64,000 nt of DNA from Nitrospinaceae bacterium (lineage in GTDB: Bacteria > Nitrospinota > Nitrospinia > Nitrospinales > Nitrospinaceae), in assembly GCA_028278405.1 (NCBI GenBank), contig JANQEK010000022.1:62001-126000 (forward strand), given 5' to 3'. The number at the start of each line of letters is the position of its first letter. Position 1 is the first letter of the stretch. Under the pieces are notes generated by a model. That model was not told where the DNA came from. It was given only the letters and a program-made list of their open reading frames with translations, and did no database searches. This document shows, piece by piece, positions 1 to 64,000 of the stretch. The position numbers and the translations under genes were made by a program.

Positions 1-491
1 GCCTGTTCGGCGGTTGCATAAACAAAATAGCCCAATACGGAGCGTCCCGATCGTCGAATTGCATCGGCAAACTTGGAATCCGAATCGCCCGCCTGTTTCA
101 ACCAACTTCTCAGTTTTTTCCTACTCAAGCCCGTCAGATCTTTTTTTTCAATTTCACTCAACACCTCATCGAAGGGAATGTAAATGTCTTTTTCGGGAAA
201 CAACATATCCAACCCGATTACTGCCGCACCCGACTCAGTTAACTGGTCCACCAGTTTGGCTAACCGGGTACGTGGCCAGGGCCAGCGGCCTTCCCGTTTC
301 AGACTGGGCTCGTCAATCGCGACAATCACTACCTGATCAGAAACCGGTCGCGCTCCCCGAAGAGACATCTTAAAATCGTACGCCTTAAGCTCTAGAAGTT
401 TTATAAAGGTGAGATCGAGGGAATAGATATAAAGTGAGACGAAGGAAATTAGTACGGATACTGTAAAAGCATTCAGCCACCGAGTCTTCAT
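1..491 (-). CDS. CHASE2-domain sensor protein, N-terminal part (cut by window edge)
   Basis: The minus strand is open from an ATG at 491 to the window edge, giving about 163 residues. The protein begins with a hydrophobic segment (residues about 8-25, a signal anchor). It then reads LELKAYDFKMSLRG, VVIVAIDEPSLKREGRWPWP and AVIGLDMLFPEKD, the typical opening of the extracytoplasmic CHASE2 sensor domain. In known families CHASE2 is followed by membrane helices and an adenylate/guanylate cyclase, kinase or other output domain, but here the output lies outside the window. No clear Shine-Dalgarno precedes the ATG. The family call is firm and the function of the whole protein is unknown. Confidence 0.85.
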   Translation of the reverse strand, partial: MKTRWLNAFTVSVLISFVSLYIYSLDLTFIKLLELKAYDFKMSLRGARPVSDQVVIVAIDEPSLKREGRWPWPRTRLAKLVDQLTESGAAVIGLDMLFPEKDIYIPFDEVLSEIEKKDLTGLSRKKLRSWLKQAGDSDSKFADAIRRSGRSVLGYFVYATAEQ

Positions 492-1191
492 GGGAGGATT
501 TTAGCACAATGGAGATAGACCAATGAAAAATCGGATTAAGGAAAACCAATCAAACTGCATCGATCATTCCCAAATCAACAGTTGTCGGGTACACCATCCC
601 AGAAAATCCTGCAGGATATGTTATCAAGCATTTTGAAGTACGAAATCGATATTACCGTAAACCATCGGAGGCTTTAGATCCTAGAATTTTAGATACATTA
701 TAAGATTTTAGCATCCGAATGTTTTCTCAATGTCGTCATCTGTTCCAACGAAAACGAGCCATCCATTCAAGATTATCTGATCGTGATTTATAAAAAATCC
801 CTATCGGAATTCGGATAACTCATTAACAATCAATGCCTTAAAATTTCCTTATAAGTGAAGGTAATTTTCATTTATTAAATCAAACTTCATAAATATGAAA
901 TTGTGTCAATAAATATGTCATGATTGGACTGTTATTTTTTCACGTGGAAATATCCGATTTTATTAATCTTTTCTCAATAGCCCTTAATTACTCTAATTGG
1001 ACTAAAGTAACGCCACATATAATCGTAGAAAATCATGCTACAGTTGAGGCACATTAACTGATATTAAAAATCGGATCTCTTAAAAATAAACAAATTTGGG
1101 TAATAAGCATTTTTCTCGAGCAACTACAAAGTGGTAGTGGAGAAGACAACACAACATAGTCGAGTTGTGAAAGCTGGTTGTAGGGAGATGC
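492..1191. other. AT-rich intergenic region, no gene seen
   Basis: About 700 bases separate the divergent CHASE2 gene and the FecR-TPR-barrel gene. All frames are broken by frequent stops and the stretch is clearly AT-richer than its neighbours. One short reading around 610-702 looks faintly protein-like but has no start or ribosome site, so it may be a decayed gene end. I could not define a promoter with confidence. A clean AGGGAG ribosome site at 1182-1187 serves the next gene. Confidence 0.5.
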
Positions 1192-1194
1192 GTG

Positions 1195-4100
1195 ATGAAG
1201 GATATTTTTGGATATCTTTTTCGTCTTCTAATTGGTTCATCTTTCGTGATCCTCTTATTCCCCCCTCCTGCTTCATCAATCACGATTTGCGAAAAACCCA
1301 TTGCCAAAGTAGTTTCCGTACAAGGCAGTATAGAATCCCTACGGGTAGGTGAAACGCAATGGCAACAAGTAAAATTAAATGACACCTTCTGTCCCAGGGA
1401 TAAACTTCGAGCGAACAAAAAAAGTCGTGCAGAGGTTTCACTAGCCAAATCGATTCTTCGCCTTAACGCCAACACAACCCTCATTCTCAAAGATATAAAG
1501 GAAGATCATACCGCTCTAATCGATCTTCTCAATGGAGCAGCCTATTTCTTCAGCCTGGCTCCCAAAAGTCTTGAAGTAGTAACACCCTCTGCCATTGCAG
1601 CTGTCCGTGGCACAGAATTTTTTATAAACGTAGATGACGAAAGGACCCTACTCACTATATTTGAAGGAGAGGTATTAGCTTCCAACCCAACCGGATCCCT
1701 CTCGCTAACAAGTGGGCAGTCAGCTGAAGCTAGACTGGGACAGGCACCCGTTCTGCGGGTGGTGGTGCGTCCCCAGGATGCCGTCCGCTGGACCTTATAC
1801 TACCTGCCGGTTATTGATGTTCATCCGGAAGATTTTCAAGGTGCAATCCAACAATCCATTCAGTCTTATCGAAAAGGAGATCTTAAAGCAGCTTTCGATC
1901 GTCTTGAGAATGTACCCGAGGTTCAGGATCCCAAGTTTTTCACGTACCTGGCATCACTGGAGCTTTCTGTTGGCCAAGTGGATGCCGCCAATAAAAATAT
2001 TCAGCAGGCTCTGAGTCTAGACTCAAACAACAGCGACGCTTTCTCCCTGCAATCGATCATTGCCCTGGCGCAAAACAAAAAAGATGAATCCTTCAGCAAA
2101 GCCCAACAGGCCGTACAGGCCGATCCCAAATCTGCGAACGCGCAGATCGCGCTGTCCTATTCCCAACAGGCCCGGTTCGATCTGGAAGGCGCTCTGACCA
2201 GTGTGCAAATAGCGGTTCAATTAGATCCGCGAAATGCACTGGCCTGGGCACGGTTGGCGGAGCTCTGGTCTGCCCATGGCTACAGGAACAAAGCCTTGGA
2301 AGCTGCTCAAAAGTCAGCCTCCCTGAACCCAAATCTCACCAGGACACAAACAGTGCTGGGCTTTGCCCACCTTATCCGGGAAGATACCGACAAAGCCCGG
2401 GCCGCCTTTCAAAAAGCGATTGAGTTTGATCAGGGTGACCCGTTGCCAAAGCTGGGTCAGGGTCTGGCCAAAATTCGAGACAATGAGCTGACAGAAGGCC
2501 GGGGAGAAATCGAGGAAGCGGTCAATCTCGATCCGAACAATGCACTAATGCGCAGTTATCTGGGGAAAGCCTACTATGAAGAAAAGCGCAGTGACAAGGC
2601 TTCAGAACAATTCGTCATTGCCAAAAAGAAGGACCCCAAGGATCCCACTCCTTATCTCTATGATGCGATTGAAAAGCAAACCACCAACCGGCCAGTCGAA
2701 GCTTTACGCGATATGCAAACCGCCATTGAGTTGAACAACAACCGGGCACCATATCGATCCATTTTGCTGTTGGACTCGGACCTCGCGTCACGAAGCGCGG
2801 CTATCGGACGCATTTACACTGATCTCGGTTTCCAAAAGCGCGCTTTGCTGGAGGGCTGGCTGTCAGTCAACACCGATCCCTCCAATTTTTCCGCCCACCG
2901 TTTTCTGGCCGATTCGTATTCTGTTTTACAACGCCATGAAATCGCCCGGGTCAGCGAACTGTTGCAGTCTCAGCTTCTTCAGCCGATCAACATGACTCCC
3001 ATTCAACCGCGCCTTGGCGAAAGCAATCTATTCCTGATCAGCGCAGGCGGACCGGGAGCTTTGTCGTTCAGAGAGTTCAATCCCCTGTTCCAAAGCAATG
3101 GAATTCGCTTTCAAGGGAGCGGCCTCGTGGCTGAAAACGATACCTATTCCGGCGAAGGCATCATATCCGGCATTTTCGACAAAGCGTCCTTCAGTGTGGG
3201 TTACAGCAAATTTGACACCAATGGCTGGCGCGTTAACGCCGATCAGGAAGACGATCTAGTCAACGCCTTCGTGCAATATCAGATCACTCCCCAAACCAGT
3301 ATTCAAGCAGAATACCGGTTCAGAGAAACATATTCGGGGGATACGGCGCTGAGGTTCCTGGAGAATGACTTTCGACCGCTCGAAAGGGCAGAATCAAGAA
3401 CTAAAACGGTGCGCGTCGGATTCCATCATTCCTTTTCGCCGAATTCTGACCTGATCGGCAATGCCTCCTACCAGACCTTTGATTCCAGAGACAACTTACC
3501 AGGCCCGGTATCATCCACTGATACCAGTGTTGAGACTGATGATTCTTTTAGTGGGGAGCTTCAGTATCTGTTCCGCTCCAAATACGCAAACATTGTCGCC
3601 GGAGGAGGGTTATTTGATATAAATTCGAATAGGGTTCAAAGTGTTGTGATTGACCCGCCCCCTATGTGTTCCGTTTTACTCCCATTGACTTGTCCTCCAT
3701 TTCCAATCATTGATCCTCCACCGGGTGCACCCACGATCACACCTTCAAATCGAGACCGGGATCACCAGAATGTTTACTTATATTCCTATATCAAACCCTT
3801 AAATAACCTGACACTCATTGTCGGTGGAAGCGCCGATTTCCTGAACACCGTCGATCCGACTTTGAAGGAACGCCAACAGTTCAACCCCAAACTGGGGATC
3901 GTTTTCGAGCCGATCCAGGGTACCACACTGCGCGCTGCCGCCTTCAGGGTCCTGAAAAGAACCTTGTTGAACCAGCAGACAGTGGAACCCACGCAGGTGG
4001 CGGGCTTCAACCAGTTCTTTGATGACTCAAATGCGACCGATGCGTGGCGCTACGGTGGCGCGATCGATCAGATATTTTCAAAAAACCTATACGGAGGAGC

Positions 4101-4599
4101 CGAATATACCTACAGGGATCTGGATGTTGCGGTTTCCGGGACTACCGTGGGTTGGACGGAATCCATAACCCGCGCCTATCTGTTCTGGACCCCAAGTGAC
4201 TGGCTGGCGCTCACCGCAGAATATCAGTTTGAAGAGCTCGAAAGGGATCCTCAGTTCACCTTAGGAGTAAAAAACTCAAGCACCCATTCGGTCCCCCTGG
4301 GGATTAATTTTTTCCACCCCAGCGGACTGAGTGTCTTGCTGAAAGGAACCTTTATATACCAGCAGGGGGCTTTTAGATCTGTATCGTCTAGCAGTATGAG
4401 TCCCTTTATTAGCGGTCAGGATGACTTTTTGATGGTGGATGCCACCATACGCTATCGTTTTCCCAACCGGCACGGTTTTCTGGCACTGGGTGCCACAAAC
4501 CTGTTTGACAAGCAATTCCAGCATTTTGATTCAGATCTTAATAACCCGCGCATTCAGCCGGCCCGATCTTTGTTTGCATCGGTCACGCTCAATCTGTAG
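1195..4599 (+). CDS. FecR-domain / TPR / outer-membrane beta-barrel fusion protein
   Basis: A large exported protein of about 1134 aa. Order: signal peptide (about 1-28), FecR-like domain (about 35-200, with VRGTEFFINVD and GEVLASNPTG motifs), at least eight TPR units (about 215-600, e.g. repeated AxxxxxxAxxLDPxNALA patterns), and a C-terminal half (about 640-1134) of alternating aromatic beta-strands. It ends in an NPRIQPARSLFASVTLNL tail, as in TonB-dependent-receptor barrels, but no plug domain is visible. The ATG at 1195 is preferred over GTG at 1192 because the AGGGAG site sits 7 bases upstream. TPR-plus-barrel proteins of the PgaA/BcsC type export polysaccharide. The FecR part could sense or bind cell-wall or exported material. 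The role is inferred and no partner is certain. Confidence 0.8.
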   Translation: MKDIFGYLFRLLIGSSFVILLFPPPASSITICEKPIAKVVSVQGSIESLRVGETQWQQVKLNDTFCPRDKLRANKKSRAEVSLAKSILRLNANTTLILKDIKEDHTALIDLLNGAAYFFSLAPKSLEVVTPSAIAAVRGTEFFINVDDERTLLTIFEGEVLASNPTGSLSLTSGQSAEARLGQAPVLRVVVRPQDAVRWTLYYLPVIDVHPEDFQGAIQQSIQSYRKGDLKAAFDRLENVPEVQDPKFFTYLASLELSVGQVDAANKNIQQALSLDSNNSDAFSLQSIIALAQNKKDESFSKAQQAVQADPKSANAQIALSYSQQARFDLEGALTSVQIAVQLDPRNALAWARLAELWSAHGYRNKALEAAQKSASLNPNLTRTQTVLGFAHLIREDTDKARAAFQKAIEFDQGDPLPKLGQGLAKIRDNELTEGRGEIEEAVNLDPNNALMRSYLGKAYYEEKRSDKASEQFVIAKKKDPKDPTPYLYDAIEKQTTNRPVEALRDMQTAIELNNNRAPYRSILLLDSDLASRSAAIGRIYTDLGFQKRALLEGWLSVNTDPSNFSAHRFLADSYSVLQRHEIARVSELLQSQLLQPINMTPIQPRLGESNLFLISAGGPGALSFREFNPLFQSNGIRFQGSGLVAENDTYSGEGIISGIFDKASFSVGYSKFDTNGWRVNADQEDDLVNAFVQYQITPQTSIQAEYRFRETYSGDTALRFLENDFRPLERAESRTKTVRVGFHHSFSPNSDLIGNASYQTFDSRDNLPGPVSSTDTSVETDDSFSGELQYLFRSKYANIVAGGGLFDINSNRVQSVVIDPPPMCSVLLPLTCPPFPIIDPPPGAPTITPSNRDRDHQNVYLYSYIKPLNNLTLIVGGSADFLNTVDPTLKERQQFNPKLGIVFEPIQGTTLRAAAFRVLKRTLLNQQTVEPTQVAGFNQFFDDSNATDAWRYGGAIDQIFSKNLYGGAEYTYRDLDVAVSGTTVGWTESITRAYLFWTPSDWLALTAEYQFEELERDPQFTLGVKNSSTHSVPLGINFFHPSGLSVLLKGTFIYQQGAFRSVSSSSMSPFISGQDDFLMVDATIRYRFPNRHGFLALGATNLFDKQFQHFDSDLNNPRIQPARSLFASVTLNL

Positions 4600-4621
4600 C
4601 GGAGAAATGAAAGGAGTGGGT

Positions 4622-4660
4622 ATGAAATTCAAAAAAATTATTCTGACAGGTGTCTTATAG
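4622..4660 (+). other. Orphan 12-codon signal-peptide-like ORF
   Basis: A strong ribosome site (AAAGGAG) stands before an ATG, followed by MKFKKIILTGVL and a stop. The peptide looks like the first residues of a lipoprotein or secreted protein. No continuation is seen in the other frames, so it is probably the remnant start of a lost gene. It could alternatively be a tiny leader. It lies 22 bases after the barrel gene and about 150 bases before the next gene. Confidence 0.3.
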
Positions 4661-4807
4661 GAAACGAGATGCCTGAATCGGTGGCGGATGCGCCATTCAA
4701 TTTAAAAATAAGGATGTAACATCTGGTCACGAATTTTCAGTATTTGACGTTCAAGAAAACGACAAATTCATAATGACGATACTTTTTTACAAAGTTGAGG
4801 AGGAACA

Positions 4808-5947
4808 ATGAAAATCTTTAAAGATTTATGGATTTTAAAAATATTCTTGTTGATATTTGCGTTGCTGTGGGAACCGTTGACGAGCATGGCCTTGGCGTCT
4901 GACCCTAAACTTACTGCCAAAGCAAAACTACGAGAATCTACTGTTGAAGAAAAACAACGAGCGTTTGTCATGCTCAAGCAACCGCGAACCTTCTTTAAAC
5001 GGTCTTGTAAGGTAGGAAATCTATCAATTGTGGCCGGTCCCCATGAAAAACCTGAATCCAAGTACGCTGCTATCAAGTTTCCCAAAAAGGTGCGTTGCCC
5101 CAATGATGACAGTAAGGTCTGTTCTGAATGGCGTTATCGTTTTTCTTGGAAAGGATCGGGAAAAAATCTTAATTCAGTACACCTCAACATTCAATCGCAA
5201 CTGAAACTTTTAGGTGATGTTAGTTCGGAGGATGGAGCTACAGTTTGCTCTGTTAAAACTCTGGACAATCGAAACCCGCACTCATCTCGTAAGATTCCAG
5301 GACCCAAATTTTCGGGTAAGTTCAGTTTTGATTCGCGCCAGATCGATTGTGAGGTGGATCCTTCGGCCAATCGAATCGAAGTGAGTTTTATAACCCCTCG
5401 AACCAACCCCGGTATTGTGTGGGCAGGAGGATCCGTTTCTTCCGGTTCTCCCAGTTTCTGTCAGATTGATGGGCCAGCTGTTCGCAATGTAAAGCCGCTC
5501 GGTTCTTCCGCAAATATTCAGTGTTTTCCACCGATAAAGGGGGATATCGTGGGAGCGGAAATCAGAAGAGGTCCGGACAACAATCTTGATATCAATACGG
5601 GTTTACACTTCTTTATTGGAAAGGGAACAAAAGTCTCTTTTCCAGGTTGCGACGGCAATACCGCAATTAAACCTCTTATAGTGAAGTCGGGCTTTACTAC
5701 CTGCGGAAGCTCTAAAGGAGGATCATCATGTTTAATTAAAAATCCTAAAAAACCCAAAGGCCCACAGACATTTTCGATCACAGAAGGAAAGGATGGCGAA
5801 GCGGGCTTGATCTGTGTTGATTTAAAAAATGCCAAACCTGCGGGTTGTGATATTACGGGTATGGATCCCAGTCATCTTTGCTCAACCTTTTATTGCAATA
5901 CGGGTGGATGTGATGGCACAGCTTATGCGTGTAATCCTAAACCTTAA
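4808..5947 (+). CDS. Exported Cys-rich protein with C-terminal CDxTGxD domain
   Basis: A 379-aa protein with a signal peptide (hydrophobic residues about 10-30, cleavage near MALAS). It has a GAGG-type ribosome site just upstream. The mature part holds many cysteines, which suggests disulfides in the periplasm or outside the cell. The last 50 residues, including AGCDITGMDPSHLC, then FYC and GGCDG, match the end of the next protein (GCDVSGLDQDNLC, YFC, GGNC). The two therefore share a small Cys-rich C-terminal module. The central region is beta-rich in appearance with no family that I recognise. It follows the FecR-TPR-barrel gene on the same strand and may be functionally linked to it. Function unknown. 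Confidence 0.75.
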   Translation: MKIFKDLWILKIFLLIFALLWEPLTSMALASDPKLTAKAKLRESTVEEKQRAFVMLKQPRTFFKRSCKVGNLSIVAGPHEKPESKYAAIKFPKKVRCPNDDSKVCSEWRYRFSWKGSGKNLNSVHLNIQSQLKLLGDVSSEDGATVCSVKTLDNRNPHSSRKIPGPKFSGKFSFDSRQIDCEVDPSANRIEVSFITPRTNPGIVWAGGSVSSGSPSFCQIDGPAVRNVKPLGSSANIQCFPPIKGDIVGAEIRRGPDNNLDINTGLHFFIGKGTKVSFPGCDGNTAIKPLIVKSGFTTCGSSKGGSSCLIKNPKKPKGPQTFSITEGKDGEAGLICVDLKNAKPAGCDITGMDPSHLCSTFYCNTGGCDGTAYACNPKP

Positions 5948-6030
5948 CCGGGCTTAGTAGGGCAGACACACGGCAGAGCTGATGAAAACCCAGCCTGACT
6001 GAATAGAAAATCAATGGAAAGGAACGACAA

Positions 6031-6702
6031 ATGAATACAATACCCACAAGATCAAAAGTATCGTTGTTAATCGGGGTCGTTACCATCATTGCGCTGTTGG
6101 CAGGTTGTATTACCCCTCATCGTCAACCCCCTACTTTAACTGCAAAAAATGAGTGTGTTGGTTTAACACAGGATGGCGTTGTTACCATGTTGGTTGAAAG
6201 AGGCAAGGATGGTTGTGAGGTAGATCTATCAAAGACACAGTTTTTTATTAATAATCCAACTTGCAACGTGAATGATCCGAAGCATAAGCCGTTTAAAGTC
6301 CAAAATATAAAGAGACGTGGTAATGATGATCCGCAATGCATTCCGATTGAAGGACTGTGTAACGACTGCGTAAAATGGACGATAGGCACCAGCCCAGAGA
6401 CCATGGAATTTGAGATAGGGAGTGGTGAGTACGTGTCAATCTGTTATGATATTTGGAACGGATGGCCATTTGGTTGTGATGTTTCGGGTCTGGATCAGGA
6501 CAATCTTTGTGACACCTATTTCTGTATGCAAAGTGTGCGTGGCGGAAATTGTACCGATAATAGATATGATTGTGTCCCTGATCCGTTTATTCCGGGTCAA
6601 AGGTCTGGCGAATCGTGTAGTGCCCACGAAGAATGCGACATGAATAATGGTGAATTTTGTCTTTGGCCTGGAGAATCGAGAAGATGCCAACCCTTCTTTT
6701 AG
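6031..6702 (+). CDS. Cys-rich lipoprotein sharing a C-terminal domain with its upstream neighbour
   Basis: A 223-aa protein with a lipoprotein signal: charged start, hydrophobic stretch, then the lipobox LLAGC at about residues 23-27. A GGAAAGGA ribosome site precedes the ATG. About fifteen cysteines lie in the mature part. Residues about 140-185 (ICYDIWNGWPFGCDV, SGLDQDNLCDTYFC) align with the end of the preceding Cys-rich protein. The last 35 residues add a second cluster (CSAHEECDMNNGEFC) that resembles small disulfide-knotted modules. It is probably co-transcribed with the upstream gene. The mature protein is expected to be membrane-anchored and oxidised. Function unknown. Confidence 0.75.
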   Translation: MNTIPTRSKVSLLIGVVTIIALLAGCITPHRQPPTLTAKNECVGLTQDGVVTMLVERGKDGCEVDLSKTQFFINNPTCNVNDPKHKPFKVQNIKRRGNDDPQCIPIEGLCNDCVKWTIGTSPETMEFEIGSGEYVSICYDIWNGWPFGCDVSGLDQDNLCDTYFCMQSVRGGNCTDNRYDCVPDPFIPGQRSGESCSAHEECDMNNGEFCLWPGESRRCQPFF

Positions 6703-6741
6703 GCTATTGGGAAACTGGAATAATTCATAAAAAGGAGGGAA

Positions 6742-9132
6742 TTAATGACAGTTGGGGATGGTGAAGAAAAAGGTACTTCCTTTTCCAGCTTCTGATCTAA
6801 ACCCGATTTTCCCGTGATGATAATCCTCAATGATCTCTTTACATGACATGAGGCCAAATCCATCTCCTTCTGGCCTGGATGTAAAGTTTTCTTTAAAAAG
6901 CAAGTGTTTGATATCTTCTGGAATACCAGTTCCCTTATCCTCAACGCTTACTTCTATTAATCCATACAAACCCTTGACCCAAACTTTAATTTCCGAGCTC
7001 TCGGGAGAGGCATAACCAGCGTTAATAATAAGGTTTTGTAATACTCTTCTAATGTCCAAAGATTTTAAAAGCGCCGTTGTATTAGAGCCTACCGCCATGA
7101 AAGTTACTTTTTTATTTTTCAGGTCTTTATGGCAACTAATTTCACGTATGGCGTCCTTGGCTAAAGGAATAAAGTCGAGCTCTTCTTTTATATATTCTCC
7201 AGATCCTTTCTGCATGCAAGCCAGACTTTGGTGGATCATGGAGACCATGTTGTTTCTCACCGAGATCATACTATCGAAGCCCTTTTTAATCTTGTCCCGG
7301 CCTTTACGTTTTTTATGGCGTTCTTGAGTACCGCTTAGCTTAATATATGTATTTTTGAAATGAACTGCGGAAATCCCTAAAGGTACCAAACAATTTTTCA
7401 TATCATGAGTAAAGTGACTAATCTGTTGAATATCACTGGACATCGCATCAAGATCGTTCCTCAAACGACGGGAGCAAACTTTCATCATTTCCAATAAGGC
7501 TTGGGGGTTTGAGGCGATATGTTTTTTAAACAGCTTTTTATCAATTTCAATGATTAAAACATCCGTCAATGCCACGGCAGATGCCGATCGAGGCATGTCA
7601 TCGATTAACGAAATCTCCCCAAGATATTCTCCTGCCTTTAAATCAGTAATAAACTTCTGATAGTTAGGCCCTTTGCATATTCGGACCTTTCCCCGTAGAA
7701 GAATATGGAGATATTGCTCATCAATAGAGCCCTCTTTGATTAAAACATCTCCCTCCCTTAGGATCACATCCTTGCTTTCCCTGGCCAGATTTTCTTTAGC
7801 TTCCATGGGAAGACAATCAAAAAGATCAATCTTTTCCAATAGTTCTAACTTCATCAACATGGCATCTTCTCCGACCGAACCCTGTTGAACAACCTGACTC
7901 GATCTTTCCTGTTCCTGGCCTTGTGAAGATTTAGGCAATGTCAGATAAAAAGTTGTTCCTTCGTGTAATTCCGATTTAAAATCGATTCTACCACCATGAT
8001 ATTTTTCGATAATCTCCCTGCATGAAATTAAACCAATGCCATTTCCGTCAAGCTTAGATGTATAGTTTTCATTTAGAAGCAATGGTTTGATATCGTCTGG
8101 TATCCCGGATCCATGGTCTTCAATACTAATTTCTATTGAGTCGTCCCCATTTTTAACATAGCAAACAATCTCATCTCCATCCTGAGTAGCATATCCAGCA
8201 TTAATAATCAGGTTTTGCAAAACTCTCTTGATATCTAAATAATTGAAATGGCCATGGATTTGAAAATCTGTAGAATCAACCCTGATGGTTTTGTACTTCA
8301 GATGTTTATGGCATGAAATTTCATTGACAGTTTCCTTGACTAAAGCCAGAATATCAAAATCCTCTTTAATGTATTCCCCTTGCGGCTTTTTAATACAAGC
8401 CAAACTTTGGTCGATCATAGTAATCAAGTTACTACGGACCGCAAGCATAGTATCCACACCAACTTTTAAACCATTATATCCATCCCGTTTTGTATGATGG
8501 TCCTGAGTTCCGCTCAAAATTTTCAAAACATATCTGAGATTCGCCTCAGAAATTCTCAAGGGAACCAGAATGTTCCTCATGTCATGAGTAAAACAGCTCA
8601 TTTTTCTCATGTCCATTTCCATACGTGACAAATCATTACGGGTTCTCTGAGAAAAGACTTTCATCATTGCAAGCAACGCTTTTGGATTAGAAGCAATATG
8701 CTTATGGAAAATTGCCTCGTTTATTTCCATCAGCAAAGTCTCACCCATAGATTTGACTGAAGCCGAGCGGGATTTGTAATCAACTAATGGCATTTCTCCC
8801 ACATAATCTCCTGCCCCTAAATAGGCTATGATTTTCTTGGATTTAAAAACCATCACTTGACCGGAAAGGATAATAAACATGGAATTCTGACCCTCGCCTC
8901 CTCCGTCAAAAAGGATTTCATCTTTTTCAAGGAACCAAACCGGACTTTCCTGAATCATTCGAACTAAAGTCTGCTTCTCAAAGTATTTAAAGAGCTCGAT
9001 TGTTTTCAATAACTCCAATTCCAACAATTGGAGCTTCTTTTGGACTCCTATTTGGCTAGGTTTAGGCGATACCGTTTTAAATCGGTTGAGGGTAATCCCC
9101 GGAGCCTCTTTTTTCGTAGAGGGAGTTTTCAT
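6742..9132 (-). CDS. Tandemly duplicated cNMP-binding / histidine kinase protein
   Basis: A 796-aa cytoplasmic protein with no membrane segment. It carries two copies of the same module: a cyclic-nucleotide-binding (CRP-type) domain followed by a histidine kinase. Copy one has the H-box FTHDMRN at about 185, the N-box NLIINAGYA, and the G-boxes DHGSGIPDD and GNGIGL. Copy two has the H-box FTHDMKN at about 583, NLIINAGYA, DKGTGIPED and GDGFGL. Both catalytic cores therefore look complete. The linked CRP domains contain GEMPL and GEISL turns typical of the fold. No response regulator lies beside it. It is convergent with the Cys-rich lipoprotein gene. The start ATG has only a weak upstream GGATA. 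Confidence 0.88.
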   Translation of the reverse strand: MKTPSTKKEAPGITLNRFKTVSPKPSQIGVQKKLQLLELELLKTIELFKYFEKQTLVRMIQESPVWFLEKDEILFDGGGEGQNSMFIILSGQVMVFKSKKIIAYLGAGDYVGEMPLVDYKSRSASVKSMGETLLMEINEAIFHKHIASNPKALLAMMKVFSQRTRNDLSRMEMDMRKMSCFTHDMRNILVPLRISEANLRYVLKILSGTQDHHTKRDGYNGLKVGVDTMLAVRSNLITMIDQSLACIKKPQGEYIKEDFDILALVKETVNEISCHKHLKYKTIRVDSTDFQIHGHFNYLDIKRVLQNLIINAGYATQDGDEIVCYVKNGDDSIEISIEDHGSGIPDDIKPLLLNENYTSKLDGNGIGLISCREIIEKYHGGRIDFKSELHEGTTFYLTLPKSSQGQEQERSSQVVQQGSVGEDAMLMKLELLEKIDLFDCLPMEAKENLARESKDVILREGDVLIKEGSIDEQYLHILLRGKVRICKGPNYQKFITDLKAGEYLGEISLIDDMPRSASAVALTDVLIIEIDKKLFKKHIASNPQALLEMMKVCSRRLRNDLDAMSSDIQQISHFTHDMKNCLVPLGISAVHFKNTYIKLSGTQERHKKRKGRDKIKKGFDSMISVRNNMVSMIHQSLACMQKGSGEYIKEELDFIPLAKDAIREISCHKDLKNKKVTFMAVGSNTTALLKSLDIRRVLQNLIINAGYASPESSEIKVWVKGLYGLIEVSVEDKGTGIPEDIKHLLFKENFTSRPEGDGFGLMSCKEIIEDYHHGKIGFRSEAGKGSTFFFTIPNCH

Positions 9133-9438
9133 TATCCAATCTCAAATTGATTAAAAAGTTTTGGTTGGCAGTGGAAAATACGTCATTAATTTCTAATCAA
9201 TTCAATTAAATTCCTTATTTCGGAATTGTCAAGTTTCTTTTGCTCCGAACAAATAAATCCAATAAACTCAAATAGTTTTAGTGCCAAACCCTAAAGGATG
9301 AATAGCGATCAGTATTAGGTTTATCTCAAATTGATCAATTGGTATTGCCTTAATCTCACTTTGAAAATTCTGAATCAAATTCAAAGCCGGAAAATGGTTT
9401 TACTTTGGTGATTTTCTTGCACAACGATTGCGAAATAG

Positions 9439-9533
9439 GCGGGGCAACTTTGGGGGCATCTTAGAAAATAGAAAACTCATAAATCTCTTATTCATAGGAC
9501 GTTATGATTGTCGTTCGATTCTCCTTGGGGCTA
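9439..9533 (+). repeat. Dispersed repeat A, copy 1
   Basis: A stretch of about 95 bases beginning GGGGCAACT, then GGGGGCATCTTA, and ending CTTGGGGCTA. It is clearly alike to 36225-36318: the same end blocks, the same length and the same middle block TTATGATTG. It is not coding. It is immediately followed by repeat B in this copy, but not in the other. Confidence 0.65.
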
Positions 9534-9545
9534 GTTTTAAAATAG

Positions 9546-9655
9546 ACTTTAGCTGAAAACGCTCCACACCTCCATCTCTGCTGCGTCTCAACAAACCTCC
9601 AATGTGTAACTCGCTCACTTAGAACAGGGATTCGATTCTTCGGCCCGCTACCTCA
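9546..9655 (+). repeat. Dispersed repeat B, copy 1
   Basis: About 110 bases matching 26366-26478. Shared blocks are GCTGAAAAC/GCTCGAAAAC, CTCCAC with CTCC, CTGCG, TCAACA, GCTCACT and AGAACAGGGATTCGATT. The last block has a T-loop-like look, but no tRNA or tmRNA can be folded around it. It is probably a degenerate mobile or structured element. Confidence 0.55.
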
Positions 9656-9700
9656 TTACCTTCCCAATGACTAAAAACAGAAAGTCTGAATGAATCCAAG

Positions 9701-9782
9701 AGTTCCGGGGACGGAAGCATGATCGCCTTGGAGGAGGCTATAAAGTAATGCTAAAGGTTTTCCGTCCCCGGATCCCGGAACT
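9701..9782. repeat. Long imperfect hairpin (GC-rich arms in AT-rich spacer)
   Basis: AGTTCCGGG and GACGGA on the left (9701-9715) pair with TCCGTC and CCCGGAACT on the right (9761-9782), with a small bulge. The stem continues through GCAT/ATGC. The internal loop holds GCCTTGGAGGAGGC, which can itself fold. It lacks a terminal T-run in either direction. It looks like a REP- or MITE-like cruciform element rather than a terminator. Confidence 0.5.
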
Positions 9783-9792
9783 TAAATAGAGC

Positions 9793-9809
9793 TTGCAAAT
9801 TATTTGTGA
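9793..9809. promoter_or_regulatory. Putative Zur/Fur-type box 1
   Basis: TTGCAAAT-T-ATTTGTGA, 6 of 8 paired positions around a one-base centre. It shares the left half TTGCAAAT with three other boxes near the zinc-related genes. It lies about 250 bases upstream of the first Fur-like gene. Confidence 0.45.
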
Positions 9810-9883
9810 GTTTAAGTTTTTGGGAAAATAAGCCCCTAGACAAAATTGCAGAATATTGCTACAAATGACGCAGTTTAATTTAT

Positions 9884-9900
9884 TTGCAAATCATATGCAA
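9884..9900. promoter_or_regulatory. Putative Zur/Fur-type box 2
   Basis: TTGCAAAT-C-ATATGCAA, 7 of 8 positions palindromic. It sits about 155 bases before the Fur-like gene at 10056, so autoregulation is likely if the box is real. Confidence 0.55.
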
Positions 9901-10055
9901 AATTTTTTAAGAACTCTTTGCAAAAAGTTTATTATGCTAAAATTCTCTATGAGAGGAGAACTGGATCCATAAACTGACCAATGAATAAAATTACTCTTAT
10001 GACACAACTGAAACTTTGAAGTTATTAACTATTTGGATCTCATTTGATAAATTCT

Positions 10056-10508
10056 ATGGAAACAAATAGCCAAGCTTTGGCCGAAAAATTCCTTCGCGAA
10101 AACCACCTAAGCATCACAAAACCCAGAAAGACGATCTTAATATTTTTGCTGGAAAATCATGGTCCCTTTTCCATAGAAGAAATTCATAAGGGATTGGGCA
10201 AAAATGTTTGCGATTTAGCTACTGTTTACCGATGCCTCGGGCAATTTGAGAAAGAAGGCCTGGTAGAACGTCGATACCTGGGAGATGAAGTTTTTCGGTA
10301 TGAATTAAAGGATGAGTCTCACCACCATCATATTATTTGTAGAATTTGCAAAGGGGTGTCAAAAATGGATTATTGCTTTATTTCCGAAATAGAGAAAATG
10401 ATTCGGGATAAGGGGTATTCAGATGTAACCCATATGTTGGAATTTTTTGGTATTTGTCCCGATTGCAAGCCAACAGAATTTGCTAAAGGTAAAAAAGAAT
10501 ATTTATGA
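10056..10508 (+). CDS. Fur-family metalloregulator, probable Zur (paralogue 1)
   Basis: A 150-aa cytoplasmic repressor of the Fur superfamily. The N-terminal winged helix (about 10-85) includes ITKPRKTIL and the recognition helix LATVYRCL. The C-terminal dimerisation domain (about 90-145) has an HHHH run, then CRIC and CPDC pairs for a structural zinc. About 60 percent of residues match the neighbouring paralogue at 10591-11028. The zinc-related genes next door and the TTGCAAAT-type boxes in its own promoter suggest a zinc-sensing role, which is inference. ATG at 10056 is chosen over an upstream TTG at 10044, and no strong ribosome site is visible for either. Confidence 0.85.
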   Translation: METNSQALAEKFLRENHLSITKPRKTILIFLLENHGPFSIEEIHKGLGKNVCDLATVYRCLGQFEKEGLVERRYLGDEVFRYELKDESHHHHIICRICKGVSKMDYCFISEIEKMIRDKGYSDVTHMLEFFGICPDCKPTEFAKGKKEYL

Positions 10509-10590
10509 GTGACTACACTTCAAATTATGGCAAAGAATTAAACTCTATTTTAAGAAACCAACGTATTGCAAAGAGATAAAATTCACCGTG

Positions 10591-11028
10591 CTACTTTGCT
10601 TTACATTTTGCGCAAACTCCAAAAAATTCCAACGAATGAGTGATATCTGAATACCCCTTATCCCGAACCATTTGCTCAATTTCAGAAACAAAACAATATT
10701 TCATTTTAGCTACGTTTTTACAAATGCGGCAAATAATATGATGGTGATGGTGTTTCATATCTTTGTATTCATACCGGAGTATCCCATCGCCCAAATAACG
10801 TCTTTCCACAAGATTTGAATTCTCGAATTGAGCGATTGAGCGATAAACAGTCGCCAGATTGCAAGCCTTATTCCCCAATCCATTATGAATCTCTTCAACC
10901 GAAAATGGCCCATGGTTTTTAAGTAAATAGCCCAGAATGTTTTTCCTGGATTCTGTAAGGCTTAAATTATTTTCCTTAATTAGCTTTTCCGCCTTTTGGT
11001 CTAGTTTTTTGGAAACAGCTGTCTTCAT
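10591..11028 (-). CDS. Fur-family metalloregulator, probable Zur (paralogue 2)
   Basis: A 145-aa Fur-superfamily repressor. It has the winged-helix motif LTESRKNILGYLL, the recognition helix LATVYRSI, an HHHHH run, and CRIC and CAKC cysteine pairs. Start ATG at 11028 has a clear AGGAG site. A longer reading upstream would overlap the sufU gene and lacks homology. It is very like the paralogue at 10056, so the two probably arose by local duplication and may bind the same boxes. It is transcribed behind sufU with only 20 bases between them, probably as one operon. The zinc assignment comes from context. Confidence 0.87.
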   Translation of the reverse strand: MKTAVSKKLDQKAEKLIKENNLSLTESRKNILGYLLKNHGPFSVEEIHNGLGNKACNLATVYRSIAQFENSNLVERRYLGDGILRYEYKDMKHHHHHIICRICKNVAKMKYCFVSEIEQMVRDKGYSDITHSLEFFGVCAKCKAK

Positions 11029-11048
11029 CCGGCACTCCTGCGGAAAGG

Positions 11049-11501
11049 TCACTCCGTGCTCACCACTTCGCTCTTTTCCAGCGCGCCGATCATGGTGTGC
11101 CATGAAAGGCTCGCACATTTGATTCGCGAGGGAAACTCGCGCACTCCCTTAAACAGGGTCAGTTTGCCCAAATGGTGTTCGTTGTTTTCCGGCTCGAATT
11201 CACCCAGCACCATTTTATGGAACTCCTCGAAAACCACTCGCGCCTCGTCGACCTTCTTCCCTTTCAGGTAGCTGGTCATGAGCGAGGTGCTGGCCTTGGA
11301 GATGGCGCATCCAGTTCCGGTAAAACTCAGGTCCTGGATGACGTTTGCTTCATCCACCTTTAAATAGATTTCATAATCGTCACCGCACAACTGATTGTAC
11401 CCATGGCAGTAGTGGGTCGAGTCTTCCATCCCCCTGAAATTACGGGGCTTCTTGTTATGCTCTAGAATCACCTGCTGGTACAGTTCGTTGCTATAAGCCA
11501 T
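11049..11501 (-). CDS. sufU: SufU-type iron-sulfur scaffold / sulfurtransferase
   Basis: A 150-aa protein of the IscU/SufU family. It receives sulfur from the SufS cysteine desulfurase during Fe-S cluster building in the cytosol. The three conserved cysteines are present: GYNQLCGDD, TGTGCAISKAS and SRIKCASLSW. The GDD aspartate and the length fit the SufU branch, whose members bind a zinc at this site. A strong GGAGG site precedes the ATG. It starts a two-gene operon with the second Fur-like gene. The other suf genes are absent from this window. A zinc-binding SufU next to Zur-like regulators is unusual and may explain the linkage. Confidence 0.88.
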   Translation of the reverse strand: MAYSNELYQQVILEHNKKPRNFRGMEDSTHYCHGYNQLCGDDYEIYLKVDEANVIQDLSFTGTGCAISKASTSLMTSYLKGKKVDEARVVFEEFHKMVLGEFEPENNEHHLGKLTLFKGVREFPSRIKCASLSWHTMIGALEKSEVVSTE

Positions 11502-11675
11502 TTATCCTCCGAAATCTGGCGGTTTTTATTCGAGATTCACTAAAAAGCATGGCCCTTTCCAAATCTCTATATTGGTTGAAGTAAAACAGCGGGTGATAGC
11601 AGGTTCAGCCAAAGTGCCCGTTATAGAACGATTTCTCCTGCTGACCGATGGGAAACGTGGCTTAAAAAATTATTT

Positions 11676-11692
11676 ATGCAAATAATTTGCAA
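11676..11692. promoter_or_regulatory. Putative Zur box 3 (perfect 7-1-7 palindrome)
   Basis: TGCAAAT-A-ATTTGCA is a perfect 15-base palindrome. It lies in the divergent region between sufU and the 11777 operon, so it could control both directions. Confidence 0.65.
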
Positions 11693-11728
11693 TTTTTAAT
11701 AAAGCATATTAGGATAATTTCAACAATA

Positions 11729-11745
11729 TTGCAAATGATTCGCAA
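11729..11745. promoter_or_regulatory. Putative Zur box 4
   Basis: TTGCAAAT-G-ATTCGCAA, 7 of 8 positions palindromic. It is centred 40 bases upstream of the ATG at 11777, a position suited to block RNA polymerase at the zinc-operon promoter. Confidence 0.65.
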
Positions 11746-11776
11746 AAATTTTTAGCTATTTATTTAAGGTGAAAAA

Positions 11777-12448
11777 ATGGCAAATCAAAAGGTTGTAGTG
11801 GCGGAAGACCCTTCTTCGTTTTCTATCGATTCTTCCCCCTATTTTCAGGCTCTGATTAAAGTTAAAAGGTTTGCCGAGATTTTATTGCACCAGCAACTTT
11901 GGTGCTTTGGACAAGACATCAAAATTCCAGAAAATAACTTGCTCATTCGGTACGGCCTCGAAAGAATCCGACCGCCATATAGAACAAGCGGAAGCACAAG
12001 TTATATCGTCAGAATTGATGGCGAGATCAGTCTGATTCTTTGGGGTTTTGGAATTTATTATGGGTACGGTAATAACAAAGGCGTCTACCTTGGACGCTAT
12101 GATTTTTACCCCAAATTAATCGGCGAAAAACCATTGAATCTCCCTGTTTGGTCACCTTCGGCCCTTCCCGAATTTATATCTCCCGCAAACAAAATAGAAT
12201 GGGAATACTCTTTTTGGTTGATGTCAGAATTATTTGATTGGATTGCTCGTTATGAAGAGTGGGTAAAAAGAGTCATGGGTGGTTCGTATCGGGAAGACTG
12301 TTTAAAAGATTGGAAGCAATCAATCGTTTCCGGCGACGACGCTGCATGGGCATGGAGAAAGATTGCAAATTTCCTTAGAAAACATCTCGTGTGCCATGAA
12401 GTTTCAAGCAAAACATTATTCCAAGTTCAGAAAAATTTTGAAAACTAG
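11777..12448 (+). CDS. Unrecognised protein, first gene of the zinc operon
   Basis: A 223-aa soluble protein without a signal peptide or membrane helix. An AAGGTG site precedes the ATG. It is rich in tryptophan and tyrosine, with segments SYIVRIDGEISLILWGFG, YYGYGNNKG and WEYSFWLMSELFDW. I recognise no domain or metal motif. It is the first gene after two strong palindromic boxes and is followed 4 bases later by a small conserved-looking gene and then the COG0523 GTPase. Its place suggests a role in the zinc-starvation response. Function unknown. Confidence 0.7.
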   Translation: MANQKVVVAEDPSSFSIDSSPYFQALIKVKRFAEILLHQQLWCFGQDIKIPENNLLIRYGLERIRPPYRTSGSTSYIVRIDGEISLILWGFGIYYGYGNNKGVYLGRYDFYPKLIGEKPLNLPVWSPSALPEFISPANKIEWEYSFWLMSELFDWIARYEEWVKRVMGGSYREDCLKDWKQSIVSGDDAAWAWRKIANFLRKHLVCHEVSSKTLFQVQKNFEN

Positions 12449-12452
12449 ACCA

Positions 12453-12704
12453 ATGCGAGATCTTTTTGGAAAAAATCAAAAAAAGGATGTTGTCGCAGTT
12501 TCGTCTATTAAGCGTTGGGTGCGGGAAATTTTTAAATTGACTGAAAACGAAACCACTCTTGTAACAGAATTGCAATGTCATGAAGAAGGGTGTCCGCCTA
12601 TCGAAACAGTAATCGTTATTTTGAGGGAGGGAAATAGAAAAGAGCAATACAAGTTTCATAAGCGGATAAATGAGATGTCTCTGAAAGACATTGCCAATTT
12701 ATAA
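12453..12704 (+). CDS. Small conserved-type protein next to the COG0523 GTPase
   Basis: An 83-aa protein with the core IKRWVREIFKL, then ELQCHEEGCPPIETVIVIL and QYKFHKRINEM. The CxxxxCPPxET motif and the closing FHKRI block look conserved, and I associate such small proteins with cobW-type genes from memory only. ATG at 12453 is chosen because earlier starts would lie inside the preceding gene. It begins 4 bases after that gene ends, so translation is probably coupled. The two cysteines and the histidine could bind metal. Biochemical role unknown. Confidence 0.65.
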   Translation: MRDLFGKNQKKDVVAVSSIKRWVREIFKLTENETTLVTELQCHEEGCPPIETVIVILREGNRKEQYKFHKRINEMSLKDIANL

Positions 12705-12730
12705 ACATCATATGAAGGTAAAGGGTTGTC

Positions 12731-14086
12731 ATGAGTACAGAACAAACACTCCAAAAGGTACCTGTTACCGTTTTAACGGGATTTCTGGGTGCCGGCAAAA
12801 CAACATTGTTGAATTATATATTGACTGAGAATCATGGAAAAAGAATCGCCGTTATTGAAAATGAATTCGGAGAGCTCGGTATTGATAACGACTTGGTCAT
12901 AAATGCAGAAGAAGAAATATTCGAAATGAATAACGGTTGCATTTGTTGCACCGTCCGGGGAGATCTAATCCGGATACTTGGAAATTTAATGAAACGCCGA
13001 AACAAATTTGATTACATTTTGCTGGAGACCACCGGTTTGGCAAACCCGGGTCCTGTAGCCCAAACATTTTTTATGGATGATGAGATAGGGGCAAAGCTAT
13101 CGCTGGACGGGATCGTGACCGTGGTTGACGCCAAACATATCAACAATCGGCTTGCAGATAGCAGTGAAACCCGTGAACAAATCGCCTTTGCCGATGTAAT
13201 GCTTATTAATAAAACGGATTTGGTCACACCCGAAGAACTTGTTGCATTAAAAATGAGACTCCAAAAAATGAATGGAGCCGCTAAAATTTTTCACACTAAA
13301 AATTCAAAAGTCAATTTAGAGAATATATTAAATATCTCCGCTTTTGATTTAAAACGATCCCTGGAGATCAACCCCAATTTTCTGGAGCCAGAATATCCAT
13401 TCGAATGGTGTGGAATATTCGAACTTAATGCAGGCGACCACGAACTTACCCTTCAAGAAGGTCCAGACCCTGGAATGAAGGTTTCCCTGCGCCAGGTTTC
13501 ACAAGCAAATCAAGACGAATTAAAGCAGTCTATAGAACCCACCGTTCGAATCTTTTCCGATGAAAGGGAAACTTTGTATTCAGGAGACTTTCTAAAACCG
13601 AACGCCAAGCTGTTTTATTTGGATCTTCAATCTGACCAATCCCGATTTCCCATACAAATCCCAACAAAAGGTTCCTACATATTGTTCTCAGAACACATGC
13701 CAGAAGAATTTCACGCTACGTTAAAAAATGAAAGTGGAGAAATTGTCCAACCCAAAATCTCACAAACATTCAATCCTGACCATGAGCACGACGACGAAGT
13801 TTCTTCTGTTGGAATAAATCTGGCTGGCGACTTGGATCAGATTAAGTTCAATCAATGGTTAGGACTTATTCTGCAAACGAAGGCTGTAGACATCTTCCGA
13901 ATGAAAGGAATATTAAGTTTTAAAGATCAACCCAATCGGTTTGTTTTTCAAGGAGTGCATATGCTTTTTGACGGATACCCGGAACAACCTTGGGGAGACA
14001 GAAAACGGGAAAGCAATCTGATTTTCATTGGCCGAAACCTGGACCGTAAATTTTTTGAAGATGGAGTTCGTTCGTGCCTAAGCTAA
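12731..14086 (+). CDS. COG0523 (CobW/ZigA-type) metal-chaperone GTPase
   Basis: A 451-aa G3E-family GTPase. Walker A is GFLGAGKTT (about 16-24). The metal-binding GCICC motif is at about 73-77, the NKTD specificity motif at about 158, and the C-terminal CobW_C domain at about 360-445. An acidic/His patch DHEHDDE lies near 353. Family members use GTP to load zinc or another metal onto client proteins during limitation. An extra segment of about 110 residues (about 230-340) between the G domain and CobW_C makes it longer than the usual 300-400 aa. It follows two putative Zur boxes in the same operon and overlaps the first WD40 gene by 13 bases. Confidence 0.92.
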
Positions 14087-15120
14087 AAAAACCGAGCAAT
14101 GAGGGGGACCGCAAAAAACTATCGCAGATATGGTCTCAACCCATAGGAGACTACGTAATTGATCTTTCTTGGTCGCCTGACGGCTCTCTTCTGGCTGCGG
14201 CTGAAACCAGTGGACCCATTACAATCTTTGATTCTGAGCAAGGAGACAGAATATCTGTTGCTTCTGGCCATAGTTTTGGCGTTTCTCAAATTGGATGGAG
14301 TTCGGCGGGAGAAAACTTTGCTAGCGCTGGTCTTGATGGATTAATTCGGTATTGGGATTTGAAAGATCAAGCAAAAGAAATTCGCTCCATGAAGGGAGGC
14401 TCGACTTGGGTCGAAAATTTGGCATGGCACCCCAATGGCAAAAGTTTAGTCACCAGTGCTGGAAAGCATTTGCGGTTATGGAATCCAGATGGTGAATTAT
14501 TGGCTGATTGGAATAATCATGAAAGCACCATTGAGGATATTGCATGGTCTCCATCCGGCGATTGTGTGGTTGCCGCAACTTATGGCGGGCTTACTTTCCG
14601 ATTCCCAGATCAACCGGACAAACAGCGAAAATTTGCATGGAAAGGTTCTTCATTGAAAATTGCCTGGAGTCCCAATGGAAAATTCATTGCGACAGGCGAT
14701 CAGGATTCGACGGTTCATTTTTGGGATGTCGAAAGCGGTCGAGATAGTCGAATGTCTGGCTATCCTACCAAAGTACTGCCATTAACCTGGAATTCGACAA
14801 GTAGATATCTGGCGACCGGTGGGTGCGAGATAGTAATTATCTGGGATTGTTCTGGTAAAGGTCCCCATGGGACCAGGCCTATCCCTCTGGAAAACCATAG
14901 AGCACTACTTTCCGTAGTGGCTTATCAAAATTATGGACCGCTTCTAGCTTCCGCCGATAAATCAGGGTTGATCGCGGTATGGAATCACGAAGAGTCTAAA
15001 AGGCCCTTAGCCACTGTAAATTTTGACTCTGAAATCACTCAACTGGTGTGGGCGCCCAACGATCAATCCATTGCCGTTGGTGACAACCTGGGAAACATTA
15101 TTTCTTTAACACTAAATTGA
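14074..15120 (+). CDS. WD40-repeat beta-propeller protein 1
   Basis: A 348-aa protein made almost wholly of WD40 units. About eight W(S/H)PxG-type starts are visible, for example [37 protein letters not shown] and [12 protein letters not shown]. The matching ends are YWD, LWN, FWD and IWD, giving a seven-bladed propeller closed by shared strands. No signal peptide is present, so it is cytoplasmic. The GTG start lies inside the end of the COG0523 gene, so translation is coupled. Propellers are usually scaffolds. Pairing with the GTPase suggests that it presents or recruits client proteins for metal loading, which is inference. Confidence 0.85.
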
Positions 15121-15156
15121 ATACTTTCGATTTGTAATAATCATGAGCTCAAACGT

Positions 15157-16251
15157 ATGGTGCTTATGCAAAACTTGATTCAACAAAATGTATTAGACGA
15201 CTACATTATTGATCTTGACTGGTCTCCAAGCGGAGATTATTTGGCCGCTATTACCGGTAGCGGTCAAGTCGCCTTAACAAATATGAAATCTGATGTCCTG
15301 TGGAGCGAACTTGGCCGACATAAGCATGGCGCAAATTGCATGCAGTGGCATCCCTACGAAGCCCTGCTGGCAAGTGGAGGGCAAGACGGAAAACTCACTC
15401 TATGGGATGTAACGTCAATGAGCGAAGCTTGGTGTCAAAATTTAGGAGGATGGATTGACTGTTTAAGCTGGAGCTCCCTTGGCCATTTTTTAGCTTCTTC
15501 ATCAGGAAAGAATTTAAACGTATGGAGAATGTCGGGAAAACACGAGCAAATTTGGTCCAATCATAAAAGTTCTATCTCAGATATTGGATGGTCACCAGAT
15601 GGCCGCTTTATTGCAGCGACCGCCAAAGGGGGGATCAGTATTAGAGGATATGGTGACTTGGAAACCACTCAATTGCTTGAGTGGCATGGTTGTCCTATAA
15701 AAATGGCTTGGCAACCTAGTGGTGAGCTTATAGCCATGGGAGACGAGGAAGCCGTTCATTTTTGGGAAGTCGAATCCAGCATGCATCACCCCATGTTCGG
15801 ATACAACTCAAAGGTCTCTAAAATGTCTTGGAGTTCTGACGGCAGGTTCTTAGCGACGAACGACAAAGAAAACCTGGTGATTTGGGATTGTGCCGATCAA
15901 TATTCTGCCAATGAAGAATTATTTCCTTTGGCTGATTTGGTTCCTGAAGACAGTTTGGTCGGGCCAGGCGGCACAGCACCCATTTTACTTGAACAACATA
16001 GAGGTGAAATAAACTCTCTGGTTTTCCAAAAGAAAGGAGAATTATTAGCTTCCGGGGATGAGAAAGGAAAGGTTCACATTTGGGATCTCCAAGAATCAAA
16101 AGTACCTATCGGAAGTATTGCCCTTAGTTATCCGATTTCAAAAATCGCATGGTCGCCAGATGGACAACGCATCGGCATAGGCGGAACGGATGGAACTGTC
16201 TCAATTTTTACGTTTGATATCAGTAGTGTCCGGTTGAAAGAGGAGGCGTAA
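15157..16251 (+). CDS. WD40-repeat beta-propeller protein 2 (paralogue of 1)
   Basis: A 364-aa propeller protein with eight repeat starts, such as WSPSGDYLAAIT, WHPYEALLASGG, WSPDGRFIAATA and WSPDGQRIGIGG, and ends LWD, FWE and IWD. The opening DYIIDLDWSPSGDYLAA matches [17 protein letters not shown] of the upstream protein, and the order of blades agrees, so it is a tandem duplicate. A longer loop (about residues 250-275, Pro/Glu-rich) sits between blades six and seven. The exact start is uncertain because a second ATG lies at 15166 and no good ribosome site is seen. It is 3 bases upstream of the next gene. Confidence 0.85.
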   Translation: MVLMQNLIQQNVLDDYIIDLDWSPSGDYLAAITGSGQVALTNMKSDVLWSELGRHKHGANCMQWHPYEALLASGGQDGKLTLWDVTSMSEAWCQNLGGWIDCLSWSSLGHFLASSSGKNLNVWRMSGKHEQIWSNHKSSISDIGWSPDGRFIAATAKGGISIRGYGDLETTQLLEWHGCPIKMAWQPSGELIAMGDEEAVHFWEVESSMHHPMFGYNSKVSKMSWSSDGRFLATNDKENLVIWDCADQYSANEELFPLADLVPEDSLVGPGGTAPILLEQHRGEINSLVFQKKGELLASGDEKGKVHIWDLQESKVPIGSIALSYPISKIAWSPDGQRIGIGGTDGTVSIFTFDISSVRLKEEA

Positions 16252-16254
16252 CAG

Positions 16255-17427
16255 ATGCAAAAGATGCCAGTTGTCCAGAAAAGTCCTGCCTCCGATCCAA
16301 CCGGCAAAGTCGACTCGAAGTTCATGGCGATCACCGCATTCTTTCATGACGTAATCGAGGACTGGATTCAAGATCCGCAGACGACGATCGCCTGCGGCAC
16401 CTGGGCTGACGGCGCAGTCAGCGAGATCATTCCAGCGGGCGGCGCCCAACTCCTCCCGGGTCGTTATGATGGGTGTTTTGCGGGCGTCCGCGAACTTCGA
16501 TTAGACAACGGACCGCACCACCTTCATATCGATTTGGGACGTGTGCACAAAATCCGCTATACCATTGCCCCCAGCGTTTGCCTGGCCTTTAAGCCAGCGC
16601 TTGAGGTTCGCTTGCTTATTACCGGGCCAGGCGGCGCGCCCACTGATCGCTGGGCGCTTTCGCTGATGCCGGACTGCCCTTATCGAGAAGACCAGTTTGA
16701 TGAAGCAGCGGTTCATCGATTCATTGAACGATTGCGTTTGCACGCCAAACGGGCGCCGGAACTGGTCGAACTATCCATCGAACCCGAAGTCCGACAAAGC
16801 CCACAAGGAGCAGTCCTGTTAAGTCTAATGCAGAAAGCGGCCGCCCAACTCGATGCAGACTGGAACGATGTGATTCAGGCGCTGGTTCCAACCATCAATC
16901 ACAGTCCAACCGTGGAAATGATGGAGCCACCGTGCTTGCCGCTATTGCGCGATGCACTTGCCCTGCACGAATCCAGTCTCGTGATCTACCGGGAGCGGAC
17001 ACTCGTCGAATTTCAGACCGAAAAAATCGATGGAGTCCATCGGTATGTGGAACAAGGCCATGTCTCTTGGCAGATTGGCGGGCTACGGGACCACCACTGC
17101 CACCTGGCTCTGGGAGCGGTCGACCGTGTGCTGTTCTCCGCCGAGCCGGTTCCCTGTCAGGGCGGAGGCCTGAACTACACCATTTGGTTCTTGACCTCCG
17201 GTCCGTGCGGAAACCCGTGGCGGCGCGATGGATACTTCTCGGTGGTGTTGAACCGCCCCTACTCAGGGAATGCTCCCCGGTTGGAGGTCATCAAGCCCAT
17301 GCTGGACCTCTACCTTCGGTATAGCAACGAACCCTGGGTGGACGCCGACGCAAGATTCGTTAGCGCACTCGAACAGGGTGTGCCCGACCGCCGACAGCAG
17401 TTACTGGTGTCACCACGGAGCGAATGA
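16255..17427 (+). CDS. Unrecognised protein with an internal duplication
   Basis: A 390-aa soluble protein I do not recognise. Two parts resemble each other: ELRLDNGPHHLHIDLGRVHK (about 80-100) with IAPS after it, and LRDHHCHLALGAVDRVLFSA (about 275-295). Both are followed by a beta-strand pattern ending in a W-containing loop. The HHxHxxLG motif in both copies could bind metal or a cofactor. It begins 3 bases after the WD40-2 stop and ends in an ATGA overlap with the next gene, so it is firmly in the operon. Its G+C and codon use are visibly higher than in the preceding six genes, which suggests a different origin. Confidence 0.7.
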   Translation: MQKMPVVQKSPASDPTGKVDSKFMAITAFFHDVIEDWIQDPQTTIACGTWADGAVSEIIPAGGAQLLPGRYDGCFAGVRELRLDNGPHHLHIDLGRVHKIRYTIAPSVCLAFKPALEVRLLITGPGGAPTDRWALSLMPDCPYREDQFDEAAVHRFIERLRLHAKRAPELVELSIEPEVRQSPQGAVLLSLMQKAAAQLDADWNDVIQALVPTINHSPTVEMMEPPCLPLLRDALALHESSLVIYRERTLVEFQTEKIDGVHRYVEQGHVSWQIGGLRDHHCHLALGAVDRVLFSAEPVPCQGGGLNYTIWFLTSGPCGNPWRRDGYFSVVLNRPYSGNAPRLEVIKPMLDLYLRYSNEPWVDADARFVSALEQGVPDRRQQLLVSPRSE

Positions 17428-17627
17428 TGCCCAGATTGAATATCGAGGATGCGCGTGTCGTCGAAGCAGCCGTTGAGTATGCGCTGGCAACACTTCCCCA
17501 GAATGCACCACAGCGCTCAGACTGGGAAAGAGCTTATGATCGCCTGCACCTTCGACTGGATGTTGCCGAACAAGGGATTCTTCATCAACAGCGGAAGCAT
17601 CGAAAAAACAGGAAAAGTATTCAATGA
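17424..17627 (+). CDS. Small helical protein of unknown function
   Basis: A 67-aa, charged, mostly helical peptide (DARVVEAAVEYALATLP and so on) ending in a basic tail. It starts in an ATGA overlap with the upstream gene and ends in an ATGA overlap with merC. That coupling is the main reason to believe it is real. ATG at 17424 or 17427 is possible. No domain recognised. Confidence 0.55.
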   Translation: MMPRLNIEDARVVEAAVEYALATLPQNAPQRSDWERAYDRLHLRLDVAEQGILHQQRKHRKNRKSIQ

Positions 17628-18049
17628 AGACAGCACAGGCGATAACAGACAAATTAGCCATAGGTTTATCACTGATGTGTGCCATCCATTGTCTTGCCCT
17701 AACAGCCCTATTGGCATTGCTACCCAGTATGGTGGCATTACAACTGGATAACGAGGCTTTTCATTTCTGGATGGTCATCGCCGTACTCCCCAGCAGTGTT
17801 TATGCCTTAACTTTGGGATGCAAACAACACAAGCGCTATCGATTGCTCATTTTGGGCTCCATCGGATTAACACTGCTTGTAATGGCGTTAGTGTTGGGAG
17901 AGGAGCGTATCGGTGAGGCAGGCGAAAAAATACTTACGGTTCTAGGAGCCAGTTTCGTTGCGGTTGGGCACTGGTTTAATTTTCGTCTTTGTCAGGTACA
18001 AAAAAACAGAGACTGTGCCTGCCCAAACGATAAGCAAACGATCTTGTAA
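17624..18049 (+). CDS. MerC-family inner-membrane protein
   Basis: A 141-aa protein with four hydrophobic segments (about 10-35, 42-62, 70-90 and 100-118). It has the MerC-type CAIHCLALTALLALLP in the first helix, where the Cys-x3-Cys pair sits. MerC proteins of mer operons carry mercuric ion. Members outside mer operons are found near zinc-regulated genes, so a role with zinc is plausible here, and no mer genes are present. A Cys/Asn tail (CQVQKNRDCACP) may add metal ligands. It overlaps the 67-aa gene (ATGA) and hemB (TAATG). Confidence 0.8.
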   Translation: MKTAQAITDKLAIGLSLMCAIHCLALTALLALLPSMVALQLDNEAFHFWMVIAVLPSSVYALTLGCKQHKRYRLLILGSIGLTLLVMALVLGEERIGEAGEKILTVLGASFVAVGHWFNFRLCQVQKNRDCACPNDKQTIL

Positions 18050-19077
18050 TGAAACGCGACTATTCTATTGCCTTGGAACAACGCGGCAATAATAACCTCA
18101 TGCCGTTCCCTATTCACAGGCAAAGAAGGCTCCGAAAGCGCCCCGGAATTCTGCGTATGGTTCGGGAAACCGCTCTTTCTGTGGATGATCTCATCGCCCC
18201 GTTTTTTGTTTGCGAAGGCCAGGAGCAAGCGGTGGAGATTACTTCCATGCCGGGGGTGTCCCGGTTCTCCATCGATCGATTGGTTGATCAGGTCAAACAG
18301 TGCCGGTCTTTGGGCATTCCGGGAATCATCCTGTTTGGCATTCCCGACAAGAAGAACGCGGAAGGAACGGAAGCCTACAATCCCGATGGCATCGTGCAGC
18401 GTGCCATCAAGGAAATCAAATCGGCGGTTCCGGAAATGGTGGTGATTACCGATGTATGTATTTGCGAGTACACCGATCACGGACATTGCGGTCTGATTTC
18501 GGGAGGTGAAATTTTAAATGACCCGACCGTGAAACTTCTGGCGGAAATAGCCTGGACCCATGCCGAGAGCGGGGCGGACATCGTGGCTCCATCGGACATG
18601 ATGGATGGTCGCGTGCAGGCGATACGGGAGCGTCTGGATGACAGCGGTCATGAAGACACCATCATTATGGCGTATTCCTCAAAATACGCATCCAGGTTTT
18701 ACGGGCCCTTCCGCGATGCCGCGGTTTCCATTCCGCAGTTTGGTGACCGTTGCTCCTACCAGATGGATCCGGGCAATAGCGACGAGGCTATACGAGAAGT
18801 GGTGCAGGATATTGAGGAAGGCGCGGATATCGTAATGGTCAAACCCGCCCTGGCTTATCTGGATATCATTCGCCGGGTTCGGGATGAGATCAACGCGCCC
18901 CTCGCGGCCTACAACGTGAGCGGTGAATACTCCATGGTGCATGCCGCGTCCCAGCAAGGCTGGATCGACGGACCGCGAGTGATGATGGAAATCCTGCTTT
19001 CGATCAAACGTGCCGGTGCCCAGATGATTCTGACTTACGCCGCCATGGAAGCGGCGCGTGTGTTGAACGGAGAATAG
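18049..19077 (+). CDS. hemB: Porphobilinogen synthase (delta-aminolevulinate dehydratase)
   Basis: A 342-aa enzyme that joins two 5-aminolevulinate molecules into porphobilinogen in tetrapyrrole synthesis in the cytosol. The active-site lysines lie in [16 protein letters not shown] and [11 protein letters not shown]. The metal site reads [13 protein letters not shown], with Cys137, Cys139 and Cys147, so it is the zinc-binding type and not the zinc-free DxALDxxTxxGxDG type. That is notable for a gene inside a putative zinc-limitation operon, where a zinc-free copy would be expected. An alternative ATG 14 codons downstream ([10 protein letters not shown]) is also possible. The gene is G+C richer than the WD40 genes. 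Confidence 0.93.
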
Positions 19078-19088
19078 TCATCAAACGC

Positions 19089-19310
19089 ATGACTTACTGG
19101 TCACGAAGCCGCCAGCAACTTTGGGTAAAAGGTGAAACCAGTGGCCACGCGCAAAGGGTGGTCTCCATGTCTTTCGATTGCGATGGGGATGCCATTCTCT
19201 GTCAGGTGGAACAGCAAGGCGCGGCCTGCCATACCGGCAGGCAGTCCTGCTTTTATTTAATTGTCAAGGCCGACAATCAACAGGTTATTGTAAATGGAGA
19301 TCACGCGTAA
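19089..19310 (+). CDS. HisI-like phosphoribosyl-AMP cyclohydrolase, N-terminally truncated
   Basis: A 73-aa protein matching the C-terminal two thirds of HisI (normally about 110-130 aa). It has [18 protein letters not shown], the Mg/Zn motif DCDGD and the zinc cysteines Cys31, Cys47 and Cys54 with the standard 16- and 7-residue spacing (CHTGRQSC). About 40-45 N-terminal residues are missing, and the bases upstream belong to hemB with no frame that supplies them. HisI opens the ring of phosphoribosyl-AMP in histidine synthesis using zinc. It may be a functional short paralogue with a changed role, or a pseudogene. HisI paralogues are known near COG0523 genes. Confidence 0.8.
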
Positions 19311-19312
19311 CC

Positions 19313-20644
19313 ATGGCAGCAACGCTCATTAAAAATGCCCGCGTGGTGAACGAGGGCCAAATCAAAGAAACTGATTTGCGGATAGTCGGTCAAAGAATCG
19401 AAAGGATAGAAAGCGAAATTGGAGCACAGCAATCAGACCATATCATTGAAGCAAACAGATGCTATTTGCTGCCCGGCATGATTGATGATCAAGTGCATTT
19501 TCGTGAGCCGGGTTTAACCCATAAGGGCACCATTGCCAGTGAATCTCGCGCAGCGGTAGCCGGCGGAATCACTAGTTACATGGAAATGCCTAACGTCAAT
19601 CCAGCGACGACGACAATTGAAGCGCTCGAACAAAAATACGCCATCGCCGCTGAACGATCCTATGCCAACTACGCATTTTATTTAGGGGCAACCGAGGATA
19701 ATCTTGAGCAAATAAAGCGGCTCGACCCTAAAAAGCACTGCGGTGTAAAAGTGTTTATGGGCGCATCGACTGGTGATTTATTGGTTGAGGCACCTAATGC
19801 ACTTGAGGCCATTTTCCGTGAATCACCCGTACTCATCGTGACTCACTGTGAGAGCGGCCCAATCATTAGAAAAAATCGGGAAACGCTTCTTAAATCTAAG
19901 CCGGTTTTAACCATTGAAGACCACCCAATAATTCGCGATGGCAACGCGTGCTATGCGTCTTCTTCCTACGCTGTGGACTTGGCGAAAAAATATCAAAGCC
20001 AATTACATGTGCTGCATATCACGACGGAAAAGGAGCTTGGCTTGTTTGAGCTTTTACCCATAGAAAAAAAGCACATTACTGCAGAAGTCTGTATTCATCA
20101 CTTATGGTTTAGTGACCAGGACTATGCGCGTTTAGGTAATTTCATTAAGTGTAACCCATCGATAAAAAGAGCGAGTGACCGCGATGCTTTAATTCAAGCC
20201 TTGCACACCAACCAGATCGATATTATTGCCACCGACCATGCTCCCCATACCTTGACAGAAAAACTGGTTGACTACGAGCGGGCTCCCGCCGGCCTTCCAC
20301 TGGTACAACATGCGCTATTAAGTTTGTTGGAGCAGGTGAAGCATGGGCGACTAACTTTAACACAGGTTGTTGAAAAAACCGCACACAACCCAGCACTTCG
20401 ATACGCAATCGCTGATCGAGGGTTTGTTCGCGAAGGGTATTATGCCGATTTAGTCCTCATGGATAGCCAATTATCCACCTCAGTCACTCATGGGAATAGC
20501 TTATATCAATGCGGTTGGACTCCCTTCGATGGGCAGGTGTTTTCTTCGCGTATTAAGGACACCTGGGTCAATGGCCAGCAGGTGTTTGGCGGTGACGGAA
20601 TCGTCTCTGGCAAGCCGTTAGCCATGCCGCTGATCTTTAATTGA
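19313..20644 (+). CDS. pyrC: Dihydroorotase-type amidohydrolase (zinc-operon paralogue)
   Basis: A 443-aa cyclic amidohydrolase interconverting carbamoyl-aspartate and dihydroorotate in pyrimidine synthesis. The metal-site signature is DDQVHFREPG, where Gln60 replaces the first His of the usual DxHxH pair and His62 is kept. The candidate carbamylated lysine (CGVKVFMG), VTHCES, LHVLHITT and IATDHAPH are all present. The Gln variant is known in some dihydroorotases, so it is not a proven loss of activity but may alter metal use. ATG at 19313 is chosen over earlier frames because the homology begins there. It is separated from the HisI fragment by 2 bases. Such paralogues occur in Zur regulons of Pseudomonas. 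Confidence 0.88.
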   Translation: MAATLIKNARVVNEGQIKETDLRIVGQRIERIESEIGAQQSDHIIEANRCYLLPGMIDDQVHFREPGLTHKGTIASESRAAVAGGITSYMEMPNVNPATTTIEALEQKYAIAAERSYANYAFYLGATEDNLEQIKRLDPKKHCGVKVFMGASTGDLLVEAPNALEAIFRESPVLIVTHCESGPIIRKNRETLLKSKPVLTIEDHPIIRDGNACYASSSYAVDLAKKYQSQLHVLHITTEKELGLFELLPIEKKHITAEVCIHHLWFSDQDYARLGNFIKCNPSIKRASDRDALIQALHTNQIDIIATDHAPHTLTEKLVDYERAPAGLPLVQHALLSLLEQVKHGRLTLTQVVEKTAHNPALRYAIADRGFVREGYYADLVLMDSQLSTSVTHGNSLYQCGWTPFDGQVFSSRIKDTWVNGQQVFGGDGIVSGKPLAMPLIFN

Positions 20645-20700
20645 TGATTGTCGAGGGATTAACTCTATCTCTTTTAACTCTTTATTCAGGCACGAATTAA

Positions 20701-21606
20701 ATGCAGTTTACCAGACTACTTCCTGATATTACCAAGACCCACCATGAGGCAGAAACTTACGCGTTGCAGTGGGTAGGCATGGAAGATATTGCCGTTCCCA
20801 TCCTTCTTGATGTCGGTGATAGACAGAAACAGACGGTAGCGGCTAAGGCCAACATGTACGTCAGTCTTGATGACCCTATTGCCAAAGGCATCCATATGTC
20901 GCGCTTACATGCCATTCTCAATCAGCTTGCCACCAAGGCTTGCGACAAAGATGAAATCGACTCGCTTCTGGTGAATATGGTCACCTCTCAAGGGGGGATC
21001 AGCCAAAGCGCAAAGATTGATTTAGCCTTTGACTTGGTGCTGCCAAAGGCATCCCTGCTCAGCAACGAAACCGGTTTTCAAACCTATCGTATCGAGATTA
21101 ATGGCCAACGGTTAAATGGCAGATACGACTACGGCTTAAAAATTACCGTTCCCTATTCAAGCACCTGCCCTTGCTCGGCCTCACTTGCAAATCAGTTGTT
21201 TGCCAACGCCATAGACAACCGTTTTTTAGAACCACACATCGATAAGCAGGAACTTATATCATGGGCGCACGCGACAACGGTCGCCACACCGCATGGTCAG
21301 CGCTCATATGCCTATATAAATCTATCGCTAGGTGACCATCATTGGCCTTCATTGCCGTCGCTCATTGTGCAAATCGAAGAAGCGATTGGCACACCTGTGC
21401 AAACCATGGTCAAGCGCAGTGACGAACAGGAATTCGCCCGATTGAATGCTGACAACCTGATGTTCTGCGAAGATGCAGCACGAAAAATCAAAGCCATGCT
21501 GGAGCAATCCGCTTGGGTTTTGGATTACTGGTTTAAAGTGGAGCATCAGGAAAGCCTGCATGCGCACAATGCCGTAGTCATCGATCAAAAAATAAAAAAC
21601 CACTGA
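20701..21606 (+). CDS. folE2: GTP cyclohydrolase IB (FolE2/MptA type)
   Basis: A 301-aa enzyme that opens GTP to give 7,8-dihydroneopterin triphosphate, the first step to folate. The COG1469 family hallmarks are present: DVGDRQKQTVAAKANMYV, KGIHMSRLH, YSSTCPCSASLANQ with the catalytic Cys, and the C-terminal NADNLMFCEDAARKIK. FolE2 works with metals other than zinc and replaces zinc-dependent FolE under zinc limitation in several bacteria. That fits the surrounding genes. It is 56 bases after pyrC, and no clear Zur box is seen in the gap, so it is probably in the same transcript. Confidence 0.93.
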   Translation: MQFTRLLPDITKTHHEAETYALQWVGMEDIAVPILLDVGDRQKQTVAAKANMYVSLDDPIAKGIHMSRLHAILNQLATKACDKDEIDSLLVNMVTSQGGISQSAKIDLAFDLVLPKASLLSNETGFQTYRIEINGQRLNGRYDYGLKITVPYSSTCPCSASLANQLFANAIDNRFLEPHIDKQELISWAHATTVATPHGQRSYAYINLSLGDHHWPSLPSLIVQIEEAIGTPVQTMVKRSDEQEFARLNADNLMFCEDAARKIKAMLEQSAWVLDYWFKVEHQESLHAHNAVVIDQKIKNH

Positions 21607-21675
21607 TATGAATACTTGACCCGGACAGTACTGGCTTGAAGTTTAGACTTAATTATTAGTAAGGAACACATAAAA

Positions 21676-22392
21676 GTGGAAATCTCCATACCTTATCCCT
21701 TATTGGGATTTACGATTGTTATAACCATGCTAGGAGGTTGTCTCTCCACCTTCAAATCATGGGCTCCCAGTAAATTTGAATATATTATAAATTTCTCCGC
21801 TGGAATTTTTATTGGAGCTGTTTTGTTTCACATGATTCCCGATGCAACTCCTATTTTGGGACTCAAAATGGTTTATCCGATTATTATCGGGTTTTTTTCA
21901 ATTTACGGGATAGAAAAAGTTCTGGGACGTAAAGACTATACGACTCAAGAATTGGTTTTGCAAAAAATGGGGTTGGCCGCGTTGCTAGGCCTTTCTTTCC
22001 ACGCCTTTGTGGAAGGGTTTGCAATGGGCGCTGCAACTTTGATGAATTTCGGATTTGCCATCATCGCGGCGATTATTTTTCATAAGTTTCCCGCCGCAAT
22101 GCTATTAGGCGCTCTTTTTATAAAAGCGGGGAAATACGATAGAAAAACTATTGTTTCGATCATATTTATTTTCGCTCTAACCACACCCCTCGGGGTTCTA
22201 CTTTCTTTTAGCGTTTTTGGGTTAATCGATAAATATTGGTTGGCAGTCGCTATTGCCGTTTCTGCCGGAACTTTTATTTATTTAGCTTTTTTTGATCTGA
22301 TGTTAATCGGTAACAAACAAAAAGGTGGCAAAACCCCTAACATAATTTTCTTTGGGTTTGGGGTATTAGCAATGCTTTTATTTCAAGGCTAG
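21676..22392 (+). CDS. ZIP-family metal transporter
   Basis: A 238-aa inner-membrane protein with eight hydrophobic segments. The ZIP signature helix reads HAFVEGFAMGAA (His-x3-Glu) and the next helix HKFPAAMLLGA, which together form the binuclear metal site. ZIP proteins import zinc (sometimes iron or manganese) into the cytosol. The cytoplasmic loop after helix 3 is short and not His-rich. The start is GTG at 21676 with an AAGGAA site 9 bases upstream. Its place after FolE2 supports zinc import as the job. Confidence 0.88.
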   Translation: MEISIPYPLLGFTIVITMLGGCLSTFKSWAPSKFEYIINFSAGIFIGAVLFHMIPDATPILGLKMVYPIIIGFFSIYGIEKVLGRKDYTTQELVLQKMGLAALLGLSFHAFVEGFAMGAATLMNFGFAIIAAIIFHKFPAAMLLGALFIKAGKYDRKTIVSIIFIFALTTPLGVLLSFSVFGLIDKYWLAVAIAVSAGTFIYLAFFDLMLIGNKQKGGKTPNIIFFGFGVLAMLLFQG

Positions 22393-22582
22393 CCTAAATT
22401 GTGGGCGATTTATTGAGGAATATTTCGTTAATCCAGTTAGGATAGCTTTTACATACAAGCACACACTCATGTCCTGAATTGATTGGCATTTACATGGATA
22501 ATAATTTTACTATATACTGATTTAGCAGGAGAATATTCTTAACTTCTTCGAATGGCGGCTCCACAGGCCAACTGGTAGCATT

Positions 22583-22876
22583 TTGAAAGTCAAAAGTATC
22601 AGTAAAAAATATTTTGTGCTACTGCTGATTTTGAGCTTCATCACATTGGTGGGGTTGGAATCTGTGCTCCATAACCACGACTTTGACAGCGAAGAAGTTC
22701 ATAGTGATTGTGCGCCCTGCCTTTGGAAGCAAAGTAATTCTCAAATCGGTACCGCAGTCTCTGATTCTCCATTATCTTCTTTCATTCAATCCTTCTATCG
22801 CATTTATTTTACACCCCGATTTATTTCTTTTACTCCTGCCATCTATACCAACCGCAGCCCTCCCGTGTTTCTGTAA
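22583..22876 (+). CDS. Small exported protein with LHNH...CAPC motif
   Basis: A 97-aa peptide with a signal peptide or anchor (VLLLILSFITLVGLESV). It then carries LHNHDFDSEEVHSDCAPCLW, a His/Asp/Cys-rich stretch likely to bind metal in the periplasm. The start is a weak TTG at 22583 with no strong ribosome site, and a start further downstream is not supported. The C-terminal half is hydrophobic and aromatic. It lies between the ZIP and the ZrgA-like genes, so a periplasmic zinc-handling role is possible. Family unknown to me. Confidence 0.55.
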   Translation: MKVKSISKKYFVLLLILSFITLVGLESVLHNHDFDSEEVHSDCAPCLWKQSNSQIGTAVSDSPLSSFIQSFYRIYFTPRFISFTPAIYTNRSPPVFL

Positions 22877-23013
22877 TTTTCTTTTGTACTTAGGTTATTT
22901 CGTCCATTTTCGGAAGCAAACCGCTGCCCGTGCGCTCATTCCTTGTCAATCAACGAACGGGATCAGATTTGTTATTCCTGAAATGAATCAGAAACGAATT
23001 CGGGAGTATGGTC

Positions 23014-23676
23014 ATGTCGAAGAATGGTTTATTCAGCCGATCAAGATCAAGGGTCAAGTCTCTTCAAATCCTTATTAAGGGGATTATTTTATTTTGCGTG
23101 TGCGTTGTTACGGCTATCGCTTTCGCTCTCCCCGATCCGATAGTTTCCGCAGAACAAAAAAATCTCGAGGTAAAAAAGGTTGAATCGGGTTTTATAGGTA
23201 AATTTAAAGACTTCTTTTTCAAAGAAACTGATCCAGACGAAATCGATGCAATCCCACCTGTAAGGGAAATGACTTGGAATGACCTGTATAGATTGAACCC
23301 GGAAGCTCACCAGGCCGGTTGGGAGTTGCAAAAGCAACTCCGTTTGGATGTGTCAATCAAGGGATTCATCATCCCGCTAGATTACGATACGCAACAAAGA
23401 ATTAAGGAGTTTCTGTTGGTCCCTTATATACCTTCGTGCATGCATGTTCCTCCACCACCTCCCAATCAAATGGTCCATGTCAAGCTCCATGAAGGAAAGA
23501 AGATGAAGGACATCTTTAATCCTGTAGAAGTGGTGGGGCACTTGAAAGTTTCCAAAGTCAAACTTTTGGATAATCGATTGACGACTTCCTATGCAATGGA
23601 TGTTCGATCGCTGAAAATTTTGATTGATTCCGGAATGGATCCCTTTAGGGACTTTTTCGGAAACACAATTCATTAG
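23014..23676 (+). CDS. DUF3299-family exported protein
   Basis: A 220-aa protein with an N-terminal hydrophobic anchor or signal (about 18-45). A conserved domain of DUF3299 type follows: MTWNDLYRLNPE, VSIKGFIIPLDYD, and then FLLVPYIPSCMHVPPPPPNQ. The Cys-His-containing Pro-rich motif is the most conserved part. ATG at 23014 is preferred over 23008 because GGGAG sits at a better distance. DUF3299 proteins accompany ZrgA-type genes in Zur-regulated clusters of Vibrio (zrgABCDE), so it is probably part of a periplasmic zinc-uptake apparatus. Biochemical role unknown. Confidence 0.8.
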   Translation: MSKNGLFSRSRSRVKSLQILIKGIILFCVCVVTAIAFALPDPIVSAEQKNLEVKKVESGFIGKFKDFFFKETDPDEIDAIPPVREMTWNDLYRLNPEAHQAGWELQKQLRLDVSIKGFIIPLDYDTQQRIKEFLLVPYIPSCMHVPPPPPNQMVHVKLHEGKKMKDIFNPVEVVGHLKVSKVKLLDNRLTTSYAMDVRSLKILIDSGMDPFRDFFGNTIH

Positions 23677-23699
23677 AATACTAACAAGGACAAACCGTT

Positions 23700-24323
23700 A
23701 TGAAACGAATATTTTTACTTTTAATTGTAGCGGTTGTATTTTTTTCGCCGCCCGCTTATTCCGAGAGTTCTTTAGGCGCACACCTGCATGGACATGTCAA
23801 ACTCAACGTGGCTGCCGATGGAAAAACTCTTTTCGTCGAGGTTCATTCGCCCTCAGAAAGTTTTTTGGGATTTGAGCATCAACCAGAAACTGATCAACAA
23901 AAAAATCTTTGGGTTTCAGTTAAAAACCGATGGGAAAAGAAAACACATGAATTGATTCAAGTCGATCCATCCCTGAATTGCAAAGTCACTCAGGCTCGTA
24001 TGGACATGCATTTTGAGGAAGAGGAAGGGCATCATCATGATGACCACCATCATGAGGAAACAGGTACAGCCCATGGTGAGGATTTGCATCACGAAAGTGA
24101 GCACCACAGTCACGGGGAACAGGAACCTCTAAAAGGAGTACACAGCGAAATTAATGCAGAGGTGAATTTTTTGTGTAACCATGAGATCAAAGATTCGCAA
24201 CTGGTCGTAAGATTAAAAAAATACTTCCCGAAAATTGAGGAGATTGAAGCCCAAGTGCTCCCCAATTCAGGCGTTCCTTATTCCAAAACGCTGACACAGG
24301 ATAAGGCGATTCTGGATTTATGA
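23700..24323 (+). CDS. zrgA: DUF2796 zinc-binding periplasmic protein (ZrgA-like)
   Basis: A 207-aa protein with a signal peptide (about 1-21). It has the DUF2796 opening AHLHGHVKLNVAADGKTLFVE and a histidine-rich middle (HHHDDHHHEETG, HHESEHHSHGE, about 112-142) able to bind several zinc ions. The C-terminal part, KGVHSEINAEVNFLC, resembles the domain end. In Vibrio the family member ZrgA is a Zur-regulated zinc-binding component of an uptake system. It begins 23 bases after the DUF3299 gene and is followed by an ABC ATPase and permease, the same arrangement. I assign the symbol by similarity and it should be read as ZrgA-like. Confidence 0.85.
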   Translation: MKRIFLLLIVAVVFFSPPAYSESSLGAHLHGHVKLNVAADGKTLFVEVHSPSESFLGFEHQPETDQQKNLWVSVKNRWEKKTHELIQVDPSLNCKVTQARMDMHFEEEEGHHHDDHHHEETGTAHGEDLHHESEHHSHGEQEPLKGVHSEINAEVNFLCNHEIKDSQLVVRLKKYFPKIEEIEAQVLPNSGVPYSKTLTQDKAILDL

Positions 24324-24351
24324 TTTTACTCCTCGAAGGAATTACTGGATT

Positions 24352-25032
24352 TTGAAACCAGCCATCAACATACAAAACCTGAGTTTCCACTATGAGGAAG
24401 CCCATCCCATCCTGGAGTTGGATACCTTCGAAGTGAAAATGGGGGAAAAGGTTTTTGTGTATGGTCCCAGTGGGTGTGGAAAGAGCACCTTGCTTGGTCT
24501 GATAGCAGGGATATTTTTACCACAGCAGGGAACCCTTGAAGTTTTGGGCCTTGATTTTGGCTCCACCTCCAAAGGAAAAAGGGATGAGATTAGAGGTAAG
24601 GAGATTGGTTATATATTTCAAACCTTCAATTTGATCCCATACCTGAATTGCCTGGAAAATATTTTGCTTCCATGCATAATCACACCGCAGAAAAAAGACA
24701 AAATAACAAAGCCCCTGGAGCAAGAGGCAGCCTTGCTGGCCGATCATCTGAACCTTACTGATGTCATGCATAAAAAAGCTCGCCAGCTCAGTGTGGGCCA
24801 GCAACAAAGAGTCGCCGCCGCTCGTGCGTTGATCGGCAGTCCCCAGCTTGTGATTGCAGACGAACCCACATCTTCCCTGGACGGCAAAAATACTAACGAA
24901 TTTTTGCAGTTACTTCTCCGGGAATGGGAAGAAAAAAAATTTACCCTGGTGTTTGTCAGTCATGATGAACGTCTTGCAGAGGAATTCAACCGGAGTGTTT
25001 CATTACCTGAAATGAACCGGATCAGGAAATAA
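24352..25032 (+). CDS. ABC transporter ATP-binding protein (LolD/MacB type)
   Basis: A 226-aa ATPase with Walker A GPSGCGKST (about 41-49), a Q-loop in YIFQTFNLIPYL, the signature LSVGQQQRVAAARAL, Walker B LVIADEPTSSLD, and the switch His in VFVSHDERL. The family drives LolCDE/MacB-type mechanotransmission rather than classic import. It starts at a TTG, 28 bases after zrgA and with an AAGGA site about 10 bases ahead. Its partner permease follows 5 bases later. Together with ZrgA-like and DUF3299 proteins it is likely to power a periplasmic zinc-handling step. Confidence 0.9.
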   Translation: MKPAINIQNLSFHYEEAHPILELDTFEVKMGEKVFVYGPSGCGKSTLLGLIAGIFLPQQGTLEVLGLDFGSTSKGKRDEIRGKEIGYIFQTFNLIPYLNCLENILLPCIITPQKKDKITKPLEQEAALLADHLNLTDVMHKKARQLSVGQQQRVAAARALIGSPQLVIADEPTSSLDGKNTNEFLQLLLREWEEKKFTLVFVSHDERLAEEFNRSVSLPEMNRIRK

Positions 25033-25037
25033 AAGAA

Positions 25038-26294
25038 ATGATCGTTTACCTAACCTGGAAATCCGTTCAGAATAGAAAATTGACTTCCTTGCTTTGCGTG
25101 GTTTCAATCGCATTGAGTGTTGCCTTGCTTTTGGGAGTCGAGAGGATGAAAAACGGAGCACGCAACGGGTTTACCAATACCATCAGCCAAACCGATCTGA
25201 TTGTGGGAGCCAAAGGCGGACCGCTTCAGCTGGTACTGTATACGGTGTTTCGTATCGGTGCTCCCACCAACAACATCCGCTATTCCTCATATACCGAAAT
25301 CAAGAATTTTCCTGAAGTGGATTGGACGATTCCCATCTCCCTGGGCGACGCCTACCGGGGATATCGGGTAGTAGGGACCGATGAGAATTTATTCAAACAC
25401 TATCGCTATCGCGGCGATAAAGGAATAGAGGTTTTGGACGGTCAAATTCCCAAGGGTGTTTTTGATGTGGTTCTGGGTTATGAAGTAGCGCAAAAATACC
25501 AACACAAAGCTTCCGATTCGATCATTTTATCGCATGGCATTTCCGAGAGATCAATCATGGAGCATTCGAATACGCCTTTTAAAGTGGTGGGCGTCTTGAA
25601 ACCCACGGCCACCCCCATCGACCGCAGTGTTTTTATCACTCTCGAGGGAATGGAGGCCTTGCACTTTGGCTGGGAAGACGGCGTCCCGCGTAAGGAGAAA
25701 GACATTTCTCCTGAAAAATTGAAAAAAGAAAACATACACATTGGGCAGATAACCAGTTTTCTTTTAAAGACAAAAAATCGTATTCAGACGCTTAAGTTAC
25801 AAAGGAGAATCGATTCATTCCCTAAAGATCCTCTGATGGCAGTGATTCCGGGCGTGGCTCTGCATGAATTGTGGAGGACTCTTTCTTATGTCGAAAATAT
25901 ACTCTACCTGATCAGTCTTTGTGTTTTAGCCGTTGGCCTTATCAGTGTGATCATCTCTCTCTACACATCCCTGAACGAACGTCGCAGGGAAATAGCGATT
26001 TTTCGTGCTTTGGGTTCAGGAATCGGTAAAGTCGTTTCGCTGCTTTTGTTTGAATCGACCCTAATCGTGTTGACAGGTATCTTTATTGGCATAATTCTGC
26101 TTTACCTGGGTCTGTATTTTGTTCGACCTTTTCTGGAATCCAACTTCTCCCTTTTCCTCCCGATTCAACTCCTATCTCCCACGGAATGGTTGTATCTAGG
26201 AGGCATCCTTTTGGGAGGCATAACCGCAGGGCTTATTCCCGCAATCAAAGCCTATCGCAATTCATTGCAAGATGGGTTAACTATTCAGGTCTGA
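25038..26294 (+). CDS. ABC transporter permease (FtsX/LolE/MacB type)
   Basis: A 418-aa inner-membrane protein with one N-terminal helix (about 18-36), a large periplasmic domain (about 40-285) with TDLIVGAKGGPLQLVLYTVF, and three C-terminal helices (about 290-400). ERRREIAIFRALG is the conserved FtsX-family coupling motif. The arrangement is that of MacB/LolE mechanotransmitters. It is the last gene of the zinc operon, followed by a noncoding stretch with repeat B. It probably forms a transporter with the ATPase just upstream. Confidence 0.9.
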   Translation: MIVYLTWKSVQNRKLTSLLCVVSIALSVALLLGVERMKNGARNGFTNTISQTDLIVGAKGGPLQLVLYTVFRIGAPTNNIRYSSYTEIKNFPEVDWTIPISLGDAYRGYRVVGTDENLFKHYRYRGDKGIEVLDGQIPKGVFDVVLGYEVAQKYQHKASDSIILSHGISERSIMEHSNTPFKVVGVLKPTATPIDRSVFITLEGMEALHFGWEDGVPRKEKDISPEKLKKENIHIGQITSFLLKTKNRIQTLKLQRRIDSFPKDPLMAVIPGVALHELWRTLSYVENILYLISLCVLAVGLISVIISLYTSLNERRREIAIFRALGSGIGKVVSLLLFESTLIVLTGIFIGIILLYLGLYFVRPFLESNFSLFLPIQLLSPTEWLYLGGILLGGITAGLIPAIKAYRNSLQDGLTIQV

Positions 26295-26365
26295 CTGATG
26301 CAACTTCTATTGAAATACACTAGCACCGGCTGCTTCCTTCAGAACCTACCAGGGCTTGACCAGGA

Positions 26366-26478
26366 CTTAAGCTCGAAAACACTCCACGTCTCCACTCCTA
26401 CTGCGATTCAACAGGCACCCTTTTTTTACATGCTCACTCCAGAAACAGGGGTTCAATTTTTAGACCCGCCACCACTTC
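26366..26478 (+). repeat. Dispersed repeat B, copy 2
   Basis: It aligns over about 110 bases with 9546-9655: GCTCGAAAAC, ACTCCAC, CTCC, ACTGCGATTCAACA, GCTCACT and AGAAACAGGGGTTCAATT. It ends in GACCCGCCACCA, and the GGGGTTCAATT block followed by CCACCA looks like a tRNA or tmRNA 3' end that has decayed. It may mark an old integration scar. The evidence is only the two-copy alignment. Confidence 0.55.
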
Positions 26479-26662
26479 AAATCATCCTACAAATCTGATA
26501 AACCGGAATGGCCTATTTTGTAAAGGTTTCAGCAGTCCCATCATCAATTCCCTCTAAATCTTTAAAATATTGTATTTTAATGCTTTATAATTAATACAAA
26601 GGCGAATCTCGATCTATTTCGTCAACATCTAATAGTAATATAGAGAAAGAGGGGGATTTAAA

Positions 26663-26698
26663 ATGCACTCGTTCGTGGAGGCTTGGGTTCTTTTTTAA
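26663..26698 (+). promoter_or_regulatory. Leader-like ORF MHSFVEAWVLF with hairpin before the tyrosine operon
   Basis: A GAGGGGG site precedes an ATG opening an 11-codon ORF that carries two Phe and one Trp codons and ends 22 bases before the operon's first ATG. Its second half lies inside a hairpin: GGAG and TGGGTT (26677-26689) pair with AACCCA and CTCC (26698-26707), and the next ribosome site GGAGG follows directly. This geometry fits leader-peptide or translational control by aromatic supply. It is a small coincidence-prone pattern and no experiment backs it. Confidence 0.35.
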
Positions 26699-26720
26699 AC
26701 CCACTCCTCCGGAGGCTTGA

Positions 26721-27854
26721 ATGATGGGTATTCCTTCGGTTCTTGGACTTTTAAAAGTTTATTCGGTGGAATTTGTAGTCGATTATTTCGACCGGAGCCG
26801 CAATTTTTATATCAACAACATGGGTTTTCAGGAAACCCACTGCTCCACCCCCGCCTGGGAAAACCGGTTCAACACCAAGGCTTTCTATTTTTCCGCAAAT
26901 GACATCAAAATCATGGTATCGGCTCCCCTTTCCCATCACAGCTATACCGCACAGTATTTGAAAATTCTATGTCCGGGAATACGCAAGGTTACTTTTCTGG
27001 TAAAGAACCTGAACCACACCATCGAATATTTAAAGAATCATCACGCAACTTTTATTCACGATGTCCTAGAAATTGAATCGGGCCATTCCCAGCACCGATT
27101 CATCACCATAGCCACACCCATCGGATTCCTCGAATTCACATTTTTGGAAATTGAAGGAGATGAGGATGAAATCCCCATGTTCGATCATATTCCATCGGAT
27201 AAGACTCAAAAGGTGACCTACCAGAGTATTGATCACATGACGATCAATGCCAGAACCATATTCCCTATTTGCTATTTCCTCGAGCATGTTCTGGATTTTA
27301 AGAAATTCTGGAGCGTTGCCTTCCACACACCGGATTACCAATCCGGAAAAAAAGGAACGGGGCTGACTTCTCAAGTGATGTACGATCCGGGATCAATGGT
27401 TAAGTTCGCCACCAATGAACCTTTGTATCCCCATTTCAACGCTTCCCAAATCCAGACCTTTGTGGAAAGGAATCATGGCGCCGGGATCCAACACCTGGCC
27501 CTTTCTGTGGAACGCCTGCTGGACACGATTGAAACTTTGAGATCACGGGGAGTGGAATTTCTCACCACTCCCGATGAGTATTACGACCTTCTGCCAGAAC
27601 GCCTCGCCAAGCAGAACGTTTCGAATTTGAAAGAAGATATCGATGACCTTAAGAAGCAGGGGATTCTGGTGGACGGCAAGGATGACAAATATCTTCTCCA
27701 AATCTTTTTAAAGGATGCCTCGGGACTTTACCATGAAGAACACGCCGGGCCGTTTTTCTATGAAATCATTCAGCGATGCGGTCATCCCGGTTTTGGAGAA
27801 GGAAACTTTCGGGCTCTGTTTGAAGCGATTGAATTACAGGAATCTTCCCAATGA
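26721..27854 (+). CDS. hpd: 4-hydroxyphenylpyruvate dioxygenase
   Basis: A 377-aa Fe(II) dioxygenase that converts 4-hydroxyphenylpyruvate to homogentisate in tyrosine breakdown. Two vicinal-oxygen-chelate halves are present. The iron ligands are His in SIDHMTINA, His in GAGIQHLALSV and Glu in FFYEIIQRCG, the last within the conserved C-terminal block ending GFGEGNFRALFEAIE. The GGAGG site is 6 bases before ATGATG. The N-terminal half is somewhat diverged, so the related 4-hydroxymandelate synthase is a lesser possibility. Adjacent homogentisate dioxygenase settles it. It overlaps the next gene by 4 bases (ATGA). Confidence 0.9.
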   Translation: MMGIPSVLGLLKVYSVEFVVDYFDRSRNFYINNMGFQETHCSTPAWENRFNTKAFYFSANDIKIMVSAPLSHHSYTAQYLKILCPGIRKVTFLVKNLNHTIEYLKNHHATFIHDVLEIESGHSQHRFITIATPIGFLEFTFLEIEGDEDEIPMFDHIPSDKTQKVTYQSIDHMTINARTIFPICYFLEHVLDFKKFWSVAFHTPDYQSGKKGTGLTSQVMYDPGSMVKFATNEPLYPHFNASQIQTFVERNHGAGIQHLALSVERLLDTIETLRSRGVEFLTTPDEYYDLLPERLAKQNVSNLKEDIDDLKKQGILVDGKDDKYLLQIFLKDASGLYHEEHAGPFFYEIIQRCGHPGFGEGNFRALFEAIELQESSQ

Positions 27855-28699
27855 AACTGTTAAGGTACTCCAAGGGTGCAGAGCAAGGGCACGGGATTCT
27901 TTCAGGACATGAGATTTTCCCCCTCATTCACATGACCACGACCCAGGCCCTGAATCACCTTCGGGAGGGTGATGCACAGTGGCGGAAGGTCATGAAACAA
28001 ACGCCTCTCAAACTTTCGGAGGTGAGCCTGTTGCCACCGGTTGAACATCCGGGAGCGTTTTTGGATTTCTATACTTTTGAAGATCATGTGCGCACTGCCA
28101 GGAAAAAGCGGGGACTGGATATGGTTCCCGAGTGGTATGAATATCCTGCTTGGTACAACGGGTCCCCGCATTGCTTCAGCGGCGATGAAACCACCGTCCA
28201 TTTCCCTGCGAATGAAAACAAAAAAGATTATGAACTGGAGCTGGGAGTCGTGATCAAGAAACCCTGTCACGGAGTAACACCTGAAGAAGCCGGCGAGTAT
28301 ATCGGTGCATATACTATTGTGAACGATTTCAGCGCCCGCGAACTCCAGGAAAAAATCATGAAAATAGGCCTGGGCCCTGCCAAGGCCAAGGACTTTAACA
28401 CCGGATTGGGACCCTGGATGGTCACACCGGATGAAATCGATAACGCACGCAACTTGAAGATGACAGCGCACGTGAACGGAAAGTTATGGTCGGAGGGCAA
28501 CAGCGGTGCTTCTCATTTTACTTTCGAGCAGATGATTGCCTTCGCGTCACAAGACCAAACACTGCATGCCGGGGATGTTCTGGCCAGTGGTACGGTAGGA
28601 ACGGGATGCGGACTGGAGTTGGACCGGTTTCTTCAATCGGGAGACAAAGTGGAACTGGAAATCGAAAACATTGGCAAGCTAACGCATTGGATTGGTTGA
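27851..28699 (+). CDS. Fumarylacetoacetate hydrolase-family enzyme
   Basis: A 282-aa FAA-hydrolase fold protein that would split fumarylacetoacetate to fumarate and acetoacetate. Key features are FYTFEDHVRTARKKR, the metal ligands in DYELELGVVIKKPCHG (Glu pair), TIVNDFSARELQEK (Asp), and the Gly-rich block SGTVGTGCGLEL. It is much shorter than the eukaryote-type FAH (about 420 aa) and belongs to the broad FAA-hydrolase family used by bacteria. Its place between hpd and the homogentisate dioxygenase gene points to the tyrosine route. It overlaps hpd and is co-translated. Confidence 0.87.
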   Translation: MKLLRYSKGAEQGHGILSGHEIFPLIHMTTTQALNHLREGDAQWRKVMKQTPLKLSEVSLLPPVEHPGAFLDFYTFEDHVRTARKKRGLDMVPEWYEYPAWYNGSPHCFSGDETTVHFPANENKKDYELELGVVIKKPCHGVTPEEAGEYIGAYTIVNDFSARELQEKIMKIGLGPAKAKDFNTGLGPWMVTPDEIDNARNLKMTAHVNGKLWSEGNSGASHFTFEQMIAFASQDQTLHAGDVLASGTVGTGCGLELDRFLQSGDKVELEIENIGKLTHWIG

Positions 28700-28703
28700 A
28701 GTT

Positions 28704-29873
28704 ATGTTCAAATACTTAAAATTCGGTAACGTGGCACCGATGCATCATGTCGCCCATTATGTGGACGGCCGTTTGTTAAACGAGTACTGTTTTACCCGCG
28801 AAGGATTTGAAGAACCCTACTCGATCCTTTACCTGTTTCATCCTCCTACTGGTGAATCCGAACAGGAGGTATACCGGGAAGCCGCTTGGAGTATTCCACA
28901 AAAAAAGGAATCGACTGTATTGCAACGCCGTCACTTTCGAACTCGGTCAATGAAACCTCAGGGCCATTTTATTTCGGGCAGAACCCTTCTGGCTTTCAAT
29001 GACGATCTCACATATGGTGTGTGTCACCCCGAGAAGGCCGAGACCACTTTTTTTGCCAACAACGATGCCGACGAACTGTTTTTCCTGGCCGAGGGCACGA
29101 TTTTGTTCCAGTCCCTTTTCGGTAAAATGACCCTGACGGCCGGGGACTATTTGATCGTCCCCCGATCGTGTCCCTATCGATTCAGCTTTGACGCACCGCC
29201 GCGTCTGCTGGTAGTGGAAGCGAAAAACGATATTTCCATTCCAGATGTTTATGTTCATAAAGAAGGCCAGCTCAAGATGGACGCCCCTTATTCCGAGCGC
29301 AGTTTTCAAGTGCCGGAATGGGATGGTCCCTTGTTTGAAAACAATGAACCGGTTTCCATTATTCGAAAACGTCAGGGAAGTTTTACACGCACCCGCTATC
29401 CTGAAAATTTTTTCAAAATGACCGGGTGGGATGGCTATGTCTATCCTTACGCCCTCAACATCAAGAATATTCAGCCCAAAACTGGAAGGGTACACCTGCC
29501 TCCGGTTTCGCATATGACTTTTATGGGTCAAGGTTTCGCTATTATGAGTTTTCTGCCGCGGGTTTTGGATTACGACGAAAAAGCGGTGCCTTGTCCTTTT
29601 TATCATTCATCCGTCGATTGCGATGAATTGTTGTTTTACCATTCCGGCGATTTCACCAGTAGGCGAACCATCGAGCCGGGATCGATCAGCTTTCATCCGT
29701 CCGGCATTCCACACGGACCGCACCCCGGCGCCTACCAGAATTCCATCGGAATGAAGCAGACGAACGAACAGGCGGTGATGGTCGATACCTTTTCACCCCT
29801 CTATTTGACTGTAGATAGTGAAACCCTGGAGGATCCCGATTATCCCAAGAGTTGGCAGGAGAACCCCTCATGA
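28704..29873 (+). CDS. hmgA: Homogentisate 1,2-dioxygenase
   Basis: A 389-aa cupin-type Fe(II) enzyme that opens homogentisate to maleylacetoacetate. It has two cupin halves. The first has NNDADELFFLAEG and GDYLIVPRSCPYRF. The second has FYHSSVDCDELLFYHSG and SFHPSGIPHGPHPGAY, whose His/Glu residues bind the iron. ATG at 28704 is preferred to the TTG at 28692, which overlaps the FAA-hydrolase gene more. The C-terminal stop overlaps the start of the flavin reductase-like gene. It is somewhat shorter than typical proteobacterial HmgA (about 430-440 aa), as in other short bacterial homologues. Confidence 0.9.
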   Translation: MFKYLKFGNVAPMHHVAHYVDGRLLNEYCFTREGFEEPYSILYLFHPPTGESEQEVYREAAWSIPQKKESTVLQRRHFRTRSMKPQGHFISGRTLLAFNDDLTYGVCHPEKAETTFFANNDADELFFLAEGTILFQSLFGKMTLTAGDYLIVPRSCPYRFSFDAPPRLLVVEAKNDISIPDVYVHKEGQLKMDAPYSERSFQVPEWDGPLFENNEPVSIIRKRQGSFTRTRYPENFFKMTGWDGYVYPYALNIKNIQPKTGRVHLPPVSHMTFMGQGFAIMSFLPRVLDYDEKAVPCPFYHSSVDCDELLFYHSGDFTSRRTIEPGSISFHPSGIPHGPHPGAYQNSIGMKQTNEQAVMVDTFSPLYLTVDSETLEDPDYPKSWQENPS

Positions 29874-30514
29874 ACCGTCACACCAAATTTTCAGGAATTC
29901 AACCGAGAGACCATTTCTGGGTTGAAATTTATCATCTTATGAATTCAATCGTTCAGCCGCGTCCCATTGCCTGGATTTCCAGCATTTCCCCCAAGGGCAT
30001 CGTGAACCTGGCGCCGTTCAGCTACTTTAATATCTGTTCGATGAATCCGCCAATTATTTCGAATTCCATTTTTTTCAATCGCGACGGTTCTGAAAAAGAC
30101 ACGTTGAAAAATATCAAAGCGACCAAAAAGTATGTGGTAGGTGCTGTTTCTTTTAAGGCTGCTGAAAAAGCCAACATCTCCTCCGCGCCTTTTGATTCAG
30201 ACGTAAACGAGTTTAAGGAAGCTAAAGTAAATGCTATCGATCGGAGCCCTGGAGAACCTCCTTTTATTTCAGAAAGTCCTGTGCAACTGGTGTGTGAACT
30301 GAATCAAACTCTTCCTCTGGGAAAAGGTGCTGGGGTAGGAACGTTGGTTCTCGGTAATGTAACGGAAATTTTTTTGTCTAATGAATTAAAGGATTACGAG
30401 TGGCAAAAAGGCATTCCGCCAGAAGTCATGAATAACGTAGGTCGGATGGGGGGAGATTTTTACGCAAAGACCACGGACGTGTTTCAGTTGGCGCGTGCCA
30501 CCGTCAATAAGTAA
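29870..30514 (+). CDS. Flavin reductase-like (DIM6/NTAB) FMN-binding protein
   Basis: A 214-aa split-barrel protein of the flavin reductase family that binds FMN/FAD. The motifs IVQPRPIAWISSISPKG, NLAPFSYFNICSMNPP and KDTLKNIKATKKYVV are typical. The ATG at 29870 follows an AGGAG site and overlaps the hmgA stop (ATGA). Most members reduce or hold flavin for partner oxygenases, and here no oxygenase needing reduced flavin is apparent. It might serve a side reaction of aromatic catabolism or another undefined step. The role is open. Confidence 0.8.
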   Translation: MNRHTKFSGIQPRDHFWVEIYHLMNSIVQPRPIAWISSISPKGIVNLAPFSYFNICSMNPPIISNSIFFNRDGSEKDTLKNIKATKKYVVGAVSFKAAEKANISSAPFDSDVNEFKEAKVNAIDRSPGEPPFISESPVQLVCELNQTLPLGKGAGVGTLVLGNVTEIFLSNELKDYEWQKGIPPEVMNNVGRMGGDFYAKTTDVFQLARATVNK

Positions 30515-30535
30515 TCCACTGAAAGGACCCGATTT

Positions 30536-31705
30536 ATGAACAATGGTTCCTTTATATATAGTGCGGTACGTACCCCCATTGGCGGGTTTAATGGAGTTTT
30601 ATCTTCAATGACGGCACCGGACCTGGCTTCCGCTGCCATTAAGGAGGCTCTCCTAAGAGCCGGCATTGACGGAGACCAGGTACAAGAAGTTCTGATCGGT
30701 AACGTGTTGTCAGCTGGAATCGGCCAGGCCCCGGCCCGTCAGGCGGCACTCAAAAGCGGGCTCCCGGATAAAGTAGGCGCCACCACGGTCAACAAAGTTT
30801 GCGGCTCGGGAATGAAAGCCGTCATGATGGCGGATCAGAGTCTTCGTTTGAATCAGGCGCAATTCATTGTGGCCGGAGGCATGGAGAGCATGAGCCGGGC
30901 ACCTTTCCTCCTTCCTCAAATGCGCCAGGGCCGGAAACTGGGGAATGCCCGTGCTATCGACAGCATGATCCACGATGGATTATACGATCCTCTGGAAAAT
31001 GATCACATGGGAGAATTGAGTGAAAAGATTTCCCAACAATATGGTATCTCCCGTGAAAGTCAGGATACCTACGCCGCCACCAGTTATCGACGTGCCCGCA
31101 AAGCACAGGACGAGTGTGCTTTTGCGAGGGAAGTTGTTCCCATTACAATCAGTTCTGAAAAACAACCCAGGATTGTGGAAAAGGACGAACAACCTTATGC
31201 GGATGATCTCGACCAACTACCCTTGCTTTCTCCAGTATTCGACAAGGAAAAGGGAACCATCACCAAAGGAAATGGTGCCAAGATCAGTGATGGTGCCGCG
31301 ACTTTAGTGATCGGACAAGAATCGTCCAAACATACTCCCTTGGCTCGAATCGTGGGTTATGCCACCCATGCCCAGTCACCGGCGACCTTCGCGCTGGCTC
31401 CAATTGAGGCTATCCGTAATGCGCTTCAACTCTGCAACCTCACCATAAAAGATATCGATCTGTTTGAAATCAATGAAGCCTTTGCAGCTATGTCACTTAT
31501 CGTCAATCAGACGCTAAGCCTGGACTCGGACAAAGTCAATATCCATGGAGGCTCCATTGCCCTGGGTCACCCCATCGGCGCTACCGGGGCACGCATCCTG
31601 GTAACCCTAATCAACGGATTACAAACAAAAGGCCTGAAACGTGGCCTGGCCAGTCTGTGCATCGGCGGGGGAGAAGCAACGGCAATGATAATTGAATTGA
31701 CATAG
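30536..31705 (+). CDS. atoB: Acetyl-CoA acetyltransferase (thiolase)
   Basis: A 389-aa thiolase that splits acetoacetyl-CoA into two acetyl-CoA, or runs in reverse. The nucleophilic Cys is in VNKVCGSGMKA (about residue 87). The other motifs are NEAFAAMS, the His in GGSIALGHPIGATGAR and the second Cys in LASLCIGGGEATAM. It carries an AAAGGA site. In this operon it would take acetoacetyl-CoA made by the next gene's product from tyrosine-derived acetoacetate to acetyl-CoA, completing the pathway. Confidence 0.93.
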   Translation: MNNGSFIYSAVRTPIGGFNGVLSSMTAPDLASAAIKEALLRAGIDGDQVQEVLIGNVLSAGIGQAPARQAALKSGLPDKVGATTVNKVCGSGMKAVMMADQSLRLNQAQFIVAGGMESMSRAPFLLPQMRQGRKLGNARAIDSMIHDGLYDPLENDHMGELSEKISQQYGISRESQDTYAATSYRRARKAQDECAFAREVVPITISSEKQPRIVEKDEQPYADDLDQLPLLSPVFDKEKGTITKGNGAKISDGAATLVIGQESSKHTPLARIVGYATHAQSPATFALAPIEAIRNALQLCNLTIKDIDLFEINEAFAAMSLIVNQTLSLDSDKVNIHGGSIALGHPIGATGARILVTLINGLQTKGLKRGLASLCIGGGEATAMIIELT

Positions 31706-31728
31706 TTTTTATTGGGAGGTGATCCCAA

Positions 31729-33714
31729 ATGAGTGAAATCCTCTGGCAACCCGATAGCGAACAAATTCAACGTTCTCAAATGTTTCGTTTCCTTCAGACG
31801 GTGAACGAAATTTTCTCTCTCCATTTAAACACCTATTCCGAACTGCATCGATGGTCGATCGAGGAATTGGAAACCTTCTGGGAGTTGTACCGCAAATACT
31901 CTGGAATCCATTTTCATCATCCCCCGCGGGAAACTCTTTCTTCTCTGAAATCTCCCGGCGCCTGTTGGTTTGAAGGCGCAGAACTCAATTACGCGCAAAA
32001 TCTGCTAACCGGTCCTGCGGATAAAACAGCCCTGTTCAGTAAAGTAGAGGGCCGACCCCTGACGACTTTGACCTACTCTGATCTCGAACAGCGGGTGAAG
32101 TGCTTCGGCACGGCACTCCTGCAACTGGGCGTTCGGCCGGGAGACCGGGTGGCAGGATTTCTTCCGAACATCCCGGAAACGGTGATTGCCATGCTTGGAG
32201 CCACGGCCATCGGCGCCGTGTGGACTTCCTGCTCTCCAGATTTCGGACCGCAGGGTCTCAAAGACAGGTTCGGCCAGGTGGAGCCCTCTGTGCTGGTGTG
32301 CGCCGACGGTTATTTTTATCAAGGAAAATCTTTTCCTGTTATCGATACCGTCAACGCCCTGATGAATGAAACCCAACATTTGAAACATGTCGTGGTGGTG
32401 CCTTTTATGGATCCTGAGATGGATTCAGCCCGAGTTAAATTTTCTGAAACGTCCCTTTGGAATGATTTTTTGAACGTAGACCCTTCTGAATTCCGCTATC
32501 CACCGTTTGCTTTCAATCATCCATTGTTCATTATGTATTCTTCGGGAACCACGGGTCTGCCCAAATGTATCGTCCATGGAACCGGCGGCACGCTCCTGCA
32601 ACATCACAAGGAACACGCCCTGCATACGGACATCGGCCCGGAAGACGTGGTGTTCTATTACACTACTTGTGGCTGGATGATGTGGAACTGGCTGGTTTCG
32701 GCCCTGGCACAACAAGCGGCGATCGTCCTATACGAGGGCTCGCCGGGTTTCCCGGATCTGTATGCTTTATGGGACCTGATCGATGAAGCTGGCATCACCG
32801 TATTTGGTACCAGCCCTAAATTTTTGTCTCAAAATATAAAGAATAAAATCGAGCCGTCCCAACGCTCCAATATCCCAACTCTGCGTGTTCTGTTATCCAC
32901 CGGGTCGCCTTTGGACGAAGAATGTTTTCGCTGGGTGTATCGTAATGTGAAGGCGAACCTGCAATTGTCCTCTATCTGCGGCGGCACAGATATCATTTCC
33001 TGTTTTATGCTTGGCAACACGATGCTGCCGGTGCGTTGCGAGGAAATTCAGTGTCTGGGATTGGGCATGGATGTGGTTGCCTTGGATTCCGGAGGACACC
33101 CGGTTCTCAATCAGAAAGGGGAACTGGCCTGCCTGTCTCCCGCACCTTCGATGCCGGTTTCATTCTGGGATGATCCCGACGGCTCCAAATATTCCGAAGC
33201 GTATTTCGATAAGATACCCGGCATCTGGTTGCATGGAGATTACATTGAAGTGCGCGACTCAGGCGGTGTTGTCGTTTACGGCCGTAGTGACGCCACACTG
33301 AATCCGGGAGGAGTCCGCATTGGAACTGCGGAGATATACCGCATCGTCGAACGCCTGGAAGAAGTCATGGACAGTTTGGTCATCGGCATCGAAGAGAACA
33401 ATGACCTGAAGATGATTCTATTCATGGTTTTAAAAAGCGGCCAGGACCTGGACGCTGAGCTCGAATTAAAAATTAAGCAAACCCTGCGCCGCGAAGCCAC
33501 TCCGCGCCACATTCCTCACGAGATGTATTCGGTGGGAGCAGTTCCAAAAACTCTGAACGGAAAGAAAATGGAATTGGCGGTGCGGGAAATTTTTCAGGGA
33601 ACTCAAACGGAAAACCGATCTTCTATGAGCAATCCTGAATGCCTGAAGGATTACGAGGTTATATTGAGCAATCGTTCCAAAAAAACTACTCATGAGCAGA
33701 CCCGAGATCCATAA
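31729..33714 (+). CDS. Acetoacetyl-CoA synthetase
   Basis: A 661-aa AMP-forming ligase that activates acetoacetate with CoA and ATP. The N-terminal ACAS_N region has FWELYRKYSGIHFHHP. The P-loop is MYSSGTTGLPKCIVHG and the A5-type motif is SICGGTDIISCF. The hinge region reads GRSDATLNPGGVRIGTAEIY, a match for acetoacetyl-CoA synthetases rather than plain acetyl-CoA synthetases. A perfect GGAGGTGA ribosome site precedes the ATG. A C-terminal extension of about 50 residues ends the protein. It consumes the acetoacetate released by the FAA hydrolase. Confidence 0.9.
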   Translation: MSEILWQPDSEQIQRSQMFRFLQTVNEIFSLHLNTYSELHRWSIEELETFWELYRKYSGIHFHHPPRETLSSLKSPGACWFEGAELNYAQNLLTGPADKTALFSKVEGRPLTTLTYSDLEQRVKCFGTALLQLGVRPGDRVAGFLPNIPETVIAMLGATAIGAVWTSCSPDFGPQGLKDRFGQVEPSVLVCADGYFYQGKSFPVIDTVNALMNETQHLKHVVVVPFMDPEMDSARVKFSETSLWNDFLNVDPSEFRYPPFAFNHPLFIMYSSGTTGLPKCIVHGTGGTLLQHHKEHALHTDIGPEDVVFYYTTCGWMMWNWLVSALAQQAAIVLYEGSPGFPDLYALWDLIDEAGITVFGTSPKFLSQNIKNKIEPSQRSNIPTLRVLLSTGSPLDEECFRWVYRNVKANLQLSSICGGTDIISCFMLGNTMLPVRCEEIQCLGLGMDVVALDSGGHPVLNQKGELACLSPAPSMPVSFWDDPDGSKYSEAYFDKIPGIWLHGDYIEVRDSGGVVVYGRSDATLNPGGVRIGTAEIYRIVERLEEVMDSLVIGIEENNDLKMILFMVLKSGQDLDAELELKIKQTLRREATPRHIPHEMYSVGAVPKTLNGKKMELAVREIFQGTQTENRSSMSNPECLKDYEVILSNRSKKTTHEQTRDP

Positions 33715-33748
33715 ATTCGCATGGAGAGGTGTTCGAACAACCGGCTAT

Positions 33749-34579
33749 TTATCTTTGCCGGGACATGGCAGGTTGTTTTTCCAGTTCACGCCGGGATTGA
33801 TCCAAACCCAACCAGAAAGTGTGGATGGATTCAAGGGCCTGTTTGCCGGCACAAATAAATTTGTCTCCATCAAAGTCCGGCTTCAGAAAAGATTCCTTGA
33901 GTTCCTCCAACACATTATCGCCATGCCCCTTCTCACTGTTGAAATGAAACAGGAAAAAATCAAGCGGTATGGGTGCCTCCCCGGAATGCTGATTATTGTG
34001 ATTGTATTTTTCAATTCCGGTGATCAGTTCTTTCCAGAAATTGTTGGACTCGGCTTCCTCGCCTTGCCCAAGACCCCAGGCCGCCCAGGTTTCGATGGCG
34101 TAACTGGCGCCCCGGCCGACTTCCCCGTCCTTACTGCCGTAGGTGTCTTCCAGGCCTTGGATAAAAGCACGGGTTGCGGACGAGGCGGATTCCCAGTTTC
34201 CCAGACCCATAGAGTCCAAACCAATATTTTGCGCGGTGTCTCGAAGCCAATTGATATGCGCCCAAGAAGTTTTAAAGGGCTGATTTTCGGCCGAACCGTC
34301 TGGGTGGATTTTAACACCCAACTCGTTGGCCAGAATATATCGGGCATGGGTTTCGGCCTCCAAGTCTGTCGCGTTCAGAAGCCGCATCATTTGAGCCAGC
34401 AGAAACCATTTGGAGAAGACTGCGAATTGTTTAAAAAGATCGATCAGTTGAGTTTTAGTGAATTCGCCCTTTTTAAACCATTTACAGTAACTATTGTTGG
34501 TTATTACTGGATGCTCATGGATTTCTGTTTGAATAGTCTTCCAAAATTCGTCGAATTCCTTTTGCTTGATGGTATTCAT
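33749..34579 (-). CDS. Haem-oxygenase-like diiron (HDO/CADD-type) protein
   Basis: A 276-aa all-helical protein of the TenA/PqqC/CADD fold. The candidate metal ligands are Glu in ARYILANELG, Glu in SYAIETWAAWG, and the HFNSEKGH motif (His-x3-Glu-x2-His) near residue 220, typical of haem-oxygenase-like diiron oxidases. The family includes CADD, which makes p-aminobenzoate from a tyrosine-derived side chain. Placement between the tyrosine pathway and an amino-acid symporter is suggestive but not proof. It is convergent with the synthetase gene and divergent from the symporter. ATG at 34579 is chosen over an upstream TTG at 34591. Confidence 0.75.
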   Translation of the reverse strand: MNTIKQKEFDEFWKTIQTEIHEHPVITNNSYCKWFKKGEFTKTQLIDLFKQFAVFSKWFLLAQMMRLLNATDLEAETHARYILANELGVKIHPDGSAENQPFKTSWAHINWLRDTAQNIGLDSMGLGNWESASSATRAFIQGLEDTYGSKDGEVGRGASYAIETWAAWGLGQGEEAESNNFWKELITGIEKYNHNNQHSGEAPIPLDFFLFHFNSEKGHGDNVLEELKESFLKPDFDGDKFICAGKQALESIHTFWLGLDQSRRELEKQPAMSRQR

Positions 34580-34806
34580 AATAATTCTCAACTTTTGCGG
34601 TTCATAAGTTCCCCCTCATTTTTTCATGGTTGGTTTCTCCTGGATTTCGAGACCACTACTGTATTTCGGTCAAGTTTTAAAGAACATATTTATACTAATA
34701 TTTTAACAGATTGCCGTTTTTCCGGGTTCGAAATCCACCCAAGACTAGCGTATTATAACTACTTGTTTTTTAAGTGTTTATCCTTGGATCAAGGAGACAC
34801 AGCCCT

Positions 34807-36162
34807 ATGAAAATGCGATCCATTCACGATCAATGGTCTTCCCGCTTAGCTTTTATTTTGGCGGCAACCGGTTCGGCCGTGGGTTTGGGCAATATCTGGA
34901 AATTTCCATATATGGCGGGGCAAAACGGAGGCGGAGCCTTTGTCTTGATCTATCTAGCATGTATTTTCCTGATTGGTATCCCCATCATGATAGCGGAAGT
35001 GATGCTGGGTCGGCGCGCCCGGCAAAACCCCATAAATGCCATGGCTACTTTGGCTGAGCAGGAAAACCGCAACCCGGGCTGGAAACTGATTGGATGGTCA
35101 GGGACTTTGGCGGGTTTTATTATCTTCTCCTTTTACAGCGTCATCTCCGGTTGGACTTTGTATTACGTTTATCTTTCTTTGAACCATGGCTTTTCCAGTC
35201 TGAGTATGGAGGAGTCACAATCTCTGTTTCAGAAAATGGTGGAAAATCCATACGGACTCATCACCTGCCACACATTGTTTGCGGGCATGACTTTAGGAGT
35301 GGTAGCACTTGGCATCCAGAACGGATTGGAACGGGCGGTGAAGGTTCTCATGCCGGGATTGTTGCTTCTTTTATTGCTTCTGCTGGGTTACTCCATGAGT
35401 TATGGATCCTTTGGAGAAACGCTACGGTTTTTGTTTCAGCCGGATTGGAATCACCTCTCCGAACAAAGCGTTCTGGCAGCTATGGGGCAGGCCTTTTTCA
35501 CCTTAAGCTTAGCGTCAGGGGCCATCATGGTTTACGGTTCCTATCTTCCTTCAGATACCTCGATACCACGCACCTGTATCATTGTAGCTCTTTCCGATAC
35601 CTCGATTGCGTTGTTGTCAGGGCTGGTGATTTTTCCTATCGTATTTGCCCAAGGCATGACCCCAGCATCAGGCCCCGGTTTGATTTTTCAAACCCTGCCG
35701 GTGGCATTCGGCGCCATGCCAGGAGGACAATGGTTCGCATTTCTGTTTTTTATCCTCTTCGTATTTGCCGCCTGGACCTCTTCGATTTCTATGGTGGAAC
35801 CAGGGGTTTCCTGGCTGGCGGAAAACCATGGATGGACCCGCCCACGGGCCTCGGTCATGATAGGTTTTGGGGGATGGCTAGTAGGGTTGGGTACGGTGTT
35901 CTCATTCAACCTGTGGCAGGAGTTTACTATCTTGGGAAAAACATTTTTTGAGTGTCTCGATTATTTAACCTCCAATCTGATGTTGCCACTGGGAGGAATG
36001 GCTATCGCCATTTTTGCCTGCTGGAAACTTTCAACGAATTCCACACGCAATGAATTAAACCTGCCGGACTCATATGAATTCAACCTGTGGCGCTGGGTTA
36101 CCGGAATTCTCGCTCCCTTTTCAGTTCTTCTAGTATGCTTAAATTCCCTTGGGGTATTTTAG
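34807..36162 (+). CDS. Sodium-dependent amino-acid symporter (NSS family)
   Basis: A 451-aa inner-membrane protein with about eleven to twelve helices. The first helix reads AATGSAVGLGNIWKFPYMAG, the family hallmark with the unwound Na+/substrate site, and the GRRARQNP loop follows. Family members couple Na+ to uptake of Trp, Tyr, Leu or other amino acids. One characterised member is a tyrosine transporter (TyT1). Given the neighbouring tyrosine operon, tyrosine or phenylalanine is a reasonable substrate, by inference. ATG at 34807 has a good AAGGAG site. Confidence 0.88.
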   Translation: MKMRSIHDQWSSRLAFILAATGSAVGLGNIWKFPYMAGQNGGGAFVLIYLACIFLIGIPIMIAEVMLGRRARQNPINAMATLAEQENRNPGWKLIGWSGTLAGFIIFSFYSVISGWTLYYVYLSLNHGFSSLSMEESQSLFQKMVENPYGLITCHTLFAGMTLGVVALGIQNGLERAVKVLMPGLLLLLLLLLGYSMSYGSFGETLRFLFQPDWNHLSEQSVLAAMGQAFFTLSLASGAIMVYGSYLPSDTSIPRTCIIVALSDTSIALLSGLVIFPIVFAQGMTPASGPGLIFQTLPVAFGAMPGGQWFAFLFFILFVFAAWTSSISMVEPGVSWLAENHGWTRPRASVMIGFGGWLVGLGTVFSFNLWQEFTILGKTFFECLDYLTSNLMLPLGGMAIAIFACWKLSTNSTRNELNLPDSYEFNLWRWVTGILAPFSVLLVCLNSLGVF

Positions 36163-36224
36163 GAATCAACAGCTCTAACAGGTATAGCAAGCACGGCCTA
36201 AAAGGAGAGACTAGTTTCTTGGAT

Positions 36225-36318
36225 GGGGCAACTCTGGGGGCATCTTAAAAAAATAGGGGCTCTATTAACCTTTTAAACATAAGATGTTATGATTGCTGTT
36301 TGGGTGACCTTGGGGCTA
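36225..36318 (+). repeat. Dispersed repeat A, copy 2
   Basis: It matches 9439-9533 from end to end: GGGGCAACT, GGGGGCATCTTA, TTATGATTG and CTTGGGGCTA. It is not coding. It lies between the symporter gene and the barrel gene, without repeat B following it. Confidence 0.65.
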
Positions 36319-36393
36319 CCACTATATCATTCTATAAATCCAATAGATTTTGATCTGCATTCGGTTGGTCGGCCCAAGTTACACTGAATGCAA

Positions 36394-37815
36394 TTAAAAT
36401 CTGTATTCCAATCCGATAGTCCCACCGTGTCTGTAAGATCTCAACCGGTTGAGAATTGCCTGGCCCGAGCTGCCGTCCGAGCGAAAAAATAAAGTCCGGG
36501 AATCCTTCACCTCCAGTTGCCAAAAACGATAGCTTGCCTTCAGATAAAGGCCTGGAAGAAATATATTGTATCTCAGAGTTCCTTCGAGGTTGTATCCCTC
36601 ACCTCTCCCGGTATGTTCTATGGAGGGCGATTGAGCCAGGTCCGCCCTGAGATGGTGAATATCCTCATCGATCGCATAGGTCAGCGGAATAAAAGCCGCA
36701 TCCAGTTCCAAATCCAGCTTGTTGGTGATTTGGAACAAGGCGTTGAGTCCCAGGCGGATGGAATGCCATTGGACGGTGTTGGTAATCACACGCTGTCCCG
36801 TAAACGCAACCGTTCCCGGCGACAAGCAAAACATGGCACTGGTGCACTCCAATTGTGTAAATCCTTTCCCCACATTTTCTTCCGTCCAATACTGGTAGCC
36901 GAAATAAGCTCCAAGCTTCACATGTGCGGATTGATAAAAGTAACCTCCCAGATCAAGCTGACCATAAAGTATTTCATCAAGGTCCACATCGGAAAGCGTA
37001 CGCGAAATCCGATGCGGTCCAGCCACAGAGGTTGCGAAAAACGTGGCCCCTACCGTGCTGACAAAATCATCATCGATTAATTCTCCGGAACCTGCACCAT
37101 AACCCGCCAGCAACCGGGCAAACCAGTGCCCCCCCCAATCCACTTTTGATTGAAATTCTCCCGTAAACCCCAGCAAGTCCTGGTATATGAGTTCCGAAGT
37201 GGGATCGCCGAAAAGGATACCTCTAGAGGTATGATTCCAATCGGTCTGCCCGGTACTGACCCATGTGGAAATCGAGTGGGTCCATTTGGGAGACCGGGAA
37301 TCATTTTTTTCAATGATACTCGTGTTTTCTTTTGAAGCGGTCGACCCGACTTCAGAAGTCGGGAGCGTGATGTCTATCTTCCTTGAACCCTCAGGTGTGA
37401 AAATATACATTTGGCGAGAGCGGGAAGCGTTTTCCTTTATAGCACTCGGTTTATTTTCCGATACGGTCAGGTCAGTCTCGGAGGTTGGGGGCGTGATGTC
37501 TACCTTCTTTGGGCTCTCTTCGGGCAGAAAAACATACATTTCCAATGTTTGATTCTCGAACGCGGCAACATCCGTCTCTCCAATTCCGGGGGAAGGAATC
37601 AAAACTTCAAACGATTCAACGCGGGTGGATTGCGTGATGGTTTGGGCATAACTCAAGTGAACCGGAACCACGTAGATTGCCAGAAGGGAAACTGTGAAAA
37701 TCAGATGGGGATTGCGGTCTTTTTTATTTTCAGTGGTATAGCTTCCTTTGCAAAGCAAAGGCCACAAGCAAACTGTCGCTATGATGAGGACAAAAACCCC
37801 AATGACTGGATACAT
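36394..37815 (-). CDS. Outer-membrane beta-barrel protein with duplicated linker
   Basis: A 473-aa exported protein. A first hydrophobic segment (about 5-25) and a second (about 40-58, ending AQT) suggest a signal or anchor and a true signal peptide, so the start may be further downstream (about residue 38). A low-complexity stretch then holds two similar units of about 42 residues (YVFLPEESPKKVDITPPTSE and YIFTPEGSRKIDITLPTSE). From about 185 on, the pattern is a barrel (SISTWVSTGQTDWN, FARLLAGYGAGSGE, GLEYRF end) reminiscent of omptin-type proteins. I do not claim a protease, because no active-site set is confirmed. Function unknown. Confidence 0.65.
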   Translation of the reverse strand: MYPVIGVFVLIIATVCLWPLLCKGSYTTENKKDRNPHLIFTVSLLAIYVVPVHLSYAQTITQSTRVESFEVLIPSPGIGETDVAAFENQTLEMYVFLPEESPKKVDITPPTSETDLTVSENKPSAIKENASRSRQMYIFTPEGSRKIDITLPTSEVGSTASKENTSIIEKNDSRSPKWTHSISTWVSTGQTDWNHTSRGILFGDPTSELIYQDLLGFTGEFQSKVDWGGHWFARLLAGYGAGSGELIDDDFVSTVGATFFATSVAGPHRISRTLSDVDLDEILYGQLDLGGYFYQSAHVKLGAYFGYQYWTEENVGKGFTQLECTSAMFCLSPGTVAFTGQRVITNTVQWHSIRLGLNALFQITNKLDLELDAAFIPLTYAIDEDIHHLRADLAQSPSIEHTGRGEGYNLEGTLRYNIFLPGLYLKASYRFWQLEVKDSRTLFFRSDGSSGQAILNRLRSYRHGGTIGLEYRF

Positions 37816-38213
37816 AAGTTCACCTGATATGAACCTACGTATTTGCCCTCCAAATCAGGTAGGTTATCTTTTTCCAAGAGAAATAACTTTTTAATACATC
37901 AATCTTTATAAATCAATTTAAATTTTATCTTTTAAGTCAGGCATTAAAAATCATGAATATCACCACAATTAGATTAAGCGACCTAGCGAAACAATTTTCA
38001 GAAGCTTGTTGCTTACTGTGATCTCGTCCGTTAAAGCATCTATTCTCAAAAATACAAAGAGTTGCTAATTTTGTGAACTCTTTATATTTCTCCGGAGGCC
38101 GCTGGAATTCATGACTCGATTTTAGCGAGGCAATATTCTATTTGACAACTTTTGGATATTATTCTAAAAATGAGAATAATAATCAATATCAAAATAAGCT
38201 TCGGAGGAACAAA
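37816..38213. other. Intergenic region with a Fur-box-like site
   Basis: About 400 bases of AT-rich DNA separate the divergent barrel gene from the multicopper oxidase gene. Only the Fur-like box (38171-38185) and the AGGAGG-like ribosome site before 38214 stand out. No ORF of note. Confidence 0.5.
38171..38185. promoter_or_regulatory. Putative iron Fur box upstream of the multicopper oxidase
   Basis: TGAGAAT-A-ATAATCA agrees with TGATAAT-N-ATTATCA at 12 of 14 paired positions. It lies about 30 bases before the oxidase ATG, so it would cover the promoter or leader. It is probable but unproven. Confidence 0.45.
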
Positions 38214-39314
38214 ATGAGGTATTTGGGCAGAAAAAGCATGGAGAAAGTCACTATATGCCTTGGTGTCATGTCGATCATTCTTGGTATGACCGTCAATTCC
38301 CAAGCAGCCAAACGGGAGTACTGGATCGCTGCCAATCAGGTCGAATGGGATTACGCCCCCTCGTTTCCCATGAATCGTATGAGCGGGAAAAAATTCACGT
38401 CGGATCAGAAGATATTCGTGGAACAAGGGATCGGGCGCATCTACAAAAAGTCGATTTATCAGGAATATACCAACGCCAAATTCAATACGATCGTTCCCAG
38501 AGGCCCCAAGGACAAGCATCTGGGAATTCTGGGACCGATTATCCGTGCCGCTGTGGGTGACAGGATTGTTGTCCATTTCAGAAACAACACGCCCTTCCCT
38601 GCAAGCATTCACCCGCACGGAGTCTTTTACGATAAACGCAACGAAGGTGCAGCCTATGCCGACGGAACCACGGACAAAAAGGATGATGCGGTGCCCTCAG
38701 GCGGGGAATACACTTACCAATGGAATGTGCCGGAACGCGCAGGACCAGGACCGAAGGATCCGAGTTCTATTATATGGTTTTACCATTCCCACGTGGATAC
38801 ACCCGCAGACACGAATGCTGGTTTGATTGGACCCATCATCATAACCAGGAAAAATATGGCCAGTAGCGACGGCAGTCCCAAAGACGTCGACCGTGAATTT
38901 GTAACGCTCTTTAACGTGTTTGACGAAAATGCCAGTCTGTATCTGGATGCCAACCTGAAAAAGTGTCATCCCGCCTGTGATCCGGCTGATCCTGATATTG
39001 AGGAAGGTAATTTAATGCACGGTATGAATGGTCTGCTATGGGGTAATAATGTGGGCTACGACACAAAAAAAGGGGAGCGGATACGTTGGTACATCATCGG
39101 CATGGGCACTGAAGTCGATTTGCACACGCCACACTGGCATGGCGCAACCTTGCTGCACAACGGTCATCGGCTGGATGTTGCGGAAATCCTGCCGGCTGCA
39201 AGCAAAACATTCGACATGCAACCGGATGTGCAAGGCTCATGGATGTATCACTGCCATGTCAATGACCATCTCAGTGCGGGCATGATGACGGTCTTCGAGG
39301 TTAACGATCAATAG
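38214..39314 (+). CDS. Two-domain multicopper oxidase (ceruloplasmin-like)
   Basis: A 366-aa exported protein with a signal peptide (cleavage near NSQAA, about residue 31). It has two cupredoxin domains. The copper ligands are SIHPHGVF and FYHSHVD in the first, and HTPHWHG and MYHCHVNDHLSAGM in the second, so the type 1 (Cys, Met) and trinuclear sites look intact. The first domain text (KRNEGAAYADGT, VPSGGEYTYQW) resembles ceruloplasmin-type oxidases that oxidise ferrous iron or other metals in the periplasm. A strong AGGAG site precedes ATG 38214. Adjacent iron-linked genes and a Fur-like box support a ferroxidase role, which is inference. Confidence 0.88.
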   Translation: MRYLGRKSMEKVTICLGVMSIILGMTVNSQAAKREYWIAANQVEWDYAPSFPMNRMSGKKFTSDQKIFVEQGIGRIYKKSIYQEYTNAKFNTIVPRGPKDKHLGILGPIIRAAVGDRIVVHFRNNTPFPASIHPHGVFYDKRNEGAAYADGTTDKKDDAVPSGGEYTYQWNVPERAGPGPKDPSSIIWFYHSHVDTPADTNAGLIGPIIITRKNMASSDGSPKDVDREFVTLFNVFDENASLYLDANLKKCHPACDPADPDIEEGNLMHGMNGLLWGNNVGYDTKKGERIRWYIIGMGTEVDLHTPHWHGATLLHNGHRLDVAEILPAASKTFDMQPDVQGSWMYHCHVNDHLSAGMMTVFEVNDQ

Positions 39315-39385
39315 GTTCCAGTAACTCAGAAGAACTCCTGTTTGGAAATAAGGGGCCTTCTTATCTCTGCTATTCCTGCATCCGC

Positions 39386-39418
39386 AAAAAAAATGACGCC
39401 GGGGAAATCCCCGGCGTC
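39386..39418 (-). terminator. Intrinsic terminator for the chelatase-like gene
   Basis: GACGCCGGGGA and TCCCCGGCGTC form an 11-bp perfect stem with a two-base loop. On the minus strand it is followed by a T-run (complement of A8 at 39386-39393). It ends the minus-strand transcript of the 39452 gene and may also stop the oxidase gene. Confidence 0.85.
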
Positions 39419-39451
39419 TCGGAATCGATGGGTTAGGCTCCTACCTGTAGA

Positions 39452-41107
39452 TCATCGACCCTGTACCTTAAATCCGTTTTGTACTGAATTTTCTATACCC
39501 TGTTCCAGCCAACGGGTCAGGTTTGGATGCGGGGCCAAACCTTTACGGCTCATTTCATAGGTGAGACCTTCAAAGAACTCATCGTAGCGGCCGCTCCCGT
39601 AAAGCCGGTTGGAGATGATCAGGGTACGTCCGGTTTTACTGCCTTCCTGAATAAGAGTGCGTATGCTTTTAAGAGCCTGCTTTCTTTTATCCGGCCAGTC
39701 TTCCCGCACCGTCAGTCCCCGAATATCCTTAAAAGGAATTTTGGAATTATTTTGAATATAATCTGCATGCTTTTTCATAACAGTCTTCCACTCGGCGTCC
39801 TTTCTGTCGTCGCGCGCTCCGTGGGCGATAAGCAGCACACGTTCCTGCGAAGGATCCTGGCTCAAAGCCATCACGCGTTCCTGTAGAATTTCGCAGATCA
39901 ATGCATCCTCTTCATATCCGCCAAAAGTGGTGAATATCGCTCCCGAACGCACTTGCGGAGGGGGTTGCAAACCCGGTCTTTGTCGTGGAGGTTTGGAGGT
40001 AAGCCCGAGAATATAATCGACCTTATCCTTGAATTGGTTCGCAAGGGAGTACATACGAACGATTACAATTTTTCGAATGCCGTCTCCCTCCAGTGTCTTG
40101 ATGGCGTCCTGAAGAGTCAGGGCATCGGCCATACCGTAGGCCATCTCAACACGGTATTTCTGCTTGAGCGGTTTGATTACCTGTTCTACCGCATCGTTAT
40201 AAGGTTTCTGGGCTCCGTGAGGCATGATGACCACACCCACCTGCTGTGGTGTGACATCAGCATAGCGGTTGGCAATCTTCTTTAACCAAAGTAACACATT
40301 AGGGTGGGGCAGTATTTCTTCGGAGACAATGGTTAAATCGTATTCTTCAAATTTTCTCGTCAACCAGTGCGTCAAAGACATGCGATGCGAATATTTGGGT
40401 CCCAAAGCAAATGGGATCAATAGGGTATTACCCTTTTTGGCAGCAAATTCAATAATACGTTGATCAGCTTCCTTATTTTTCTTCTTACGAAGTTTTTCCT
40501 CTGCTCCATAGTTGTAATACAACACCACTTCAGCATCACGAAACGGCAAGCGGTCGACGGCATATTTCATAATGGATTGCAATTCCGAGCCAATCGCTTG
40601 TTCCGAGGCCTCGTCCATGGGCCCCATAGCGAGCAGGATCAGATGCTCGCTTTTTGGATCGCGGCTCAGTTCCTGAACGCGGTCAAAAAATATCTGCGCT
40701 GTCAGGTAACTTGTCGCCATAGGCCCTGCCCACCGCAGCGCAGGTTTGTATCCCTGCCTGGCCTCAATGATTCCCCTCGCCGTGTTCAGGGCCGGGTTGG
40801 CTCCGGTCAGAAAAAGAGGAATAACAACCACCTGGTCGACATTCATTTTTTCCAAATGGTCCATCGCCTCCTGGATATATGGGGCGTAGTCGCGGTCAGG
40901 CCCTCCATAGCCGCGACCCACATAGGCGAGAGCCCCTGTGTAATGTTTCGAGAATTCGAAAAACAAGGCCTCCATTTCGCGGTTACCCAAAAATCCCCGA
41001 TCCGGTGCCAGTATCAGGAATCCGGTTTTCACTGGAGATTTTGCCAGAATGGAAGCCGGCCAAAATGACAGATTGATCAGCAAAATCCAAAGGATGATTT
41101 TTTTCAT
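39452..41107 (-). CDS. Exported multi-domain CbiX/SirB-like chelatase-family protein
   Basis: A 551-aa protein with a signal peptide (MKKIILWILLINLSFW, cleavage near ILAKS). Four similar chelatase half-domains follow. Domain one opens LILAPDRGFLG and domain two LILLAMGPMDEAS, both without the usual HGS His. Domain three (VVIMPHGAQKPYND) and domain four (VLLIAHGARDDRKDAEW) keep the His-Gly motif. Two pairs therefore make two CbiX-like units, of which only the C-terminal one has the expected metal-site His. ATG at 41107 is chosen because an AGGAGG site lies just before it. Cobalt/iron chelatases normally work in the cytosol, so an exported one is unusual. Role unknown. Confidence 0.82.
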   Translation of the reverse strand: MKKIILWILLINLSFWPASILAKSPVKTGFLILAPDRGFLGNREMEALFFEFSKHYTGALAYVGRGYGGPDRDYAPYIQEAMDHLEKMNVDQVVVIPLFLTGANPALNTARGIIEARQGYKPALRWAGPMATSYLTAQIFFDRVQELSRDPKSEHLILLAMGPMDEASEQAIGSELQSIMKYAVDRLPFRDAEVVLYYNYGAEEKLRKKKNKEADQRIIEFAAKKGNTLLIPFALGPKYSHRMSLTHWLTRKFEEYDLTIVSEEILPHPNVLLWLKKIANRYADVTPQQVGVVIMPHGAQKPYNDAVEQVIKPLKQKYRVEMAYGMADALTLQDAIKTLEGDGIRKIVIVRMYSLANQFKDKVDYILGLTSKPPRQRPGLQPPPQVRSGAIFTTFGGYEEDALICEILQERVMALSQDPSQERVLLIAHGARDDRKDAEWKTVMKKHADYIQNNSKIPFKDIRGLTVREDWPDKRKQALKSIRTLIQEGSKTGRTLIISNRLYGSGRYDEFFEGLTYEMSRKGLAPHPNLTRWLEQGIENSVQNGFKVQGR

Positions 41108-41169
41108 GGAAAATCCTCCTGAAAACACAGTAGAAATGAAATGCGCGCGGGTCGCTGCTTTAAGGGAGC

Positions 41170-41206
41170 GGGCAAACGGAAGGAACACCACACCTTCCGT
41201 TTGCCC
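41170..41206. other. Perfect 14-bp hairpin upstream of the chelatase gene
   Basis: GGGCAAACGGAAGG and CCTTCCGTTTGCCC pair perfectly around a 9-base loop. No T-run follows in either direction. It lies in the 190-base gap between the DUF2325 and chelatase-like genes, which share a strand, and may be a processing, attenuation or regulatory structure. Confidence 0.6.
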
Positions 41207-41244
41207 AAACTTCTTCAACAAGGGAGAAAAGGGAGAAGAAGTTT
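41207..41244 (+). terminator. Possible intrinsic terminator, plus strand
   Basis: AAACTTCTTC and GAAGAAGTTT form a 10-bp stem with an 18-base loop, followed by TT on the plus strand. It touches the 14-bp hairpin. No plus-strand gene precedes it, so the terminator reading is weak. Confidence 0.35.
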
Positions 41245-41298
41245 TTACTCTATGCAGCTTTTCTTAACCAACAAGGTTGCCTGAAAACCGTTCTTCGT

Positions 41299-41583
41299 TC
41301 AGGCGGGAACGAAAGAGTCCAGACACTTTTTCAAGCCCGAAACGCTGCTGGCATGGGTCCGACCGACCGGAATGTTGCAGCGTTTCGCCACACGCATCGC
41401 CTCTCTCACCATGGGATGAGAGATCGTATCTGTAAACAAAACGATTCCGTGGACTCCACTGAGTCTCTTTTGCATATCCGGAACCCTCTGAGAAAATAAT
41501 TTCACTTTGAAACCCAGTTCCTTTCCGGTTTTCTCATAATTGCGCTTCAACCGATCCAGACCACCTAAAATTGCGATACTCAT
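41299..41583 (-). CDS. DUF2325-family small protein
   Basis: A 94-aa cytoplasmic protein reading SIAILGGLDRLKRNYEK, VHGIVLFTDTISHPMVREAM and IPVGRTHASSVSGLKKCL. This is the DUF2325 pattern, a Rossmann-like fold with unknown biochemistry. The Cys in AKRCNIP and the final KKC may be redox- or metal-linked. A clear AAAGGAG site precedes the ATG. It probably shares a transcript with the exported chelatase-like gene downstream. Confidence 0.82.
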   Translation of the reverse strand: MSIAILGGLDRLKRNYEKTGKELGFKVKLFSQRVPDMQKRLSGVHGIVLFTDTISHPMVREAMRVAKRCNIPVGRTHASSVSGLKKCLDSFVPA

Positions 41584-41672
41584 AAGTCATTTTCTCCTTT
41601 TTTGTTGAAAGCTTGCGGTCGTTTTGGTAGGTTGATGACACAAAACGGCCCATAGCTGTTTTGGTGAAATTT

Positions 41673-41719
41673 AGGGGTTGCCGAAAATGCGTCCAAGCTG
41701 ATTCGGCAGCCCCTTTTTT
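41673..41719 (+). terminator. Strong intrinsic terminator reading in plus direction
   Basis: AGGGG-T-TGCCGAA pairs with TTCGGCA-G-CCCCT (one T-G wobble), with a 16-base loop, followed by T6. No plus-strand gene lies upstream, so either it ends an unseen short transcript (about 41590-41719) or its complement ends the ferredoxin gene on the minus strand. Confidence 0.6.
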
Positions 41720-41766
41720 ACTGGTACCATTAAATAAAATAACGGTACAGGCTGCGACTCTATTCC

Positions 41767-42081
41767 CTACTTCATTTCAACGGGATGGCATCTGCCAACA
41801 AAACCTCCACCCTTGTGGGAAGGGTCATGCTGGGCTAATACCTCTAAAGCCTCCTCAGGTTCCCGCCATTTGAGGAGTTCCCCAGAAGGTGACATTTTAA
41901 CTGAAACCCCGCCGCTGCACTTTTTCATGCAAGGCACCGGGCAGACCTGAATATTTCCCGTGCCGGGAAACCTTCCAATCGCTTTCCAGAGCAAAAATAT
42001 CACCTTGCCCGATTGCCAGGATTTGCAACCCGGTCCAGTACAAACCTTAATTCTCTTGATGGGATTGGAAAAATAATTCAT
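41767..42081 (-). CDS. Thioredoxin-like 2Fe-2S ferredoxin domain protein
   Basis: A 104-aa cytoplasmic protein with IKVCTGPGCKSWQSGK and CPVPCMKKCSGGVSVK. The spacing of the Cys residues is that of thioredoxin-fold 2Fe-2S ferredoxins (NuoE-like). A basic C-terminal tail with GGGFVGRCHP follows. No Shine-Dalgarno is obvious. It is divergent from fur, and a Fur-box-like site lies in the 100-base gap, so it is probably iron-regulated. Confidence 0.8.
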   Translation of the reverse strand: MNYFSNPIKRIKVCTGPGCKSWQSGKVIFLLWKAIGRFPGTGNIQVCPVPCMKKCSGGVSVKMSPSGELLKWREPEEALEVLAQHDPSHKGGGFVGRCHPVEMK

Positions 42082-42101
42082 GGAATTTGACTATTTGAGA
42101 T

Positions 42102-42116
42102 TGATAATCATTTTCA
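42102..42116. promoter_or_regulatory. Putative Fur box between ferredoxin and fur genes
   Basis: TGATAAT-C-ATTTTCA differs from the classic TGATAAT-N-ATTATCA at one position. It lies in the divergent promoter region, so it could regulate both genes, including fur itself. Confidence 0.7.
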
Positions 42117-42180
42117 AAGTAAGTATACTGAGTGCAAATATACGTGTCAACCCCCTATTGGGATTTTTTTTGGGCTTCCG

Positions 42181-42636
42181 ATGACCACAAATCACAACAA
42201 TCATGATGAAGCAGATAATGAATTAAATATCCTTAAGAGTTTTCTGACGGAAAAGAGGCTGCGGCTGACTCAGCCCCGGAAAGCCATTTTAGAGGTCTTT
42301 CTGAAAAACAGAGGTCACATGGAAATCGGGGAGCTGTACGAGGCGGTGCAAAAGGTGGACAAAAGTATTGGCATGGCCACCGTCTATCGGACTATGAATT
42401 TATTGGTCCAATGTGGATTAGCCGAAGAGAACAGCCTTTTCGAAAATAAGAAGTGCTTTGAAAGGGCTCACGGTCGAACGCATCACGACCACCTGGTGTG
42501 TACCCGATGCAAAAGCGTCAAGGAATTTCATCACCCGATGATCGAGCGCTTTCAGGAAGAAACCGCTGAAAAGTATCAGTTCTCTATTGTTTTCCACCGT
42601 ATGACCTTGTTCGGTGTTTGCAAGGATTGCAAATAA
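42181..42636 (+). CDS. fur: Ferric uptake regulator, iron type
   Basis: A 151-aa Fur-family repressor. It has the winged-helix motif LTQPRKAILEVFL, the recognition helix MATVYRTMNLL, the metal-site run HGRTHHDHLVCTRC and the C-terminal CKDCK pair. It is diverged from the two probable Zur paralogues near 10.3 kb. The HHDHLVC block and the adjacent Fur box fit iron sensing. It lies in the divergent pair with the 2Fe-2S ferredoxin gene. The N-terminal 20 residues are a flexible His/Asn/Asp-rich tail. The start at 42181 has no obvious ribosome site. Confidence 0.87.
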   Translation: MTTNHNNHDEADNELNILKSFLTEKRLRLTQPRKAILEVFLKNRGHMEIGELYEAVQKVDKSIGMATVYRTMNLLVQCGLAEENSLFENKKCFERAHGRTHHDHLVCTRCKSVKEFHHPMIERFQEETAEKYQFSIVFHRMTLFGVCKDCK

Positions 42637-42697
42637 TTGAACAGGGCCTCAGGATTTATGACTGCATTCAATATGAACAAATACATATTTGAAAGTT

Positions 42698-43231
42698 ATG
42701 GTTTTTAGTATTGTACCGCCTGAAAGCCTGTGGTGGCTTTATGCTGTATTGATTATCAGTGCCATCGTAATGCTTTTCGGTTTTTTGTCGATGTCGAAGC
42801 AGTCCCGTCAACCCAACCAGAAAAAACGTTTTGTCTTAAGATGCCGTTTCATTCTATTTCTTTCAGCGATCATGGTGCTTGTTGCAATCTGGATGGTCTA
42901 CAAACAGTCCACGGCTACCCTGGAAATAGCCGATACGGAGTTGAAGATCCATGCAGGCTTGTACAGTCAGAAAATCTTGATTTCAGACTTGAAAATTGAT
43001 GAGACCCGGATCGTTAATTTAAATGATAGCGGCCATTTAAATCCGCGGAAGCGTCTCAATGGAACAGGCGCTCCTAGTCTCAAAGCCGGTTGGTTTGCGT
43101 TAAGCAATGGCGAGAAGGCTTTTCTCCTGGTAACCCGCACAGATAAGGTTCTTTATATTCCTTCAGAGGAATTTGCTTTAATGGTAAGCCTCAACAAACC
43201 CGATGAGTTTCTGGGTTACCTTGGAAGGTAA
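42698..43231 (+). CDS. Membrane-anchored PH-like domain protein
   Basis: A 177-aa protein with two N-terminal hydrophobic segments (about 10-28 and 48-64). A beta-rich domain follows (LEIADTELKIHAGLYSQKI, GWFALSNGEKAFLLVTRTDKVLYIPS) like the bacterial PH (bPH) family. Such proteins sit in the inner membrane and usually interact with other proteins. ATG at 42698 is chosen over a TTG at 42689. It is downstream of fur but has no clear promoter link. Function unknown. Confidence 0.7.
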   Translation: MVFSIVPPESLWWLYAVLIISAIVMLFGFLSMSKQSRQPNQKKRFVLRCRFILFLSAIMVLVAIWMVYKQSTATLEIADTELKIHAGLYSQKILISDLKIDETRIVNLNDSGHLNPRKRLNGTGAPSLKAGWFALSNGEKAFLLVTRTDKVLYIPSEEFALMVSLNKPDEFLGYLGR

Positions 43232-43345
43232 GCTTTTACCGGGGAATTCCATTGGAATGCTATATAGACCAATAAACCCAAGGACCTGAAACTTTAAGTC
43301 TTGGTAAGCAGAAAAATCTGAACAACAAGTATGGAATATGCTTTT

Positions 43346-43498
43346 TTATGGGGCGATGAAAAAGAACATAATGGCCGCACCGGAATAAACACCTAGAAAA
43401 TAAGTCAGGCCTTTCCCGATATCCTTATAATGACAAAGCTTCAAAGCTAATGCAAAAATGCTGAAACAAATTAAAACTTTCCAGAATATGGGGATCAT
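43346..43498 (-). CDS. Small membrane protein (50 aa)
   Basis: An AAGGAGAG site stands before an ATG at 43498 on the minus strand. The product is MIPIFWKVLICFSIFALALK, a short basic loop (LCHYKDIGKG) and a second hydrophobic stretch (LTYFLGVYSGAAIMFFF). Two membrane helices and a strong ribosome site make it credible despite the length. No homologue recognised. It lies alone in a noncoding region. Confidence 0.65.
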   Translation of the reverse strand: MIPIFWKVLICFSIFALALKLCHYKDIGKGLTYFLGVYSGAAIMFFFIAP

Positions 43499-44144
43499 AG
43501 GAATCTCTCCTTATTTTCGGCTCATTCGCTCCAAAATCCGATTGATCATCACCTCGATAAATACCTGGCAACAATGGAATCAGCTCTTGAGCCACAGTTT
43601 TTATTATTGAATCTTTAATCCCCCCTCAAAAACTAAATTATTGATATATTGATAATTGTAACAGTTGCATCAAAGGATGCAAGCCTCGCACGCTATCCTC
43701 CCTTAGTTGATAGTTCTTCTCATTTAACCTCACTTGCAAGCGGCAGCAATTCAATTACGGTTTTTGTGGAAAACCACTTGGTTATCTGTGGAAAACCATC
43801 GGTTCAACGGATGTCCACCCTCCCCTCTCCAATAAGAAAAACTAAAATAAACCCTCAGATCCTTTCAAGTTTAACAGTCTCAGAAAGTTCATATTGATCA
43901 TGAGAACCCTATAAGCTTCTAAAGTATTACTTAAATTTTTTAATATTTAGTTGATGGAAACAAAACGATAAAAAAAATTCCTGGGCACTTCGGAGTAAAT
44001 CTCCAACCTCTAAAAGCTTGATACCAAATGGCTTCATATATATCCGAAATCCAATAAATTGTATCCGGTATATCAAAGGTCAAAAAAACAAAAATAAAAA
44101 CTTGACAACAGGAATGATTGTTAATATTGTTCATTCCACAATTT
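43499..44144. other. Intergenic region without a clear gene
   Basis: About 650 bases of AT-rich DNA. Two 12-base direct repeats TGTGGAAAACCA lie at 43765-43776 and 43787-43798. Short readings in both strands here lack ribosome sites and look random. Confidence 0.5.
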
Positions 44145-44171
44145 TGAAAACGATTATCACTTTCATTCTCA
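44145..44171. promoter_or_regulatory. Putative iron Fur box, upstream of Arg-rich protein
   Basis: Read on the minus strand, the site is TGAGAATGA, then GTGATAATCGTTTTCA. It contains GATAATC and overlapping GAGAATGA halves of the Fur consensus. It is 73 bases upstream of the GTG at 44244. Confidence 0.55.
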
Positions 44172-44243
44172 AAATTAATCTTAGCCGGTTCTGAGGGCCG
44201 AACCCTCTTGACTGGCGGATTAATGATCAAACCGAGGTGACCC

Positions 44244-44702
44244 GTGTCCAACACAGTCAAAAACTGCGATGTCTTAAACAAACTTACCGAACTGTACGAC
44301 GATGTTTTTTCACATGACGGTTACGGAGAAATCCGTATTGAAATCAAGATCCAGCGCCGTGGCCAAAAAGAGGTCATTCTCCATTGTGGAAAACAACACC
44401 GTTATGTAGTGGATTACCAAAAATCAAATTCATCGTATCCATCTGAACGGCATCAGGTCATCTCCCGCAAACCGAGAGAGTGTTCAAACAAAACTTATAT
44501 TGGCGCAGAACGCCGCTCTTCCAGTCGCCGTATTAACCGGGACCGCCGGATCCGCTCGGCCAAACGGGACTTCAAACTGGAACGAAGAATCAGTCCGGAT
44601 AGAAGAGCAAGCGGAGAACGCCGAGCTTTGAAAATGAGCAATGCATCAGATCAAAAAGAAAAAAAAGAACAAAGTGAGTGGCGACGGGGGGTCGCGCAAT
44701 AA
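44244..44702 (+). CDS. Arg-rich protein with repeated ERR/DRR motif
   Basis: A 152-aa soluble protein with an N-terminal folded part (about 1-75, EIRIEIKIQRRGQKEVILHC). A highly basic stretch follows with repeated units such as ERRSSSRR, DRRIRS, ERRISPDRR and ERRALK. The pattern is seen in various bacterial regulators as a nucleic-acid or membrane contact, with no fixed function. It uses a GTG start after an AGGTGA site. A Fur-box-like sequence lies in its promoter, so iron control is possible. Function unknown. Confidence 0.65.
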   Translation: MSNTVKNCDVLNKLTELYDDVFSHDGYGEIRIEIKIQRRGQKEVILHCGKQHRYVVDYQKSNSSYPSERHQVISRKPRECSNKTYIGAERRSSSRRINRDRRIRSAKRDFKLERRISPDRRASGERRALKMSNASDQKEKKEQSEWRRGVAQ

Positions 44703-44793
44703 AAGCCCAAGGGCAAACAACAAATCAATTATGGGTTGGGGGAGTCTCAGTGGGTGAGATCAGCGCCGAGCCAATGAATAAGGAGATGTAGTT

Positions 44794-45768
44794 ATGTTGA
44801 AGCAAAAATTGGAAACACTGAGCAAAAGAGCGGGTCGTCATTTAAGCAATGACTCTGGTTTTACCCTGCTCGAACTGCTGGTCGTGGTTGCCATCCTGGC
44901 CGCCATTGCCGGAACTGCCGTTGTTGCGCTGCAGGATACGGATGCTCGCGCTTCAGCCGCCGCACACGTGGCGATGATGGACGAACTTGACAAGGGTATC
45001 CGCGAATTCCGCGTACTCAACAAGAACCAGTACCCGGACCGCTATGATTCCATCATGCAATCGGCCGGGGCATTGGGTTCTACAGGTACTGTCATGATCA
45101 ACATTTCTGCGATCGATCCCGCGGACTTGGTGCCAATGACTCTGTCCACGGTAACCGCCGCAGGTGAAGCTGCTGCTGGAGACACGGTGGTATCACGCCT
45201 AAGTGACATTGGAATTACCACTCTGCGCGTTGCTTACGACACCACCACCGGTACCCTGGACCCGGCTGGCGACGGGGATTGTGACGATTACACCGGTTTG
45301 ATCGCAAGCCGCGGAAACGCCGTAGTTGCCGGTAACATTTTCCTGAGCCCGGAAGCCAATGGTTGCGGTGCAAACCACACCATCGCTAACGCCACGAACG
45401 TATTGATTTGGGGTGGTGGATCCGAGCGCATCACCGGTGAACCTTTGGGCGCAGGTCCGGATTTCGACGGCACCAACTTTGCTGCCGCACAAGCTGGTCT
45501 TCCGGTCATGATGGCTGCGGGCCTGGGGCCAAATTCCACCCTGTTTGACAAGCGTATTTTGGGTGGTTTGAGCACGGTTCCTGTGTATCGCCATGTCAGT
45601 GAAACGGAATACAACCGCTTCATTGCACTTTTCAACATTGGTACCACCAATGGAACGGCAACCCCGACGGCAATCGACCAGGTATTGCTGGTAGCCATCG
45701 TTGATGGCGCTGGTGACACCAAGGAAGAGGAACTCGGTGAATGGGATGGTACACGTAACACCATCTAG
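44794..45768 (+). CDS. Large type II secretion/type IV pilus-type pseudopilin (GspG-like)
   Basis: A 324-aa exported protein with a type IV prepilin leader: DSGFTLLELLVVVAILAAI (about 26-44), with the Glu at position 5 of the mature form. The globular part is much larger than the about 140 aa of ordinary GspG and holds acidic loops such as DPAGDGDCDDYTG that may bind calcium. The prepilin peptidase needed to process it is not in the window. A GGAG-type site precedes the ATG. It opens the secretion-system operon, followed by a 430-base noncoding stretch with hairpins. Confidence 0.85.
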   Translation: MLKQKLETLSKRAGRHLSNDSGFTLLELLVVVAILAAIAGTAVVALQDTDARASAAAHVAMMDELDKGIREFRVLNKNQYPDRYDSIMQSAGALGSTGTVMINISAIDPADLVPMTLSTVTAAGEAAAGDTVVSRLSDIGITTLRVAYDTTTGTLDPAGDGDCDDYTGLIASRGNAVVAGNIFLSPEANGCGANHTIANATNVLIWGGGSERITGEPLGAGPDFDGTNFAAAQAGLPVMMAAGLGPNSTLFDKRILGGLSTVPVYRHVSETEYNRFIALFNIGTTNGTATPTAIDQVLLVAIVDGAGDTKEEELGEWDGTRNTI

Positions 45769-45786
45769 TATCTAAGCTCGAAGGTG

Positions 45787-45817
45787 GTGAGCCGCCACTG
45801 GTAGGGTGGCGGCTCAC
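45787..45817 (+). terminator. Strong 11-bp hairpin after the first pseudopilin gene
   Basis: GTGAGCCGCCA and TGGCGGCTCAC pair perfectly around a 9-base loop. The sequence after it is AT-rich but lacks a clean T-run, so it may attenuate or stabilise the upstream message rather than end it. Confidence 0.55.
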
Positions 45818-46151
45818 ACACTTATAAATTTTTACGGTAAGCGATTTTAAAGTTTTCTTCCTTCTCCATCCCGGGGGATTCCTTGGCCTCTCCAGGGGTG
45901 AGTCTCTTGGGGGAGAAGGGAGGAAATCTTTTCCGGTCTGAAAGTACACAGAAAAGCAGACCGGACGAAGGAGGAGCGAGGTTTTTTATTAACGTGGTGA
46001 CACGCAGTGGATACCGCGCGGTCACGGTGGACTAAAAAAGAAAAGAATAGATCGAATATTCAGGCGTCACGGCGAGCGTGAGTCGAAAAACCATCGCAGT
46101 ATTGCTTTTTAATGTTGTGCTTGTTTTTTGAGTACAGCGTCTTGCCGATAT

Positions 46152-46185
46152 CCCCTCGCCTGGTTTTCCAGCGGGGGTTTTTTTT
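46152..46185 (+). terminator. Intrinsic terminator before the second pseudopilin gene
   Basis: CCCCTCGCCTGG and CCAGCGGGGG pair with two small bulges around TTTT, followed by T8. It ends just 17 bases before the ATG at 46203, so it would end an upstream transcript or a small RNA and partly attenuate the downstream operon. Confidence 0.7.
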
Positions 46186-46202
46186 AAGGATTTGAACGGA
46201 TC

Positions 46203-47069
46203 ATGAAAAAATCTGACTTTTCATTACATCCAAAAGCTGGTTTTTGCAGAGAGAGCGGCTTCACTCTTATTGAACTGCTGATCATCCTTACCATTCTGGT
46301 AGCTGTTGCGTTTACTGTAACGAGTGTCTTCACAGGAGTGGATCAGGATGCACGTGCACAAGTAACACGTGCTGAAATGGATGAAGTGGCACAAGCCATA
46401 CGCCAGTTCCGGCAGGATACCGGGTATTATCCCAAGGATGGCCCGTTTGACCATGAAGATCAAGGAGGTCAGGTTGATCTGGCTGTAGCGGACCCTGATC
46501 CAGCGGCGCTTCTGGACCGGTTTAATTCTCCAGCTAATCTCTCTCAGTTATACGTGCAACCGACCAACAACGCCGCCCCTCCGGATGCCGCCTGTACTAA
46601 TTGCGTTTTGCCCTGGAATATCGATACCGGTCGCGGCTGGAGAGGACCTTATCTCAAAAGAGAAAATCGTGTCGATGTCGGTGACGATCTTGAAGTCAAT
46701 GGCGATGACGACCCGGCCATAGTTGAAACAGCCCCTATCTTGAATTTGCTTGGCGTGGCTGATCCTCAGGAATTTTCTCCGCTGAATGCAGCCGGAGCTT
46801 TCTGTGACGGAGATGAAGCACCAGTGGAAACCCCTGCGAATACCAATTGCATACTCGACTGGAGACCCATCACCGATGACGGTGACGCCGATGATAATGA
46901 CGGAGACCGTGCGTTTCTAACTCACGGGCGTCCGTATCTCTATTTTATTAATCCGGCCGCAGTGGGAAATGTAACCGGTTGTCTCAGTGTCCCCTGTCTG
47001 CTGGCGTTCGGGTCCAACGGCTCGTACAACCAGGGTGGCGTGGATGACATTGTGGTGAGTGTGAACTGA
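46203..47069 (+). CDS. Pseudopilin with acidic C-terminal domain
   Basis: A 288-aa exported protein with a prepilin leader RESGFTLIELLIILTILVAV (about 17-36). It carries the conserved Glu and a GspG-like helix ending in RQFRQDTGYYPKDGPFD. The C-terminal domain has Asp-rich loops (DDGDADDNDGDR) and paired cysteines (DAACTNCVLP). It is likely a minor or major pseudopilin of the system. It shares its stop/start with the next gene (TGATG). Confidence 0.85.
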   Translation: MKKSDFSLHPKAGFCRESGFTLIELLIILTILVAVAFTVTSVFTGVDQDARAQVTRAEMDEVAQAIRQFRQDTGYYPKDGPFDHEDQGGQVDLAVADPDPAALLDRFNSPANLSQLYVQPTNNAAPPDAACTNCVLPWNIDTGRGWRGPYLKRENRVDVGDDLEVNGDDDPAIVETAPILNLLGVADPQEFSPLNAAGAFCDGDEAPVETPANTNCILDWRPITDDGDADDNDGDRAFLTHGRPYLYFINPAAVGNVTGCLSVPCLLAFGSNGSYNQGGVDDIVVSVN

Positions 47070-47566
47070 TGATGAACCAAACAAGCAAATCATTTGCAAT
47101 AGGGCTTCTATTATTGGCGCTGCTGTTTGTCTTCACAGGAGATGGGTTAGCTGTTGAGGCCGGAGCCAGTTTAGCTACGGAGAATGTAACATTTCGAGAT
47201 GTTAATCTCGACCAGGTCATAACCCACACCAAACGCAAAGACAGTTCCCGTCTCATTCTCAAACCGAGCCGCCCGGTTCTTTTACGTGTGAAACTGATGC
47301 GGTTGCCTGAAAAACGCGAGATCAGTTATCTCTTTACAGCCCTGAACGTCGCTGGAGTCGATCCATTACCTGAAGTTTCTCATCGCATGTTCGTTGCGTC
47401 GTCTGGAGGCAAGATAATTCCCGTCTATGTCGAAGATAGCGCCGCGGCCTTGATCAGTCAAACATTTCAGGTGGACCAAAACGTCCGTTTCCGCGCCTAT
47501 CACATCTACAACTATTCCAAGGGTCCCGCCTATCTGGTGGTTGGGTTTGAAAAGGGGGGCGAATGA
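47069..47566 (+). CDS. Exported protein of unknown function within the pseudopilin block
   Basis: A 165-aa protein with a signal peptide (LLLLALLFVFTGDGLAVEA, about 13-31). A beta-rich mature part follows (FRDVNLDQVITHTKRK, PVLLRVKLMRLP). No pilin leader is present. It sits between two pseudopilins and overlaps the start of the next gene by 4 bases, so it is probably a periplasmic accessory protein of the system. I know of no family. Confidence 0.65.
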   Translation: MMNQTSKSFAIGLLLLALLFVFTGDGLAVEAGASLATENVTFRDVNLDQVITHTKRKDSSRLILKPSRPVLLRVKLMRLPEKREISYLFTALNVAGVDPLPEVSHRMFVASSGGKIIPVYVEDSAAALISQTFQVDQNVRFRAYHIYNYSKGPAYLVVGFEKGGE

Positions 47567-48588
47567 TGAAACGATTTCATTTGACCAATTCATCCGGATT
47601 CACCCTGATCGAATTATTACTCGTCGTCGTCATCCTGTCCATGGTGGCGTTCATGTCGCTGGCCGCAGTGGAAAACGGCAGCGATCAGGTGCGTTACGAA
47701 GATACGCGCAACCGGTTAGGGTTGGTCCGAACCGGGATTGTCGGTGAAAGAGGTCCAGCTTTCAACGGCCAGCGCCTGCTGTCCGGCTATGTTGCAGACA
47801 ACGGGCTACTTCCTCTCAATATCAATGGACTGACCACCCAGCCGGCAAGCTACGATGGTTTTGCCTCAATATTTCCTGTTTTCGATTCAGACCCGGACGC
47901 AAACGGCATTAATGACGCCACGAACACCTCAAGCCCTACGGGGGATGCCCATCGATTGTTCAAGGGTTATCGGGGGAGTTATCTATTGCTTCCGGCAGGG
48001 GTGACCGCGTTTCTGGATGGCTGGGGCAACGCGTGGACCGAAACGCCGACTGTAACAACGTTTACGAGCACTAGCCCAGGAAAAAACAACATCGTCAATC
48101 CTGCAGATGTCGACTATGAACGCGATATTCCCGACACCATCACAGTCGATGACTGGAGGATTGATGCCGGAGGCTGGCAGATCACCGTGACCAATTCGAG
48201 CGGTTCTGATTTGACGGTTACAGGAAGTCAGTGCTACCGGGTTTCGCTGCTGGTTTATATCAATGATGCGGATCAAGCAAACAATTTCAACTGGAAACGT
48301 CTCACAAGCGAATGCATTTCTGGAAACGTTGTCAACAACACTTCCTATGTTCTTACTTTTCCCGTAACAGGAGGCGGAACCGGAAGTTATCAACCGGACA
48401 CCAATATCCCGCAGGGCGAGCATCTTCTGGTACTGGTCAATGACAGTGATGGCACGGACGCGCATAACGATACCAGTGAATCCATGTACGACTCGGATAC
48501 TGTAACGGCGGGGATACAAGCCGTGTCTGCCCATGTGAATTTTTATACACGGGCAGCACGCCCCACCACAGAACTCGTGATCAGGTAA
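47563..48588 (+). CDS. Large pseudopilin (GspH/GspG-type)
   Basis: A 341-aa exported protein with the prepilin leader NSSGFTLIELLLVVVILSMV (about 9-28) and the Glu at mature position 5. It has a large beta-rich globular part with Asp/Asn loops (DSDPDANGINDA) and a pair of cysteines (QCYR and SECIS, about residues 224 and 247). It is probably a minor pseudopilin at the tip of the pseudopilus. It ends just before the GspL/PilM-type gene. Confidence 0.85.
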   Translation: MMKRFHLTNSSGFTLIELLLVVVILSMVAFMSLAAVENGSDQVRYEDTRNRLGLVRTGIVGERGPAFNGQRLLSGYVADNGLLPLNINGLTTQPASYDGFASIFPVFDSDPDANGINDATNTSSPTGDAHRLFKGYRGSYLLLPAGVTAFLDGWGNAWTETPTVTTFTSTSPGKNNIVNPADVDYERDIPDTITVDDWRIDAGGWQITVTNSSGSDLTVTGSQCYRVSLLVYINDADQANNFNWKRLTSECISGNVVNNTSYVLTFPVTGGGTGSYQPDTNIPQGEHLLVLVNDSDGTDAHNDTSESMYDSDTVTAGIQAVSAHVNFYTRAARPTTELVIR

Positions 48589-48594
48589 AAACGA

Positions 48595-50319
48595 ATGACA
48601 GGAATATTAAAAAAACTGGACAGCATCAAGGTTGGAAGCGCCGGATCGATCTTGGCATGCGAAACTGATGGTTTCAAACTCCGTGGTGCCGTGGTCACTT
48701 CCAGTGTCACGGGAATGAATATTGGGTTGATTGTTGAGTCGCGGGCGCTCGATTTCAGACAGGCTGTAGACGACCTGATTGCCCAACTGGAAGAAAAAGG
48801 CGAGAAAGTTCCAAAAAAATCCATCTTGGTCACTCCTTCAGCGGTACAAGCTCTGTTGGAGTTGCCGGTCAACCCGGCCACTCCACGGCCCGATCAACAA
48901 ATGCAGGAGCTGGTCCGCTGGGAACTGGAGCCCTTGTTTGGTCAGCAGAACGATATCTGGTCCCTCGGGGCTCTGTTGATGGGTCGCGGATATATCAATG
49001 CGCAGCAACGGGCCGCGGCGGTGAAGGAATACCACAACCGCACAGAGCAGGGAGGAAAACGAATCAACATTCCCTTCGGCGAAGTGTTGTTGTCGATGAG
49101 TCAGGTTACCCGAGAACAGGTAGATGAATGCCTGGCCTTGCAGGAAAAACTAATTCTGGTGAATGATGACCTGATCTGTGGATGGGCTCCTCAAATCACC
49201 CAGGAAGATCTGATTGGAGACGAGGGAGAATTGTTTCGCTGGCACGGCGTTGGTGCCGGCCGGGCCATGTGCACGGCGTGGGTCAAGGCATTTCGTGCCA
49301 ACGGCATTTCTCTCGACTGGATCTATCCCCAATTAGGCTGCGCCTTCGCATCTCTGAACGAGAGCCAGACAGGCAGGGGCGAACAAATGTTGTTGGAAAT
49401 CCGCCAGGAACAGATCGCGGTGTTCCGTGGAAACGGAGGTGAACTGGCTGACGTCAGAACAATACAAGTGACTGACGGGCATCCCAATGCAGACGAGATA
49501 TTTGGTTTGATTCAGGACCAACTGCATCCGGATGTTCACACCTTGTACGTGTTTGCTCCCCGATTGAGAACCAACAAATTAGCAGAGTACCTTTCCCACC
49601 GCTCCGGACGAAAGGTCATGGGAATCGACAAAGCAAGCCCATCTTCCAAAGGATCCCTGGCCTCGTTGATGGGAGCCGCTGCCCATCATCTGGGCCGAAT
49701 TCCTGCGAATACGCTTGCTCGGTTGAAAGCCCAACCACCCAAACCGGCGTTGTGGAAGCGCCGGGAACTGTATCCGTATGCAGCTGCAATAGCGATCTTG
49801 TTAGCTGTGGTTGGCTTTGATCTTTCAATGCATATCGAACGTTGGAAAAACGAAGTACGTCTTGTCGAACTGGATGCCCAGTTCGAAGAAAAAATGGCTC
49901 TCAAGAAGAAGGTGGAGTCACAAGCATCCGAAGCTATGCGCCTGGAAAAAGAAATTGCCAAACGCAGCCGGACGCTGACTGAAGTCAATAAAAAGAATCA
50001 AATCATTGAGAACATACTAATCCAACGTCAAAAATCAGTGCCGGGAATACTCCGCACTCTGGCCAAAACCAGCGGTGATGAAATCATTCTTGATGGGCTG
50101 TCTGAATCCGATAAAAGTCCCGGTATACGTGTCACCGGGTGGGCGTTGACAGATACAGGTGCCGAATTGTTTCTGAACCGGCTGAACCAGGCGTTGGAGA
50201 AATGGGAAATGCTGGTCACCGACTCCCAAGTGGTGGCAGACCGAGGCCGCACAGGACTGGATGGTTATGGAATTGATTTGTGGCTGGTGCCCAGGATCAA
50301 TCCGGAGGTATCTCAATAA
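48595..50319 (+). CDS. PilM-PilN / GspL-type assembly platform fusion
   Basis: A 574-aa protein. The cytoplasmic part (about 1-375) resembles a PilM/GspL actin-like domain, interrupted by a segment of about 60 residues, INAQQRAAAVKEYHNRTEQGG. A single membrane helix lies at about 395-412 (YAAAIAILLAVVGFDLSM). A periplasmic coiled coil (about 415-470) and a PilN-like beta-alpha domain (SVPGILRTLAKTSGDEIILD, VTGWALTDTGAELFLN) follow. The layout equals fused PilM plus PilN, or GspL. It overlaps the next gene by one base. Confidence 0.8.
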   Translation: MTGILKKLDSIKVGSAGSILACETDGFKLRGAVVTSSVTGMNIGLIVESRALDFRQAVDDLIAQLEEKGEKVPKKSILVTPSAVQALLELPVNPATPRPDQQMQELVRWELEPLFGQQNDIWSLGALLMGRGYINAQQRAAAVKEYHNRTEQGGKRINIPFGEVLLSMSQVTREQVDECLALQEKLILVNDDLICGWAPQITQEDLIGDEGELFRWHGVGAGRAMCTAWVKAFRANGISLDWIYPQLGCAFASLNESQTGRGEQMLLEIRQEQIAVFRGNGGELADVRTIQVTDGHPNADEIFGLIQDQLHPDVHTLYVFAPRLRTNKLAEYLSHRSGRKVMGIDKASPSSKGSLASLMGAAAHHLGRIPANTLARLKAQPPKPALWKRRELYPYAAAIAILLAVVGFDLSMHIERWKNEVRLVELDAQFEEKMALKKKVESQASEAMRLEKEIAKRSRTLTEVNKKNQIIENILIQRQKSVPGILRTLAKTSGDEIILDGLSESDKSPGIRVTGWALTDTGAELFLNRLNQALEKWEMLVTDSQVVADRGRTGLDGYGIDLWLVPRINPEVSQ

Positions 50320-50996
50320 TGAAACGCTGGATCAAACGTTGGAACATGCTCAATCAACGCGATCGGTATCGAATTTTGATACTCGGGCTGGCAACCGTTA
50401 TCGCTGCTTACTCTTTTCTGATTTATCCGAAAAGTGAGAAAGCGTTGATGCACTCGGACAACATGATCAAACGCCGATTGGACCGTATCAGCAAACGTGC
50501 CCAGATTGATAAAAAGGTAGACAGCAGCAACCCCACTGGTTTGTCCCGCAAACTGATCAAGTTAGAAAAAGAACTTGAATTGGCTGAAGCCCGGCTGGCC
50601 AACAACATGGCCCGGTTTGCTCCAATCGACTCCGCCAAAGCCCAGCAGCGGTTACGGTTGGAAATATCCACTCTGGCCCAACGATCCGGTTTGCGTGTCA
50701 AAAAATCCAATCGCTTGGGCCTGAAGAAGGCTTCCATACAAACCGCTCGAAGGAATCCAGAAGAAACTCCCATTCCCGCAGTTAAGAACCCTTATGGCCG
50801 CCCGTTGTTGGAGGTCCGGGGAGAATCCAGTTATTGGAGCCTTCTAAAGTTTCTGGAAAGCTTGAAGAATTTAACCTATCACGTGTCTGTCGTGAGATTG
50901 CATGCTGTCGTCAATCAACCTGCTTCGAGTAAACCAGATCGATGGGCCGTACAACCGAGCAATCAATTATCCATTCACTTGGTACTGACATTATGA
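50319..50996 (+). CDS. PilO / GspM-type assembly platform protein
   Basis: A 225-aa inner-membrane protein with one helix (about 15-32, RILILGLATVIAAYSFLI). A periplasmic coiled coil follows (LSRKLIKLEKELELAEARL, about 75-95) and then a small alpha-beta domain ending LEVRGESSYWSLLKFLESLK. The topology matches PilO/GspM, which pairs with PilN/GspL. The start overlaps the previous stop (TAATG) and its own stop overlaps the next start (ATGA). Confidence 0.8.
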   Translation: MKRWIKRWNMLNQRDRYRILILGLATVIAAYSFLIYPKSEKALMHSDNMIKRRLDRISKRAQIDKKVDSSNPTGLSRKLIKLEKELELAEARLANNMARFAPIDSAKAQQRLRLEISTLAQRSGLRVKKSNRLGLKKASIQTARRNPEETPIPAVKNPYGRPLLEVRGESSYWSLLKFLESLKNLTYHVSVVRLHAVVNQPASSKPDRWAVQPSNQLSIHLVLTL

Positions 50997-52090
50997 GCCG
51001 TCACGCAAAGGAAAAACAACTTTTCAACCAGCTGTTGGCTCAATGTGTCAAGGAAGGTGCTTCCGATTTACATCTCAGCGGGAATCGGGGAGCTGTATTA
51101 CGTGTTCGCGGAGAACTAAAATCGGTGGATATTCAACCCATCAGCAAGGAATCGGTGGAAGCAATGGCCTATAGTCTGATGAATGAACGCCAGAAAAAAG
51201 AATTTGATACCTGCCAGTCATTCGATTTGGGTTACAGCTCGACGCAAGGCGAACGCTTCCGGATCAATTGTTACCGTGAAATGGGACGCGTAGCAATCGC
51301 GGTGCGGCATCTGGACCAAAATATGTTTGATCTTGAACAACTTTCTCTGCCTCCTCAAATTCGCGAGCTTGCCCACCTGCCTTCAGGACTGGTGCTGGTA
51401 ACAGGCGCAACCGGAAGTGGCAAAAGCACCACGCTGGCAACACTCATTAACGAAATCAATATTAATCGCAATTGTCACATCCTGACCATCGAAGATCCGG
51501 TGGAGTTCATCCATACCGACGAGCGCAGCATGGTTCACCATCGTGAACTCTATACCGATGTACCTGATTTTCCAGGTGCGGTTCGTTCCGCGCTTCGGGA
51601 AGACCCGGATGTCATCATGGTAGGAGAGATGCGCGACCTCGAAACCATGCGCGCCGCATTAACCGCGGCAGAAACCGGTCATCTGGTTCTTTCCACTTTG
51701 CATACGGATGACGCCGTCGGAACAGTGGAGCGGTTTGTAGGCAGTTTTCCGGGCGATGAGCAGTCTCAGGCACGCCATCGAATTGCCATGTGCTTGCGTG
51801 CCGTCGTTTCCCAAGCGCTGCTGCCCTCCCCTGACGGTTCGCGCCTGGTACCTGCCGTCGAAATACTGATGGTCACCCTGGCCGTTTCCAATCTCATCGT
51901 GACGGGTAAAACCAAGCAAATTTATTCTGCAATGGAGAGCGGAGCAGGATTGGGAATGCAAACCCGTGACCAGTCGTTAGTTGGTTTGGTGAAAAAAAGA
52001 AAAGTAAACCGTGAAACAGCACGTTCCATTTGCCGGGACGTTGCGGCTTTCGACCAATTGTTTCAACTTTCGACCGTGAGAGGTGCCTGA
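50993..52090 (+). CDS. PilT/PilU-type retraction ATPase
   Basis: A 365-aa hexameric ATPase of the type IV pilus retraction family. Walker A is GATGSGKSTTLATLI (about 135-149). The other motifs are the Asp box TIEDPVEF, Walker B EDPDVIMVGEMRDLETMRAA and the His box LVLSTLHTDDAVGTVERF. The N-terminal domain has GASDLHLSGN. Such an ATPase pulls pilus fibres back. Its presence beside a GspE-like enzyme makes the system look like a retractable pilus or hybrid rather than a plain type II secretion system. It ends 2 bases before the next gene. Confidence 0.88.
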   Translation: MSRHAKEKQLFNQLLAQCVKEGASDLHLSGNRGAVLRVRGELKSVDIQPISKESVEAMAYSLMNERQKKEFDTCQSFDLGYSSTQGERFRINCYREMGRVAIAVRHLDQNMFDLEQLSLPPQIRELAHLPSGLVLVTGATGSGKSTTLATLINEININRNCHILTIEDPVEFIHTDERSMVHHRELYTDVPDFPGAVRSALREDPDVIMVGEMRDLETMRAALTAAETGHLVLSTLHTDDAVGTVERFVGSFPGDEQSQARHRIAMCLRAVVSQALLPSPDGSRLVPAVEILMVTLAVSNLIVTGKTKQIYSAMESGAGLGMQTRDQSLVGLVKKRKVNRETARSICRDVAAFDQLFQLSTVRGA

Positions 52091-52092
52091 GA

Positions 52093-53724
52093 ATGCCGGT
52101 GAACGAAAACACACTGATCAACGCTGGACTCCAAGTCGGCCTGGTTAAAAGCTCGGCGATCAGTCGACTCAAGACCCAGGCCCGACGGGAGAGGATCGGC
52201 CTGCTCGAGGCTGTGGTGCGGGAGGGACGTTTTCCGGTAGCAGCCCTGTATCAGGCCCTGGCGGATCTTCGGGGAATTCCTTTTCTTCACACCCGCGATT
52301 TGCAGGGAGATGAGGACATCATTCCTAAAATTCCCGCAAATCTTTTACAACGACGCCTGATTTTACCCGTCCGCAGTTCGAACGGGGTGAACCTGCTGGC
52401 GATGGCAAACCCGGATGACCAGATCAGTATTGATAGTGTTCAACGCGCCAGCGGTAAACGGTATAAGCCTGCGTTGGCGGATCCCGAGGCGTTGGACGCA
52501 GCTATCCGGAGGGAACTGAAAATAACCAACCCGAATGTTGAACCTTCGGATGTAACCACAGATGGGGATTCGGTGGCGTTGTTGGATTCCATTATGAAGG
52601 AAGCTTATTTACGACGCGCATCCGACATTCATCTGGAGCCTTCCAAACACGATTTACGGGTACGATTGCGCGTCGATGGTCACTTGCAGGATTACCCGAA
52701 AATCCTTTCTCCCTCAGATAGCGAAGCCTTAATGACCCGTATCAAAGTTCTGGCCGGTCTGGATATTGCCGAACAACGAATGGCTCAGGATGGCGGCATG
52801 ACCTATCTCATTCAGGGGTGGGAAACCGGAGAAATGGATATTCGTGTCGCCACCATTCCTACCCGCTGGGGAGAACGCACGACCTTGAGAATATTGGGTC
52901 AGGAAACCAACCGCTTCAATCTGGAACAACTGGGTATGCCGGACGCTGCTTTGGCGCGGCTTCGCAAGGCAATCCATTGGCCTCACGGAATGATCCTTGT
53001 GACTGGACCCACTGGAAGCGGAAAATCCACAACCTTATATGCCGCCCTGCGGGAATTGGATGCAAATGAAATCAATATTCTCACCGTGGAGGATCCGGTA
53101 GAACAGATTGTCCCTGGAATATCTCAAGTCCAAGTGAGTGGGAAACTGGGTTTTGCAGGAGCCCTGCGCTCTTTTTTGCGTCACGATCCCGACGTAATTC
53201 TGGTAGGGGAAATTCGTGACTTGGAAACCGCACAAACAGCACTCAAGGCATCGATGACGGGTCATGTGGTTTTGTCAACTCTTCACACCAACGACGCTAT
53301 CAGTGCTGTTTCGCGTCTGGTTGATATCGGGGCGGAACGTTATTTGATTGGTTCAACCTTGATTGGTGTTCTGGCCCAACGACTGGTGCGACGTTTGTGT
53401 CCGCATTGCAGAGTATCTTATAGCGCCACCAAGTCGGAGCGACAGTCATTAGGAAAAAATGCGGATGAAGATTTGACTTTATGGAAATCGAACGGTTGTC
53501 CCAATTGTCTGGGAACAGGTTACCTCGGACGAATTGGTCTTTTTGAAACGCTTTGGATGAACAACCGCATGCGGCAACTCATCGCCGAAGGTGTTTCCGA
53601 GACTCAACTTCGGTCTGCGGCAACAGGTTTGCATACATTGTCAATGGACGGGCGCGACAAAGTGTTAAAGGGCCTGACCAGTTTAGAGGAAGTTGAACAT
53701 TTAAACATTAAGATGGATGATTAG
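52093..53724 (+). CDS. gspE: GspE/PilB-type assembly ATPase
   Basis: A 543-aa ATPase that drives pseudopilus or pilus assembly. An N-terminal MshEN-type domain (LLEAVVREGRFPVAALYQAL) is followed by RRASDIHLEPSKHDLRVRLR, Walker A GPTGSGKSTTLYAALRE, the Asp box TVEDPVEQ, and Walker B HDPDVILVGEIRDLETAQTA. The zinc-binding four-cysteine element CPHC...CPNCLGTGY sits near the end. It is preceded by the PilT-type gene and followed by gspF in one operon. Confidence 0.9.
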   Translation: MPVNENTLINAGLQVGLVKSSAISRLKTQARRERIGLLEAVVREGRFPVAALYQALADLRGIPFLHTRDLQGDEDIIPKIPANLLQRRLILPVRSSNGVNLLAMANPDDQISIDSVQRASGKRYKPALADPEALDAAIRRELKITNPNVEPSDVTTDGDSVALLDSIMKEAYLRRASDIHLEPSKHDLRVRLRVDGHLQDYPKILSPSDSEALMTRIKVLAGLDIAEQRMAQDGGMTYLIQGWETGEMDIRVATIPTRWGERTTLRILGQETNRFNLEQLGMPDAALARLRKAIHWPHGMILVTGPTGSGKSTTLYAALRELDANEINILTVEDPVEQIVPGISQVQVSGKLGFAGALRSFLRHDPDVILVGEIRDLETAQTALKASMTGHVVLSTLHTNDAISAVSRLVDIGAERYLIGSTLIGVLAQRLVRRLCPHCRVSYSATKSERQSLGKNADEDLTLWKSNGCPNCLGTGYLGRIGLFETLWMNNRMRQLIAEGVSETQLRSAATGLHTLSMDGRDKVLKGLTSLEEVEHLNIKMDD

Positions 53725-53726
53725 CG

Positions 53727-54968
53727 ATGGCACAGTTTTCCTACATCGCCCTGGATAATGGCGGCCGCGAACAACGTGGACTGATTGACGCATCCGATGA
53801 ACGGGAGGTCGCTCAGCAGTTGCGCGCACAATCTCTTTTCATGGTTGCCGTTCACGAAGGTCAGGCAGTTGATCTTCCGGGGGCGCGACAAAAATCGTTG
53901 CGTTATTTTCTGTCATTCTTCTCTCCACGCCGCTATTTACCTCCCAGTATTAACGACCGAAGTCTGTTCCTGAGACAAACAGCATTGATGTTGAAATCAG
54001 GGTACACCATCGTGCAGGCTCTGGATGCCAGCAGCCAACTGACAGACCGACTTCGATTTTCGAGAACAATCCATCGAATGTCAGATGCCATTCGGCGCGG
54101 TGCTAGTTTCTCTTCGGCAATTGCAGCAGAAAAGCGTACTTTCACATCACTGGAAGCCAAACTGATTGCCAGCGCGGAACAAGGGGGTGATTTGGCTCCT
54201 GTATTGGAGCGATTGTCCGACGACCTGACCCGTCGCCGTGAGGTCCGCCGTCAGTTTCTCGTGTCCATGATCTACCCAACCATTCTAATCTTTTTTGGAA
54301 GCGGGGTGCTTTATTACCTGGTTACGTCCGTGATTCCAAAGTTCGCTCACTTTTTGGCAGGCCGAGGCAAAGCCTTGCCACCCCTGACTCAGTTTCTACT
54401 GGATATCTCGGACTGGTTTATTGTTTATGGACCTACATTAATCAGCTGGTTGGCCATCATAATTTTTTCTTTGCTGGTGGCCTATACCACGGTGATCGGA
54501 AAAAGAAAAATTGATCGCGTCATGCTTAACATTCCCGTGTTTGGAAAGACCGCTCTGTTTTCAGGAATGGCACAGGCCGGATGGACCATGGGGATGTTAT
54601 TGCGAAGCGGAGTGACATTACTTGAGGCATTGCGTATGACCGGCAGCGTCATGAACAACCAAACTCTGGCTGATGACTTTGATCGCTCCGCAGATCAAAT
54701 CTTAAGCGGGCGGAGTCTTGCCAGTGCGTTCAATCAAACCGTTTTCCCAATGCTGATGCAACACATGGCTGCTGTTGGAGAACGGAGTGGAGCGCTGGAA
54801 CAGGTGATGGAAGAGTCCGGAGATTTTTATCGCAAGGAGTTGCGCGCGAGGATTGCAACCCTGACCGAGTGGATGGTGCCCGCCGGGGTTCTTTTGATCG
54901 GTTTGCCTGTCGGGATTGTGTATTACGCGTTTTTTACAGCTTTGCTGGCCGTCTCAGGCGGGAGATAA
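53727..54968 (+). CDS. gspF: GspF/PilC-type inner-membrane platform protein
   Basis: A 413-aa polytopic inner-membrane protein at the heart of the assembly platform. It holds two copies of the T2SSF domain. The first has RQTALMLKSGYTIVQALDA, and FTSLEAKLIASAEQGGDLAP ahead of a helix. The second has GMAQAGWTMGMLLRSGVTLL and MAAVGERSGALEQVMEESGD. Three membrane helices are visible (about 180-200, 230-250 and 385-405). It starts 2 bases after gspE. Confidence 0.9.
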   Translation: MAQFSYIALDNGGREQRGLIDASDEREVAQQLRAQSLFMVAVHEGQAVDLPGARQKSLRYFLSFFSPRRYLPPSINDRSLFLRQTALMLKSGYTIVQALDASSQLTDRLRFSRTIHRMSDAIRRGASFSSAIAAEKRTFTSLEAKLIASAEQGGDLAPVLERLSDDLTRRREVRRQFLVSMIYPTILIFFGSGVLYYLVTSVIPKFAHFLAGRGKALPPLTQFLLDISDWFIVYGPTLISWLAIIIFSLLVAYTTVIGKRKIDRVMLNIPVFGKTALFSGMAQAGWTMGMLLRSGVTLLEALRMTGSVMNNQTLADDFDRSADQILSGRSLASAFNQTVFPMLMQHMAAVGERSGALEQVMEESGDFYRKELRARIATLTEWMVPAGVLLIGLPVGIVYYAFFTALLAVSGGR

Positions 54969-54999
54969 GATCAATAACACACAAAGAATTTGGAGCAAA

Positions 55000-55536
55000 A
55001 TGAAACACTTTTTACAAAATCAGGGATTGCATTCATTTCTATTAACCATGGTGTGTCTGGGGTTGTTCAGCATTTCTGATGCATACGGTGATACCGCACG
55101 CACCACAAACAACGGTAATCCAAAAAATTCCCTCGCGAGGGGCACAGGCGAAAGTGGAAGTATGTCTAATGAACGGGCCATAAAAGTAGAAACACAACGA
55201 CGTACCGGTTATCGAAACGGCGAACGCAATCCGTTTGCCATAACAAATCGTTTGCAACGAGTCAAAAAACGGGACCCGAACGAACTGCAGTTTCAACCCG
55301 CCCGAATCGGGAGCCGCATCCCCAAAATGAAACTACGGGGAATCATACGCCGTAAGGGGAAAAGGCTGGCTGCTTTATTGGAAATCGAGGGCGCAGGAAC
55401 GCATGTCGTTCGTGAAAAGGACGCTGTCGGATTGAACGAATTAGGAAAAGATATGGTGATCCGCATCAAAAAGATTAACCGGTTAAACCTGGTGGTCGAA
55501 GTGGGGTCATTGAATCGTCTCATGATTGTCAGGTGA
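55000..55536 (+). CDS. GspC/PilP-type periplasmic linker protein
   Basis: A 178-aa exported protein with a signal or anchor helix (about 8-30). A disordered basic linker (about 35-95) follows, then a beta-domain of GspC/PilP type (RIPKMKLRGIIRRKGKRLAALLEI, VREKDAVGLNELGKDMVIRI). Such proteins join the inner-membrane platform to the secretin. ATG at 55000 is chosen since upstream starts lie inside gspF. The secretin gene follows 6 bases later. Confidence 0.78.
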   Translation: MKHFLQNQGLHSFLLTMVCLGLFSISDAYGDTARTTNNGNPKNSLARGTGESGSMSNERAIKVETQRRTGYRNGERNPFAITNRLQRVKKRDPNELQFQPARIGSRIPKMKLRGIIRRKGKRLAALLEIEGAGTHVVREKDAVGLNELGKDMVIRIKKINRLNLVVEVGSLNRLMIVR

Positions 55537-55542
55537 AGAAAA

Positions 55543-58101
55543 ATGAAAACAAGTAAAAATGATTTTTGTCTCGGTTCGCTGTTGACCGCATTTCTTTTTG
55601 CGGGGGTATTAGCTCTGGGCAATCCTGCGTTTGCAGGCAATGGCCAGGAAGCTTTATCGGATCTTGAATTCAAGGAAGCGCTGGTCAAAGACGCATTCCG
55701 GGTCATCTCTGAAATAAGCAACACGAATATTGTGGTCACTGCAGAATCCGGCAAGCGCAAGATCACTGTCTATCTGCGTAATACAACCGTTGAAAATGCT
55801 ATTGACAGCATTTGCCGTGCCAGTGGCCTCTGGTATCGCTATAACGACAAGACCGGGGTATATCTCATTATGACTTCCGATGAGTACCGTAAGGATATTG
55901 TCGTTTTTCGTGAAGATATTGTCGAAGTCTTCACGTTAAAGTTTCAAAACGTTTCCGCTGCAGCAAGAATCGTCCAGGATTTGTACACCGATCGTGTGGA
56001 ATATATTTTGACCATAGATCAAGATCCATTTCAATTATTCGGTGGCGGCATCGGAGGTGGGGGTTTAGGCGGAGGCTTTGGTGGAGGTGGTTTTGGCGGT
56101 GGCGGCTTCGGCGGCGGTGGTTTCGGCGGTGGCGGCTTCGGCGGCGGAGGTTTCGGCGGTGGCGGAGGCTTCGGTGGTCGTGGATTCGGCGGTGGTGGTT
56201 TTGGACAAGGCCGTTCCAATCTTGGCCGAAGTTTCAGAGGCCGGAATTTCAACAGCTCCAGAGGAGGAGGATTTGGAGGCCGAAGGTCAGGGGGGTTTAG
56301 TGGAAGGGGGTCGGGTGGTGATCTGGAACTGAAAAAAGACAAACCTCTGACACCTGACCAACTGGCTGCCTTGGACCAATTAAGGCAAGGCGCCAAAGTT
56401 TCAGAACAGGATGTTGCTGACATTATTCAGCGAGACGCCCCATTAATTTATCTGAGCGCCAATCATTTGCACAACCAATTGTTAGTACGAACCAGCGACC
56501 GTAAGGCGATGGATCATATCCGTACTTTGATCGAGGATTTGGATAAACCGGTTCCCCAAGTCCTTCTCGAAATGAAAATTCTCGAGGTCACCATTGGTGA
56601 AGATTTTCACTCGATATTGGACCTGAGTTATTCCGGTGGTGGTTCAACCAGCGGGCCGGATACGGGTCAGCCGGCGAATCCGTTTACGGGAGGAAATATT
56701 GGATCCAATGCTGCTCTGGGATTGGGCAATTTTGTTCTTGAAGGAGGAAGCACCGGTATATTTCAGTTGATGAGCGACCATATTCTGGCAAGGCTTCAGT
56801 TGCTGGAATCCGAGAACAAAGTCAGCATTCTGGCTACCCCGATGATTTTGGCATCCAACAATTCCCCAGCCCGTCTGTTTATTGGCGAAGAACGTGTCCT
56901 GACCACCGGTGTCAGCACGAACCAAACAACCAACGAAAACCTGATCAATACTGCAACCACTGCAGAAACGGAAGTCCGTGATATCGGGAATACGCTGTTA
57001 ATCATCCCAAGTGTTAATTCTGATCGTACGGTAACCTTACGCATTGTTCAGGACAACTCTACTGTATTACCGGCCAGCAGTCGTATTCCAGTTGCCGGTG
57101 AAGACGGAGATATTGATGAGTTCTTTGTGGATACCGTCAATACGGCCAACGTGCAGGCCACCGTTCTCGCTCGTGACGGCTTGACAGTCGCTGTCGGCGG
57201 CATGATCCGGACTGAAGCTTCCGACAATGAGGAACGGGTTCCTTTACTGGCAGATATTCCATTCTTGGGCCAAATTTTTCGTCGGGATGTTCGTGAATAC
57301 ACAAAAACCGAACTTGTTTTACTCATCACCCCCCGTGTCTTTTTTACTCCGGAAGAGGCTCAACTGGCAAGTAAAGAACGAGTCGATGACTTGTTGGAAA
57401 AACCCAATGCCCTGGATACCTATTTCAAAACAAGCCAGACGGTTCCCGACCGGCCCGATCTGGTGCGACCTCGTTTGGGAGGGTGGGCAGACAAAAAAGA
57501 TCGCAAACAGAAAAATAGTTCTCAACCCAAAAGCAACGGAGGCTTCATAGAAGTTCCTGAAAAAGATTTGGAAAAAGTGGATGTTCCAAGGGTACAACCT
57601 GATTCAGAATCAAATCAAAAAACAGGTATGCTACCTTCCAATCCATCCAACCGTCCCTACCTGGGAAGAAACGCCAGGAAGGCTGCCCCCAACTCAGACA
57701 AGTACTCCAAACAAGTTAAGAACGAAGATCCGGTAAAATCTTACATCAGATTGACTCGTTATGCCGTTTTAGCGGTGAAAAACCCCGGACAGAAACCGCC
57801 ACAGGGAATAAGCCGTACCACTGTTCCCAAAATGGCCAAAGGAAAAAGCTTGATTGCAGGCAGGGCTGTCGAAATCAAAGTTCTTAACTCATGGAAGGGC
57901 TATGGTTATTACGTCACCGCAGTAGTTTTGCATAACCGAAGTTCCGTAGAAGTACCAATTCATCAGAAGCAGTTCCAGGCCAACTGGCGTGCCATCACAT
58001 TAGAAGGGAAAACACTGGCAGCTCGCGGGAAAATCGGAGACCGGACTCTGGCGTATTTAATTTCGTCCAAACCCTTTCATATTGTTGTCGGAGGTCAATA
58101 G
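55543..58101 (+). CDS. gspD: GspD/PilQ-type secretin with Gly-rich insert
   Basis: An 852-aa outer-membrane secretin that would let the pilus or secreted protein cross. A signal peptide (about 1-33, ALGNPAFAG) is followed by N-domains (LEFKEALVKDAFRVISEISN). A Gly/Phe/Arg-rich insert (about 167-260) of GGGGFGG-type repeats comes next. The secretin core ends VPLLADIPFLGQIFRR, TELVLLITPRVF (about 560-605), followed by an extended basic tail of about 240 residues. The insert is unusual for this family, which normally has only short loops there. It is preceded by the linker gene and followed by a lipoprotein gene. Confidence 0.88.
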   Translation: MKTSKNDFCLGSLLTAFLFAGVLALGNPAFAGNGQEALSDLEFKEALVKDAFRVISEISNTNIVVTAESGKRKITVYLRNTTVENAIDSICRASGLWYRYNDKTGVYLIMTSDEYRKDIVVFREDIVEVFTLKFQNVSAAARIVQDLYTDRVEYILTIDQDPFQLFGGGIGGGGLGGGFGGGGFGGGGFGGGGFGGGGFGGGGFGGGGGFGGRGFGGGGFGQGRSNLGRSFRGRNFNSSRGGGFGGRRSGGFSGRGSGGDLELKKDKPLTPDQLAALDQLRQGAKVSEQDVADIIQRDAPLIYLSANHLHNQLLVRTSDRKAMDHIRTLIEDLDKPVPQVLLEMKILEVTIGEDFHSILDLSYSGGGSTSGPDTGQPANPFTGGNIGSNAALGLGNFVLEGGSTGIFQLMSDHILARLQLLESENKVSILATPMILASNNSPARLFIGEERVLTTGVSTNQTTNENLINTATTAETEVRDIGNTLLIIPSVNSDRTVTLRIVQDNSTVLPASSRIPVAGEDGDIDEFFVDTVNTANVQATVLARDGLTVAVGGMIRTEASDNEERVPLLADIPFLGQIFRRDVREYTKTELVLLITPRVFFTPEEAQLASKERVDDLLEKPNALDTYFKTSQTVPDRPDLVRPRLGGWADKKDRKQKNSSQPKSNGGFIEVPEKDLEKVDVPRVQPDSESNQKTGMLPSNPSNRPYLGRNARKAAPNSDKYSKQVKNEDPVKSYIRLTRYAVLAVKNPGQKPPQGISRTTVPKMAKGKSLIAGRAVEIKVLNSWKGYGYYVTAVVLHNRSSVEVPIHQKQFQANWRAITLEGKTLAARGKIGDRTLAYLISSKPFHIVVGGQ
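56041..56205 (+). repeat. Coding repeat encoding GGGGFGG units in the secretin
   Basis: A run of near-tandem GGCGGCTTCGGCGGCGGTGG-type units of about 15 bases, coding mainly for Gly-Gly-Gly-Gly-Phe. It probably varies in length between strains by slippage. Confidence 0.8.
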
Positions 58102-58475
58102 TGTTGCTTGATAGGAAACCAATTGATTTGTTGTTGCGGCGGGGGCTAATAATCCTGTGCCTTGGCACTATTGGAATCTCAACGGGCTGCACCACCGCGC
58201 AGACTGCTGGAAGACCGAAAGTCGAATACACAGTGCTTAAAAACAAAAATCATCACAAACAGTTCACGCCTGCAACTCGAAACTCAAGGAAAAGAGCTCG
58301 AAGAATAATGCTAAGAAACGTGAGAAGCAAGGGGGATGATTTGATGATGTACGTCCGCCCAGAAGCAAAGCCTCCCGAGCAATACGTTCGTTCCAGACGG
58401 GATGGAGTTTCTGTTAGTGAAAACATACGGCGGAGAAAATCTGTTAGTCCCGAGGATAGATTGCTCAAAAGATAA
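58101..58475 (+). CDS. Small lipoprotein, possible secretin pilotin
   Basis: A 124-aa lipoprotein with a lipobox ISTGC (about 26-30). The mature part is short, basic and Arg/Lys-rich, with no known domain. GTG at 58101 overlaps the secretin stop (TAGTG). Secretins often need a lipoprotein pilot to reach the outer membrane, and the position right after the secretin suggests that role. It shows no pilotin signature that I can confirm. Confidence 0.6.
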   Translation: MLLDRKPIDLLLRRGLIILCLGTIGISTGCTTAQTAGRPKVEYTVLKNKNHHKQFTPATRNSRKRARRIMLRNVRSKGDDLMMYVRPEAKPPEQYVRSRRDGVSVSENIRRRKSVSPEDRLLKR

Positions 58476-58496
58476 TCGATTTAACAGGAGATCAAC

Positions 58497-58967
58497 ATGG
58501 ACACCCGATCAACAATCCAAACATTGATTCTGGCGACTTTTTTATTTTTTGGGTTCGATATACACGCATCGGTTTGGGCTGGGGGAGACATGACCAGCCA
58601 AAAACCTGTCGCAATAAAAATGGAGCTTGGAAGCGAGTCAGGGGAAATGCGTTTCCATCCGGATTCGCTCGAATTGGAAACGGGCAAGCTTTACCTGTTG
58701 AATCTAGAAAACCCAAGCGACAAAAAACACTATTTCTCTTCCGATGGATTTGCCCGAGCGGTATTTACCCGCAAAGTCCAAATCAACCGGCCGGATGGCT
58801 CGGCTGTGGCAGAGATCAAAGGCTCTATACGGGAGATTGAAGTTTATCCCGGAGGTAGTGCCCAGTGGTGGTTTGTACCTGTCAAGGCAGGGACATTTGC
58901 TGACCTCAAATGCACCATAAGAGGTCATGCAAAAAAAGGGATGAGGGGGGTCATCCAAATTCGCTAG
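58497..58967 (+). CDS. Exported cupredoxin (blue-copper-type) protein
   Basis: A 156-aa exported protein with a signal peptide (about 10-29). A cupredoxin fold follows, with the copper ligands His in SDKKHYFSSDG and the C-terminal loop CTIRGHAKKGM (Cys-x4-His-x4-Met), all present. An AGGAG site precedes the ATG. Such proteins carry electrons or copper in the periplasm. It follows the pilus operon by only 21 bases after the lipoprotein stop, but a link to secretion is unclear. Confidence 0.82.
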   Translation: MDTRSTIQTLILATFLFFGFDIHASVWAGGDMTSQKPVAIKMELGSESGEMRFHPDSLELETGKLYLLNLENPSDKKHYFSSDGFARAVFTRKVQINRPDGSAVAEIKGSIREIEVYPGGSAQWWFVPVKAGTFADLKCTIRGHAKKGMRGVIQIR

Positions 58968-59062
58968 CTGGATGCTACGGCTGGCTTATTTCTGCTGAGT
59001 GACTTGATGCAGAAATAATTTATAAACGTTTGGCAGTTAAAGATATAGAAAGAAGGAAATTG

Positions 59063-60043
59063 ATGATTAAGTTGAGAAACCATGTTCTATTGACAATCGC
59101 ATTGTTCCTATTTGTAGCGTTGAATATTCAAGCCCTTATCGCCAGTACTGCGGCGGCTGATGATTTATCAGAGCCTAAACTAGACCTGGATTCTGCAGCT
59201 ATCACCGTTGCACAGTCCTCCGCTGCACAGTCCTCCGCCCAGTCGTCAGAACAGCTTTCTAAAGTTGTCACTGCAAGCCATACTGATAGTGGCGATTATT
59301 CCATATTTAATCCAGTGCCCCGCGAAAAGATGAGACAGTTCTCATCCGATCGGCCGGACCTTACAGAAAGCCCCATCACGGTAGATGTGGGTCATTTTCA
59401 GATTGAAACAAGCTTTTTCGACTACAACACCAACGTTGATAGCGGTGTGAGGGACAGAGATTGGGCTCTCCTGGAAACCAACCTGAAACTCGGAATCGCG
59501 CATAATTTTGATCTCCAGTTTGTATTTACACCGCTGACACGAGTGACCACTGACGAGGGTGGAGTATCAGACACAACGGATGGTTTTGAAGATGCTCAGA
59601 TTCGCCTAAAAATGAACGTTTGGGGCAATGACGGCGGCGACACCGCCTTAGGCATTATGCCCTATATCACGATACCTTCAGGCAATGATCTCAGCCACGA
59701 CCATGTGGAAGGAGGCGTCATTGTTCCCTTTGGAACAGACATTATGGAAGGATTGGGTTTTGGAGCTCAACTTGAGCTTGACATTGTTTACAACGAAGAA
59801 GAGGACGACTATGAGACTGAGCTTATGCATACCATGGTATTCGGTCCTTCAATCACTGAAAATCTGGGCATCTATCTGGAATACGTCGGCACTATCACCG
59901 AAGACAAATACCAGGCTATCTTCAGTAACGGAATCACCTACAGGGTCAATGAGGATTTGCAGCTCGACGTGGGTTCGCGTATCGGGTTGAATGCCGCGAC
60001 CGATGACTTCGGCATATTTGCCGGTTTCACCCGTCGGTTCTGA
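59063..60043 (+). CDS. Outer-membrane channel-like protein (MetA-pathway type)
   Basis: A 326-aa exported protein with a signal peptide (about 8-33). A Ser/Ala-rich linker (AQSSAAQSSAQSSEQLS) follows, then a beta-barrel-like domain (RPDLTESPITVDVGHFQIE, FDLQFVFTPLTRV, GIMPYITIPSG) that ends in FAGFTRRF. The pattern is that of outer-membrane transporter-like barrels in the phenol-degradation MetA-pathway family. Substrate unknown. ATG at 59063 has an AAGGAA site, and an earlier start at 59030 has none. Confidence 0.75.
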   Translation: MIKLRNHVLLTIALFLFVALNIQALIASTAAADDLSEPKLDLDSAAITVAQSSAAQSSAQSSEQLSKVVTASHTDSGDYSIFNPVPREKMRQFSSDRPDLTESPITVDVGHFQIETSFFDYNTNVDSGVRDRDWALLETNLKLGIAHNFDLQFVFTPLTRVTTDEGGVSDTTDGFEDAQIRLKMNVWGNDGGDTALGIMPYITIPSGNDLSHDHVEGGVIVPFGTDIMEGLGFGAQLELDIVYNEEEDDYETELMHTMVFGPSITENLGIYLEYVGTITEDKYQAIFSNGITYRVNEDLQLDVGSRIGLNAATDDFGIFAGFTRRF

Positions 60044-60107
60044 ATGAGTTGTGCCGGCCCGGCAAAGAATAACAATCCTGAACTATTAATTTTATAGAGA
60101 GTTGAAC

Positions 60108-61061
60108 GTGCAAGATCAAATTAGAGAAATTCATGCGGACGATCAAATGTTTGCCGGTTTTCTAGCGACGGTACTTGATCAGCTCAATACGGTGATTCTG
60201 GGTAAATCAATGCAGTTACGACTTGCCATGACCTGCCTGATCGCGAAAGGTCACCTGTTGATCGAGGATATTCCCGGTCTGGGCAAAACAGTCCTTGCGC
60301 ATGGTCTAGGGCAAGCTCTGGGCATGGAATACAAACGTCTTCAATTTACCAGTGACTTGCTTCCAGGAGACATCCTGGGAACTTCTATCTATGACACTAA
60401 TAGCGGACAGTTTAATTTTAATGCCGGGCCGGTTTTCACTCAGTTGCTGCTGGCGGACGAGATCAATCGAGCTACTCCAAAATGCCAGAGCGCACTTTTG
60501 GAAGCCATGGAAGAACGGAAAGTGAGCGTGGAGGGAGAAACCCGCCATCTGCCGGAACCTTTTTTCGTCATTGCTACTCAGAATCCCATCGAACAGCAGG
60601 GGACTTTTCCATTACCGGAATCTCAGTTGGATCGTTTTTTAATGAGAATCGAAATGGGTTACGCCAGCCGGGATGCGGAATTTGAATTGTTTCGTGGTGA
60701 AGACCGCCGGGAAATGCTGGAAAGTCTCCAACCTGCTATAACCGCGCAAGAACTTCTGGACTTGCAAAAACAAGTCGATCAGGTTCACGCAGGAGATGCT
60801 GTTCTGGAATATTTATATCAGGTGCTCGAGTTCACCCGTCAATCGGGCTTGTTTCAAACGGGGCTTTCTACCCGTGCCGGCTTGGGATTGTTGCGTGCCG
60901 CTCGTGCCTGGGCCTTGGTACATAATGAAGACAAACTTTTGCCAAGCGATATCCAAGCGGTATTGCCGGCGGTGACCGGCCATCGCCTGCAGCCTGTAGA
61001 AGGGTACATGTCCCCAAACCAAATCGGAGAGCGGGTTATTGAATCGGTGCCCGTCTGGTGA
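60108..61061 (+). CDS. MoxR-type AAA+ ATPase
   Basis: A 317-aa cytoplasmic ATPase. Walker A is PGLGKT, Walker B LLADEINRATPK, and the sensor region VIATQNPIEQQGTFPLPES, with STRAGLGLLRAARAWAL near the end, all typical of the MoxR branch. MoxR proteins act as chaperones with DUF58 and transglutaminase or von Willebrand partners to activate enzymes or complexes. GTG at 60108 is preferred because an AGAGAG site is 6 bases upstream, although a TTG at 60102 is possible. It starts a three-gene operon. Confidence 0.9.
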   Translation: MQDQIREIHADDQMFAGFLATVLDQLNTVILGKSMQLRLAMTCLIAKGHLLIEDIPGLGKTVLAHGLGQALGMEYKRLQFTSDLLPGDILGTSIYDTNSGQFNFNAGPVFTQLLLADEINRATPKCQSALLEAMEERKVSVEGETRHLPEPFFVIATQNPIEQQGTFPLPESQLDRFLMRIEMGYASRDAEFELFRGEDRREMLESLQPAITAQELLDLQKQVDQVHAGDAVLEYLYQVLEFTRQSGLFQTGLSTRAGLGLLRAARAWALVHNEDKLLPSDIQAVLPAVTGHRLQPVEGYMSPNQIGERVIESVPVW

Positions 61062-61067
61062 TCTGAA

Positions 61068-62039
61068 ATGATTCCTTATTCCATACAACGATTGCAGGGA
61101 CGATTGTTGCGACCCTTTTCAAGGACCAAAGCCCTTCGTCGAAAAAGTTCTCTTCGAACCCGCCTCACCCCAGCAGGATGGGGCTTCCTGGCCTTGATGT
61201 TGTGCGGGTTTTTGATGTCCGTAAACTTCAGCAATAACCTCATTTTCGCTCTGACTTTTCTACTGTTTGGTATTGCATTCGTGGGTTGGTGGCAGACTCG
61301 AATGAATGTTGCGGGCCTGACTTTTGGACAATGGAAATGCGAACCGGTTTTTGCCGGCCAGGATATTCATTATCGGTTGACGATTGACAACTCTTCCGGG
61401 CGCGGAAGAATGGGTATCACCGTTTCCTCGCCAATACCGGTTAAGACTAACGAAATCGAAATTTTGGCCAGTGAAGGTGTGGAATTGAGTGTAAAGCGGT
61501 CAACGCGCTCCAGAGGGCTTCTCCCCTCTTCCTCTGCTTGTCTGCAAAGTAGTTTTCCATTGGGACTATTCATTACAACATTAGCTGTGTTAGACCTTCC
61601 GGATTGTCTGGTTTATCCCGCTCCCGAGGGAGCACAGCCCTTGCCAAATACGGCCGACAGCCACAACGCCCATCTCGGTCGAGAATCTGATAACTACACC
61701 GACATGAGACGCTACGCCCCGGGAGATCCACTTTCCCGTATTTCCTGGAAAGCCTGGGCACGTACCAACAAGCTCTACACCAAGGAATTCGATGGCGCTG
61801 AAGGTGAACACGCCCTTTGGCTCAACCTTAATGCTGTCCATAAAAGCGGCACGGAAAGCAAAATTTCCCAGTTGTGCCGTTGGGTTTTGGACGCCCAACG
61901 GCAAGGCAGGGAATATGGATTGGATATTCCCGGCACAAAAATTGCCCCGGCAATGGGCCAATCGCATTTACGATCCTGTCTGAAAGCCTTAGCACTTTAT
62001 GGAAAAGCGCAGGGTAGTCAGGTAGATGATGAGCAATGA
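61068..62039 (+). CDS. DUF58-family protein
   Basis: A 323-aa protein with two N-terminal membrane helices (about 40-75). A cytoplasmic von-Willebrand-like DUF58 domain follows, with the signature MRRYAPGDPLSRISWKAWAR (about 212-231). Members always pair with MoxR ATPases and often with transglutaminase-like membrane proteins, the order seen here. The partner role is scaffolding, and the precise biochemistry is unknown. It overlaps the following gene by 4 bases (ATGA). Confidence 0.88.
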   Translation: MIPYSIQRLQGRLLRPFSRTKALRRKSSLRTRLTPAGWGFLALMLCGFLMSVNFSNNLIFALTFLLFGIAFVGWWQTRMNVAGLTFGQWKCEPVFAGQDIHYRLTIDNSSGRGRMGITVSSPIPVKTNEIEILASEGVELSVKRSTRSRGLLPSSSACLQSSFPLGLFITTLAVLDLPDCLVYPAPEGAQPLPNTADSHNAHLGRESDNYTDMRRYAPGDPLSRISWKAWARTNKLYTKEFDGAEGEHALWLNLNAVHKSGTESKISQLCRWVLDAQRQGREYGLDIPGTKIAPAMGQSHLRSCLKALALYGKAQGSQVDDEQ

Positions 62040-64000
62040 ACACCATTTTGAAAAGTAATTCCAAAGAAAATTGGGTGTTGTTCACTCTGTTGCTATCCAG
62101 TGTCCCCAGCCTGTTTCACTTGCCAGGTTGGGTAACGGTCATATCTCTATTGGGGGGCGGACTGCACTACGCCCGGTGGGCGGAAGGCACGTATGGAAAA
62201 TTGGCCAGCGCTTTGCTGTTGGCTGCCATAGCAGTGGGAATCCATTTCAGTTTCGACAGTTGGTTCAGCGGAGATGCAGTTCTCAGTTTTTTTATAGGCA
62301 TTGTTTTTCTTAAATGGGGAGAATCAAGAACACGTCGGGATTATTTACTTCTGATGTTCGCTGCGGTGATCCTTGCAGCTGTCGGATCTCTTTATTGGGA
62401 GTCTTTGCTCAACCTTCTCCATATGTTTGTCGTGGTACTGGCGCTGACCATCAGCTTATTGATCATTAGTGCCGGCGACCAGATTCTTCGATGGAAACTC
62501 ATAGTGCGCCGAACTCTTGAACTGTACCTATTGGCAATACCCATAATGGTGCTATTGTTTCTGACCTTCCCCAGGATTCCCGGACCGCTGTGGGATATCG
62601 GGCTTGCATTTGGATTGCCCGTCAAAGCATTGATGGAAAAAAATCAGAGTGGTTTTGGCGGAGTTAAAGTTCTCAAGCCAGGAGGCATACACCGGCTCAG
62701 CCAGGACAACGGCAATGTGCTGGTCGCCCAGTTCCAGGGGGCTGTGCCTTATAAGAACCGGTTGTACTGGCGTGGTCCCGTTTTCTGGGACTACGATGGT
62801 GACAACTGGCACCTGCCGGAAGGTTGGGATAACAGAGGCAAACTTCTCAAACGTGCCATTCGAAGTAAACAACGTCTTGAGAGGGAACTTCGCTGGAATC
62901 GGCACCCGGTGCGATACAGCCTGAGAGTGATGCCCAATGGCGGACGATGGCTGTTTGGACTGGAAGTACCGGCTGCATCAGCTCCGGAATCATTTATTTC
63001 AGATGAATATCAATTACTGAGCATCCGGAAAATTGATGACCATGAACCCAAACTTGAGATGCTCTCTTATCTTGATTATGGCATCGGAGAAAAGCTTACT
63101 GTCGAACAACGCAAAAAAGGTCTTGCCTGGCCAGGAGAGACCAATCCACGGTTACATCTTTTTGGAGAACAGTTAAGAAAAGATTTTGAAAAACCGGAGG
63201 AAATTCTTTTTCAGGCATACAAACACCTGGCGACGAACAACTTTCAATTTGACTCCGCGAAAGTTCTTCCGACGGGACCTGATGTTCTGGACCGCTTCTT
63301 CTTTGACGAAAAATCAGGTGGTGCGGAATACCTCGCGGGAAGTTTTGTCCTGTTGCTTCGTGCAGCTGGGATTCCTGCCCGTTTGGTGAGTGGTTTTCGG
63401 GGAGGAACCGTTATCGCCCTGACCAACTTCGTTATTGTGAAACAATCGAACGCCCATGCCTGGGTCGAAGCGTGGTTTGATAACAAGGGCTGGATTCGGG
63501 TAGAACCCAAAGATATTGTCCTACCGCCTGAAAAACCTGCGACTAAAGAAAACGAAACTGCCAAACAGCCAACTCCGGAGATTCAGGTAAGACAGGCGGA
63601 ACGTACCCAGAGCCAAACAAACCATTCCACTCCTTCAAAAACCAATACAGATATGGATGTGCAACTTCCGAAGTGGATGGACTTGTTTGGCGGAATTCAG
63701 AAATGGGTCATTGACTATGATCCGGATCGTCAGGTGGAGTTATTAAAAAGCGTAGGAGTGAAAAACACAAACTGGAAGGGCCTGCTAACCAGCGCCTTGG
63801 TTGGAGTGTTGTTGCTGTCCGGTTTATTTTTTGGATTCTGGAAATGGCAAACAAGGCGTCGGTTCGATCCTGTCATTTCTGCCTATCAGCAATATTGCAA
63901 CCAGTTGGAGAAAATAGGCCTGTCGAAAAAAGCGAATGAATGTCCCAGGGACTTTCTCAATCGACTCGTCCGGGAACACTCCGAATACGCAATTGGTGCC
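62036..64000 (+). CDS. TgpA-type transglutaminase-like membrane protein, catalytic Cys lost (3' end beyond window)
   Basis: The gene is open from the ATG at 62036 to the window end, at least 655 residues. About six N-terminal membrane helices (about 10-185) are followed by a periplasmic region and a transglutaminase-like domain (about 380-500). A further helix lies near 580-600 and a C-terminal cytoplasmic part follows. At the active site, where family members read GxCE(H/Y)xA, this protein reads SGGAEYLAG, so Ala430 replaces the nucleophilic Cys. His474 (NAHAWVEAWF) is kept and the acid is Glu in VEPKD. It is therefore probably not a thiol catalyst. The ATGA overlap with the DUF58 gene marks a coupled operon. 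Confidence 0.85.
   Translation, partial: MNTILKSNSKENWVLFTLLLSSVPSLFHLPGWVTVISLLGGGLHYARWAEGTYGKLASALLLAAIAVGIHFSFDSWFSGDAVLSFFIGIVFLKWGESRTRRDYLLLMFAAVILAAVGSLYWESLLNLLHMFVVVLALTISLLIISAGDQILRWKLIVRRTLELYLLAIPIMVLLFLTFPRIPGPLWDIGLAFGLPVKALMEKNQSGFGGVKVLKPGGIHRLSQDNGNVLVAQFQGAVPYKNRLYWRGPVFWDYDGDNWHLPEGWDNRGKLLKRAIRSKQRLERELRWNRHPVRYSLRVMPNGGRWLFGLEVPAASAPESFISDEYQLLSIRKIDDHEPKLEMLSYLDYGIGEKLTVEQRKKGLAWPGETNPRLHLFGEQLRKDFEKPEEILFQAYKHLATNNFQFDSAKVLPTGPDVLDRFFFDEKSGGAEYLAGSFVLLLRAAGIPARLVSGFRGGTVIALTNFVIVKQSNAHAWVEAWFDNKGWIRVEPKDIVLPPEKPATKENETAKQPTPEIQVRQAERTQSQTNHSTPSKTNTDMDVQLPKWMDLFGGIQKWVIDYDPDRQVELLKSVGVKNTNWKGLLTSALVGVLLLSGLFFGFWKWQTRRRFDPVISAYQQYCNQLEKIGLSKKANECPRDFLNRLVREHSEYAIGA

Follow-up and report, generated by a model that had tools for sequence, protein, structure and literature searches.

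An exported tandem CbiX protein with a probable role in periplasmic heme handling

The window, a stretch of 64,000 nucleotides of Nitrospinaceae DNA, encodes a CbiX-like protein of 551 aa (39452..41107, reverse strand) that appears to be exported. Why would a member of a chelatase family leave the cytosol, and what would it do there? We refer to this exported tandem CbiX protein as CbiX4 and describe it on the basis of its ORF, an alignment of homologues, an AlphaFold2 model and Foldseek comparisons.

Export and architecture of CbiX4

The start codon of CbiX4 is the ATG at 41107, with a ribosome-binding site AGGAGG (41115..41120, reverse strand) 8 nt upstream. The N-terminus, MKKIILWILLINLSFWPASILA followed by KS, shows the n-, h- and c-regions of a Sec signal, and a signal peptide is predicted from the sequence and a simple-rule scan for residues 1-22 (41042..41107, reverse strand), with cleavage between ILA and KS. 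Signal peptides were judged throughout by one simple in-house rule, not by SignalP. By this rule, 36 of the 41 full-length homologues carry a signal peptide, and at least three of the five signal-less ones are explained by a late (L007), cut (L024) or misplaced (L121) start. The signal sequences vary among homologues across phyla. The same genome also encodes two ordinary cytosolic CbiX proteins of ~180 aa with HGG and GGSHSE.EIP motifs, neither of which has a signal peptide by the same rule. These predictions support export across the whole family, as had been proposed for the window copy. The accompanying premise that chelatases act in the cytosol is contradicted by CbiK(P) and IhtB/FetB, which are exported proteins with a class II chelatase fold.

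The Pfam CbiX family (PF01903) matches CbiX4 in two stretches with 32.8 bits against a cut-off of 22 (9e-8). The NCBIfam CfbA model matches at 2e-11, under its cut-off, and CbiK (PF06180) reaches 17.4 bits, short of its cut-off of 26.2. No CobN-like sequence was found in CbiX4, and its chelatase class differs from that of HmuS.

CbiX4 consists of four CbiX half-domains. Profile comparison of residues 26-285 with residues 286-545 gives a 99.5% match (E 5.8e-23), in which lobe 1 pairs with lobe 3 and lobe 2 with lobe 4; there is hardly any match between lobe 1 and lobe 2 or between lobe 3 and lobe 4. CbiX4 is thus the product of a tandem duplication of a complete class II chelatase with both its lobes. 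A separate four-lobe origin was rejected because the strong matches are confined to lobes 1-3 and 2-4. The two halves are lobe pair A (residues 26-285; 40253..41032, reverse strand) and lobe pair B (residues 286-545; 39473..40252, reverse strand).

The AlphaFold2 model, built with 9 aligned sequences, has a pLDDT of 86.4 and a pTM of 0.83. Its Foldseek matches are SirB, CbiK(P) (PDB 2xvx), FetB (PDB 9b86) and ferrochelatases, the best being SirB (TM 0.70 on SirB). The structure model that the original prediction had suggested as a check came out with a two-lobed class II chelatase fold.

Conserved residues of the two lobe pairs

In CfbA, the metal ligands are His9, Glu42 and His75, and the tetrapyrrole sits between the His pairs of both subunits (PMC11301274). 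SirB and CfbA (5zt7, 6m25) provide the best fold match (SirB) and the best single-lobe sequence matches to CbiX4. Both are cytosolic and keep His9/Glu42/His75, whereas the positions aligned to these residues of M. jannaschii CfbA are His297, Met326 and Lys360 in CbiX4.

Conservation was counted over the 41 full-length homologues. At the HG(S/A) position, lobe 1 has D36-R37-G38, lobe 2 has G162, lobe 3 has H297-G298 and lobe 4 has H429-G430, which bears out the claim that pair A lacks this His and pair B keeps it. His297 (40217..40219, reverse strand), the aligned counterpart of His9, is present in 41/41 homologues, and His429 (39821..39823, reverse strand), at the matching position of lobe 4, in 40/40. 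M243, M326, D328 and R351 are as invariant as H297, and H268 is kept in 39/40. The equivalent of His75, the second metal-ligand His, is conserved in none of the four lobes across the 41 homologues; residue 360 is K or R in 38/41, and lobe 4 has lost this His while keeping H429. Since K360 occupies the His75 position of lobe 3 and no lobe has a conserved second His, pair B is not fully intact. Because the canonical His/Glu/His metal site is missing, chelatase chemistry is not assured for CbiX4.

Pair A carries the invariant motif DRGxxGN instead of the HG His. In CbiX4 it reads DRGFLGN (residues 36-42; 40982..41002, reverse strand), and D36, R37, G38, G41 and N42 are found in 41/41 homologues. 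Judged by this motif, pair A is conserved under selection rather than decaying. CbiX4 had been described as two degenerate and two intact half-domains; the four half-domains stand, while "degenerate" does not suit the constrained pair A, nor "intact" a pair B without its second His.

As the ring of CfbA lies between two His pairs, H297 and H429 should face a bound ring from both sides, an expectation that comes from this analogy rather than from measured coordinates.

Genomic distribution and neighbourhoods

CbiX4 is a sporadic exported family. Profile and protein searches detected it in 5/77 genomes from the phylum of the host, in 25/396 from Nitrospirota and in 7/369 from Gammaproteobacteria, where some members consist of pair B alone; the genome-wide scans of the window genome were likewise made as family searches. 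It also occurs on Ca. Manganitrophus plasmids, annotated there as hypothetical. The survey of exported CbiX proteins that had been called for thus found homologues across several phyla, most of them with a signal. In the tree, the window clade groups with Acidiferrobacterales-type Gammaproteobacteria (support 93/90) and the Manganitrophus proteins with other Gammaproteobacteria. This mixing of phyla fits horizontal transfer.

One Nitrospirota MAG has tandem duplicate CbiX4 genes as well as a third copy that a stop or frameshift interrupts (L016, 9884-14870; L021, 9878-11683). Lipoproteins that contain just lobe pair B were also seen (L019, 8948-10828; L125, 9363-10331), one of them in a Planctomycetota MAG, as were pair-B-like proteins bearing signals (L123, L124). 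These pair-B-only and pair-B-like exported proteins indicate that exported CbiX proteins extend beyond CbiX4.

In the window, the convergent neighbour of CbiX4 encodes an exported ceruloplasmin-like multicopper oxidase of 366 aa (38214..39314, forward strand). Its nearest solved relatives are ceruloplasmins (E ~1e-219), with two-domain laccases at 1e-14, and we regard this single-repeat bacterial protein as a candidate ferroxidase. Two overlapping 7-1-7 Fur-box-like sites with 2 mismatches each lie upstream of the oxidase (38171..38191, forward strand). A Fur-family regulator (42181..42636, forward strand) is likewise preceded by overlapping Fur-box-like sites, with 1 and 3 mismatches (42096..42116, forward strand). 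The original prediction had named both neighbours, and both are confirmed. The window contains 12 Fur-box-like sites against 3.8 expected; directly upstream of CbiX4, no Fur box was found. Oxidase genes near CbiX4 in two other loci (L014, L120) belong to other subfamilies than the ceruloplasmin-like one, so that the linkage is shared at the superfamily level only and was dismissed.

Between CbiX4 and Fur lie genes for a DUF2325 protein (41299-41583, reverse strand) and for a small protein that resembles ferredoxin and shows a CxxxxC..CxxxC pattern (41767-42081, reverse strand). A perfect 14-bp inverted repeat with a 9-nt loop and without a T run lies 63 nt ahead of the CbiX4 start codon (41170..41206); neither this repeat nor the rest of the CbiX4 vicinity gave an Rfam match. 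On the other side of the oxidase, a putative outer-membrane barrel protein with a weak omptin match is encoded (36394..37815, reverse strand), and a homologue of it lies two genes from CbiX4 in another genome (G011), in a different arrangement.

Among the 38 CbiX4 loci with known receptor counts, 27 have a TonB-dependent receptor within 5 kb (1.5 expected) and 12 have one within 500 bp (0.1 expected), always on the same strand as CbiX4. When close relatives are dropped, the linkage is 17/25 loci against 0.9 expected. In one genome of the host phylum (G074), the gap between receptor and CbiX4 is ~12 bp. Of the 24 linked receptors that could be typed, 19 fit heme models best, and six score above the curated cut-off (L010, 570 bits; L120, 466; L013, 444; L103, 433; L104, 423; L011, 389). 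A scan for the FRAP/NPNL receptor motif found the FRAP-His-NPDL heme motif with a clear His solely in L010. The other five receptors (L007, L100, L106, L117, L121) fit siderophore models best.

Genes for TonB_C, ExbB, PepSY, ferritin and HmuY proteins recur near CbiX4, and HmuY shares a cluster with the receptor and CbiX4 in L012, L097 and L098. The L021 locus, with genes for CbiX4, a lipoprotein, a receptor, an ExbB-like protein, DUF2149, NQR2/RnfD and ApbE, comes close to hmuYRSTUV, with CbiX4 in the slot of HmuS. Many Nitrospirota loci combine TonB, CbiX4, the receptor, a second exported CbiX, a PepSY_TM-like and a ferritin-like protein. In Nitrospira-like loci (L099, L102, L107, L109-L112, L115, L119), this second exported CbiX, of ~310 aa and with both chelatase His kept, is encoded directly downstream of the receptor.

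The mere presence of HmuY in a genome was rejected as evidence, because 69/77 genomes of this phylum encode HmuY domains, with or without CbiX4. The two HmuY loci of the window genome (L033, L034) have no receptor within the 20 kb read, which suggests another role there, away from receptors, for the near-universal HmuY of this phylum.

Proposed role and alternatives

Together, our results suggest that CbiX4 is probably the periplasmic tetrapyrrole- or heme-handling part of a TonB-dependent heme/iron uptake system. In relatives from several phyla, its gene lies beside receptors of the heme-importing type, so the protein probably holds heme outside the cytosol. We infer heme as the ligand and assume that the window copy acts like its relatives. 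The original proposal of a tetrapyrrole role outside the cytosol gains support from the linkage to heme-type receptors and HmuY in these relatives. Against this reading, the window copy and its closest relatives (L022, L023) have no TonB receptor nearby, five linked receptors are siderophore-typed, the canonical metal site is absent, and FeoB (PF07664), the Fe(II) importer of HmuS systems, is found in only 1/36 CbiX4 genomes.

We then propose a mechanistic model. Heme would cross the outer membrane and enter the cleft of lobe pair B, where H297 and H429 would approach opposite faces of the ring, like the two His9 residues of a CfbA dimer. The other pair, A, in which DRGxxGN is fixed, could have specialised in docking, in handing over the ligand or in binding the product. 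The iron might then be stripped in place by reverse chelation, as in HmuS, or be passed on with the heme. It is tempting to speculate that the ceruloplasmin-like neighbour, or a similar ferroxidase, might permit uptake as Fe(III) instead.

Three known systems bear on this model. A role in extracting iron from heme has been put forward for IhtB/FetB of P. gingivalis (PMC10913741), which is encoded beside the TonB receptor IhtA and combines export with a class II chelatase fold. It is, however, a CbiK-like lipoprotein with one lobe pair, whereas CbiX4 is CbiX-like with two and its family mostly lacks a lipobox; a sequence match between the two was not detected. In the CbiX4 family, 36/41 homologues have a signal and 27/38 loci a receptor within 5 kb; the window copy has the signal, with no receptor nearby. 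CbiK(P) of D. vulgaris is reported to be an exported, working cobaltochelatase and was later described as a heme-binding protein. It is a single lobe pair of the CbiK family whose His binds free metal; CbiX4 has two pairs and belongs to the CbiX family. HmuS (PMC12583661) is also exported and encoded in a heme-uptake locus with HmuY, HmuR and ExbB/DUF2149-type proteins, as in CbiX4 relatives. An hmuYR-like locus surrounds CbiX4 in L012, L021, L097 and L098, but not in the window. HmuS is a chelatase run backwards with His residues at both faces of the ring, which for CbiX4 is proposed only, and it is a membrane-bound, class I CobN-like protein of 1469 aa that differs from CbiX4 in fold and ligands.

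With the proposed function of IhtB/FetB and the export of CbiK(P), this kind of protein is already known. In the literature searched, which included few subscription papers, we found no published description of an exported CbiX next to TonB receptors, nor of a doubled CbiX protein, of its altered site or of its occurrence with heme-type receptors beyond Bacteroidota.

CbiX4 may strip iron from heme, and among class II chelatases it is possibly the equivalent of HmuS. The fully stated version, in which pair B of an active periplasmic de-chelatase removes Fe(II) and leaves the porphyrin, is tenable, and we give it a minority share of our confidence. In its favour are the place of CbiX4 in hmu-like loci that lack HmuS and a His on both faces of the ring, parallel to the HmuS His dyads; the reductase-like PepSY partners could supply electrons, and a ferroxidase-like oxidase could stand in for the FeoB route. 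The loss of the second His and the Glu of the chelatase site speaks against it, as does the lack of FeoB in 35/36 genomes. A canonical heme oxygenase (PF01126) was found in none of the 36 CbiX4 genomes by a search for this family alone, but PF01126 is missing in most bacteria and the count leaves out HugZ, IsdG and ChuW types. Similarly, none of the five CbiX4 genomes of the host phylum encodes CobN/HmuS, but 0/5 against 13/72 is too small a contrast for significance, and mutual exclusion was rejected.

We are somewhat doubtful of the broader reading that these undescribed, widespread exported double class II chelatases are periplasmic heme de-chelatases in three lineages (Nitrospirota, the host phylum and some Gammaproteobacteria), having convergently replaced HmuS with a new site of two opposed His9-type ligands and an evolved second lobe pair. 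At issue is how iron is released from imported heme in bacteria other than Bacteroidota that use no heme oxygenase. For this step, the CbiX4 family is a specific, exported candidate with defined partners (TonB receptor, HmuY, PepSY protein and second exported CbiX) in Nitrospira, a group whose uptake of heme iron seems to have received little study. Should CbiX4 de-chelate heme, this chemistry evolved twice, in chelatase classes that are unrelated; should it bind heme and no more, it would be a periplasmic heme carrier of a new type, descended from a chelatase.

It is unlikely that CbiX4 binds a ferric siderophore or Fe(III) in the manner of FhuD/BtuF, its chelatase fold being merely ancestral. 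The siderophore-type receptors of L117 and L106 exceed their cut-off, and FecI/FecR and PepSY are among the neighbours, but most linked receptors and HmuY indicate heme, and a siderophore ABC importer was not identified as a recurrent neighbour. Improbable, too, is an exported forward cobalto- or ferrochelatase of sirohydrochlorin or corrinoids, as proposed partly for CbiK(P). Membership of the CbiX family and the working cobaltochelatase CbiK(P) favour it, but the canonical metal ligands are lost, cobalamin genes do not recur beside CbiX4, and sirohydrochlorin is a cytosolic intermediate. That the signal peptide is unused and CbiX4 is a degenerate cytosolic CbiX is hardly credible: the signals were called by a simple rule rather than by experiment, but 36/41 homologues across phyla keep one although its sequence differs, and the genes are linked to those of envelope proteins.

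Four genomes of the host phylum (G027, G030, G034, G046) contain an HmuS/BtuS-like unit in a B12 locus (L044-L047), in which an exported CobN-like protein of 1446-1486 aa is encoded with ExbB- and DUF2149-like proteins between a receptor and cobalamin genes. Given this setting among cobalamin genes, these CobN-like proteins may serve B12.
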